From NCBI GenBank assembly GCA_947175435.1, contig CAMWMS010000006.1, positions 1 through 37,746 of the forward strand: 37,746 nt of DNA, given 5' to 3'. Position numbers and translations under genes: made by a program. Under the pieces are notes generated by a model. It did not search any database, was not told the DNA's origin, and saw nothing but the letters and a program-made list of their open reading frames with translations. Source of the stretch: an uncultured Lachnospiraceae bacterium. GTDB lineage: Bacteria > Bacillota > Clostridia > Lachnospirales > Lachnospiraceae. Of the stretch, positions 1 to 37,746 are shown piece after piece; positions within the stretch are counted from its first letter, which is position 1, and the number at the start of each line of letters is the position of its first letter.

Positions 1-948
1 ACAGAAAGAGTACCGGTGGGCTTCTGGTTTCACTTTGCACCGGATAATTTGTTTGATGACAGACCGGAGATCATCAGACGGAATGTAGAAGGACATTTCA
101 AATATTATGACGATTTCCACCCGGATTTCGTGAAACTGATGAGTGACGGTTACTTTCGGTATCCCAATCCTACACTGGAAAAAGTGGAGACGGCAGAGGA
201 TCTGAAGAAGGCGCAAAGCGGGTTGGTGGATTCGTGGATCGAAGCGCAGACGGCGCTTGTCAAAGAACTGACGGATCGCTTCGGAAGTGAAGTGCCGACA
301 TTCTATAATATTTTTGCACCCGCGACGGTCTTAGGATTTTCACTGGAGACATCGGGTAACAAGCTGACACTGGCGGAATTGATTAAGGAGAATCCGGAGG
401 AGCTGGCATATGCCTTAAATGTCATTAAAAAAGATCTTGCCAAGCTGGCAGTCAGCATTATTACGCAGGGCAAGGCAGACGGCATTTACTTGAGCACGAA
501 GAACATACAGGATGAAGCGGTCACGAAGGAAGAGTATTGGAAGTATGTTACTCCCAGCGAACAGGGGGTTCTGAATGCGGCGAACGCAGTCAGCGACTAT
601 AACCTGTTACATATCTGCGGCTATGAGGGAGCAAGGAACGATCTTACCGTTTACAAAGACTATGATGTAAAGGTGATTAACTGGGCGGTTGTTGTAGAAG
701 GGGTTTCTTTAAAGGAAGGTAAGGAATTATTTGGCGGACGTGCCGTCATCGGCGGATTTGCCAACACGACGGAGGGCGTTCTTTACAGCGGAAGCAAGGA
801 AGAGGTTGAGAAGTATACGCGCGAGTTGTTAGACCAGGCAGGGACAACAGGTGTTATTTTGGGAGCGGACTGCACGATTCCGTTGAACACCCCTATCGAG
901 AGACTGGAGTGGGTCAGACAGGCGGCAGCAGATTACGCGAAAGCATAA
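1..948 (+). CDS. Uroporphyrinogen decarboxylase-like protein (5' end outside window)
   Basis: The reading frame is already open at base 1 (T-E-R-V-P before the first possible GTG at 16), so the gene begins upstream of the window. The visible N-terminus, VPVGFWFHFAPDN, and the later ICGYEG, GGFANTTEGVL and GADCTIP segments match the TIM-barrel UROD superfamily. That superfamily includes true uroporphyrinogen decarboxylases and corrinoid or CoM-type methyltransferases. In this group the C-terminal GADCTIP region usually lies near the active site. Lachnospiraceae carry many UROD-like paralogues unrelated to haem synthesis, and no haem gene is adjacent here, so decarboxylase activity is not assured. 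The next gene starts 90 bases on, with no clear terminator between, so it may be co-transcribed with the amino-acid transporter. Confidence 0.8.
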   Translation, partial: TERVPVGFWFHFAPDNLFDDRPEIIRRNVEGHFKYYDDFHPDFVKLMSDGYFRYPNPTLEKVETAEDLKKAQSGLVDSWIEAQTALVKELTDRFGSEVPTFYNIFAPATVLGFSLETSGNKLTLAELIKENPEELAYALNVIKKDLAKLAVSIITQGKADGIYLSTKNIQDEAVTKEEYWKYVTPSEQGVLNAANAVSDYNLLHICGYEGARNDLTVYKDYDVKVINWAVVVEGVSLKEGKELFGGRAVIGGFANTTEGVLYSGSKEEVEKYTRELLDQAGTTGVILGADCTIPLNTPIERLEWVRQAAADYAKA

Positions 949-1038
949 TCTGGCGTCAAAATAGCATAAAAAGTGCAGACCGATAGGTAAAAAATTATCA
1001 TGGTCGGCTAAAACGATATTATGAGAGGAGATAACATT

Positions 1039-2031
1039 ATGAAAAATAAATTATACAGACAGACAATCAGAAAGATTACGGCATTGGGAGCAATAGCTCT
1101 GGTGGGAATTGGTGCGACAGCATGCGGTGATGCGCAGGCAGCTTCGGGAGCTGCGCTTCAGGCGGAGGCGAAGGAGACAACTGGGAATAATACAGGAGGA
1201 GCAGACATTTCGGATGACACAACTAACACAGTCAGCAGTACGGATACGGCAGGAGAGGGTGTGACCAAGATTACGGTCGCCCACACGCAGGCTTATAAGC
1301 CTTATGATTTCATCAATGAGAACGAAGAGTCTGACGGTTATGAGGTGGCAGTTTTAAAAGCCGTGGACGAATTGCTTCCGCAGTATGAATTTGAGTATGT
1401 GGGAACCACAGACGACGATCTGCTGATTGGTGTAGAGTCCGGCAAGTATGATGTAGGCACAAAAGGTGTATGGTGGACTTCGGAGCGTGAAAAGAAATTT
1501 GTTTTCCCGAAACATTATATCGGAAGCAGCATTATTGGTATCGTCATTCGTAGCGAAGATGCTGATCAGATTACAGATCTGGAATCTTTCGCAGAGTACA
1601 GCGGCAGTCTTGTTCCCATCGGTGCACAGAACGCACAGTATACGATTGTGGATAATTACAATAAGACTCATCCGGATAAACAGATCGATCTGATTGCAGG
1701 GGATCAGTTTGAGGTGGCGGATGCTTACCAGTGGGTACTGGAGGGAAGATATGATGCTTATATCAATATCAAGACTTCCTTTGAGGCAAGTGTGGAAGCA
1801 GAGGACGGAGAGTATCATGATTATCTGGATCGGCTGAGTTACATCACTTATGAAGGAATCCCTACATGGCCGCTTTTTAACATCAATAATCAGGCGCTTG
1901 CGGACGCATATGATGAGGCATGGGAGCAGCTTGAGGCGGACGGTACGTTGGAGAAACTCCAACAAGAATATTTTGGCTACAGTCTGTTTGACTACGTGCC
2001 TGAAGGATATCAGATCGGTGATGACCTATGA
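1039..2031 (+). CDS. Amino-acid ABC transporter substrate-binding lipoprotein
   Basis: This is a 330-residue extracytoplasmic solute-binding protein of the polar amino-acid family (SBP_bac_3). A basic N-terminus (MKNKLYRQTIRK) and hydrophobic stretch lead to ATAC, a plausible lipobox, so Cys about 29 would anchor the protein in the membrane. A Ser/Thr/Gly/Glu-rich linker follows, then the binding fold from ITVAHTQAYKPYDF onward, with ESGKYDVG and GRYDAY signatures. The ATG at 1039 is preferred to the one at 1021 because GAGGAG at 1024-1029 is correctly spaced from it and would lie inside the longer ORF. The stop overlaps the start of the permease gene, so it is the first gene of the importer operon. 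The substrate cannot be read from the sequence. Confidence 0.9.
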   Translation: MKNKLYRQTIRKITALGAIALVGIGATACGDAQAASGAALQAEAKETTGNNTGGADISDDTTNTVSSTDTAGEGVTKITVAHTQAYKPYDFINENEESDGYEVAVLKAVDELLPQYEFEYVGTTDDDLLIGVESGKYDVGTKGVWWTSEREKKFVFPKHYIGSSIIGIVIRSEDADQITDLESFAEYSGSLVPIGAQNAQYTIVDNYNKTHPDKQIDLIAGDQFEVADAYQWVLEGRYDAYINIKTSFEASVEAEDGEYHDYLDRLSYITYEGIPTWPLFNINNQALADAYDEAWEQLEADGTLEKLQQEYFGYSLFDYVPEGYQIGDDL

Positions 2032-2726
2032 GACCATTTCATCCATATTATATAATTGAAGTATTGCCTGTACTGATTCCATATCTGCTTGTTACCGCCG
2101 GTATTGTCATAGGAACGGTTTTCTTCGGAAGCCTGCTTGGCATACTGCTGGCGGCGGGCAGAATCAGGCGCGGAAGAGTGGGAAGGGTGATCGCGAACAT
2201 ATATATCTATGTGATACGCTGTGTGCCGTCGATTGTGCTGTTGTTCCTTGTTTACTATGGATTGCCGGAATTTCTAAATGTATTCGGTGTTGATATCAAT
2301 AATGCAGGCAAAGGATTTTTCGTGATCACGACGTTTTCCATTCTGTTTGCCGCTGCCATGGCGGAGGTGTTTCGCTCTGCCTACGAAGCGGTGGACAAAG
2401 GGCAGCGGGAGGCGGCGGTGAGCATCGGGCTTACGGAATTCCAGGCATTTCGCAGAATCGTGCTGCCGCAGTGTGTCAGGGTTGCGATTCCGAATTTTAC
2501 AAATGCACTGATCAATCTGATGAAAGAGGGATCGCTTGCATATACGATAGGATTGATAGATATTATGGGTAAAGGACAGTTGATCATTGGACAGAATCAA
2601 GGCTCATATAGTCTGGAAGTGTATCTGGCGCTTTTCATTTTGTACTGGGTACTGACAGTCGTGATCGAGAAGGGCGCGGGCTTGTTGGAAACGCGCTTAC
2701 AGTATTGCAGAAGGACGATTGCATAA
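2028..2726 (+). CDS. Amino-acid ABC transporter permease (HisM/GlnP type)
   Basis: This is a 232-residue inner-membrane permease of the His/Glu/Gln/Arg family with about five hydrophobic segments. The EAA loop is visible around residues 120-150 (AYEAVDKGQREAAVSIGLTE followed by QAFRRIVLPQ), which is the contact site for the ATPase. Its ATG overlaps the TGA of the binding-protein gene (ATGA), implying translational coupling. It pairs with the second permease at 2771-3511, probably as a heterodimer. Confidence 0.92.
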   Translation: MRPFHPYYIIEVLPVLIPYLLVTAGIVIGTVFFGSLLGILLAAGRIRRGRVGRVIANIYIYVIRCVPSIVLLFLVYYGLPEFLNVFGVDINNAGKGFFVITTFSILFAAAMAEVFRSAYEAVDKGQREAAVSIGLTEFQAFRRIVLPQCVRVAIPNFTNALINLMKEGSLAYTIGLIDIMGKGQLIIGQNQGSYSLEVYLALFILYWVLTVVIEKGAGLLETRLQYCRRTIA

Positions 2727-2770
2727 AGGAATATTGTAAGGAAACGGAACGAGAAGAAATGAGGTAGAAG

Positions 2771-3511
2771 ATGAAACTGGACACAAAATTTATGTTAGAG
2801 ACGTTCATAGATGTCTTAGGCGGTGTGCCTGTTACGCTGAAGATCACGATTGTGACGCTTCTTGTTTCGGTGCCGGCAGGATTTATGATGGCACTGTCGA
2901 GAGCAGGAAATGGCAGGATTGGTAGAAGGATCATAATAGCATATGTGTCCCTAATACGTGGAACACCGGTTGTATTGCAGATCTTGTTTCTGTACAGTCT
3001 GCTTCCCACTTTGCTTAATTATCTTATCAAAGAAATTTTGGGACTGGAATATAATATTTTTCGGTTAGATCCCATTCTCTATGCCTACAGTGTATTTATT
3101 CTGAATACAACGGCGGTGCTGTCGGAAGTGTTCCGGTCGGCGTTGTCCACTGTCAATCAGGGACAGATGGAGGCGGCATTGTCCATCGGGATGACGAAAA
3201 CACAGGCATATATCAGAATTATTGTCCCACAGGCACTTGTGGCGGCGCTGCCGAATATCTGTAATACCACGGTCAGTTTGTTGAAGAGCACTTCGCTGGC
3301 TTTTATGATGACAGTCAGGGATATCACAGCGATCGCGAAGATAGACGCTTCGTTCGGGTATAATTATCTGGAAGCATATCTGGTTATTTTCTTCGCATAT
3401 ATCCTGTTATGCAGTCTGGTGCAGGGAGTGTTCTATCTGACGGAGCACAGTGTCTCTTCGTATCGGAGAGAAAAAGCGATTCGGAAAGCGCCGGTTATGC
3501 AGAACGGATAA
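2771..3511 (+). CDS. Amino-acid ABC transporter permease, second subunit
   Basis: This is a 246-residue permease paralogous to the preceding gene. Hydrophobic segments flank a typical EAA loop (ALSTVNQGQMEAALSIGMTK, then QAYIRIIVPQALVAALPN). The GNGRIGRR turn and SLIRGTPVVLQI segment are characteristic of the HisMQ family. A GAGG motif shortly before the ATG serves as ribosome binding site. It lies 44 bases after the first permease and 90 bases before the ATPase, all on one strand, consistent with one operon. Confidence 0.92.
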   Translation: MKLDTKFMLETFIDVLGGVPVTLKITIVTLLVSVPAGFMMALSRAGNGRIGRRIIIAYVSLIRGTPVVLQILFLYSLLPTLLNYLIKEILGLEYNIFRLDPILYAYSVFILNTTAVLSEVFRSALSTVNQGQMEAALSIGMTKTQAYIRIIVPQALVAALPNICNTTVSLLKSTSLAFMMTVRDITAIAKIDASFGYNYLEAYLVIFFAYILLCSLVQGVFYLTEHSVSSYRREKAIRKAPVMQNG

Positions 3512-3601
3512 TGAATGCGGAAAATAAGGAAGAGAATGTAACGGTGAGGGCAGGTTCGCGCTTTTACCGGATGACATAACAGTGCAGGGAGGATGAATAC
3601 G

Positions 3602-4354
3602 ATGTTGGAAGTTAAAAATGTACATAAAGCCTTCGGGCACAATGAGGTGCTTAAGGGTGTGGATATCAAAGTGGATAAAGGTGACATTATTGTCATATTA
3701 GGTCCAAGCGGTTCCGGAAAAACAACATTTTTGCGATGCTTGAACTTTTTGGAAAAAGCTGATCAGGGAACCATGGACTTTGACGATATTCATACGGAGC
3801 TAAAAAGCGCTTCCAAGAGTGTTATTACAAAGGTGAGAAGGAAAACGGCATTTGTATTTCAGAATTATAATCTTTTTCAGAATAAAACCGCTATTCAGAA
3901 TGTAATGGAGGGATTGACCGTTGCACGTAAAGTTCCGAAAGAGGAGGCGCGTCAGATCGCGCAGCAAGCCTTGGATAAGGTAGGACTGGAGGATCGGTAC
4001 GATTATTATCCGTCCCAGCTTTCCGGAGGGCAGCAGCAGAGAGTGGGCATCGCAAGAGCTATTGCAGTGAATCCGGATGTATTGCTTTTTGATGAGCCTA
4101 CTTCAGCGCTGGATCCGGAATTGATCGGTGAAGTCTTAACAGTCATGAAGAAGCTGGCAAAAGAGGGCGCAACCATGATCATTGTTACCCATGAGATGAG
4201 TTTTGCACAGGAAGTAGCCAGTAAGGTGATCTTTATGGACGGCGGCGTGGTCGTGGAGCAGGGCAGCGCAAAGCAGATTTTTACTGCACCGAAAGAAGAG
4301 CGGACATCACAGTTTCTGCATAGGGTGTTGAAAGATTATGATTACGTAATCTAG
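3602..4354 (+). CDS. Amino-acid ABC transporter ATP-binding protein
   Basis: This is a 250-residue ATPase of the polar amino-acid uptake family, which energises the two permeases from the cytoplasmic side. Walker A is GPSGSGKTT, the Q-loop follows FVFQNYNLF, the signature is LSGGQQQR, Walker B is [12 protein letters not shown] and the H-loop is VTHEM. The ATG at 3602 is chosen over 3593 because AGGGAGG at 3586-3592 abuts 3593 but is nine bases from 3602. It closes the importer operon. No strong terminator is evident after its stop, only a weak ATGGT/ACCAT pairing. Confidence 0.94.
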
Positions 4355-4418
4355 TAGGTATGGTTTCAGCTATATTCTGTCACCATGTGAAATAATCGAT
4401 AAAACATTTTGAAAAGTA

Positions 4419-4447
4419 TTGACAATCGTCCAAACGAGTTGTATGAT
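4419..4447 (+). promoter_or_regulatory. Consensus sigma-A promoter for the Rpn nuclease gene
   Basis: TTGACA at 4419-4424 and TATGAT at 4442-4447 are separated by exactly 17 bases. This is near-perfect vegetative promoter spacing. It shows that the nuclease gene is transcribed independently of the importer, with an untranslated leader of roughly 200 bases. Confidence 0.8.
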
Positions 4448-4500
4448 AATCCTATCAAAAATCTTTTGTGAAAATCTGTAGCCTTGTCATGATGGATTAG

Positions 4501-4572
4501 TCAGACAGGTATCTTTGGCAAATCGCCAACATTTTCACAAGCAATTAATGTTGGCAGAGCCGGGATATCTGA
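4501..4572 (+). promoter_or_regulatory. Folded 5' leader of the Rpn gene (candidate cis-acting RNA)
   Basis: Three nested pairings are visible. TCAGA plus TATC (4501-4513) pairs with GATATCTGA (4564-4572), GGC (4517-4519) pairs with GCC (4559-4561), and GCCAACATT (4525-4533) pairs with AATGTTGGC (4547-4555). Together they give an extended hairpin with a 13-base loop inside the leader. No U-tract follows, so it is not a simple terminator. I do not recognise it as a known riboswitch class. The rest of 4573-4650 shows nothing I can name. Confidence 0.35.
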
Positions 4573-4661
4573 TTTGTGATTGTGTGAGCGATGTAACAGC
4601 GAAAGGTTGAATTGTTGCGGAGCGATCGTATATATTCTGTTTCTGCCGGAATGGAGGAATG

Positions 4662-5567
4662 ATGGATTATACGAAGAAGAAACTTGAAGACATGGATGTT
4701 ATGGATGATTTCCTGATGGGGCAGTTGGCGGCGGATGAATCCTTTGGCACGGATTTTTGCCGGTTGGTCATATCCACACTGCTACAGAGGAAAATTGGGA
4801 AACTGCGAGTCAGTACACAAAAGGTTCTCGCTGCGTTGACACCTTCTCAGCGTGGAATACGGATGGATGTTGAAGTGGAAGAATTGGGTGAGTTTGAAGG
4901 TGGCGAGAAACCGGCGGTCATGAATATTTATGATATGGAACCGCATTTGTATAAAGGTATGGATATTCCGCGACATAACCGTTTCTATCAGGCAAAGATA
5001 GACAGCAGAGGATTGAGGAGTGGGGAGAAAGACTTTTCGAAACTTCCAAACCTGTATGTTTTGATGATTCTAAGCTTTGATCCTTTCGGGAAAGACCGTA
5101 TGGTGTATACGATTCGGAATCAGTGCGAGGAAGAGCCGGAGTTGGAATATGAGGATGGCCTAAGGTTTTATTATTTTTATGCAGGAGGTACATATGGTGG
5201 GAATGAAGCAATTAGGGCGATGCTTACCTATATGCAGGACAGTCGGGCAAAAAATGTAACAGATCAGGCAACCGCTGAGCTTCACAGCTATGTGAGCAGG
5301 GTGAAACTTCTACCGGAGGTGAGAGATGCGTATATGAAGTGGGATGAGTATATTTATTACATGCAAAAGGAAGAGAGAGAAAAAGCAGCCATTGACACGA
5401 TGGTGCAGGATATTCTGGATATCTTGGAAGAGTATGGTGATATTCCCGAACATGTGAAGAGTCGGCTTGGCGAAACGGATGATAAAGAAATATTAAAGAA
5501 ATGGCTTAAACTATCTGCAAAGGTAAACAGTATTGAGGAATTTGAGGCTGGAATGCAGCCCGTATAA
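4662..5567 (+). CDS. Rpn/PD-(D/E)XK nuclease-family transposase-like protein
   Basis: This is a 301-residue member of the Rpn / PD-(D/E)XK transposase-like family common in Lachnospiraceae. Experimentally studied Rpn proteins are DNA endonucleases linked to RecA-independent recombination and, more recently, to phage defence. The nuclease core is visible as IRMDVEVEE (about 66-74), then IYDMEP and PRHNRFYQAKIDSRGL, where family members carry the catalytic D...E-x-Q/K residues. YVLMILSFDPF continues the fold. The second acidic motif reads DMEP rather than the usual DIEMQ, so activity is uncertain. The C-terminal third is helical and charged. GGAGG at 4653-4657 sits one base from an ATG at 4659 and four from 4662, so 4662 is preferred. 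It stands alone with its own promoter. Confidence 0.8.
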   Translation: MDYTKKKLEDMDVMDDFLMGQLAADESFGTDFCRLVISTLLQRKIGKLRVSTQKVLAALTPSQRGIRMDVEVEELGEFEGGEKPAVMNIYDMEPHLYKGMDIPRHNRFYQAKIDSRGLRSGEKDFSKLPNLYVLMILSFDPFGKDRMVYTIRNQCEEEPELEYEDGLRFYYFYAGGTYGGNEAIRAMLTYMQDSRAKNVTDQATAELHSYVSRVKLLPEVRDAYMKWDEYIYYMQKEEREKAAIDTMVQDILDILEEYGDIPEHVKSRLGETDDKEILKKWLKLSAKVNSIEEFEAGMQPV

Positions 5568-5596
5568 GCTAAAGGCACACATGGAAACACATAGAT

Positions 5597-5632
5597 AACC
5601 GGGGCATGAAGCAATCGGCTCCTGCTCCGGTT
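5597..5632. terminator. Hairpin between convergent genes
   Basis: AACCGGGGCA (5597-5606) pairs with TGCTCCGGTT (5623-5632) with one G-T wobble around a 16-base loop. It lies between the convergent nuclease and FtsX genes. No clear T-run follows on either strand, so it may only block read-through weakly. Confidence 0.4.
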
Positions 5633-5712
5633 GTATGTGTCCGGCGACGCATATCCGGGTTCGGCGGATGATACGCACCGCATAATTTGGCAATCATATT
5701 TATTTGTTTTTT

Positions 5713-8088
5713 CTACTGCGCATTTAACGTATCAACGATTGACATCTCCCGAATTTTCTTAATCGGACCGTGTATCGCCAGAATCACGGATATCATGACG
5801 ATTCCAACAATAATACCAAGTTCTGCGGTCGGCAGGCTCCACGGTTCACCCCAACGATAGGATACCAGAATCTCAAACAATTTCTTGTTTAGTGCAAGTC
5901 CCAGAACAATACCGCAGATGCCGCCCGCTACTGCATAGGTTGATGTTTCGGCGATGATCATTTTCTTAAGCTGTCTGTCGCTCAGGCCGATGGCACGCAG
6001 TCCGCCGTACTGTTTCATCCGAGCCTCTACGCTCATGGCAACACAGTTGATGATATTGCAGATGGTGACCATGGCGATCAGAAACAGAAAGCCGTAGATA
6101 AACAATTTAAACGAATAATTGGCTCCCAGCACACTCTGTTTGTCGATGCGCTGGTCGGAGAAGGTGCACCCTGTCCCCGCCAGAGAGCGCATTGCATCTA
6201 CATCATCGTCGGTGGCTTTTCCTGTCAGTTGAATATCGATGATGGTATAATCTTCGGCTCCCGTCAATTGTCTGAATGTATCTTCCGAACAGATGATGAT
6301 GTCGCCGTCCGGCGTGTTAAAAGGGCATTCCGATACCATTCCCGTAATCGTTATTTCCGTGGGCTGTCCGTCGATCATGAGGGTTACGGTGTCACCGACT
6401 TGTATTTCGGAGTGATTATTATATTGAGGAGCTGCCACGATGAGGCCGGTTCCGAGCTGCTCCTGCACTTCCTGCAAAGAGCCGTCGAGAAGGTATTTTT
6501 TTGCCCACTTAAACTGATGTTCTTCATAGGAAATCAACATTGTCGTATTTTCCCTGCCGTTTGTCACGGTGGGAAGATCGTAGGCAAACATCCTCCCGAA
6601 TGCCCTTTTGACAACAGGATTATCCTGCAATACGGGTATCAGAGAACGGTCTACCGTGCATGTGTTATCCGGACTTATCACAGAAATGTCCGGCGACCAC
6701 GGACTGAGCGCCTTGATTGAATGCTTCATGAAATCAACAGTCGTTGAGAAGGACAGGAAAAGTATGATGCTTAGGGCAAAGGAGCTCACCACCAGCAGAA
6801 AGTTCTTGCGGCTTGCTTTGGCATGATGGATGCCCAGTGCCGTGTCTACTTTGCAGAGGGTAGTGTTGGCTGCCCTGCGCACGGGTAAAGTGTCGTTGGC
6901 ATTACCTGTCACAGCCGCTAGCGGAGATGCCTTGGAAGCTCTCTTCGCCGGTGCCCGGGACGCCAGAAGTACGGTAAGCATTCCGATGATAACTCCGGCA
7001 GCTATGCTGGGCAGGCTGATGGCAAAAGCCGGCATGGTGGCAAAATACATGGGACTTAATGCGCGCAGAAGGGCGCACAGTACCCAGATGACAATTATGC
7101 CGAGAACGATACTGGCGGGGATGGCATAAGTACACAGACTCAATGCTTCTCTGTGGACTAACCGTATGATCTGTTTCGGCGTGGCACCCACACAGCGTAA
7201 CATCCCGAAGAATTCCGTCCGTCCGGCAATATTGCTGTTTAAGCTGCTGGCAATCATGAGGATGCCTGCCAGTAAGACCAGCATGGATAAAACAGCGGCG
7301 GCAGCATAGATCATCATCATAAACAGGTTGCCTTCGTCGCTTTGACCAAGTAATCCCAACAGCATTGCCTGTTCACCTACCTGATCGTGAGACAGATGAA
7401 ATTGTTCTTTAATGTCGTCTATCGATTTCCGTATTGTGCGGGGATTGCGGAACTGAACGAGAAAACAGCTGTCATAATCGTCAGGTTCGCCGTCAACAAC
7501 ACCGGGAAAGAAATCGCGGAAGGCGGCAGTGTTCATGAATACACCGTAAATGTCCTTTCGTAGGACCATGGGCAGGTCGTCGGCAAAACCGGATATGATG
7601 TAGGGGTATTCCATTCCAGCGGCATCACGAATGGATATCTGATCGCCGATGGTAAGTCCAAGTTCGTTTTTGACATTGCCGCTTACGAGCACTTCATTTT
7701 CTTTCTGTGGAAAAGAACCTTCGGAAATGGTATCGGCATAGATGTCTGTCACCTCGGCTTCATCGCTTCCGCAGATTACCACGTCTTTATCGGCTACTTT
7801 GTATCCCATATCCAGCCGATAATTCAATACTCCGTAGCAGGAGAGTACCTTGACATCCGGGCGTGCGGCAATCAGTGCAGCTTCCTCGTCGCTGATCTTA
7901 CTTAAGACGATGTGCCAGTTGCCGTCTTCCTGTTTCGTCTTGAGAAGCTGGCTTTGTATATACATGTCTGCCATGCCGAATATGGTTGCCACGAGGAAGA
8001 CCGACAGAAAAATGCAGAAGATTGACATACGATTCTGTTTTCTGTGTGCTTTTGTATAAAGTGGAACGAGTTCAAGATAATTTTTCAT
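5713..8088 (-). CDS. FtsX-like ABC transporter permease (two FtsX repeats, 8 TM)
   Basis: This is a 791-residue permease built as a duplicated FtsX unit. One N-terminal TM (about 20-42) precedes an extracellular MacB-type domain (to about 250) and three TMs (about 260-395). A fifth TM near 430 precedes a second extracellular domain, and three C-terminal TMs complete the protein. The cytoplasmic coupling motifs FFGMLRCVGATPKQI and GGLRAIGLSDRQLKKM precede the TM bundles as expected. Such mechanotransmission permeases usually act in antimicrobial-peptide or lipoprotein stress responses. The Met at 8088 is preferred to 8112 because GGAGAGGG lies just upstream. It overlaps the end of the ATPase gene by 17 bases, indicating tight coupling. 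The cargo is unknown. Confidence 0.88.
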   Translation of the reverse strand: MKNYLELVPLYTKAHRKQNRMSIFCIFLSVFLVATIFGMADMYIQSQLLKTKQEDGNWHIVLSKISDEEAALIAARPDVKVLSCYGVLNYRLDMGYKVADKDVVICGSDEAEVTDIYADTISEGSFPQKENEVLVSGNVKNELGLTIGDQISIRDAAGMEYPYIISGFADDLPMVLRKDIYGVFMNTAAFRDFFPGVVDGEPDDYDSCFLVQFRNPRTIRKSIDDIKEQFHLSHDQVGEQAMLLGLLGQSDEGNLFMMMIYAAAAVLSMLVLLAGILMIASSLNSNIAGRTEFFGMLRCVGATPKQIIRLVHREALSLCTYAIPASIVLGIIVIWVLCALLRALSPMYFATMPAFAISLPSIAAGVIIGMLTVLLASRAPAKRASKASPLAAVTGNANDTLPVRRAANTTLCKVDTALGIHHAKASRKNFLLVVSSFALSIILFLSFSTTVDFMKHSIKALSPWSPDISVISPDNTCTVDRSLIPVLQDNPVVKRAFGRMFAYDLPTVTNGRENTTMLISYEEHQFKWAKKYLLDGSLQEVQEQLGTGLIVAAPQYNNHSEIQVGDTVTLMIDGQPTEITITGMVSECPFNTPDGDIIICSEDTFRQLTGAEDYTIIDIQLTGKATDDDVDAMRSLAGTGCTFSDQRIDKQSVLGANYSFKLFIYGFLFLIAMVTICNIINCVAMSVEARMKQYGGLRAIGLSDRQLKKMIIAETSTYAVAGGICGIVLGLALNKKLFEILVSYRWGEPWSLPTAELGIIVGIVMISVILAIHGPIKKIREMSIVDTLNAQ

Positions 8089-8788
8089 CTCGGTAGCCCT
8101 CTCCTTTCCCACCTGTTTTACCCAGATCTGTCAGGCACCCGTCTGACACGCGAAACACTCTGTCCGCGGATACCGCCAGGTTGTTGTTATGTGTGATCAT
8201 GAGGATGGTCTGCTGGTAATGTCTGGACGCCTTGATGAGCAGGTCGAGCACTTCATCGCTGTTTCTGCTGTCCAGATTGCCGGTAGGCTCATCGGCCAGA
8301 ATCAGTTTTGGTTTTGTGATCAGGGCACGGCCGATGGCAACGCGCTGCTGTTGACCGCCTGACAACTGATTCGGAAGATGGTGTCGTCTGTCTTTCAGTC
8401 CTAAGATGTCCAGCATTTCTTCGATGTCGGCAGGATCGGGTCTGCGATAGTCGAGCAGAATAGGGAACATAATGTTCTGTTCTACGTTTAATTCCGCTAC
8501 CAATTGAAAAGATTGGAAGATGAAGCCGATATTCCGTCTTCTGAATATGGTGCGGTCTTCTTCTTTCATGGTAAAAAGGTCGTTTCTGTCGATGAGGATG
8601 TTACCGGAAGTCGGGGTATCGAGGGCGCCGATGCAGTTTAGCAGGGTGCTCTTGCCGGAGCCGGATTCGCCGACTACGGCGCAGAATTCACCTTTTTCTA
8701 GGGTGAAAGATACGTTTTTCAGGGCGTTTACCTGGGTTTCGCCTTTGCCGTAGGTTTTACATAGGTTGTGTACTTGTAAGATGTTCAT
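8072..8788 (-). CDS. ABC transporter ATP-binding protein (MacB/LolD type)
   Basis: This 238-residue ATPase partners the FtsX permease. Walker A is GESGSGKST, the Q-loop follows FIFQSFQLV, the signature is LSGGQQQR, Walker B is [12 protein letters not shown] and the H-loop is ITHNN. The TGNLD form of Walker B plus D-loop is typical of the MacB/LolD/BceA branch. The Met giving [14 protein letters not shown] is chosen because homologues begin there, and AAAGGAA lies upstream; the longer ORF to 8902 has no family resemblance. It is preceded by a long non-coding stretch (8789-9235) that holds its probable promoter and a large palindrome. Confidence 0.92.
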
Positions 8789-8887
8789 GGTGATGTAAGT
8801 TCCTTTCCGGCAGTAGTTGGATTGTGTTTGCAACATATGTATGCTTCGATGATTTGGGTGGTATATGGTGTAGGATATAGGCTGAGA

Positions 8888-9116
8888 GGGCAGATTGCGC
8901 AAAATGCTCTCTCGTGTCGGGCTTCGTCATATGGATTTTCTAAAATATTCCGGTAAGGTTGTGGAAACGGACGCAACCGCCCGCTACTCGCCATCCGAGC
9001 TCGGAGCGGGCTTTTCGGGACGTCCGTGTCCCGAAATTGCTGGATAACTTACGGAATATTAAGAAAATCTCATATTCCTACGCAGGACACGAGAGAACAT
9101 TTTGTGCAATCTGCCT
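8888..9116. repeat. 229-bp imperfect palindrome with internal hairpins
   Basis: The outer arms (about 8888-8957 and 9049-9116) are inverted copies over nearly 70 bases with few mismatches. For example, GGCAGATTGC at 8889-8898 matches GCAATCTGCC at 9106-9115, and CTCTCGTGTC matches GACACGAGAG. Inside are at least three short hairpins: GGTTG/CAACC, GCCCGCT/AGCGGGC and TTCGGGAC/GTCCCGAA. As RNA this would fold into a long closed stem with a multi-branch head. It fills the untranslated region between kinase and ATPase genes. It resembles a MITE or other palindromic interspersed element, but no target duplication is obvious and I see no second copy here. The plus-strand GCCCGCT/AGCGGGC stem followed by TTTT is terminator-like. 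Confidence 0.75.
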
Positions 9117-9182
9117 GCGGTAGGTTATTTCTGTATGCCGATATTTTTACCTGAATCTTTACTGCCTACGCGTATCTTAGCA

Positions 9183-9227
9183 AGTATATCTTACAGACAG
9201 GTGAATTTTATCTTACAAGTTTGTAAG
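9183..9227 (-). promoter_or_regulatory. Probable response-regulator-activated promoter of the ABC genes
   Basis: On the minus strand a -10 TATACT (complement of 9183-9188) has no recognisable -35. Instead, two copies of TGTAAGATA (complements of 9187-9195 and 9209-9217) are spaced exactly 22 bases apart. The upstream copy is part of a perfect 16-base palindrome, CTTACAAACTTGTAAG on that strand (9212-9227). Direct repeats two helical turns apart over a missing -35 are what OmpR-family activators commonly use. The site lies just after the kinase stop and before the ATPase, so the linked regulator is the natural candidate to bind it. Confidence 0.55.
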
Positions 9228-9235
9228 GTGGGTAG

Positions 9236-10480
9236 TCATGATGGGAACAGCAGAGTAAAGGTCGTTCCTACATGGGACGTGCTCTGGACGGAAATCATAC
9301 CGCCCTGTCCTTCTACGATAGATTTAGCAAGCGATAATCCCAGACCGATGCCCTGTGTGCCAGAAGACTTGCGGCTTCGGTAGAAGCGCTTAAAGATATG
9401 GTGGATATCTTCGGGAGCAATGCCGCTGCCGTTGTCGGAGATCATGATCCGGGTAGTGACAGGGGATGTGTCCCACGAAATATGGATAGTGCCGTTTGTG
9501 TCTGTGTGGTCTAACGCATTTTTGACAATGTTGCCGATGGCTTCGATTGTCCATGAAGGGTCGCAGACAAGGATTTCGGCAGGGGAACCCTCCGGTATAA
9601 TTGTTTTGTCCTCGCTCGCGGCGTGGGTCGTCAATTCGTTTACTGCGTGTGAAATCAGCTCTGACAGATTACAGATTTTCTTCTCAAAAACGATACTTCC
9701 GGCGTCCAGGCGGGTGATCTTAAGCATGGACTCGATCAACTGTTCCATGCGATTTAGGGCAAGTTCTGTTTTCGCCGTAAATTTCTGTATGACTGCAGGG
9801 TGGTCGGGTTCATTTTCCATAATTTCCTGATACATGGAGAGGGCCGCAAGGGGTGTCCGCAGCTGGTGGGAGATATCGGAGATCGTATTGCGTAAGAAGA
9901 TTTTGGATCTGTATTCAGTTTCATTCTGTGCCTGAAGCATGGTGGCAAGTCTGTCCACAGAAGAAAAGACTTGGTAGATAGTCCCTTCGTCTGTCTGTGG
10001 CAGACGAAGGGAATAGTCGCCGTCAATATAATTGTCAATGATGGAAAAGGCATGGCGGTATAGCCTGTCTCTTTTATGCAAAAAGAGCAGACTCAGGCCA
10101 AGAAGAAGCAGGCAGATCGGGAACAGGGCAGTCAGCGCGGAATACCATGCGCGTTTTTGGAAAACGGCAAGATGGGGCAGAAACTGCGCGTCCAAAGAAG
10201 ATTGCATTCCGAGTTTCAGGAGAAGATCAGAGCCTTCTTGTGTGCGATTGACGTTTTTGCCGGTGAGTGCCTTTGCAACGACAGTTTCGGGAACTCCTTG
10301 CTCGATCAGCGAGGAGGCAACGGATTCGTCGTGGGACAGGAGCATGGTTTTGGCGGAGTTGGTCAGCTGCCTGCAGAAAAAAGCGGCTGTCATAAGGAGT
10401 AGGAGGCAGAAAGCAAGAAGGAAAGAGTAGTATCTTCTGATCTGACGGTCCTGCATGAGATTAAGAGGTGCTCTGTTCAT
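9236..10480 (-). CDS. Sensor histidine kinase
   Basis: This 414-residue membrane kinase is probably the sensor of the adjacent response regulator. TM1 spans about 20-37, an extracellular loop about 38-110, and TM2 about 111-135. A HAMP-like segment follows, then the HisKA box SDISHQLRTPLAAL with phospho-acceptor His205. The ATPase part has N-box NIVKNALDHTD, G1 ISDNGSGIAPEDI, F-box IFKRFYR and G2 GIGLGLSLAKSIVEGQGG. The roughly 70-residue extracellular loop distinguishes it from intramembrane-sensing BceS kinases, which lack one. The start at 10480 has only a weak AGAAAGG upstream. It follows the regulator gene by 76 bases on the same strand. Confidence 0.92.
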   Translation of the reverse strand: MNRAPLNLMQDRQIRRYYSFLLAFCLLLLMTAAFFCRQLTNSAKTMLLSHDESVASSLIEQGVPETVVAKALTGKNVNRTQEGSDLLLKLGMQSSLDAQFLPHLAVFQKRAWYSALTALFPICLLLLGLSLLFLHKRDRLYRHAFSIIDNYIDGDYSLRLPQTDEGTIYQVFSSVDRLATMLQAQNETEYRSKIFLRNTISDISHQLRTPLAALSMYQEIMENEPDHPAVIQKFTAKTELALNRMEQLIESMLKITRLDAGSIVFEKKICNLSELISHAVNELTTHAASEDKTIIPEGSPAEILVCDPSWTIEAIGNIVKNALDHTDTNGTIHISWDTSPVTTRIMISDNGSGIAPEDIHHIFKRFYRSRKSSGTQGIGLGLSLAKSIVEGQGGMISVQSTSHVGTTFTLLFPS

Positions 10481-10556
10481 GTTTATTTATCATGCCTTTC
10501 TTGATGTTTGTATGTTATCTGATGTATGGTATAATATTAGCGCCGCTTATGGCGGA

Positions 10557-11360
10557 TTATGGTTTCCAGCGATATCCGAAGCCGCGGACAGTAGTAAGAT
10601 GTTCTGGGTGCGAAGGATCGGGCTCAATCTTTTCGCGGAGCCGCCGCACATATACGGATAATGTGTTGTCATCTACGAAATCGCCTGCGCTGTCCCACAA
10701 TTCGTTCAGAATAATCTCTCTGGTAACGACTTGGTTTGCGTTTTTTACAAGCAGAGTGAGCAGGCGGTATTCTGCCTTGGTCAGTTCTATGGACTTGCCG
10801 TTTAGTGCTACGCGGCTTGCCGTAAGGTCAATCGTGAGGCTGCCGGAGATAATGACGGACGAATTAGTGATTGTAGCTTGGAGATTATTCCCAGGTACGG
10901 TGGTTCCATAATGGGCAGGGGCAGATGGTACATTAAGCGTTCCGATGGGAATTTCATATGAGGCGGAAGGTGAGTGCGTCTGTGTGGAGATCTGGGTCCG
11001 CCGCAGCAGAGCGCGGATTCGTGAGCAAAGTTCCCCGATCTTAAAAGGCTTCGTGATGTAATCATCACCGCCGCAGTCAAGCCCTCGTATGATATTCACT
11101 TCTTCGTCGGAGGCGGTGAGGAAAATAATAGGAATCTGCTTATTTTGCTGCCGAACCTTTTCACAGACTTCAAAACCGGTTCCGTCGGGAAGGGTGATAT
11201 CGAGAATAAGTAAATCATAATGACTAGATTGGTCAATTGCACTGTTCAATGCGTCGCTTACGGTGCGGACGGTTTCTATATCGAATCCGTTCTTTTGCAG
11301 GGAGTATTCCAGTCCGTCTATGAGGCCGATATCGTCTTCCAGTAGTAATATTTTAGTCAT
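10557..11360 (-). CDS. OmpR/PhoB-family response regulator
   Basis: This is a 267-residue two-component regulator. The receiver domain begins MTKILLLEDDIG; acidic residues at 8-10, phospho-acceptor Asp54 in LILDITLPDG, and the conserved Lys in DDYITKPF are all present. The C-terminal winged helix (about 170-267) shows ELTKAEYRLLTLL, VVTREIILNELW, DNTLSVYVRRLREKI and VRGFGYRW. An unusually long linker of roughly 60 residues, rich in Ser, Thr, Pro and Ala, separates the domains. The Met at 11360 has AGAAAGG at good spacing and matches the family start. It overlaps the HxlR gene by eight bases, so expression is probably coupled. A likely target is the direct-repeat site at 9187-9217. Confidence 0.93.
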   Translation of the reverse strand: MTKILLLEDDIGLIDGLEYSLQKNGFDIETVRTVSDALNSAIDQSSHYDLLILDITLPDGTGFEVCEKVRQQNKQIPIIFLTASDEEVNIIRGLDCGGDDYITKPFKIGELCSRIRALLRRTQISTQTHSPSASYEIPIGTLNVPSAPAHYGTTVPGNNLQATITNSSVIISGSLTIDLTASRVALNGKSIELTKAEYRLLTLLVKNANQVVTREIILNELWDSAGDFVDDNTLSVYVRRLREKIEPDPSHPEHLTTVRGFGYRWKP

Positions 11361-11685
11361 AGGATATGCCTTTCTTATATTCTTCACCCCAGCTATACAT
11401 TGCATCAAGAATCGGGCGCATGGACTCTCCTAATTCGCTTAAGGCATACTCTACGCGGGGTGGCACTTCGGGATAAACGGTTCTCGTGATAATACCGTCA
11501 TCTTCCATGGCACGCAGGGAATCGGTCAATACTTTCTGGCTGATTCCTTCTAAGTCTTTTTTTAATTCATTAAAACGCCACGGACGGGCGAGAAGGTTTC
11601 GTATGATCAGGAGTTTCCACTTGCTGCCGATGATAGATACCGTAGTGGCAACGGGGCATTCCGGTAATTCGTCTTTGGTCTTCAT
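11353..11685 (-). CDS. HxlR-family winged-helix transcriptional regulator
   Basis: This is a 110-residue HxlR/MarR-like DNA-binding protein. Diagnostic features are the N-terminal CPVATTVSIIGSKWKLLIIRNL, then RFNELKKDLEGISQKVLTDSLR and the wing PPRVEYALSELGESMRPIL. HxlR proteins act as dimeric sensors, often of electrophiles or redox state via a conserved N-terminal Cys, here Cys10. The Met at 11685 is preferred because GAGG precedes it and the alternative at 11700 has no ribosome binding site. It is the first gene of the two-component and ABC operon, with its stop inside the regulator's start. That placement suggests a second, cytoplasmic input controlling the cassette. Confidence 0.9.
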   Translation of the reverse strand: MKTKDELPECPVATTVSIIGSKWKLLIIRNLLARPWRFNELKKDLEGISQKVLTDSLRAMEDDGIITRTVYPEVPPRVEYALSELGESMRPILDAMYSWGEEYKKGISYD

Positions 11686-11732
11686 GGCATGATACCTCAT
11701 TTCATTGGTTTCTTTTTGCTACTTATACTCTG

Positions 11733-11761
11733 ATTATAGTGCAGTATTCATAAAATAACAA
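11733..11761 (-). promoter_or_regulatory. Promoter of the HxlR-RR-HK operon
   Basis: On the minus strand TTGTTA (complement of 11756-11761) and TATAAT (complement of 11733-11738) are separated by 17 bases. The -10 is perfect. It lies about 50 bases upstream of the HxlR start. Confidence 0.7.
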
Positions 11762-11861
11762 TGATGGAAGTACTGTTTCAAAATTTTCAAAAAGTGACTT
11801 GTTATTTATTTTTCGTGCACTGTATAAACTTTTGTTTTTGCTATGTAAATATGTATATTTT

Positions 11862-11870
11862 TGGTATAAT
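11862..11870 (+). promoter_or_regulatory. Extended -10 promoter facing the QueG-like gene
   Basis: TGG followed directly by TATAAT (11865-11870) is an extended -10 element. No good -35 lies 17 bases upstream, which extended -10 promoters tolerate. Transcription would begin near 11877, immediately before a long hairpin. Confidence 0.5.
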
Positions 11871-11886
11871 AAGGCATGAAGTTATA

Positions 11887-11952
11887 CTAAGAGATGAAGA
11901 TATACTAAGATCATAAAATACATGATCTAAGTATATCTATATCATCTCTAAG
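11887..11952. repeat. 66-base near-perfect inverted repeat
   Basis: CTAAGAGATGA and AGATATACTAAGATCAT (11887-11914) pair with the sequence at 11922-11952. There are two A-A mismatches and a three-base bulge, around a seven-base loop (11915-11921). The stem is about 28 pairs and AT-rich. Each arm also contains a short internal direct repeat (ATACTAAGA). In RNA it would sit at the extreme 5' end of the transcript from the promoter at 11862. It could be a transcript-stabilising structure, a degenerate MITE or an operator. Confidence 0.7.
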
Positions 11953-11966
11953 AAAATGCGAAGAGC

Positions 11967-12080
11967 ATGCATTCTCCGTGGGTTGTAAAAGTGTATGATG
12001 AGATGACAGCCTGGAAACAGCGTCCGAACCGTTCCGCTTTGGAAGTATCCGGTGTAAGACAGGTATTTAAATTTCAATGA
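11967..12080 (+). CDS. 37-codon ORF of unknown function (possible gene remnant)
   Basis: An ATG at 11967 opens a 37-residue frame beginning MHSPWVVKVYDEM and ending in VFKFQ before TGA. It is visibly richer in G and C than the AT-rich DNA on both sides. It contains two Trp and a basic middle (KQRPNR). The ribosome binding site (GAAGAG) is weak. It could be the tail of a decayed gene or a small protein. I do not recognise it. Confidence 0.25.
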   Translation: MHSPWVVKVYDEMTAWKQRPNRSALEVSGVRQVFKFQ

Positions 12081-12147
12081 ATATTGTAATTATTATAAGT
12101 AATAAGAAAGCAAACTGCTTAATACAAACTTATAGGAGTTGAGATTT

Positions 12148-12801
12148 ATGGTCGAAGAAATAATTCAACAGCTATTTTCAAAATACCCCAGTAGTATATA
12201 TGGATTTACGAGTATCTCATATAGCTTGTATGCAAGTCAATATAAGTCGGCATTAGTGTTTGCAGTTCCCTATGGAGAGCAACTTACGATTAAAAATTAT
12301 ACAGAAGAAAGGTTCGAAAGAGGAATCCAGGATGCAAAAAAAATAATAGAAGAAATTTTAGTACAAATAGAAGAAATACTTAATGAGCATAAGGTGAAAT
12401 ATTATATTCCGCCTGTAGCACAGAGCAATGAAGAAGAATTAGTTGCTCCGTTTTCATTTAAGTATGCTGCGGTTAATGCCGGATTGGGTTGGATAGGGAA
12501 AAATGATGTTGTCATTACGGAAAAATATGGACCAAGAGTAAGATTGTCTGCAATCTTGATAGACAGTCAATTTGGATATGGGCAAAGAATAATAAAAAGT
12601 AATTGCCCGGATTCGTGTATAAAGTGTGTTCAGATTTGTCCGTATAATGCACTGCATGATGTGAAATGGAATATTGACGCATTGAGAAATGACATTATTG
12701 ACTATCAGTTATGCAACCAAAAAAGAAGTTTGTATATTAAAAAGCATGGAAGAAAAAATGCTTGCGGTCTTTGTATGGTTGCCTGTCCGATTGGAACATA
12801 A
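12148..12801 (+). CDS. QueG-like double 4Fe-4S cluster protein
   Basis: This is a 217-residue protein resembling the iron-sulfur part of epoxyqueuosine reductase-like proteins. AAVNAGLGWIGKNDVVIT is a hallmark. It is followed by PRVRLSAILID, one CxxxCxxCxxxCP-type motif (NCPDSCIKCVQICP) and a second set split between YQLCNQKRS and ACGLCMVACP. It is shorter than QueG (about 380 residues) and lacks a recognisable cobalamin-binding region and HEAT repeats, so queuosine function is doubtful. A stand-alone redox role is possible. The ATG at 12148 has AGGAG nine bases upstream and is preferred to the TTG at 12139. A strong terminator follows, separating it from the peptide locus. Confidence 0.8.
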   Translation: MVEEIIQQLFSKYPSSIYGFTSISYSLYASQYKSALVFAVPYGEQLTIKNYTEERFERGIQDAKKIIEEILVQIEEILNEHKVKYYIPPVAQSNEEELVAPFSFKYAAVNAGLGWIGKNDVVITEKYGPRVRLSAILIDSQFGYGQRIIKSNCPDSCIKCVQICPYNALHDVKWNIDALRNDIIDYQLCNQKRSLYIKKHGRKNACGLCMVACPIGT

Positions 12802-12860
12802 GATGTTTTTAACCAGTTGATTAATATCGCAATTACAATAGAATAATTCAAGTAAAGTCG

Positions 12861-12896
12861 GAGCGTATAGAAATTGGTCTATGCGCTCTATTTTTA
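12861..12896 (+). terminator. Rho-independent terminator
   Basis: GAGCGTATAGA (12861-12871) pairs with TCTATGCGCTC (12878-12888), with one T-G wobble and a short loop, followed by TATTTTTA. It terminates the QueG-like transcript. The rest of 12897-13057 is AT-rich and presumably holds the promoter of the peptide operon, but no convincing -35/-10 pair was found. Confidence 0.85.
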
Positions 12897-13070
12897 GTGT
12901 ATAGGAGTTTCTTTTTGATAATCAGATACTCCATTTGTATTAATGAAACAAGGCATAGGTTACTTTTTTGTAACTATGTAATAAAATTGTGCGTACTTTT
13001 ATATTCTGGCTACTCTTGTTAAGATGAACTTGTCGAAAGGCAGAATATAAAACATACAGGAGGATTGGTT

Positions 13071-13286
13071 ATGGCATTATCAAATGTTGCAGAATTTGCA
13101 GGAAATGTAAGCGCATGCGGAGCAAGTGACAAGCCGTCTGCATGTGGTGCAGCGTCACCGGAAGAGAAACCGAGTGCATGCGGAAGCGCGTGCGGAGCAA
13201 GCGATAAGCCGAGTGCATGCGGAGCGGCAGCACCGGAGGAAAAACCGAGCGCATGTGGGAGTGCATGCGGTGCCGGAGATAAGTAG
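13071..13286 (+). CDS. ACGX-repeat peptide (putative radical SAM-modified precursor)
   Basis: This is a 71-residue peptide with a short leader-like start (MALSNVAEFAGNVS) and then seven ACGA or ACGS motifs separated by SDKPS or (S/A)PEEKPS spacers. All seven Cys lie in these motifs. The core is a 25-residue unit present twice plus a final ACGAGDK. The next gene encodes a radical SAM/SPASM enzyme, and I recall family names of the form ACGX-repeat peptide and radical SAM/SPASM protein, ACGX system for such pairs. The likely fate is peptide modification at or near the Cys, for example thioether formation, but no product is known to me. AGGAGG at 13058-13063, seven bases before the ATG at 13071, fixes the start. 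No protease or exporter gene is adjacent. Confidence 0.88.
   Translation: MALSNVAEFAGNVSACGASDKPSACGAASPEEKPSACGSACGASDKPSACGAAAPEEKPSACGSACGAGDK
13113..13262 (+). repeat. 75-base tandem duplication in the peptide core
   Basis: Bases 13113-13187 and 13188-13262 encode the same 25-residue unit (ACGASDKPSACGA...PEEKPSACGS), differing at one residue, Ser versus Ala before PEE. A third unit begins at 13263 but stops after seven residues. The copies differ at several synonymous positions, so the duplication is not brand new. Confidence 0.9.
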
Positions 13287-13317
13287 ATTATCAGCTTAAT
13301 ACCGGCTAAGGAATGAC

Positions 13318-13350
13318 TCAGAGTCGGTCATAACTGGGAGCCGGCTCTGA
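13318..13350 (+). terminator. Hairpin between peptide and maturase genes (attenuator candidate)
   Basis: TCAGAGTCGG (13318-13327) pairs with CCGGCTCTGA (13341-13350) with one wobble and a 13-base loop. There is no T-run after it, so it may act as a partial terminator or as an RNA-processing or stability site. This would give much peptide mRNA and little enzyme mRNA, as is common in peptide-modification operons. Confidence 0.5.
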
Positions 13351-13409
13351 ATCATGACCGGATATATGGGCAGATATATGACGAGACATTTGAAAGGACT
13401 GTAATATTC

Positions 13410-14441
13410 ATGAAACCTTATTTTGCTTTTCAATGGCATATAACAGATTATTGTGACCAGAGATGTAAACATTGTTATATTTTTTCAGAAGGAAAATGCA
13501 GCGAGCTTCTGTCCATGAGTTTTGATAACATGAAAAGGGTTATTTCCAATATAGAAGATATGTGTGAACGCCTAGACCGCACACCCTATTTTTATATCAC
13601 GGGCGGAGATCCCATTCTGCACCCTGATTTCTGGGAACTTATGGAGTTGATGAAACAAAAAGGCTATAAGTTTACTATTATGGGAAATCCGTTTCATTTA
13701 ACGGATGAGGTGTGCCGCAGGCTGAAAGAATGCGGTTGTGAGAAATATCAGATGTCCATTGACGGTATGCGGGAAACACATGATTACTTCCGAAAGCCAG
13801 ACTCTTTTGATTGTACGGTGGAAAAAATAGCGGTTATCCGCAATGCGGGTATTAAGTGTGCGATCATGTCTACGGTATCGGGAACAAATATAAAAGAAAT
13901 GCCCGATGTGGTTGATCTGGTTGTAGAGCACAAAGTAGATATTTTTGCTTTCGGAAGATATTGTCCCACAAGCGAAGAAAAGGATACGGGAATTCAGCCG
14001 CTTGTATACAGGGATTTTCTGGATAAGCTGTGGCATAAATATGAGACATACAAAGAGCAGGGAGTGAACACCTATTTCAATTTGAAAGATCATTTGTGGA
14101 CGCTTTACCTTTATGAAAAGGGACTTTTCCGGATTCCGGAGTATGCCAGGAAGGATATGGTTTACGAGGGATGTCATTGCGGCATCTGCCACATGACAAT
14201 ACTGCCGAACGGCGACGTGTATGCATGCCGGAGATTTGAAAGTAAAGTCGGGAATGTTTTTCGGGATACACTCTATGATATTTTTATTTCAAAAGAAGAA
14301 ATCTATCGGGATTATGATAAATTTGAAAAATGCAGCAAGTGTGAACTGAGGGGTTTTTGCCGCGGCTGTCCTGCCGTAACCTATGGGACTACGGGAAACT
14401 TTTACGGAGCAGATCCGCAGTGTTGGAAAGAAGTAGAGTAA
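13410..14441 (+). CDS. Radical SAM/SPASM peptide maturase (ACGX-system type)
   Basis: This is a 343-residue radical SAM enzyme. The SAM-binding 4Fe-4S motif CxxxCxxC is Cys15, Cys19 and Cys22 in ITDYCDQRCKHCY. The GGDP motif at 65-68 is the SAM-contacting element. The SPASM-like C-terminus has Cys at 255, 257, 260, 273, 308, 311, 317, 320 and 338, enough for two auxiliary clusters; MTILPNGDVYACRRFESKVGN is a typical SPASM signature. Such enzymes use auxiliary clusters to install thioether or carbon-carbon links in peptides. The substrate is almost certainly the ACGX peptide 124 bases upstream. The ribosome binding site AAAGGA is rather distant (11 bases), suggesting modest translation compared with the peptide. 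Confidence 0.93.
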   Translation: MKPYFAFQWHITDYCDQRCKHCYIFSEGKCSELLSMSFDNMKRVISNIEDMCERLDRTPYFYITGGDPILHPDFWELMELMKQKGYKFTIMGNPFHLTDEVCRRLKECGCEKYQMSIDGMRETHDYFRKPDSFDCTVEKIAVIRNAGIKCAIMSTVSGTNIKEMPDVVDLVVEHKVDIFAFGRYCPTSEEKDTGIQPLVYRDFLDKLWHKYETYKEQGVNTYFNLKDHLWTLYLYEKGLFRIPEYARKDMVYEGCHCGICHMTILPNGDVYACRRFESKVGNVFRDTLYDIFISKEEIYRDYDKFEKCSKCELRGFCRGCPAVTYGTTGNFYGADPQCWKEVE

Positions 14442-14442
14442 G

Positions 14443-14484
14443 GTAACAGTTTAATCAGGTCTACGCATTTACTGCGCTGACCGT
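14443..14484 (+). repeat. Partial copy of the GTAAC-type palindromic repeat
   Basis: GTAAC at 14443 through GACCGT at 14484 matches the left half of the repeat at 34986-35030. Both have GTAAC, then AGGTC, three bases, GC ATTTACT GC, three bases and GACC. The paired arms (GGTC/GACC and GC/GC) are kept while the intervening bases differ. The copy directly follows the maturase stop and forms most of the gap before the nitroreductase. Confidence 0.6.
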
Positions 14485-14503
14485 GCAAAAGAGTGGGGTT
14501 GTA

Positions 14504-15094
14504 ATGACGAATGAAGTGTTAGAGAATATGATGACGAGAAGAACCATCCGCCGTTTCAAGGAGGAGCAGATCAGCGAAGAGGAATTGCAGGCTGTATTGG
14601 ATGCGGGTATGTATGCTCCAAGCGCAGGCGGGAGACAGAGCGTGCTGTTTGTGGTATCGCAGAACAGGGAAATGAATGAAAAACTGGGAAGGATCAAACG
14701 AAACAATTCTACGGTAAAGATGTCAACGGACACCGTATACATTTCAAAAGAACAGCCCAGTATCGCCGATGATCCTAATATTTTCAACGCTTTTTATGAC
14801 GCGCCCACGGTCATTACATTGTTTGTACCTAAGAATTTTCTGTTCGCTCCCTACGATGCCAGCGCTGCAGCAGAAAATATGCTGCTTGCCGCGCATTCCA
14901 TTGGTTTAGGCGGGTGTTATATCGGGTCTGCATGGGAATCGTTTGCAGATCCGTATGGACAGGATGTTTTGCGGGAATGGAATATCAGAACGGATTATTT
15001 TGCGGCTCTCCATGTCCTGCTAGGCTATCCGAAAGACAATCAGGCGCCAAAGGCGAAGGCGCGGAAGGACGGGCGGATTATCAGGGTGAACTGA
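14504..15094 (+). CDS. Nitroreductase-family FMN protein
   Basis: This is a 196-residue nitroreductase-fold protein. Markers are RRTIRRFKEEQISEEELQAVLDAGMYAPSAGGRQ (an Arg-rich FMN-phosphate site and an SAGGRQ flavin contact), AAENMLLAAHSIGLGGCYIGS, and a C-terminal LLGYPKD. These proteins are homodimers that bind FMN and use NAD(P)H or act on specific substrates, including peptide dehydrogenation in azole-forming pathways. The ATG at 14504 is chosen because the longer frame from GTG 14483 lies in repeat DNA; the ribosome binding site is poor (GGGGT), so it may rely on coupling. It sits between the maturase and a flavin/ferredoxin gene, which suggests a redox step in peptide tailoring, but it could be a general nitroreductase. 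Confidence 0.9.
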   Translation: MTNEVLENMMTRRTIRRFKEEQISEEELQAVLDAGMYAPSAGGRQSVLFVVSQNREMNEKLGRIKRNNSTVKMSTDTVYISKEQPSIADDPNIFNAFYDAPTVITLFVPKNFLFAPYDASAAAENMLLAAHSIGLGGCYIGSAWESFADPYGQDVLREWNIRTDYFAALHVLLGYPKDNQAPKAKARKDGRIIRVN

Positions 15095-15116
15095 CAGACC
15101 GGAAGGAGGATGGAAA

Positions 15117-15734
15117 ATGGATTTGAGGACTTGTCTGCAAAAGCTGCAGTATGTAGGAGTATTAAATTTTGCAACCGTGGGTGAAGACGGATCACCGCAG
15201 ATCCGTAATATCAGCGCCATACATTATGAGGAGGACGGATTCTATTTTTTTACTGCTAGGGGAAAAGATTTTTGTAAACAATTGCTCGGTGACGGGCGGG
15301 TTCAGGTACTTGGATATACTAAATATAAAGAGATGATCCGGCTGTCCGGCAAGGCTTATCCTGTGGAAGCTGACATGCAGGAAAAATGGATCGATACCAT
15401 ATTTGCGGAGCAGCCTTATCTTGCAAATGTATATCCCAATGATACAAGAAAAATCGGTATCGTGTTTGCCGTCAAAGATGTGACGATCGAATATTTTAAT
15501 CTTGGTGTGAACCCTATTTTCAGAGAAACCTATACGATGGGTAATGCACAAAAGGCAGAAAAAGGTTATCATATAACAGAACGATGTATCGGCTGCGGAA
15601 CCTGTCAAAAAAACTGTCCGCAGAAATGTATCAAAAAAGGGCAGCCATATTATATAGAACAAAACCATTGCCTGCATTGCGGAAGTTGTATGGAGCATTG
15701 TCCGGTACAGGCGGTCATATCAAGAAAAGGGTGA
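15117..15734 (+). CDS. PNPOx-like flavin barrel fused to a 2[4Fe-4S] ferredoxin
   Basis: This is a 205-residue fusion protein. Residues 1-135 form a pyridoxamine-phosphate-oxidase-like split barrel (GVLNFATVGEDGSPQIRNIS, then FYFFTARGKDF), a fold that binds FMN or F420. Residues about 150-205 are a bacterial ferredoxin with two full cluster motifs, Cys157/160/163/167 and Cys185/188/191/195. It is probably an electron carrier linking flavin and iron-sulfur chemistry. AAGGAGG seven bases before the ATG gives a strong start, and the gene begins 22 bases after the nitroreductase. It could supply electrons to the radical SAM enzyme or to the nitroreductase, which is inference from context. Confidence 0.9.
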   Translation: MDLRTCLQKLQYVGVLNFATVGEDGSPQIRNISAIHYEEDGFYFFTARGKDFCKQLLGDGRVQVLGYTKYKEMIRLSGKAYPVEADMQEKWIDTIFAEQPYLANVYPNDTRKIGIVFAVKDVTIEYFNLGVNPIFRETYTMGNAQKAEKGYHITERCIGCGTCQKNCPQKCIKKGQPYYIEQNHCLHCGSCMEHCPVQAVISRKG

Positions 15735-15738
15735 GAAC

Positions 15739-16656
15739 ATGTTACTTATGCGGTCTAAAGAACAAAACACAATGAGTATGACAAACGAAATATCAGCACT
15801 CCGGCAGGCGATAGAACAGGCGGAAACGGTTATCGTCGGCGCAGGTGCAGGTCTCTCTACGGCGGCGGGGTTTACTTACAGCGGAGAGCGTTTTCAAACA
15901 TATTTCGGAGATTTTGCTTCAAAATACCATTTTAAGGATATGTATGCAGGAGGTTTTTATCCATATGACAGCTTAAATGAGCATTGGGCATTTTGGAGTC
16001 GGAATATTTATGTAAACCGATATATGAACGCCCCGAAACCTGTTTATGAGGATCTGCTTGCGCTGGTAAAGGATAAAGACTACTTTGTGATTACGACGAA
16101 TGTGGACCACTGTTTTCAGAAAGCAGGATTTGACAAAAAAAGATTATATTATACGCAGGGGGATTATGGATTATTTCAATGTAGCGAGCCATGTCATGAT
16201 AAAACATACGACAATGCGAAAACTATATATGAGATGGTGAAGGCACAGGGGTATCAGATTGGAGCAGACGGCAGTCTGTACTTGCCCGAGGATGTGACTG
16301 CAAAGATGTCAGTATCTGACGAATTGATTCCCCGCTGCCCAAAATGCGGTAAGCCCATGAGCATGAATCTGAGGGCGGATGACACATTCGTGCAGGATGA
16401 GGGATGGTATCAGGCAACGGAGCGGTACGAAACATTCTTAAGGCGGCACCGGGATACAAAAGTGCTGTTTTTGGAATTAGGTGTGGGATATAATACCCCG
16501 GGCATTATCAAATATCCGTTCTGGCAGATGACGGCAGGAAATTCCAAGGCGATTTATGCTTGTATCAATTATGGAGAAGCCGTCTGCCCACATGAGATTG
16601 AAAAACAGTCCATATGCATTGATGGGGATATTGGGAAAGTGTTGAGTTGTTTTTAA
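15739..16656 (+). CDS. Sir2-family protein, class M-like (SirTM) with Gln at the catalytic His position
   Basis: This is a 305-residue sirtuin-fold protein. The NAD-binding motif GAGAGLSTAAG (34-44), the TTNVD motif (119-123) and four zinc-type Cys (148, 152, 200, 203) are visible. Where deacetylase sirtuins have the catalytic HG, this protein reads YYTQGDYG, with Gln140 in place of His. That substitution is a hallmark I recall for class M sirtuins (SirTM), described as protein ADP-ribosyltransferases in operons with a macrodomain and lipoyl-carrier protein. Those partners are absent here. The start at 15739 (AGGGTGAG upstream) lies four bases after the ferredoxin-fusion stop, so it is very likely translated from the same mRNA. 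A late in-frame ATG at 15775 is possible. Confidence 0.85.
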   Translation: MLLMRSKEQNTMSMTNEISALRQAIEQAETVIVGAGAGLSTAAGFTYSGERFQTYFGDFASKYHFKDMYAGGFYPYDSLNEHWAFWSRNIYVNRYMNAPKPVYEDLLALVKDKDYFVITTNVDHCFQKAGFDKKRLYYTQGDYGLFQCSEPCHDKTYDNAKTIYEMVKAQGYQIGADGSLYLPEDVTAKMSVSDELIPRCPKCGKPMSMNLRADDTFVQDEGWYQATERYETFLRRHRDTKVLFLELGVGYNTPGIIKYPFWQMTAGNSKAIYACINYGEAVCPHEIEKQSICIDGDIGKVLSCF

Positions 16657-16790
16657 TATGTTTTTACGAGCTTACTTCGGGAAAATGCAACAATTATCAA
16701 AAATCCGATGTAATGAGAATTAAATGGAGCATGTTTATTGGGATGAAAATGGAGAGGTGGTGCGTAATATATACAACGCACTGGGCATTA

Positions 16791-17291
16791 TTAAATATCT
16801 ATTTTTTCATATGCCAGTCTGGGGTAATCATCCTCAATCACATAGATCGTCCCACAATGAACAAATCCGCATTTATTCAGCAGATTCTGCATGACCTGAT
16901 TGTCACCGTGGGTATCCACGCGCAGGTGCCCGCATTGCTTAAACGCCCATTCGATGCAGAAATATCCGATACCATTCACAGTTCCGTCGCCCGCTAAGCG
17001 ATGAATCACACCATATGCAGAGTCTGCCAGCCATGCACCGTCTTCTATTGTATGGTAGGTGGGCTCAATATCTTTGCCCTGCTGAAAGAAAAAAGTGCCG
17101 ACAATCCTGTTTTCATGGGTACAGACATAGCTGCATCCGGCGGCAATATCAGAATGAATCAATTCTTCCGGTGGCCAGTTGGTTGGTCCCCACTGGTTAG
17201 GGTTGCCGTGTTTAGCCATAAAATCTCGGGCATATTCATAAATCTCCATAATCCGGTTGAAATCTTTTTCGGTTGAATGACGTATTTCCAT
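16791..17291 (-). CDS. GNAT-family N-acetyltransferase
   Basis: This is a 166-residue acetyl-CoA-dependent acetyltransferase. It opens MEIRHSTEKDFNRIMEIYEYAR, typical of GNAT strand 1 and helix 1, and ends with NQVMQNLLNKCGFVHCGTIYV, the family's C-terminal motif. The acetyl-CoA pyrophosphate loop is not a clean Q/RxxGxG/A, so the catalytic state is less certain than for the other GNATs here. GGAGG lies six bases before the ATG at 17291, which is preferred to 17306. It lies convergent with the sirtuin gene; bases 16657-16790 between them hold no convincing gene or terminator. The substrate is unknown. Confidence 0.82.
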   Translation of the reverse strand: MEIRHSTEKDFNRIMEIYEYARDFMAKHGNPNQWGPTNWPPEELIHSDIAAGCSYVCTHENRIVGTFFFQQGKDIEPTYHTIEDGAWLADSAYGVIHRLAGDGTVNGIGYFCIEWAFKQCGHLRVDTHGDNQVMQNLLNKCGFVHCGTIYVIEDDYPRLAYEKIDI

Positions 17292-17319
17292 CTTGCACCT
17301 CCGCAAAAATATCTTTCTA

Positions 17320-19080
17320 TCACTTCAAATTGCTGATGACAGTAATTGCTGTTTTAGCAATAGCGCCGATATCTCCTGTTTTTACGGGCACATCTGCCAG
17401 AAGGGCAAACTGATACTCTTCATATTCCCATGAGGCAAGTACCTGTGTACCATCGGCAGAGCGTTGCACTTTGATATACACAGTTTGTCCTGAGGAAAAA
17501 GTACCCTGCCATGTTTCGGTCAATGTTTTATCGTATACAATATCCGGGAGATCCGGCATTCCGTCTCTGACTGCCAGTAATTTGCAGTCAGCATCTATAA
17601 TAGCATCGTGATAATCGATTTCCATATGATCTGCATCCGGCTGGCTGTATGCAATGTTCTGTATCCAGTTTGAATTTCCCGGCAGATCAATAGAAATCCC
17701 GAATGTACTGAACATGTCCTGCGGGTCGGGTGCCGATTCCGCAAGGCTTATGGAGATCAGTTCACCAATTGCCGGGTCTGTTTCCTCAAAAGAATCCTTA
17801 CAGGTTACGGAGACAATACTGTTGATACGGGTTGTCCAGTCTGTCTCATCATCGGGCAGCACAAAGAAGATACGAGGATAGGGAAGTTCATCGCCTATAG
17901 GCTGCACCAGAATAAGTGGTTTCACGCTGTCCGTTGTATTCTCAACGATAACTCCGGTAAATGTTATTGTTTCCCCTTCGTCATACAGTGTGTCTGTTGA
18001 GACAAATTGATTGGATGTGTCTGCTGATTCTACCCCAGCGTTATATTGTGCATTCGATTTTTCAAACTCATTATCATGTGGCACATTCGTTGTTTCAGAC
18101 ATATCATCATATGGGACACCTGTTGTTTCGACTGACGTATCTGTTTCGGGGTTAGTCAAAAAGCATACCGCAACTACCAAGCACATGCCGGCAGCACCGA
18201 GCACGACCCAGAATGCAGGTCTTCTGTAATGCAGGACATGCTTAACTCTTTCCTTTACCCGTCCTTCGCCAAAAGCGAGAGGATAAGACACACGCATTCC
18301 TCCGGGCATACTATAAGAAAGCAAGGCACGACAGTAAGCTTTCTTATCGTCTAAACTAATATTTTTGACAGCTCTTTCGTCGCAGGCCAATTCGATATCC
18401 CGACAGAACAAACTATAAGCTGCCCACACCAGCGGATGGAACCAGTACACCGCCAACAACACATAACCAAACGGTTTCCAGACATGATCGCCTCTTTTCA
18501 AGTGCGCCCGTTCATGGGCGAGTACATATTTTGTCTGTTCCGCATTCATACTCGAAGAAAGGTAGATCCGTGGTCTCACGACTCCCAGAATAAAGGGAGA
18601 CTTTACGGCGTCACAGACCCAGACATGATTCTGTAAAGGTACTGCTTCCCGTATCATGCCGCGTAGCCGTAGAAAGCTTACAAAAGCATACCCAAGCATA
18701 GCAACAAGTCCGATTACCCAGATGATACTTGCCGCAAACGCCCAGATATCCAGCGGATTAACGCTGGCACCGGGTGCGGGCGCAAAAGTCTCACTGATCA
18801 TCGGATTTAACATACCATCAATGGCGGGAATGCCGCTGTCGATGGAGGGTTCTGGGGCGTATCGGACAACATCCGGACGTACTGTTTCTGCACTCGGGAT
18901 CAGGCTGAATGCGCTTTCAAAAGTAAACGGGCATATCAGACGGACAGCAACGACCGCCCATAATGTGCATGCCAGCCACTTCGGTGCTTTTTGCAGGAGA
19001 AAACGCAGCACGATAACTGCCAGAATAAGCCAGCCTGCCGCGATACTCATATTGAATATTTTGATAAATACTGTTTCCAT
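17320..19080 (-). CDS. M56-family (BlaR1/MecR1-like) membrane metallopeptidase sensor
   Basis: This 586-residue membrane protein is probably the protease partner of the BlaI regulator. Several N-terminal TM segments surround the zinc protease motif HERAH (189-193), followed by the ELACDERAV element. A further TM lies near 300-318. The remaining roughly 265 extracellular residues carry short repeats (TTGVPYDDM, TTNVPHDNEF) and then a beta-rich region. This sensor part does not look like the penicillin-binding domain of BlaR1 (no SxxK plus KTG context seen), so the inducer need not be a beta-lactam. The Met at 19080 has GGTGATAAG upstream and matches family starts. It follows blaI by 72 bases. 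Confidence 0.88.
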   Translation of the reverse strand: METVFIKIFNMSIAAGWLILAVIVLRFLLQKAPKWLACTLWAVVAVRLICPFTFESAFSLIPSAETVRPDVVRYAPEPSIDSGIPAIDGMLNPMISETFAPAPGASVNPLDIWAFAASIIWVIGLVAMLGYAFVSFLRLRGMIREAVPLQNHVWVCDAVKSPFILGVVRPRIYLSSSMNAEQTKYVLAHERAHLKRGDHVWKPFGYVLLAVYWFHPLVWAAYSLFCRDIELACDERAVKNISLDDKKAYCRALLSYSMPGGMRVSYPLAFGEGRVKERVKHVLHYRRPAFWVVLGAAGMCLVVAVCFLTNPETDTSVETTGVPYDDMSETTNVPHDNEFEKSNAQYNAGVESADTSNQFVSTDTLYDEGETITFTGVIVENTTDSVKPLILVQPIGDELPYPRIFFVLPDDETDWTTRINSIVSVTCKDSFEETDPAIGELISISLAESAPDPQDMFSTFGISIDLPGNSNWIQNIAYSQPDADHMEIDYHDAIIDADCKLLAVRDGMPDLPDIVYDKTLTETWQGTFSSGQTVYIKVQRSADGTQVLASWEYEEYQFALLADVPVKTGDIGAIAKTAITVISNLK

Positions 19081-19152
19081 TCTTATCACCATGTCTTTCA
19101 TGTATTATATCTTATTTGCTTTTGATAGAATGCGCTTCGGAAAAACAGTCTG

Positions 19153-19506
19153 TCACGCCCGATCTATGATTGCCCTGATCTTATCAGCTTCCTCGGGAGT
19201 CAGTGCATTGTCTCTTGTAAAAGCTGCAATAAAAGCGGGAAGCGAGCCGTCGAAGGTTTCTTCTACAAATTTTCTGCTTTGCAGGGAATCAAATTGTGCG
19301 CGGGAGATCAGGCTGGTCACTGTTCCGTTGTTATTTTCAAATAAGCCTTTATTGCACAGTCGTTTCAGAACTGTGTGCGTTGTCGTTCTTTTCCATGAAA
19401 AAGCTTCTGCCGCAAGTTTTACCAATTCAGAGGAGGTGACTGGTTCACGCTCCCAGATCATATCTGCAAAACGGGCTTCTATTACCCCAAGTTGTAGTTC
19501 TATCAT
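19153..19506 (-). CDS. BlaI/MecI/CopY-family transcriptional repressor
   Basis: This is a 117-residue winged-helix repressor. LQLGVIEARFADMIWEREPVTSSELVKLAAEAFSWKRTTTHTVLKRLCNKGLF matches the BlaI DNA-binding domain. The C-terminal helix (LPAFIAAFTRDNALTPEEADKIRAII) matches the dimerisation region that M56 proteases cleave. The start at 19506 has GAAAGGAAA upstream. It is the first gene of a blaI-blaR1-like operon and probably represses its own promoter through the dyads at 19545-19601. No beta-lactamase gene is adjacent. Confidence 0.93.
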   Translation of the reverse strand: MIELQLGVIEARFADMIWEREPVTSSELVKLAAEAFSWKRTTTHTVLKRLCNKGLFENNNGTVTSLISRAQFDSLQSRKFVEETFDGSLPAFIAAFTRDNALTPEEADKIRAIIDRA

Positions 19507-19544
19507 AGGTGTTTTCCTTTCAGAAGTTATTACTTTGTTGTGAA

Positions 19545-19606
19545 ACTACTTTGTGTAGTCTGCATGCCTATAAACAAAGACTACATCATATAGACTGTAG
19601 TGTCAA
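19545..19606 (-). promoter_or_regulatory. Promoter and BlaI-type dyad operators
   Basis: Two dyads of the BlaI half-site type lie upstream of blaI: ACTAC/GTAGT (19545-19549, 19555-19559) and ACTACA/TGTAGT (19580-19585, 19596-19601). On the minus strand TTGACA (complement of 19601-19606) overlaps the outer dyad and is followed by TATGAT and TAGTCT candidates for the -10. Known BlaI/MecI operators are built on TACA/TGTA halves. The placement over the promoter supports autorepression. Confidence 0.65.
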
Positions 19607-19735
19607 TAAGAAAATTTCATGCCCAAAACAAAGTGATTTATATCATTTCTATGTATAACGCGATAAGAAAGCACGATAAGAAAAATGGAAAAAAAAACGT
19701 TGCTGAGAATAAACTATAAAACGGAGGTGGATTTT

Positions 19736-20434
19736 ATGTTAACCAAAATGGAGAATACATATGCATATTGTAACAATACAGAGGCAGCTTCAGGTTCCGG
19801 CAGTATGGACAAGACGGCAGCAGGGAGTCAGACAGAGTCTGGCGGTAAGACAAACAGGAGTGCAGCCGAATACACCAGAACTTTGCAGAAAAAATACAGC
19901 TATATGAATACAGGGACAACTTCAATGAAAGGAATACCCACAACAGTTTCCGTATCACATGCTTTTCTCCAAAAATGTGCAAACGATCCGGAGAAAGCAA
20001 AATATCTGGAAGAGAATCTGGCAGCGCTTCCGGATTGCGTAAAGTCGCTTAAGAATTTTACGAAAACAATGCCGGGCAGCCCGACAGTGACCTATGCGGC
20101 TTATTTTATAGACGAGAACGGTAATATTACGGCAATAAGCGGATGTACGAATGATCCCGATGGGAAGATAGCCAGAGAAAATGCTGAGCGGATGGCAAAA
20201 GAGAAAAAGGAGCAGGAAGAAAAGCTGGCAAAGAGACAGGCAGAACAGAAGGCGGAGGAAAGGCATGCCGAGAAACGGGCAGTTCTTGAAAAACTGGGGG
20301 AAGAGTCAGCAGAAGGAGAGAGATTTACCGTATCTGCTGACGGTGCAGATGTGAGGAGTGTTACGCAGAGACTTATGTCTGCGTCTTTGGGAATGCCGAC
20401 CTCTGCTGTGTCGGGGTTTTCTGCAAGAGCGTAG
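19736..20434 (+). CDS. Lachnospiraceae-type protein of unknown function (DUF6033-like)
   Basis: This is a 232-residue protein without signal peptide or membrane segment. Residues about 40-60 read AAEYTRTLQKKYSYMN, residues about 75-105 FLQKCANDPEKAKYLEENLAALPDCVKSL, and residues about 120-140 TYAAYFIDENGNITAISG. This pattern recurs in uncharacterised Lachnospiraceae proteins that I recall as DUF6033, though that label is from memory. A highly charged coiled-coil-like helix follows at about 145-190, rich in Lys, Glu and Ala. The ATG at 19736 follows GGAGGTG and is preferred to the one at 19685. It is divergent from blaI. Function unknown; a structural or cell-surface-assembly role would be guesswork. 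Confidence 0.75.
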   Translation: MLTKMENTYAYCNNTEAASGSGSMDKTAAGSQTESGGKTNRSAAEYTRTLQKKYSYMNTGTTSMKGIPTTVSVSHAFLQKCANDPEKAKYLEENLAALPDCVKSLKNFTKTMPGSPTVTYAAYFIDENGNITAISGCTNDPDGKIARENAERMAKEKKEQEEKLAKRQAEQKAEERHAEKRAVLEKLGEESAEGERFTVSADGADVRSVTQRLMSASLGMPTSAVSGFSARA

Positions 20435-20463
20435 CAAAAATGCGGTGACAAGCTGTTTGCTAC
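20431..20463. terminator. Hairpin shared by convergent gene ends
   Basis: GTAGCAAA (20431-20438) and TTTGCTAC (20456-20463) pair perfectly around a 17-base loop. The arms include the stop codons of both flanking convergent genes. There is no T-run beyond it, so it is a weak bidirectional terminator at best. Confidence 0.4.
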
Positions 20464-21341
20464 TCTGTAGAGTCTTTTGGCGTAATTTCATTCCATAGAG
20501 TAAAGCCCAGAATCAAAGCGCCGCCGATTACCTGCATGATGGTCATGCCTTCTCCTAAAATCAGAACAGATACAAGAACCGCCACAAGCGGGTCAATATA
20601 ACTCAATATGGCGGCTTTCTGTCCCGGCAGTTCTTTGAGAGAGGAAAAGTATAAACAGTAGGTCACGCCGGTATGGACAAATCCGACGATCAGCAGGCAG
20701 ACCCAGCCGGTACCGTTAAGGCTGGAAAGTGTGACTCCGCTCGTGAATCCCACATAGGGAATCAGAACAAGAATTGCAGCAATAAATTGCAGGAATGTTC
20801 TGTGGATACCTTCCACCTTCTTAATAAATTTATTGAGCAGAATAACCGTTGCATAGAAACAGGCCGCACCAAGGCCAAAGAGAATGCCGATAAAATGATT
20901 ATTTCCGGCCGACAGATCTCCGAGACCCGTAATCAATACAATACCGAGCGTGGACATAAAAAAGCAGATCCATTGCTTTCCCGACATTTTTTCCTTAAAT
21001 AGAACAGGGCAGGCTACCGTCACGATGACCGGGGCAAAGTAATAACTGAGGGTCGCAACGGAAACAGTAGTGTACTTATATGCTTCAAAAAGCAATATCC
21101 AGTTAAAGCCCATAGCCACACCCGACAACAAAAGAAGAGGAATCTCTTTCTTGATTTCACGGAACGGGATTTTCTGTTTTGTGGCAGACAGAAAAGCGGC
21201 AATCAGTAGTGCCGCGAGGATTGCCCGGTATAGAGCAAGTTCCCCGGAAGATAGGGCAATGTTTCTCACAAACAGGCCAAGTGTGCCGAACACTGTCATT
21301 GATATGATAAGCATAATTCTCGGATTCATAAATCTCTTCAT
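20460..21341 (-). CDS. EamA/DMT-family transporter
   Basis: This is a 293-residue drug/metabolite-superfamily exporter with ten predicted TM helices arranged as two EamA repeats. The second repeat begins near IGILFGLGAACFYATVILLNKF. LPGQKAAILSYIDPLVAVLVSVLILGE is the characteristic end of the second half. GAGGAG seven bases before the ATG at 21341 supports the start. It is probably a metabolite or amino-acid exporter; the substrate is unknown. It stands alone with its own promoter. Confidence 0.9.
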   Translation of the reverse strand: MKRFMNPRIMLIISMTVFGTLGLFVRNIALSSGELALYRAILAALLIAAFLSATKQKIPFREIKKEIPLLLLSGVAMGFNWILLFEAYKYTTVSVATLSYYFAPVIVTVACPVLFKEKMSGKQWICFFMSTLGIVLITGLGDLSAGNNHFIGILFGLGAACFYATVILLNKFIKKVEGIHRTFLQFIAAILVLIPYVGFTSGVTLSSLNGTGWVCLLIVGFVHTGVTYCLYFSSLKELPGQKAAILSYIDPLVAVLVSVLILGEGMTIMQVIGGALILGFTLWNEITPKDSTE

Positions 21342-21372
21342 AACACTTACTCCTCAATATGAATAGCTGCCA

Positions 21373-21413
21373 CTGTCCACAGTATTGTAAGGCATAAACA
21401 TGGACAGCATCAA
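21373..21413 (-). promoter_or_regulatory. EamA promoter flanked by a dyad
   Basis: On the minus strand TTGATG (complement of 21408-21413) and TACAAT (complement of 21384-21389) are 18 bases apart. A perfect seven-base inverted repeat, CTGTCCA (21373-21379) and TGGACAG (21401-21407), brackets the -10 and could be an operator for an unknown repressor. Confidence 0.5.
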
Positions 21414-21459
21414 CTTTTTATTTTGAAATTGCAGAAAAATTGTGGGCATTGATTATATG

Positions 21460-21488
21460 TTGAAAACAACGAAAGCATGCGATATACT
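21460..21488 (+). promoter_or_regulatory. Promoter of the phosphotransferase gene
   Basis: TTGAAA (21460-21465) and TATACT (21483-21488) are separated by 17 bases. Transcription would start near 21495. This places the most upstream ATG (21477) outside the mRNA and argues for a later start codon. Confidence 0.65.
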
Positions 21489-21518
21489 TACGTGGAAGTT
21501 TTCGGGATAGCAAATTTA

Positions 21519-22571
21519 ATGCGCATAGTAATGAGGAAAAAAGAATTGAAAGAAAAATCAATAGAAGAATTAATAGCTGAATTGATGATGACATGCGGTT
21601 TGGGAAATATTATTTTCCCGATTGAGTCAGTGTCTGGCGGTTTATTACATAGAATGTACAGAGTAACAACAGATCGTGGAATATATGCGGTTAAACACTT
21701 AAATCCGGAAATAATGGGTAGAAACGATGCCCTTGATAACTATGGACGGGCAGAAAAAATCGAACATATTTTGGAAAATGAAGATATTCCTATTGTACCT
21801 TCGATAACCGTCAATGGTCATAAAATGCAAAAAGTAGAAGGGCACTATTTCTATCTATTCAAATGGCAGGAAGGACACATAACGGATTGGAATAATATTT
21901 CAAGTGACGAATGTAATATAGCCGGGAATATTCTCGGAAGGATTCATGCAATTAATCCTAAGAATGTTTCCCATCAGGAGCCTGAATTAAGCAAGATTAA
22001 TTGGTGCGAGTATATCTATAAAGCGAACGAAGAAAAAAGCGAGATTGCCTCGCTTTTGGTTGACAATGAGAAGCTTTTGATCTATGCCGAGAAGGAGTTA
22101 AATAAGGCAAGAACTTCTTTGCCTGATATAATCTGTATATCTGACGAGGATATGGATCCTAAAAATATAATGTGGGATAACGGTAATCCATGGGTAATAG
22201 ATTTAGAATGCCTTGACTACGGTAATCCGATATCGCATGCACTTCAACTGGCACTTCAATGGTCGGGAATTGTAACTTGTAATATGGACATTGACAAGAT
22301 GGTTGCTTTTTTTGACGGTTATTTGGAGGCGTATGATAATTGTTTTCGGGCGTACAGCGATGTATTTGGGGTGGCATATACATGGGTAGAATGGTTAGAG
22401 TATAATATTCAAAGAGCGCTTGGAACATGCATTGATGAAACAGAAAGAATGATGGGAATTTCTGAGGTACGAAACACGGTCGAGAGAATAAAGTATATCC
22501 GGAATATTGAAGAAGAAATCAAAGACGCTTTAGATTCCCGGTTACATCAGGTTGAGGCTGGCAGAGTATAA
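21519..22571 (+). CDS. Aminoglycoside-phosphotransferase-fold (APH) protein
   Basis: This protein of about 350 residues has the APH/choline-kinase fold. YAVKHLNPEIM carries the ATP-binding Lys, HYFYLFKWQEGH is the hinge region, ISDEDMDPKNIMWD is the catalytic loop and WVIDLECLDYGNP the metal-binding motif. In the loop the usual H-x-D reads D-E-D, so the His is replaced but the catalytic Asp and the later Asn remain. It could phosphorylate a sugar, choline-like or antibiotic substrate; similarity to true resistance enzymes is not close by eye. The promoter places the start at 21519 or 21531; neither has a good ribosome binding site, so the start is uncertain. It ends just before a strong hairpin. 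Confidence 0.8.
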   Translation: MRIVMRKKELKEKSIEELIAELMMTCGLGNIIFPIESVSGGLLHRMYRVTTDRGIYAVKHLNPEIMGRNDALDNYGRAEKIEHILENEDIPIVPSITVNGHKMQKVEGHYFYLFKWQEGHITDWNNISSDECNIAGNILGRIHAINPKNVSHQEPELSKINWCEYIYKANEEKSEIASLLVDNEKLLIYAEKELNKARTSLPDIICISDEDMDPKNIMWDNGNPWVIDLECLDYGNPISHALQLALQWSGIVTCNMDIDKMVAFFDGYLEAYDNCFRAYSDVFGVAYTWVEWLEYNIQRALGTCIDETERMMGISEVRNTVERIKYIRNIEEEIKDALDSRLHQVEAGRV

Positions 22572-22578
22572 AGGCTTT

Positions 22579-22599
22579 GACAGGGCATAGTGCCCTGTC
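22579..22599. terminator. Bidirectional hairpin between convergent genes
   Basis: GACAGGGCA (22579-22587) and TGCCCTGTC (22591-22599) pair perfectly around a TAG loop. It overlaps the end of the minus-strand acetyltransferase and follows the phosphotransferase stop by a few bases. It is stable and well placed for both directions, but has no long T-run. Confidence 0.65.
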
Positions 22600-23104
22600 A
22601 TGATGTCACATAGAGGTAATGAGGCATATCCACGCCACGGTAGTGTTTGGTCCAAGTGTCCGTTATGGTCATTCCGTTTCGGATGGCCACATTCTGAGAG
22701 GCTGTATTCGTATCCCTGATAATAGAACAGACTTCTTCGGCATTCAGTGTTTCAAAAGCATATTGCTTGCACGCCGCGGCCGCTTCAGTTGCATAGCCCT
22801 TATGCCAATAGCTCCGCCTGAAAAGATAACCTATTTCAAGCACTTCCTTGTCTTTCCATGGCTGCATCGTAAGTCCGCATTGCCCGATCATTTCGTCGGT
22901 TTCTTTTAAAATGACTGCCCATAGACCAAAGCCCCATTTCTGATAACGGGAAATCTGCCTGTCAAGCCACTCCTGAACTTCCGCATCGGTGAAAGCCCCT
23001 TCATAAGCATACATGGTTTCTGCATCCTGCATTATTTTGCATAAAGAGTTGAAGTCGGATTGGTTCATTTCGCGTAGATATAATCGTTCGGTTTTAAGTA
23101 TCAT
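22598..23104 (-). CDS. GNAT-family N-acetyltransferase (RimJ/RimL type)
   Basis: This is a 168-residue acetyltransferase. It opens MILKTERLYLREMNQSDF, has the mid-domain LWAVILKETDEMIGQCGL, the acetyl-CoA loop RRSYWHKGYATEAA and the C-terminal NTASQNVAIRNGMTITDTW. This pattern is typical of the Acetyltransf_3 (RimJ/RimL-like) group, which acetylates protein N-termini or small amines. AAGAGGG just upstream fits the start at 23104. It lies 54 bases downstream of the AAC(6')-like gene on the same strand, so the two may be co-transcribed. Confidence 0.9.
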   Translation of the reverse strand: MILKTERLYLREMNQSDFNSLCKIMQDAETMYAYEGAFTDAEVQEWLDRQISRYQKWGFGLWAVILKETDEMIGQCGLTMQPWKDKEVLEIGYLFRRSYWHKGYATEAAAACKQYAFETLNAEEVCSIIRDTNTASQNVAIRNGMTITDTWTKHYRGVDMPHYLYVTS

Positions 23105-23158
23105 AGTGTCCCTCTTGTAAATTTATGGATTCATGTTTTTGGCGGACAAACCAGGAAT

Positions 23159-23593
23159 TTACAGCTTTTTAGTAAAACAGATAATTCTGTTTGCTTCCGT
23201 AAAATTCATAGCCATGTGAAAACGGAAGCTGGTGTCATTGTCGATTTCACAGTCACTGGCAAATTCCTTACAGCCTTTATTTTTTGCCCACATCTCGCAC
23301 TCATTTAGTAACTCTTTAGCATATCCCCTGTTGCGATAGCTTTCCATAATAAAGATTCCCTCTAAGTATCCGACAGGAGTTGTTTCGGTTCCTTCCACAT
23401 AATCACGCCGTAATTGACACTGTGCGAAACCGACGGGAATATCGTTTTCGTATTTCAGAAATATTTGAGCATCATCTCCAGAAAGAAGCTCTGAAAACTC
23501 ACTCGCTAAATTATCAACAGAATTGTTATTCCATAGTAAGACTGCTAACTCAGCTATGATTCTTGTATCATTTTTTGAGGCTTTTCGTATCAT
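23159..23593 (-). CDS. AAC(6')-type aminoglycoside N-acetyltransferase-like protein
   Basis: This is a 144-residue GNAT protein. The segments FLKYENDIPVGFAQCQLR, YVEGTETTPVGYLEGIFI, YRNRGYAKELLNECEMWAK and KEFASDCEIDNDTSFRFH, ending in NFTEANRIICFTKKL, match what I know of AAC(6')-I aminoglycoside 6'-N-acetyltransferases. These inactivate aminoglycosides such as kanamycin or tobramycin with acetyl-CoA in the cytoplasm. The acetyl-CoA loop RNRGYA is intact. GGAGG seven bases before the Met at 23593 fixes the start; the longer frame to 23635 is not needed. Resistance would have to be shown, as chromosomal homologues can be weakly active. Confidence 0.85.
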   Translation of the reverse strand: MIRKASKNDTRIIAELAVLLWNNNSVDNLASEFSELLSGDDAQIFLKYENDIPVGFAQCQLRRDYVEGTETTPVGYLEGIFIMESYRNRGYAKELLNECEMWAKNKGCKEFASDCEIDNDTSFRFHMAMNFTEANRIICFTKKL

Positions 23594-23643
23594 CTTTCTT
23601 CCTCCGAAATATCGATTTGCCGTTCTCGCTGACATTGAAATTA

Positions 23644-23652
23644 ATTATAGCA
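23644..23652 (-). promoter_or_regulatory. Extended -10 promoter of the AAC(6')-like gene
   Basis: On the minus strand TGC directly precedes TATAAT (complement of 23644-23649), an extended -10 element about 50 bases upstream of the start. No strong -35 is visible. Confidence 0.5.
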
Positions 23653-23806
23653 TACATTAAGCAGATGATGTAGAATTGTTTAAAGAGGTTAGAAGGTTAA
23701 AGTAAGACCGAACAATGTAGCAAATGGGAAAGCAGAGAATTCCATATCCAAGAGATATAACGTAAATAACGAAGAAGCGGGAAGTAGTCAACCTAAAAGG
23801 AGTATC

Positions 23807-24502
23807 ATGATTGAATTATTAAAGGATAAAAAAGTAATCTTTTTTGATGTCGGATATACACTTGATTACCCTGCGTCGGGGGATTGGATGTTCACCGATA
23901 AATTTTATGAACTGGTGGATGGTAAACTTAACAAATACAGTTCCGATGAGATACAAAGCGCCAGAAATAAGAGCCTTGAGTATCTGGAAAAAAATCATTT
24001 ATTACGAACGGTTGAAGAGGAATATCGTCAATTTATTCATTTTTATTCGGAAATCTCCGGAGATCTTGATCTCGGCTTGACGGAGGATGAAATAAAAGAG
24101 ATTGCTTTCGATCGCACTTATAACATGAATAATTATGTAGTCTATCCTGATGTTGAAAAGGTTTTGAAAGTGCTCTGTAAATCATATAAGCTCGGAATCA
24201 TTTCGGATACATGGCCCAGTATTGATCAGCAGCTTCGTGCGATCGGGGTAGCAGATTTTTTTGCAACACATACTTATAGCTGCTTCTTGGGAACATTTAA
24301 ACCGGATGAAAGAATGTACATAGATGCACTTAATAAATGTGGCGTTCCGGCGCAAGATACAGTATTTATAGATGATTCTCCGAAGAACCTGGAGGGAGCA
24401 GAAAAGCTTGGCATAACTCCGATACTTATAGCGGCAAATCCGGCTTCGGATGTTGATTCGCCCTATTTAAAGATTCGTTCTTTGTCCGAGCTACTGTATT
24501 AG
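23807..24502 (+). CDS. HAD-superfamily hydrolase
   Basis: This is a 231-residue HAD phosphatase with a C1-type helical cap. Motif I is FFDVGYTL (Asp nucleophile; the second acid of DxD is replaced by Gly), motif II is IISDTW, the Lys motif is FKPDERMY, and motif IV is FIDDSPKNLEGAEKLG. The DxG motif I may reduce ordinary phosphatase activity or indicate a different chemistry. AAAGGAG sits four bases before the ATG. Its stop overlaps by four bases the stop of the convergent glycosyltransferase, leaving no room for a terminator. The substrate is unknown. Confidence 0.88.
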   Translation: MIELLKDKKVIFFDVGYTLDYPASGDWMFTDKFYELVDGKLNKYSSDEIQSARNKSLEYLEKNHLLRTVEEEYRQFIHFYSEISGDLDLGLTEDEIKEIAFDRTYNMNNYVVYPDVEKVLKVLCKSYKLGIISDTWPSIDQQLRAIGVADFFATHTYSCFLGTFKPDERMYIDALNKCGVPAQDTVFIDDSPKNLEGAEKLGITPILIAANPASDVDSPYLKIRSLSELLY

Positions 24503-25890
24503 CCACGCCATTTTTCAACCACCCTCGTATAATTCCTTTTTTGTACGGCTTTGCCGATGGGAGAAAACAGCACGCCGGCGGCAAGTCCGATTACCCATAC
24601 AAATTTCCAGCTGATGACCGGGCCGATGAGAATAATTGCGGCAATTACGATAAGCCAGTACAGCAGCTGAAATTTAGCGTTCTCTTTATTCAGTTCGCTC
24701 AATACGTCTGTGCTCTTTGTGGTATGTGGTGCATTCTCGATGAATTCGGCTGCACCGACAGTACCGGAGCAGGCACGAAAGTCCGCACTGCATTCGGCCG
24801 CTGCTTTTGCATATGCGGCGTTGTTCAGAATCTCCCGTACGGCAGCTCGTATCCCTTCAGATGAATCGTCCCGTAACAGTATTCCTGCACCGATTTCGGT
24901 AACTCTTCTTGCTACGGCACATTGCTCGCCGGTCTGTGGATAAAGAATCATCGGCGCAGCCATATACAGGCTTTCGGAAACGCTGTTCATTCCGCAGTGG
25001 GTGATAAAAACATCTGCTTTGGAGAGGACATCAAGCTGATTGACATACGGATATACACTGATATTGACAGGAAGAGTTCCGAGAAGTTCCTGATTCATTG
25101 CATTTCCACAGGAAATAATCACATCAGCATTGATATCCTTTAATACGTCAATACACTTACCGTAGAAATCCGGACGGTCATTGATCACGGTTCCCATAGA
25201 AATATAGATGAGCGGCCGCTCTTTTTCTTTCCCGGGCATAACATTTGTAAATACGGACGGACCGACAAAAGCATAGTGCTCTGAGAAGCTCTCTGCATAG
25301 GGTTGGAATTTCCGTGAAGTATATACAACGGAATCCGTATTATTGTCACTCTGCACAAGGGAAAGGGCGTTTTTTACATGATAACCGTAAGGCTCCAGTT
25401 TTTTTAGTTCTTTAGAGATTTTCGGAAGACCGAGAATCATGTCTGCCAGCTCTTTCGGGCTGTTTTTCATGTACTGTGAAGACATCTGGTTGAAGGCAAA
25501 GGTGCTGGTGGATACGACCATCGGTATCTGATGTTTCCAGGCGCTTAGTTTTCCCCAGAAGCAGACGGAGTCTGTATAGACCACATCCGGATGAAAAGAC
25601 GCAAACTCCTTATTCAGAAAATCGTCCATGTTTAGCGTAATGCGGATATCCTGTATCGTCATTTCGGTGGTGGAGACTTTTTTCAAACCGGCTTCTTCCT
25701 GCGCGGTCAGTTCCGGCAGAAATGAATCGCAGGGTATAAAATCTGCACCGGTGGCTTTGATTTTTTCTTCAAATTCGTTGAAAGAATAGAAACGGACTAT
25801 ATTTCCGCGCCGCACAAGTTCGGCGGCAACAGGGAGCATAGGGTTTGTGTGACCATGTGCGGGTATGCAGAAGAATGCTATTTTTTTCAT
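24499..25890 (-). CDS. MGT-family (UGT-like) glycosyltransferase with C-terminal membrane anchor
   Basis: This is a 463-residue GT-B glycosyltransferase. The N-terminal acceptor domain starts IAFFCIPAHGHTNPMLPVAAEL and the sugar-donor motif is ITHCGMNSVSESLYMAAPMILYPQTGEQCAVARRV, as in macrolide glycosyltransferases that add a sugar from UDP- or dTDP-sugar to a small hydrophobic acceptor. After residue about 395 it carries two hydrophobic helices (LLYWLIVIAAIILIGPVI and VWVIGLAAGVLFSPIG), absent from typical soluble MGT enzymes, so it is probably membrane-bound and may act on a lipid. Its ATG overlaps the stop of the upstream AbrB-like gene (ATGA), so the two are translationally coupled. Confidence 0.88.
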   Translation of the reverse strand: MKKIAFFCIPAHGHTNPMLPVAAELVRRGNIVRFYSFNEFEEKIKATGADFIPCDSFLPELTAQEEAGLKKVSTTEMTIQDIRITLNMDDFLNKEFASFHPDVVYTDSVCFWGKLSAWKHQIPMVVSTSTFAFNQMSSQYMKNSPKELADMILGLPKISKELKKLEPYGYHVKNALSLVQSDNNTDSVVYTSRKFQPYAESFSEHYAFVGPSVFTNVMPGKEKERPLIYISMGTVINDRPDFYGKCIDVLKDINADVIISCGNAMNQELLGTLPVNISVYPYVNQLDVLSKADVFITHCGMNSVSESLYMAAPMILYPQTGEQCAVARRVTEIGAGILLRDDSSEGIRAAVREILNNAAYAKAAAECSADFRACSGTVGAAEFIENAPHTTKSTDVLSELNKENAKFQLLYWLIVIAAIILIGPVISWKFVWVIGLAAGVLFSPIGKAVQKRNYTRVVEKWRG

Positions 25891-26105
25891 GTCTCGTCAC
25901 CTTCTTTTCCGTTAAAAGCAATGCCGAATAGTTCGGCAAATGCTCCTTTGGGAGGAATGGCAATGCCACGTTCCTCGTCACCGAGCAGGAGGAGGGTATC
26001 TCCCGGTTTAATTCCAAATATGTCACGTGCCTGTTTTGGGATAACGATCTGTCCTTTTTCTCCGACTGTAGCTGTCCATGCGTATTTTCCTTTAGGTGCC
26101 GGCAT
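25887..26105 (-). CDS. AbrB/SpoVT-domain DNA-binding protein
   Basis: This is a 72-residue swapped-hairpin AbrB-type transcription factor. The core WTATVGEKGQIVIPKQARDIFGIKPGDTLLLLGDEERGIAI is textbook. The Met at 26105 is chosen because GGAGG lies eight bases upstream, whereas this GGAGG would lie inside the longer form from 26120. It overlaps the glycosyltransferase start by four bases. The pair probably forms an operon in which the AbrB-like protein regulates the glycosyltransferase and itself; an imperfect dyad (GTATAACTAATCATAC) just upstream is a candidate site. Confidence 0.9.
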   Translation of the reverse strand: MPAPKGKYAWTATVGEKGQIVIPKQARDIFGIKPGDTLLLLGDEERGIAIPPKGAFAELFGIAFNGKEGDET

Positions 26106-26257
26106 TTTATTTTCCTCCATGAGTATAATTTGTATAACTAATCATACTTCGTGTAAACAAAAATGTCAAATAAAACAGCGTGAGAAAAATTTTATGTTAC
26201 ATATGGTAATTGCATAAACTGCATAGTAAAATAATAGGCAGAAAGGATAAAAACAGG

Positions 26258-27004
26258 ATGAAAGCAATTATAACAGATTTGGATCGTACTTTGCTTCGCA
26301 CTGACAAGACAGTGTCAGAGTATACATATACTGTACTAAAAAAGTGCCATGATAGAGGACTCATTCTCATGGCGGCAACCGCCCGTCCGGAAAGAGCTAT
26401 TTTAACCTATCATAATAGAATTAACTTTAAAGCGATAACTACATTGAATGGTGCAAGGATTATCTTGCCGCATAAAATCATTGAAAATGGTATTTTACCT
26501 TCCAGTGCAGAGAACATTTTAAATAAGGTAATTATGATACCTGATATAGTCTTGTCACTAGAAACCGGCAACGGTATTTTTTCAAATGTTCCGATTCCGG
26601 AATGGAATGCGACAGTTTTTAGTGAATTTCCTACCTTGCCTACAGAAAGCATTATATATAAGATACTGCTTAGCAGCAAAGATGATAATATACAGCAGGA
26701 AGTCAAGAAAGCTTTGACCGCAGATACTTACATGACGGTGGCTGAGGGTAAATTAATACAGATTATGAGTACTGCAACAACTAAATGGAATGGAATCAAA
26801 GCCATGTTGAAAGCGGTAGGTTTGAAACAGAATGAAGCAGTATATTTCGGAGACGATAACGATGATATAGAGGCGATAAAGAATTGCGGCATGGGTGTTG
26901 CTGTTTCTAATGCCATTGATGAGGTTCTTGATGTGGCAGATTTTATAACGGAAAGTAATGATCTGGATGGCGTAGCCCGATACATTGAGAAAAATTTATT
27001 ATAA
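26258..27004 (+). CDS. Cof-type HAD hydrolase
   Basis: This is a 248-residue HAD phosphatase of the Cof/YwpJ type with a C2 cap. Motif I is ITDLDRTLL with both acids, motif II is MAATARPERA, and motif IV is YFGDDNDDIEAIKNCGMGVAVSNA. These enzymes dephosphorylate sugar phosphates or nucleotide cofactors. The ATG at 26258 is preceded by AGAAAGGA and matches the family start; 26210 is too far upstream. The HD-domain gene follows within 66 bases. Confidence 0.92.
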   Translation: MKAIITDLDRTLLRTDKTVSEYTYTVLKKCHDRGLILMAATARPERAILTYHNRINFKAITTLNGARIILPHKIIENGILPSSAENILNKVIMIPDIVLSLETGNGIFSNVPIPEWNATVFSEFPTLPTESIIYKILLSSKDDNIQQEVKKALTADTYMTVAEGKLIQIMSTATTKWNGIKAMLKAVGLKQNEAVYFGDDNDDIEAIKNCGMGVAVSNAIDEVLDVADFITESNDLDGVARYIEKNLL

Positions 27005-27069
27005 TGTTTTATGTGATTTTGTTTCCTTTAAAAATCATCAAATCACAATCGGAATATGCAGAGGTACAT

Positions 27070-27633
27070 ATGCGAAACGATATTTTAGATAATTTGCAAG
27101 GCGAAATATATGACAGATGCCGAAAACAGACGAATAAATTCGGAATAGGCTGTTACTATCATATTGTTGCGGTAGTTAAAAATGCAGAAATTCTGGCAGA
27201 AAAATACGGAGCAGACAAGGAAATTGTTATGATTGCGGCCTGGCTACATGACATCGCCTCCATTACAGATTATAGTTTGTATGAACAACATCATATACAT
27301 GGAGCAAAAATGGCGTATAGCATTTTAAAAGAATATGACTACGATGAGCAAAAAATTGCATTGGTACAAGAATGTATTAAAAATCACAGAGGCAGTGTAA
27401 GTCTGGAAAAAAGCAGCATTGAAGAATTATGTGTTGCGGATGCCGATGCCATCTCACACTTTGACAGTGTACCAAGTTTGTTGTATTTAGCTTACGCACA
27501 GAAAGGTATGAGCATTGAGGAAGGTAAGGAATTTGTGAAAAGTAAATTGACAAGGAGTTTTCAAAAATTATCTGAGGAAAGCAAAAAGCACTATCAAAAT
27601 AAATTTGAAAAGGTCATGGAAGTCTTAAACTAA
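27070..27633 (+). CDS. HD-domain phosphohydrolase
   Basis: This is a 187-residue HD-superfamily hydrolase. The metal ligands are visible as YYHIVAVVKNAEILAEKYG, AAWLHDIASIT (the HD pair), HHIHGAKMAY and NHRGS, with DADAISHFDSV as the second Asp. This group hydrolyses phosphate esters such as nucleotides. AGAGG five bases before the ATG at 27070 is a good ribosome binding site. A longer form from 27004 would overlap the previous stop (TAATG) and cannot be excluded. The last 20 bases overlap the antisense small ORF at 27614-27694. Confidence 0.88.
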   Translation: MRNDILDNLQGEIYDRCRKQTNKFGIGCYYHIVAVVKNAEILAEKYGADKEIVMIAAWLHDIASITDYSLYEQHHIHGAKMAYSILKEYDYDEQKIALVQECIKNHRGSVSLEKSSIEELCVADADAISHFDSVPSLLYLAYAQKGMSIEEGKEFVKSKLTRSFQKLSEESKKHYQNKFEKVMEVLN

Positions 27634-27694
27634 CAAATTCCTCCGTTACGATCATTAGCAATCCTATTGTGATTTTAATTATATTTTTAATCAT
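27614..27694 (-). CDS. 26-residue membrane peptide (candidate small protein)
   Basis: The frame encodes MIKNIIKITIGLLMIV followed by TEEFVSLRLP. It has a basic start, one hydrophobic helix and a short tail. AGAGG sits seven bases before the ATG, and a good promoter (TTGCGA, 17 bases, TATACT) lies just upstream on the same strand. This is unusually complete signalling for so small a frame. Short single-helix peptides of this kind are often type I toxins, leader peptides or membrane-protein regulators; no antisense RNA promoter or partner was identified. Its 3' end is antisense to the end of the HD gene. Confidence 0.45.
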   Translation of the reverse strand: MIKNIIKITIGLLMIVTEEFVSLRLP

Positions 27695-27735
27695 CCGAGA
27701 TCCTCTTTTCAAGTTCCGTTTGCACCAACACTGAA

Positions 27736-27764
27736 AGTATAGCATGTGCCAAATCAGCTCGCAA
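27736..27764 (-). promoter_or_regulatory. Promoter for the small membrane peptide
   Basis: On the minus strand TTGCGA (complement of 27759-27764) and TATACT (complement of 27736-27741) have a 17-base spacer. It would yield a leader of about 35 bases before the ORF at 27694. Confidence 0.5.
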
Positions 27765-27807
27765 TGTTGCGGTATATCTGTCGCATATATATAAAAATGA
27801 TTCATTA

Positions 27808-28269
27808 TTACCGGACTTTCTCTTTCTTACTGATATGGAATCCTGTTTTCAAATACAGATTCACGGCGTTCTGATTCCATTCAGCTACATGCAGAACGAT
27901 TTCGTCATAGCCCTGTTCTCTTATATGATTCATTCCCCATAATAGCAATTTCTGTCCAAAGCCTTGCCCTTGAAATGCTTTATTAACGATCAGATCATCT
28001 ACTTCATTATCGTAACAGGAGACAGCACCTATGATTATTCCGTCTTGCAGGTAAAGAAAAGTATCATTTGTTTTGTTTTTCATCTGAGAATAGTCTGAAT
28101 AAAAATGATATGGTTCAATCTCCAAATCTTTTCTCATCTCATAAAAGCATTCATTATATATTCGCATATATTCATTCCAATATTTTTCTTGAAAAGTGAC
28201 ACAGGGCATAGTTGCCGATTGCTTTAATGTTTCGTTGAATGACATTTCGTAAACGATTATTTCTTTCAC
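27808..28269 (-). CDS. GNAT-family N-acetyltransferase
   Basis: This is a 153-residue acetyltransferase. The strand YLQDGIIIGAVSCYDNEVDDLIVNKAFQGQGFGQKLLLWGMNHI contains the acetyl-CoA loop (QGQGFG), and NQNAVNLYLKTGFHISKKEK is the C-terminal motif. AGGAGG lies seven bases before a GTG at 28269, which is preferred to the GTG at 28275. It is divergent from the ABC exporter operon. The substrate is unknown. Confidence 0.88.
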   Translation of the reverse strand: MKEIIVYEMSFNETLKQSATMPCVTFQEKYWNEYMRIYNECFYEMRKDLEIEPYHFYSDYSQMKNKTNDTFLYLQDGIIIGAVSCYDNEVDDLIVNKAFQGQGFGQKLLLWGMNHIREQGYDEIVLHVAEWNQNAVNLYLKTGFHISKKEKVR

Positions 28270-28412
28270 CGGCACCCCTCCTGAATAATCATGTTTGCTT
28301 CCAAAATTTTAAATTCTTTTGCAATAAGTATTAGATACAGTTTTGTAAACGACATATTATATATCTTTGTATATGTTATAGTCGTTTCTCATTACAAAGC
28401 TTGTTTCCACAC

Positions 28413-28443
28413 TTGACCTTGTCCTTGGGACATAGTTTACACT
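28413..28443 (+). promoter_or_regulatory. MerR-type promoter (19-bp spacer) of the split ABC exporter
   Basis: TTGACC (28413-28418) and TACACT (28438-28443) are separated by 19 bases, and the spacer holds an inverted repeat TGTCC/GGACA. An over-long spacer with a central dyad is the hallmark of promoters activated by MerR-family regulators, which untwist the DNA. A second dyad, ACATAGT/ACTATGT, overlaps the -10. A merR-type gene lies at the end of this operon. Confidence 0.8.
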
Positions 28444-28482
28444 ATGTATCAAAGATTTCAAAGTACATAGAGGAAAATTGTT

Positions 28483-29451
28483 TTGAAAATTTTAAAAAAT
28501 CTTATTAAATTGCATATATTTCTGTTTCAGATAACGATGGCATTTGCGTTTTTATCAATCATTTTAAATTTATGTTGGAATAAATTCCTGTCAGAGTTAT
28601 TAGATATCTTAGGCGGTGTGGCGGTTGGTGATTTTGAATACGTGTCGCATGTAGCTCTTGCTGTTTTACCGACAGGAATATTTATCATTCTCTTGCATAC
28701 GATCAGTGAATATTTATCATCTTATCTGGCTTCTTATACGTGTGAGATTTTTGCACATGAAATGCGGATGGCGTATGTCAGGTACTATTTACGAGGTGAC
28801 ATCCGAATGCTTTCAAGAATGAATGTGGGAGAAGAGCAGTCTGCGATGCAAAATGAGCTGAAAGATATCTCCGATTATTTGAATGAAAACCTCTTTTCAT
28901 TAGTAAAGCAGTTTGGCACGTTTGTCATTACAGTCGTGTTTCTGCTTAGTCAGAATGTTAAGCTGGCTTTTATTTCTGTCTTGCCGGTGTTTCCGCTGAT
29001 CGTATATTGCGCTTGTTCCAGTAAGATCATTAAAAATTACACAGCACAGTGTCAAAGCAGCAAGCAAAAAATCAATGGTTTGGCAGATATGATTCTGGAA
29101 TTGTTTCCGATTATTCAGGTTTATGGTGCATATAAGCTGGTCAAAGGCGCTATGGCGGAGAATCTTTCGGAATGGGAGAATACGAATGTTAAGAAAGAGA
29201 GGATTACTGCCGGTCTCATGTCGCTTTCGGGCGTGCTTTCTTTGGTACCGCTTTTGTTATTGCTTGGGGTCGGCGGGGCTATGGTGATAAACGGAGAGAT
29301 CAGTATCGGGACTTTTTATATATTTATCAATCTGTCGGGGAATGTTTCAGGATTTTTGCAGAATATGCCGAGCATTTATGCCAGCTTTAGGCGGTTTGGT
29401 GCATCAGTTGACCGGTTAGAGGAAAAACTTGTGTTTGGAGAGGGTCGTTGA
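28483..29451 (+). CDS. ABC exporter transmembrane subunit (first TMD)
   Basis: This is a 322-residue protein with six TM helices in the exporter fold but no nucleotide-binding domain. MRMAYVRYYLRGDIRMLSRMNVGEEQSAMQNELKD corresponds to the conserved intracellular coupling region of ABC exporters, and SFRRFGASVDRLEEKL is where the linker to the NBD normally begins. The frame then stops cleanly. Initiation is at TTG 28483 with AGAGGA upstream. The NBD gene starts 22 bases later, so the usual TMD-NBD fusion is encoded as two polypeptides. Confidence 0.87.
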   Translation: MKILKNLIKLHIFLFQITMAFAFLSIILNLCWNKFLSELLDILGGVAVGDFEYVSHVALAVLPTGIFIILLHTISEYLSSYLASYTCEIFAHEMRMAYVRYYLRGDIRMLSRMNVGEEQSAMQNELKDISDYLNENLFSLVKQFGTFVITVVFLLSQNVKLAFISVLPVFPLIVYCACSSKIIKNYTAQCQSSKQKINGLADMILELFPIIQVYGAYKLVKGAMAENLSEWENTNVKKERITAGLMSLSGVLSLVPLLLLLGVGGAMVINGEISIGTFYIFINLSGNVSGFLQNMPSIYASFRRFGASVDRLEEKLVFGEGR

Positions 29452-29472
29452 GGCAAGATAAGGGGAGAGACT

Positions 29473-30135
29473 ATGAAAGAAGAAACTATGTGCGAATACG
29501 CAGTTTGTTTAGATAATATTTCGTTCACGTACGAGGGTGCTACGGTCATAGAGAATCTGTCGCTCAGAGTAAGACCCGGTGAACATATCGGAATCGTCGG
29601 GGAAAGCGGGTGCGGGAAAAGCACTGTGTTAAAGATAATTGCCGGACTCTATGAAGCTGATCGCGGCGAGGTTGTCATAGCGGGTGAGCGTTCTCCGGAG
29701 AAAATCAGGAAGCACACCGCTGTCGTTATGCAGCATAACAACCTTTTTCCACTGTCCATCAGGGACAATATTACCTGTGGTCATGATATTTCAGAAGAGG
29801 CAGTACGTATAGCCTGTCAGAATGCAAGTCTTACAGAATGGATCGAGAGCCTTCCGGATGGACTGGATACGAATGTGGGTGAGCGGGGAAATCAGGTGTC
29901 CGGCGGGCAGGCACAGCGGATTCAGATAGCCAGAGCACTCTGTAAGGATGCGCAGATTATTCTGTTAGATGAGCCGGTTTCGGCTTTGGATCAGGATACC
30001 GGACAGTCAGTATTGAATGCCTTAAATGCGCTGATGTATGGAAAGACGGTAATCCACGTTACCCATCATCGGGAAACTTTAGATCATAGTTATACGGTTT
30101 ACCGTATGAAGGGAGGGAAACTGGTTCGTGAGTGA
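29473..30135 (+). CDS. ABC exporter ATP-binding subunit
   Basis: This is a 220-residue stand-alone ATPase of the exporter (MsbA/LmrA-like) class. Walker A is GESGCGKST, the Q-loop VVMQHNNLF, the signature VSGGQAQR, Walker B IILLDEPVSALD and the H-loop VTHHRET. GNQVSGGQAQRIQIARAL resembles exporter, not importer, ATPases. It lies between two TMD genes and is the only NBD in the operon, so it presumably homodimerises to serve both TMDs. The start has GGGGAGAG upstream. Confidence 0.92.
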   Translation: MKEETMCEYAVCLDNISFTYEGATVIENLSLRVRPGEHIGIVGESGCGKSTVLKIIAGLYEADRGEVVIAGERSPEKIRKHTAVVMQHNNLFPLSIRDNITCGHDISEEAVRIACQNASLTEWIESLPDGLDTNVGERGNQVSGGQAQRIQIARALCKDAQIILLDEPVSALDQDTGQSVLNALNALMYGKTVIHVTHHRETLDHSYTVYRMKGGKLVRE

Positions 30136-31081
30136 CCTTGGTAAATTGATACGGGAAATGGGTGTTTGGCGCAAATACCTCTTTTTATTAGCGCTCAGGG
30201 CTCCTTATGATGCAGTCAGAACTTGGATGCTGGCGAGTCTGATGCGGTCGGTTTTTCGATGTCTGGAAGCAGATAATACCGGTTCTCTGTTGGAAATATG
30301 TATAGTATACGGATTGTTATGCATGATGTTGTTTATATATAACGGAGTGGTATGGAGTAATTATGCGGCATTTGCTGCGAGAATGGAAGTACGGCTTCAG
30401 CAAAAGATGTTTCATAAGATTCTGGGTTTACCTCTTAGACGTGTAGACAGCCGGTTTAGCGGCGAATGGATCACCAGATTAAACAGCGATATACAGGCGG
30501 CTTTTACAATGATGAACGGACCGCTGAACATTCCCCACCTTACAGTCGCTGTCATAAATACAATGGTGTCTTCTTTTTTAATGCTTAAAAGCAATCTGCT
30601 TTTTCTTGCTATAACATGGGTATTTATTCTTTTGCAACTATTTGTAAACTATAAGACGGTGCTTGAGGCTGTCCCGAAACTGAAGGAAGAGTCGCAGAAT
30701 GCCATGGCGGAAAACACTTCTGCGATCAAGCCGTTGATTACGGATGCGGATACGATTTTGTTATACGATGCCGAAGAGATGATGATGAAAAAATGTGAAG
30801 AGAACAGTAGAAAAATGATGAAGATCAATATGAAGATCCATGTGCGCAGTGCGCTGAGCGATGTGGGTATGCGGCTGTTCGGGATCGGGGGATATCTTGT
30901 GATTCTGCTCATGGGATACGGATTTATTCCTAGTGGGACGATGGCGTTTTCGGATGTGGTTTATTGTTTTCAGGTCAGGGGTTCCGTTATGGCAGGGGTG
31001 TTTATGTTCGTTACCTGTTTTAATAATTTGAAGACTAATTCGGTCTGTGTAAAAAGGGTTTGTGATATATTGGAAGAATAG
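30128..31081 (+). CDS. ABC exporter transmembrane subunit (second TMD)
   Basis: This is a 317-residue exporter-type TMD. MFHKILGLPLRRVDSRFSGEWITRLNSDIQ is the classical first intracellular loop (F-x-x-x-x-S-G-x-x-x-x-R-x-x-x-D). It ends at CVKRVCDILEE, exactly where fused exporters continue into the NBD. It begins with GTG overlapping the NBD stop by eight bases, with GGGAGGG upstream, so the two are coupled. Together with the other two genes it gives a split transporter of two different TMDs and one NBD gene. The substrate is unknown. Confidence 0.87.
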   Translation: MSDLGKLIREMGVWRKYLFLLALRAPYDAVRTWMLASLMRSVFRCLEADNTGSLLEICIVYGLLCMMLFIYNGVVWSNYAAFAARMEVRLQQKMFHKILGLPLRRVDSRFSGEWITRLNSDIQAAFTMMNGPLNIPHLTVAVINTMVSSFLMLKSNLLFLAITWVFILLQLFVNYKTVLEAVPKLKEESQNAMAENTSAIKPLITDADTILLYDAEEMMMKKCEENSRKMMKINMKIHVRSALSDVGMRLFGIGGYLVILLMGYGFIPSGTMAFSDVVYCFQVRGSVMAGVFMFVTCFNNLKTNSVCVKRVCDILEE

Positions 31082-31133
31082 TCAGATGTTTATCGATAGT
31101 CGGAAGTTTAACAATTAGAAACGGAGGATGCAT

Positions 31134-31604
31134 ATGAAAGATGGGTTTATGCTGATCGGAGAAATTGCAGACTTTTTTGGTATTTCCAGAAAGGCAATAC
31201 GTTTATATGAAAAGAAAGATATTATTAAGCCTGTAAAAGTAGATGATGAGAATGGGTATCGTTACTATTCGGCGGAGCAGGTACAGCAGCTTAATGCGCT
31301 GTTAGAATTAAAAGCACTCGGTTTTTCTCTTGACGAGATCAAAATGATCATCGACGGGAAAAAGGAGAAAGCGGCATTGCTTGAAATGCTTGAAAAGAAG
31401 CGGCAGGCATGGCAGGAGGCAATGAGCCTGGCAAAATACAAAGAGGAGTGTATTGGTAATATTATCAATAATGTACAAGGTTCCGGGGCAGCAGAGAAGA
31501 TTGCGGAAATGACAGAGGAGGAGCGGGCGTGGCTGTTAGTAAAAATGGTATGCATTGAAGATATCAGGGCGCAGCATGCGTTGAGTGAGGCGTTGTGGGT
31601 GTGA
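31134..31604 (+). CDS. MerR-family transcriptional regulator
   Basis: This is a 156-residue MerR-type protein. The DNA-binding head is MLIGEIADFFGISRKAIRLYEKKDIIKP followed by GYRYYSAEQVQQLNALLELKALGFSLDEI, and a long dimerisation coiled coil follows. It has only a short C-terminal part (ending ALSEALWV), so no large drug-binding domain. GGAGG six bases before 31134 fixes the start; the ATG at 31128 abuts the ribosome binding site. It is the fourth gene of the exporter operon and probably activates the promoter at 28413. Its stop overlaps the next small ORF. Confidence 0.92.
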   Translation: MKDGFMLIGEIADFFGISRKAIRLYEKKDIIKPVKVDDENGYRYYSAEQVQQLNALLELKALGFSLDEIKMIIDGKKEKAALLEMLEKKRQAWQEAMSLAKYKEECIGNIINNVQGSGAAEKIAEMTEEERAWLLVKMVCIEDIRAQHALSEALWV

Positions 31605-31747
31605 TGGATTGGCGTGATAGAGTTGTTATGTCAATGCGCGGGAATACAAAAGTCGTTCCAAAAAGTTGCACTTATAATGTCGGGCTAAAAGGACTAAAAG
31701 CATTGAAAATTAATTTTTCACAAGTGTTGCAGGAAGCGTTGTTGTAA
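31604..31747 (+). CDS. 47-residue ORF with ribbon-helix-helix-like tail
   Basis: The ATG at 31604 overlaps the TGA of the MerR gene (TGATG), a typical coupling arrangement. The C-terminal GLKALKINFSQVLQEALL resembles the helix pair of ribbon-helix-helix antitoxins such as HicB or CcdA-type proteins, where xLGINLSQVLxEAL is common. The N-terminal half is not recognisable. No toxin gene follows, so it may be a remnant or a small DNA-binding protein. An internal ATG at 31634 is an alternative start. Confidence 0.35.
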   Translation: MDWRDRVVMSMRGNTKVVPKSCTYNVGLKGLKALKINFSQVLQEALL

Positions 31748-31762
31748 AAAACTGGGTAGGAC

Positions 31763-31791
31763 TTGACAAACACTCCCCAAGTAACTATATT
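31763..31791 (+). promoter_or_regulatory. valS promoter
   Basis: TTGACA (31763-31768) and TATATT (31786-31791) are separated by 17 bases. A strong vegetative promoter reading into the T-box leader. Confidence 0.85.
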
Positions 31792-31799
31792 ATTTATAA

Positions 31800-32108
31800 T
31801 AAAGAAACTGAAAGGTAACGACAAAGAGGAGTACATGACCACCGCCGCCAGAGAGAGCGCCGCAAGCTGAAAGGCCGCTTCGGAGAGGAATCATGGAAGG
31901 TAGCTTTGGAACCGGGATACCGAAAACCGTCATGGTAAGAACAGAATTGACGGATTACAGTAAGTGTCCACGCCCGATCCCCGTTATCGGATCAAGATTT
32001 TTATGAGTTGCTATGACAGCTTTTAAGAGTCGCAGAGTGAGAAACTAAGGTGGTACCGCGTATATGCGCCCTTTGCCGACATGTCGGCAGAGGGCGTAAA
32101 TTTTTTAG
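31800..32108 (+). promoter_or_regulatory. T-box riboswitch (valine tRNA) upstream of valS
   Basis: The leader has the T-box sequence AGGTGGTACCGCG (32048-32060) followed by a terminator. Stem I can be read from AGTA (31830-31833) opposite a specifier. CATGAC (31834-31839) pairs with GTCATG (31929-31934), which places GTA (31935-31937), a valine codon, at the specifier position. AGAGAGC near 31850 and GGCCGCTTC near 31880 fit other Stem I elements. Uncharged tRNA-Val would stabilise the antiterminator and switch on valS. Confidence 0.9.
32066..32108 (+). terminator. T-box terminator hairpin
   Basis: CGCCCT (32067-32072) pairs with AGGGCG (32091-32096), enclosing GCCGAC/GTCGGC, followed by TAAATTTTTT. 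It is the transcription-off structure of the valS T-box, competing with the antiterminator formed by the T-box sequence. Confidence 0.9.
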
Positions 32109-32120
32109 GAGGAGAAAACC

Positions 32121-34820
32121 ATGAGCAAAGAACTAGCCAAAACCTATGACCCCAAGGGCATAGAAGACAGACTATACCAGAAATGGATGGACAAAAAATA
32201 TTTTCATGCGGAGGTTGACGAGACGAAGAAACCCTTCACCATCGTGATTCCGCCGCCAAATATCACGGGACAGCTCCACATGGGACATGCGCTCGACAAT
32301 ACGATGCAGGATATTCTGATCCGTTATAAGAGAATGCAGGGCTACAATGCTCTCTGGCAGCCCGGAACGGACCATGCTTCCATCGCAACGGAAGTCAGGA
32401 TCATCGAGAAACTGAAAGAGGAAGGTATCTCGAAAGAAGACTTAGGACGTGAAGGCTTCTTAAAGCGTGCATGGGAGTGGAAAGACGAGTACGGCGGACG
32501 CATCATCAGCCAGCTTAAGAAACTGGGTTCTTCCTGCGATTGGGACAGGGAGCGTTTCACCATGGACGAGGGCTGTAATAAGGCGGTTACGGAAGTGTTT
32601 TGTAAGATGCATGAAAAAGGCTGGATCTACAAGGGCAGCAGGATCATCAACTGGTGTCCGGTATGTAATACATCCATTTCCGACGCGGAGGTAGAGTACG
32701 AGGAGCAGGCAGGTCATTTCTGGCACATCAAATATCCGCTCGTGGATGAGAACGGACAGCCCAGCAAGACGGAATTTCTGGAGTTTGCAACCACACGTCC
32801 GGAGACGATGCTCGGTGATACGGCGGTGGCTGTCAATCCGAATGATGAGAGATATACTTATTTAAAAGGAAGACAGGTATGGCTTCCCATTGTCAACAAG
32901 CCGATTCCGGTAGTGGAAGATGAGTATGTTGATATGGAATTTGGTACGGGTGTCGTTAAGATCACCCCGGCACATGACCCCAACGATTTCGAGGTCGGTA
33001 AGCGGCACGGTCTGCCCGAGGTCAACATCATGAACGATGACGCGACCATCAACGCAAACGGCGGCAAATACGAAGGACTCGACCGCTATGAGGCCAGAAA
33101 GCAGATCGTGAAGGAACTGGAAGCAGAAGGGCTTCTCGTTAAAATTGAGGACTACTCTCATAATGTAGGAACCCATGACCGCTGCAAGACCACCATTGAG
33201 CCGATGATCAAGAAACAGTGGTTCGTGAAGATGGATGAACTGATCAAACCTGCTGTGGAAGCCGTTAAGAATGGTGAGATCAAGCTGATTCCGGAGCGTA
33301 TGGATAAAACTTACTATAACTGGACAGACAATATAAGAGACTGGTGTATCAGCCGTCAGTTATGGTGGGGACACAGAATACCGGCGTACTATTGCGATAA
33401 GTGCGGCGAGGTAGTGGTAGCGAAGGAAATGCCGGGCGTATGTCCGAAGTGCGGTGATACGCATTTTACGCAGGATCCGGATACGCTGGATACTTGGTTT
33501 TCTTCTGCACTCTGGCCTTTTTCCACATTAGGATGGCCGGAAATGACAGAAGATCTGAAATATTTCTATCCGACTGATGTGCTTGTGACGGGTTACGATA
33601 TTATCTTTTTCTGGGTCATCCGTATGATCTTCTCGGGATATGAACAGATGGGCGAGAAGCCGTTCCACACGGTTTTATTCCACGGTCTGGTAAGAGACTC
33701 ACAGGGACGTAAGATGAGTAAATCACTCGGCAACGGTATCGATCCGCTGGAGATCATCGACCAGTACGGCGCCGACGCACTGCGTCTTACGTTAATCACG
33801 GGTAATGCGCCGGGAAATGACATGCGTTTCTACTATGAAAGAGTGGAGGCGAGCCGGAATTTTGCCAACAAGGTATGGAATGCTTCGAGATTTATCATGA
33901 TGAACATGGAGCAGGCGGAGGAGAAAACGGGCACTCGCGGATGGGAAATGTCATATGATGCAATAAGGAGTCATCTGGAGCCGGCTGACAAGTGGATATT
34001 GTCTAAATTAAATACGCTGGTTAAGGATGTAACCGACAATATCGACCATTATGAGCTTGGTATCGCAGTACAGAAAGTATATGATTTTATCTGGGATGAG
34101 TTCTGTGACTGGTATATTGAGATGGTAAAACCCCGTTTGTATCAGAAAGATACGGACGGACAGGAGAGCAATAATGCGGCCCTGTGGACACTGAAGAATG
34201 TCCTGATCGATGCTCTGAAACTGCTGCATCCTTATATGCCTTTTATCACGGAAGAAATCTTTTGCACGATCCAGAACGAAGAAGAATCCGTTATGATCTC
34301 CAAATGGCCTGAATTTACACAGGATCGCGATTTTAAAGCGGAAGAAGAGTCCATCGAGCTCATCAAGGAAGCGGTTCGCGGTATCAGAAATATTCGTACG
34401 CAGATGAACGTGGCTCCAAGCAGGAAGGCGGCTGTGTTTGTTGTCAGCGACAAAGAGGCGGTGAGAAAGATCTTTGAGGAAGGCAGTTTGTTCTTTGCTT
34501 CTCTGGCAGGAGCCTCTGAGGTAACGGTACAGGCGGATAAGAGCGGTATCGCCGATGACGCGGTATCCGTTGTGATTCCGAACGCGACGGTATATATTCC
34601 TTTTGCGGAGCTGGTGGACATCGCGCAGGAGATCGAGCGTCTGCAGAAAGAGGAGAAGCGTTTAAACGGCGAGCTTGCCCGCGTCAACAGCATGTTGAAT
34701 AATGAAAAATTCATGGCAAAGGCGCCGGAAGCCAAGGTGGCGGAAGAACGTGCAAAACTGGAGAAGTATACACAAATGCTGACACAGGTGAAGGAACGTC
34801 TGGCACAGCTTGGCAAGTAG
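32121..34820 (+). CDS. valS: Valine--tRNA ligase
   Basis: This 899-residue class I aminoacyl-tRNA synthetase charges tRNA-Val in the cytoplasm. The HIGH motif is HMGH at 53-56 within [15 protein letters not shown], and KMSKS is at 531-535 within [11 protein letters not shown]. The editing domain is present between them ([17 protein letters not shown]), as are [10 protein letters not shown] and zinc-type Cys in YYCDKCGE and CPKCGD. The C-terminal coiled coil ([23 protein letters not shown]) is the ValRS tRNA-binding arm. GGAGGAG precedes the ATG. It is regulated by the upstream T-box and followed by a terminator-like repeat. Confidence 0.98.
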
Positions 34821-34828
34821 GATAATAT

Positions 34829-34903
34829 GTAACTGTTCAGAATGTGTATCTTCGTAACTGTGAAGAACAGAGTTCTGAACAGTTACGATAATTTTATTTT
34901 TTA
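34829..34903 (+). repeat. GTAAC palindromic repeat acting as valS terminator
   Basis: GTAACTGTTCAGAA (34829-34842) and TTCTGAACAGTTAC (34873-34886) are perfect 14-base inverted arms, with CTTC/GAAG inside, followed by a T-rich run (ATTTTATTTTTTAG). GATAAT occurs on both sides (34821-34826 and 34887-34892) as a possible target duplication. It shares CGTAACTGTGAAG (34853-34865) and the right end with the repeat at 34986. It probably terminates valS transcription. Confidence 0.75.
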
Positions 34904-34985
34904 GGGCTGGTAAAGTCCGTGAATATGGTGTAAAGTAATATTAGGATATTATGTTTTGGGACATTAATATATTAATAGATAGAAG

Positions 34986-35131
34986 GTAACTATTCAGTAT
35001 AGGTCGAAGCATTTACTGCTGAGACCGTAAGAATATGATTCGGCGAGCAAAATCCCATTGTCGAAGACAATTTAGGATGGATTTTGCATCGTAACTGTGA
35101 AGGTACTGAACAGTTACGAGAATTATTTTAG
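34986..35131 (+). repeat. Second, longer GTAAC palindromic repeat
   Basis: GTAACTATTCAG (34986-34997) and CTGAACAGTTAC (35106-35117) are inverted ends with one mismatch. Inside are a hairpin GGTC..GC ATTTACT GC..GACC and a second GCAAAATCC/GGATTTTGC enclosing TGTC/GACA. The right end is followed by GAGAATTATTTTAG, as in the shorter copy. The shorter copy looks like this one with the centre deleted. It carries no gene and looks like a non-autonomous interspersed element. Bases 34904-34985 between the copies show nothing recognisable. Confidence 0.7.
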
Positions 35132-35146
35132 CCGCAGGAAAGTGAG

Positions 35147-36691
35147 GTGAGTCACGTGAGCGGGGTTATGTTTTCGCCGGAACAAATGGATAAATTGAAA
35201 AATGCCATGAACAGAGCAGCGAAACCGGACACAACATCGACATCGATGGCAGTGTCGCTTGAGGTGCCGATATCGGATACGAAACAGAGCGATGGATGGG
35301 ATTCCCATGGAACGAATCTGGCGAGAGGCACTTATCTGCGCATCGATGAAGATGAGATGGCGGCGTGGCTCTATCTGGTACCTCCTGACAAGGGACAGAT
35401 CTACACGAAGGGTGAGCTCATGACCTATCTGGAGAAAAGCGGTGTGGTCAAGGGATATCACAGCTCTAATCTGTCGGCTATGATCAAGAAGAAGGTTTAT
35501 GAGAGGGAGATTCTGGTTGCGCAGGGCGCGGAAAGTGTGCCGGGGAAAGACGGATATTTTGAGTATCTTTTCTCTCCGGAGGAGTATGGTGTGCCTAAGA
35601 TCAGGGAGGACGGCACTGTCGATTACACGAATATGAGTGCGCTGCAGAATGTAAAGAAGGGCGACAAGGTAGCGGTCTATCATTATGCGGTACCGGGCAG
35701 GGACGGTTATACGGTTCGCGGTGCGGAGATGAAGGCAACACCTGCCAGAGATCTGCCGCCCATGCGTGGTAAGGGAATTCTGCGGGAAAATGATGTATAC
35801 TATGCACAGTCCGACGGTAAGATCGAGGTAAAGGACGGCAAGGTTGATATTCAGAATGTCCATGAGATCATGGGGGACGTAAATATGATCATAGGCAAGG
35901 TGGAGTTTTTCGGCGATGTGATCATTTACGGAAATGTGGACAGTGGTGTGACTATCCGTGCAGGACGGAATATCGAGATCCACGGAACTACGGGAGCCGC
36001 TACGCTTTTTGCGGGCGGGGATGTAGTCTTAAGCCGCGGTATCCAGGGCGGCGGTAAGATATCCGCCAGAGGAAGTGTCTTCGCGGACTTTATAGAGAAC
36101 ACTACGGTGGATGCGGGCGGCATGGTACAGTCCAATACCATTCTGAACGCCCAGATATCCGCGAAAGAAAAAGTAATCACCACGGGTAAGAGGGGATGTA
36201 TCATCGGCGGATATGTTCATGGTCTGAAAGGAATCGAGGCGATGGCAGCCGGTAGCGATGTGGAAGTTAAGACAATCCTACACTGTGGGTATGAGGTGTC
36301 GGCTTATGAGAAACTGTTAGATGTGAAGCATAAGGAGAGCGATACGAAAGAAAAGCTGTCTGAATTGGTAGAGACCATGACGGAAGCACTGCGTGAGAAG
36401 CGAATGAGGGGAGCAAGTACTCCGGCGGCCACTGAGGCGAAGTTGTCCGAATGGAATAGACTTAAGGATCAATATTTCGAAGAGCTGGATAAGATTGGTC
36501 GGGAACGGGAAACGCTGGAAGAGACCATGGAGGTGAGTAGAGGCGCCTACATCAAAATCGATGGTAATATTTATCGTAATGTAATTGTCAGTATTAACGC
36601 CGAGCAGATGGTACTTGACAGGAAAACCTGTTTCATGAAATATACTGCCGATAAAGGAATTATTGAGGGTGTGGTGATTGTTCACAATTAA
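35147..36691 (+). CDS. FapA/DUF342-family polymer-forming protein
   Basis: This is a 514-residue FapA-like protein. An N-terminal domain (to about 200, with PPDKGQIYTKGELMTYLEKSGV and GKDGYFEY) is followed by a right-handed beta-helix with regular short repeats (GDVIIYGNVDSGVTIRAGRNIEI, GGDVVLSRGIQGGGKI, ARGSVFADFIENTTVDAGG). A C-terminal coiled coil (about 385-460) precedes a final small domain. FapA (DUF342) proteins have been linked to flagellar assembly and envelope processes, but many Clostridia encode them away from flagellar genes, as here. Start choice is between GTG 35147 (AGGA upstream) and GTG 35156 (GAGG upstream); both are plausible. Confidence 0.85.
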   Translation: MSHVSGVMFSPEQMDKLKNAMNRAAKPDTTSTSMAVSLEVPISDTKQSDGWDSHGTNLARGTYLRIDEDEMAAWLYLVPPDKGQIYTKGELMTYLEKSGVVKGYHSSNLSAMIKKKVYEREILVAQGAESVPGKDGYFEYLFSPEEYGVPKIREDGTVDYTNMSALQNVKKGDKVAVYHYAVPGRDGYTVRGAEMKATPARDLPPMRGKGILRENDVYYAQSDGKIEVKDGKVDIQNVHEIMGDVNMIIGKVEFFGDVIIYGNVDSGVTIRAGRNIEIHGTTGAATLFAGGDVVLSRGIQGGGKISARGSVFADFIENTTVDAGGMVQSNTILNAQISAKEKVITTGKRGCIIGGYVHGLKGIEAMAAGSDVEVKTILHCGYEVSAYEKLLDVKHKESDTKEKLSELVETMTEALREKRMRGASTPAATEAKLSEWNRLKDQYFEELDKIGRERETLEETMEVSRGAYIKIDGNIYRNVIVSINAEQMVLDRKTCFMKYTADKGIIEGVVIVHN

Positions 36692-36745
36692 CGACAGGAT
36701 CATTGTGCGGGTTTGAGTTTAGAAGAGAAGAAGCTGGAACGGGAT

Positions 36746-37746
36746 ATGATGAAGCAAATAGACACATATCGGGAGGCGGAGGCGTATATCAACGATATTC
36801 CGAAGTTTTCCGGTAAGAATAGTATGGAGGATACCCGCAGATTTCTGGAGTATCTGGGGAGTCCGGCACAGAATTGCAAGATCATACACATAGCAGGCAC
36901 AAACGGAAAGGGTTCCGTTTGTGCTTATTTGTGTTCAGTGTTAAATCTGGCTGGGATCAGTGCGGGGATGTTTACATCGCCGCATCTGGTAACGATGCGG
37001 GAGCGATTTGCGATAAACGGCAGGATCGTAGATGAGGAGGAATTTCTGGAGGCTTTTAGGGCGGTGAGAGAGAGATTGTCCGATTTGCCTGAGGAGTTGG
37101 TCGCTAAGGCCTATCATCCCAGTTTTTTTGAGTTCCTTTTCTTTATGGCCATGGTTCTTTTCGAGGATGCGGGAGTGGAGTACATAGTGTTGGAGACCGG
37201 ATTGGGCGGCAGGCTGGATGCTACCAATGCGGTACCGGATAAAAAACTGTGCGTCATAACCGCTATTGGATATGACCACATGGAATATCTGGGTGATACA
37301 TTGTGGCAGATTGCCGGAGAAAAGGCGGGAATTATGCGTCGGGATGTTCCTGTAGTCTATTCGGTCGGGTATCAAGATGCAGCCGGGCGGATAGAAGAAT
37401 GTGCACGTTCCATAGGTGCTAAAACTGTGCCTTTGCAGAGAAAGGCGATAAAAGAAATAAAGATTCAACATAAAACAATTGATTTTTCTCTTCATTTAAA
37501 CTATTATGGTTATATTGGTTTTACTGTGTCCACCGCAGCGGTTTATCAGATCGAGAATGCGGCGCTGGCAGTCAAGGCGCTGGAACAGCTTAAGGATGAC
37601 CGCATAACGGTGCCCGTGATGCAGGAGGGAATCCGCAGTATGGTCTGGGAGGGCAGAATGGAAGAGATCCTGCCGTCAGTGTTTCTGGACGGGGCCCACC
37701 ACATAGACGGGATACGGGCTCTGTTGGATACGGTGAGATCGCAGCC
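36746..37746 (+). CDS. folC: Folylpolyglutamate/dihydrofolate synthase, 3' end outside window
   Basis: An open frame runs from 36746 to the window edge (333 codons visible, of about 430 expected). HIAGTNGKGSV is the ATP-binding P-loop of the Mur ligase-like folate synthases, with FTSPHLVTMRERFAING as the folate-binding signature. ETGLGGRLDATNAV, ITAIGYDHMEYLG and GEKAGIM are further conserved blocks, and FLDGAHHIDGI near the edge is the C-terminal domain motif (usually DGAHN). The enzyme adds glutamate to folates. Ribosome binding is weak; an upstream TTG at 36713 or the second ATG at 36749 are alternative starts. It follows fapA by about 50 bases and may be co-transcribed with it. Confidence 0.93.
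   Translation, partial: MMKQIDTYREAEAYINDIPKFSGKNSMEDTRRFLEYLGSPAQNCKIIHIAGTNGKGSVCAYLCSVLNLAGISAGMFTSPHLVTMRERFAINGRIVDEEEFLEAFRAVRERLSDLPEELVAKAYHPSFFEFLFFMAMVLFEDAGVEYIVLETGLGGRLDATNAVPDKKLCVITAIGYDHMEYLGDTLWQIAGEKAGIMRRDVPVVYSVGYQDAAGRIEECARSIGAKTVPLQRKAIKEIKIQHKTIDFSLHLNYYGYIGFTVSTAAVYQIENAALAVKALEQLKDDRITVPVMQEGIRSMVWEGRMEEILPSVFLDGAHHIDGIRALLDTVRSQ

Follow-up and report, generated by a model that had tools for sequence, protein, structure and literature searches.

What a small cysteine-repeat peptide, a radical SAM enzyme, two flavin-type proteins and a sirtuin-like protein do together in one operon is the question raised by a locus of an uncultured Lachnospiraceae bacterium, located within a stretch of 37,746 nucleotides which was analyzed as a whole and is referred to here as the window. 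The following features were assigned:

11353..11700, minus strand (divergent): regulator of the HxlR/DUF24 family with an N-terminal 'CP' cysteine (PF01638, E=3e-32)
12960..12998, plus strand: operator-like element TTAC-N6-GTAAC ... GTGCGTACTT, based on motif counts in upstream regions
13020..13025, plus strand: probable extended -10 (TGtTAAGAT), assigned by eye
13071..13286, plus strand: ACGX-repeat peptide of 71 aa with seven ACGX motifs (TIGR04341), preceded by AGGAGG at 13058-13063
13410..14441, plus strand: radical SAM/SPASM maturase of the ACGX system, 343 aa (TIGR04340; PF04055 and PF13186)
14483..15094, plus strand: FMN nitroreductase-family protein (PF00881, E=8e-24), with the ATG at 14504 as alternative start
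15117..15734, plus strand: PNPOx-type flavin barrel fused to a 2[4Fe-4S] ferredoxin, PNPOx-Fd (PF01243 and PF00037; PDB matches 2hhz and ferredoxins)
15739..16656, plus strand: class M sirtuin (SirTM), a predicted protein ADP-ribosyltransferase (5a3a, E=1.4e-64; conserved catalytic residues)

From the peptide gene through the SirTM gene, the intergenic gaps comprise 123, 41, 22 and 4 bases. The operon at 13071-16656 is confirmed as real and not a chance association, because peptide and maturase score far above curated cut-offs and the genes recur in other loci. On TIGR04341 (target_ACGX) the peptide reached 58.6 bits (NCBIfam cut-off 28), while the product of the adjacent gene, 123 bases away, reached 587.5 bits on TIGR04340 (rSAM_ACGX; cut-off 400). 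Thereby, the 71-residue peptide with seven ACGX motifs and the ACGX system with its RiPP-like logic, both claimed in a first-pass annotation of this DNA, were borne out. The neighborhood survey which it had proposed found the redox partners and the sirtuin again beside ACGX peptides in related genomes; peptide, maturase and partners recurred with varying completeness among the best-scoring 80 of 415 homologous loci, a non-random sample. The CxxxCxxC motif and nine further cysteines described earlier for the maturase are present, the latter all beyond residue 250. Eight of them (C255, C257, C273, C308, C311, C317, C320, and C338) were invariant in an alignment of 27 sequences including that of the window, and C260 was conserved to at least 90% in the same alignment. 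A literature search yielded no paper on the TIGR04341/TIGR04340 ACGX families.

The "sirtuin-fold" protein of the first-pass annotation is indeed a sirtuin-like gene product, but the generic label had to be replaced, as judged from its sequence it is of the class M (SirTM) ADP-ribosyltransferase type, with the activity being predicted. Similarity to SpySirTM was found with 5a3a over residues 17-303 of 305, while on PF02146 itself the protein stayed under the Pfam gathering score. A generic sirtuin deacylase was rejected, since deacylase models remained far under their cut-offs (best 30.4 vs 243 bits) and SirTM matches. In the parts of PMC4518038 used here, class M sirtuins are marked by a Gln where sirtuins otherwise have His and by equivalents of Asn118 and Arg192, to which Q140, N121, and R212 correspond in the window. 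These residues and four zinc-site cysteines are the same in all 41 copies of the alignment, from which 6 of the 46 cluster members were omitted because they fell outside 260-345 aa.

According to the sections of PMC4518038 and PMC11490716 drawn on here, the extended SirTM operon of Streptococcus and Staphylococcus encodes LplA2, GcvH-L, Zn-Macro, SirTM, OYE, and LLM, and SirTM targets a lipoylated carrier encoded beside two flavin oxidoreductases, with a link to oxidative stress. GcvH-L is described there as the only known SirTM target, those of other SirTM/Zn-Macro systems being unknown (PMC11490716). Among 22 of the 24 ACGX genomes searched for GcvH (G031 and G053 were left out), one contained a full-length copy. 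Partial GCV_H matches were found in nine others, eight of them over the curated cut-off (22.2-29.1 bits, approximately 55-65 of 122 positions); the genome of the window has only such a partial match, which lies on a different contig and reaches 23.8 bits (cut-off 22.2) over positions 24-81 of 122. We tentatively read these partial matches as biotinyl/lipoyl-type domains. Given the single full-length GcvH, GcvH-L was judged unlikely as the local target despite the partial matches.

The nitroreductase named earlier as a partner recurs, but it is not fixed. Within 1 kb downstream in 73 loci, a nitroreductase was found in 48 and a quinone-reductase-like gene (PIG3-like, MDR) in its place in 19, with both in none and neither in six. 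The two reductases are thus interchangeable, exclusive alternatives, with at least four switches on a quick tree of the radical SAM enzymes. In two loci (L010 and L066), radical SAM enzyme and reductase lie in one continuous open frame; draft errors are possible, and these fusions carry no weight in the interpretation. PNPOx-Fd was present in 24 of 58 loci and was therefore rejected as a fixed operon part; PNPOx-Fd and SirTM are frequent yet non-obligatory parts of the operon.

Three elements are added to the earlier reading, which is supported in part, namely the HxlR regulator, the operator-like element and the macrodomain of relatives. With its domain and the motif ECPVATT close to the N-terminus, the regulator belongs to the HxlR/DUF24 family and is a putative redox regulator; its nearest NCBIfam model is the redox regulator RrpB (119.9 bits, under the cut-off of 175). 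An HxlR gene on the opposite strand within 4.5 kb was detected in 56 of 63 loci having at least 2.5 kb upstream, and 64 of 66 clustered HxlR homologues carry CP inside the first 60 residues. In the sections of PMC6943732 used here, the N-terminal Cys of HypR, YodB, and CatR senses HOCl, quinones and diamide, the nitroreductase YodC belongs to the regulon, and HxlR itself responds to aldehydes. Allowing up to one mismatch, TTAC-N6-GTAA occurred in 51 of the 76 upstream regions, compared with 11.6 after mononucleotide shuffling, and AAGTGCGTACTT with up to two mismatches in 57 of 76 vs 0.5, counts which are partly circular because the motif was read from the same loci. They did not include L055, L080, L065, L082, and L094, which had no peptide within 1 kb or a contig end too near. 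A strict joint pattern matched four times in 61 genomes, in each case at an ACGX peptide gene or at a remnant, and was absent in 9 of the 12 maturase genomes among these 61.

We tentatively propose, with somewhat less than even confidence, that the locus is a thiol/electrophile-stress operon which makes and modifies an intracellular Cys-repeat peptide, and that its layout mirrors that of the SirTM/GcvH-L operon, the peptide being the carrier. Expression of the small peptide would be switched on through the conserved upstream element by the HxlR regulator, responding to redox state. The peptide would remain inside the cell, and its cysteines would be modified by the SPASM radical SAM enzyme to give a thiol redox carrier or scavenger. 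An NAD(P)H/flavin reductase, represented here by the nitroreductase and in other loci by the quinone-reductase-like protein, may recycle or use the peptide, with electrons provided by PNPOx-ferredoxin. SirTM would then silence the mature peptide by putting ADP-ribose on Cys or on Asp/Glu of the linkers; its removal would fall to a zinc macrodomain, whose gene many relatives carry next to SirTM or at another place. Zinc macrodomains are reported to cleave both Cys-linked and acidic-residue-linked ADP-ribose (parts of PMC4518038 and PMC11490716). Peptide and maturase would fill the place of lipoylated GcvH-L and LplA2. A bolder claim, which we consider possible though rather doubtful, is that SirTM and the zinc macrodomain form a reversible switch which acts on the mature ACGX peptide by ADP-ribosylation. 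The peptide would be the first of RiPP type so governed and the second SirTM target class, and SirTMs in general would control exchangeable thiol-redox carriers, which some bacteria have in the form of lipoyl-GcvH-L, and Clostridia and some Bacteroidales in the form of radical-modified Cys-repeat peptides. The evidence for Bacteroidota consists of loci among the best-scoring 80 of 415 and a genome-wide SirTM check.

A serious contender, if also a doubtful one, is a merely shared regulon, in which an HxlR-controlled module of SirTM, macrodomain and PNPOx-Fd has its own cellular target, the ACGX genes and the reductase have joined through the same stress, and SirTM never touches the peptide. Such a module does occur without ACGX genes. 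In 20 loci looked at from the 43 SirTM genomes without maturase, SirTM always has an adjoining macrodomain match, which in L153 and L160 is partial or masked; PNPOx-Fd relatives were found in six, HxlR in four, and an ACGX remnant in one (L154); an element of the same type as that of the window precedes the ACGX-free L159 locus. In G013 the maturase is absent and the peptide truncated, while SirTM is intact behind the same upstream element. Among 58 ACGX loci having at least 4 kb downstream, 20 lack a downstream SirTM, and nine of these 20 genomes have none at all. Against a shared regulon alone stands the near-total linkage in a sample of 291 Clostridia genomes not chosen for it: SirTM was present in 13 of 13 genomes with the ACGX enzyme vs 43 of 278 without (p=1.4e-10), and in 12 of the 13 it lies within 3.7 kb downstream on the same strand. 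The macrodomain adjoins SirTM in 11 of these 12 linked genomes, i.e. in all except that of the window. Also, ACGX-linked SirTMs do not form one clade (p-AU 0.0012), so that the link arose or was lost more than once. This likewise speaks against the explanation, as does the rarity of full-length GcvH. The label 'no ACGX' meant no maturase match, by which L154 was mislabelled; the corrected label gave 0.00013. A single ACGX-linked clade was rejected by both tests, which do not separate gains from losses.

Small cofactors such as PQQ and mycofactocin derive from peptide precursors. That the ACGX peptide likewise gives rise to a small cofactor or metallophore, with tailoring flavoenzymes and accessory SirTM/macrodomain, appears improbable to us. 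Peptide, SPASM enzyme and interchangeable oxidoreductases fit such a route, and after TIGR04340 the maturase scores highest on SbtM, a model for thio(seleno)oxazole maturases (178.8 bits, under the cut-off of 350). However, homologous peptides carry 3 to 10 ACGX motifs (3 being the detection floor) and share no single conserved core, so a multivalent scaffold fits better than a small-product precursor. Moreover, no exporter, protease or other peptidase was prominent among the recurrent neighbors of ACGX loci, as judged by eye from ORF cluster sizes, in agreement with the earlier remark that the locus has none. A toxin or bacteriocin RiPP was rejected on the same grounds. The largest neighbor clusters were radical SAM/nitroreductase, HxlR, SirTM, PNPOx-Fd, and macrodomain. 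The next one, ABC-ATPase-like by eye, was found in 12 of 92 loci on mixed strands and without a fixed place.

Metal or cluster binding of the peptide, put forward in the first-pass annotation, gained no support and was not contradicted either. We regard it as very unlikely that the peptide handles metals or Fe-S clusters inside the cell, its modification tuning metal binding: Cys-rich repeats and nearby Fe-S enzymes would suit this role, but no metal-related gene was noticed by eye in the recurrent neighbor clusters, and regulator and partners are of the thiol/electrophile-stress type. We find it scarcely credible that ADP-ribose addition, in this clade without adjacent macrodomain if not more widely, is a maturation step instead of a switch that can be reversed. 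No macrodomain linked to SirTM or elsewhere was found in the window or its own genome, nor within 8 kb downstream in the near kin L031, L034, and L040-L042, but that genome is 82% complete, and the relatives G006, G018, G022, and G031 have none on the SirTM contig but one elsewhere.

With the proposed thiol-stress operon, the SirTM group with its one known target gains a concrete candidate, a small Cys-repeat peptide from an operon of an anaerobe. The locus offers an easily made candidate substrate together with modifier, writer, redox partners and candidate operator, and an eraser recurs in relatives. With these candidate parts named, the question of the SirTM target can be tested with purified parts. 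The ACGX family gains a physiological hypothesis, namely thiol/electrophile stress in anaerobes.

In ranthipeptides, sactipeptides and other SPASM-matured RiPPs, a small Cys-rich peptide is encoded ahead of a SPASM radical SAM gene. The window shares this arrangement, whereas an exporter, protease or toxin-like context was not noticed. With the HypR/YodB/CatR/HxlR stress regulons of Bacillus it has in common an HxlR-family regulator with N-terminal Cys and a nitroreductase in a regulon, here a presumed one; the sections of PMC6943732 used mention no peptide, maturase or SirTM. Lone Zn-Macro/SirTM pairs, as far as described in the parts of PMC11490716 drawn on, have the same enzymes, some in the sampled class also carrying HxlR and PNPOx-Fd, but differ in lacking ACGX peptide and maturase. 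With the extended SirTM operon, as outlined in the parts of PMC4518038 and PMC11490716 used, the window shares two flavin oxidoreductases, a SirTM whose catalytic residues are intact, and a carrier that has its dedicated modifier; many relatives also share the macrodomain, which was not found here. Its lipoylated GcvH-L carrier is replaced in the window, which has no GcvH-L, by a Cys-repeat peptide and a radical SAM enzyme, and the flavoenzymes are a nitroreductase and PNPOx-Fd. With the ACGX system it agrees in that both proteins score over the curated cut-offs; the models of that system (TIGR04340/TIGR04341) name peptide and maturase only, and the present analysis adds the alternation of reductases, the HxlR regulator with the upstream element, and the linkage to SirTM and macrodomain.

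The locus comprises an operator-like element and five consecutive genes on the + strand, which are separated by 123, 41, 22, and 4 bases:

12960-12998, operator-like element, both parts
13071-13286 (+), ACGX peptide, 71 residues with seven ACGX motifs, exceeding the TIGR04341 curated cut-off
13410-14441 (+), radical SAM/SPASM enzyme (maturase), exceeding the TIGR04340 curated cut-off
14483-15094 (+), nitroreductase-family protein
15117-15734 (+), PNPOx-type flavin barrel fused to a 2[4Fe-4S] ferredoxin (PNPOx-Fd)
15739-16656 (+), SIR2-like protein

Since peptide and enzyme exceed the cut-offs of both models, the ACGX-system family name given in the first-pass annotation is correct. The source genome is a draft (82% complete, 293 contigs; window on contig C6), and Lachnospiraceae and Clostridia MAGs supply the closest named maturase loci. 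In a literature search with subscription journals largely outside its reach, no work joining ACGX with radical SAM or mentioning TIGR04340 was found; other literature using the word ACGX apparently concerns different subjects, judged by titles and abstract openings, and none linking radical SAM to sirtuin, macrodomain, or ADP-ribosyl terms was related by title. The window's only Rfam match at the gathering threshold was a TwoAYGGAY RNA (RF01731; 8919-9085, − strand; 108 bits). Between the divergent HxlR regulator gene and the peptide gene, 12139-12801 (+) encodes a 220-aa QueG/reductive-dehalogenase-like 4Fe-4S protein scoring below the cut-offs of those models; in the related loci L031 and L034 this gene is located farther upstream.

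For the neighbourhood survey, the best 80 of 415 loci homologous to the maturase were used, most of the genomes being drafts. In 78 of these 80 loci, a peptide having three or more motifs was found within 1 kb upstream of the maturase; in the remaining two (L055, L080), tblastn placed it farther upstream or found it truncated at the end of the contig. Among the 73 loci of this set with at least 1.2 kb of downstream sequence, 48 carried a same-strand nitroreductase gene no more than 1 kb away (in 45 of them at most 300 bases away; behind another gene in L046, L084, and L095) and 19 a zinc-dehydrogenase-like gene within 0.4 kb, for whose product PIG3 quinone oxidoreductase was the closest model, with a score below cut-off. 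Both reductase types occurred together downstream in none and neither in six of the 73; at L056, a zinc-dehydrogenase-like locus, the opposite strand also carries a nitroreductase gene at a distance of 3.2 kb. On the maturase tree, a quick tree without bootstrap, this alternation needs a minimum of four forced changes, and parsimony gives seven. Where at least 4 kb of downstream sequence was available (58 of the best 80), PNPOx-Fd was found in 24 loci, a class M sirtuin (SirTM) within 3.5 kb in 37, and a macrodomain, the putative ADP-ribose eraser, within 4 kb in 19; a macrodomain without SirTM occurred in none of the 80. An opposite-strand HxlR-family gene lay within 4.5 kb in 56 of the 63 loci for which 2.5 kb or more of upstream sequence was available. 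The partners proposed from the window alone, nitroreductase, PNPOx-Fd, and a sirtuin-fold protein (here SirTM), recur, none of them being universal. No exporter, protease, or metal gene stood out among the recurrent neighbours, as judged by cluster size and eye. DUF1848 (PF08902) genes were seen near ACGX/SirTM loci (e.g. L040, 11928-12869; ORF cluster in 9/92 loci), and in the translated Fonticella tunisiensis maturase (L064, 8001-9020) the third codon of the matched range is a stop, which may reflect a misplaced start or a sequence error.

The window sirtuin matched the Streptococcus pyogenes class M sirtuin 5a3a (E=1.4e-64, residues 17-303) and the macrodomain-SirTM protein 8rsn (E=1.5e-24), and ordinary deacylases at E 0.14 or worse. 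The residues described as needed for ADP-ribosyl transfer, Asn118, Gln137, and Arg192 (PMC4518038), correspond to N121, Q140, and R212; these and all four zinc-site Cys are invariant in 41/41 aligned copies, with 6/46 cluster members excluded for length.

Linkage was also determined in samples independent of the maturase. In 291 evenly drawn genomes of the class (completeness at least 80%; SirTM threshold E up to 1e-15), we found SirTM in 56 genomes and the maturase in 13; each maturase genome had SirTM, versus 43/278 others (Fisher p=1.4e-10, relatedness ignored). In 12 of the 13, SirTM shared contig and strand with the maturase and lay 1.3-3.7 kb downstream of it; in G333 alone, a divergent SirTM is located on a different contig. 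Among 61 relatives, SirTM occurred in 11/12 maturase genomes (linked in ten, unlinked in G031, none in G053) versus 18/49 without maturase. Of the 12 linked class-sample genomes, 11 have a macrodomain next to SirTM (the representative of L103 reaching 353 bits against a cut-off of 272 in the NCBIfam protein-ADP-ribose hydrolase model), the exception being the window's own genome, in which none was found; this may be a gap in the 82% complete draft. In the relatives G006, G018, G022, and G031 the macrodomain is on another contig.

The upstream element consists of TTAC-N6-GTAAC followed by AAGTGCGTACTT, 99-143 bases 5' of the peptide ATG. Exact TTAC-N6-GTAA occurred in 32/76 upstream regions (0.3 in mononucleotide shuffles), the same motif within one mismatch in 51/76 (11.6), and AAGTGCGTACTT within two mismatches in 57/76 (0.5), counts that overstate the surprise as the motif was derived from the same, often related loci. 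Within two mismatches, the element was found in 0/16 loci with Bacteroidota titles. A strict joint pattern gave four sites in 61 genomes, all of them at ACGX peptide genes, the one in G013 being truncated and followed immediately by SirTM, and occurred in only 3/12 maturase genomes. We infer that the window HxlR binds this element. Its Bacillus relatives HypR, YodB, and CatR are described as sensing HOCl, quinones, and diamide by an N-terminal Cys, with a nitroreductase in their regulon, and HxlR itself as answering aldehydes (PMC6943732). The chief rival to a direct action of SirTM on the peptide is a shared stress regulon including both without contact; a similar element also precedes L159, an HxlR/PNPOx-Fd/macrodomain/SirTM locus free of ACGX genes.

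From the 43 class-sample genomes with SirTM and without maturase, 20 loci were taken. In each of these loci a macrodomain match adjoins SirTM, that in L153 and L160 being partial or masked; PNPOx-Fd relatives are present in 6/20 and HxlR in 4/20, so this module also occurs independently of ACGX genes. In L146, L152, L158, and L159, a macrodomain/SirTM pair free of ACGX genes adjoins a PNPOx-ferredoxin of a second subfamily, which scores about 150 bits against the ACGX profile. L154 (G243), among the 20 loci taken, is apparently a decayed ACGX locus, with a peptide remnant and upstream element on the reverse strand near 4268-4520, a nitroreductase/PNPOx-Fd joint open frame, and no maturase match. 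L165 (G013, 11079-12145) is a natural deletion that retains the upstream element, an intact SirTM, and a remnant of the peptide in which two ACG motifs survive; no maturase or reductase was found beside these. Conversely, SirTM was missing nearby at 20 ACGX loci; 11 of these genomes have it elsewhere and nine show none, seven of the nine being Bacteroidota by record title. SirTM modules without ACGX genes and ACGX loci without SirTM make SirTM a frequent accessory, the core being peptide, maturase, and a reductase, joined in most loci by HxlR. In a tree of 60 SirTM sequences (39 linked to ACGX genes, the remaining 21 rows coming from 20 other loci), a single ACGX-linked clade was rejected (p-AU 0.0012; 0.00013 with L154 moved, 0.00017 with the four most divergent rows removed), and parsimony puts changes of the ACGX label at seven or eight, starred branches at two or more.

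The published SirTM operon is described as encoding a GcvH-L carrier and LplA2, its dedicated modifier, together with SirTM, a zinc macrodomain, and two flavin oxidoreductases; lipoylation of the carrier precedes the action of SirTM, and the authors propose that the lipoyl group is a scavenger held inactive by ADP-ribose (PMC4518038, PMC11490716). PF01597 was searched in 22 of 24 ACGX genomes: full-length GcvH was found in G333 only (three matches), and 12 genomes gave no match. Matches in nine others were partial, covering about 55-65 of 122 positions at 21-29 bits (over the curated cut-off of 22.2 in eight, including the window's genome), and we take them, by length alone, as biotinyl/lipoyl-type domains. 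By analogy, the mature ACGX peptide would take the place of the carrier and be ADP-ribosylated by SirTM, a tentative assignment that we favour over its rivals but rate as somewhat less likely than not; it is suggested by the same operon grammar and by the peptide's linker Asp/Glu and many Cys, as zinc macrodomains reportedly remove ADP-ribose from Cys and acidic residues (PMC4518038, PMC11490716). Both operons combine carrier, modifier, oxidoreductases, and SirTM, with a macrodomain in many relatives of the ACGX locus; in the latter, however, the carrier is a Cys-repeat peptide, the modifier a radical SAM enzyme, and the redox partners are a reductase and a flavin-ferredoxin.
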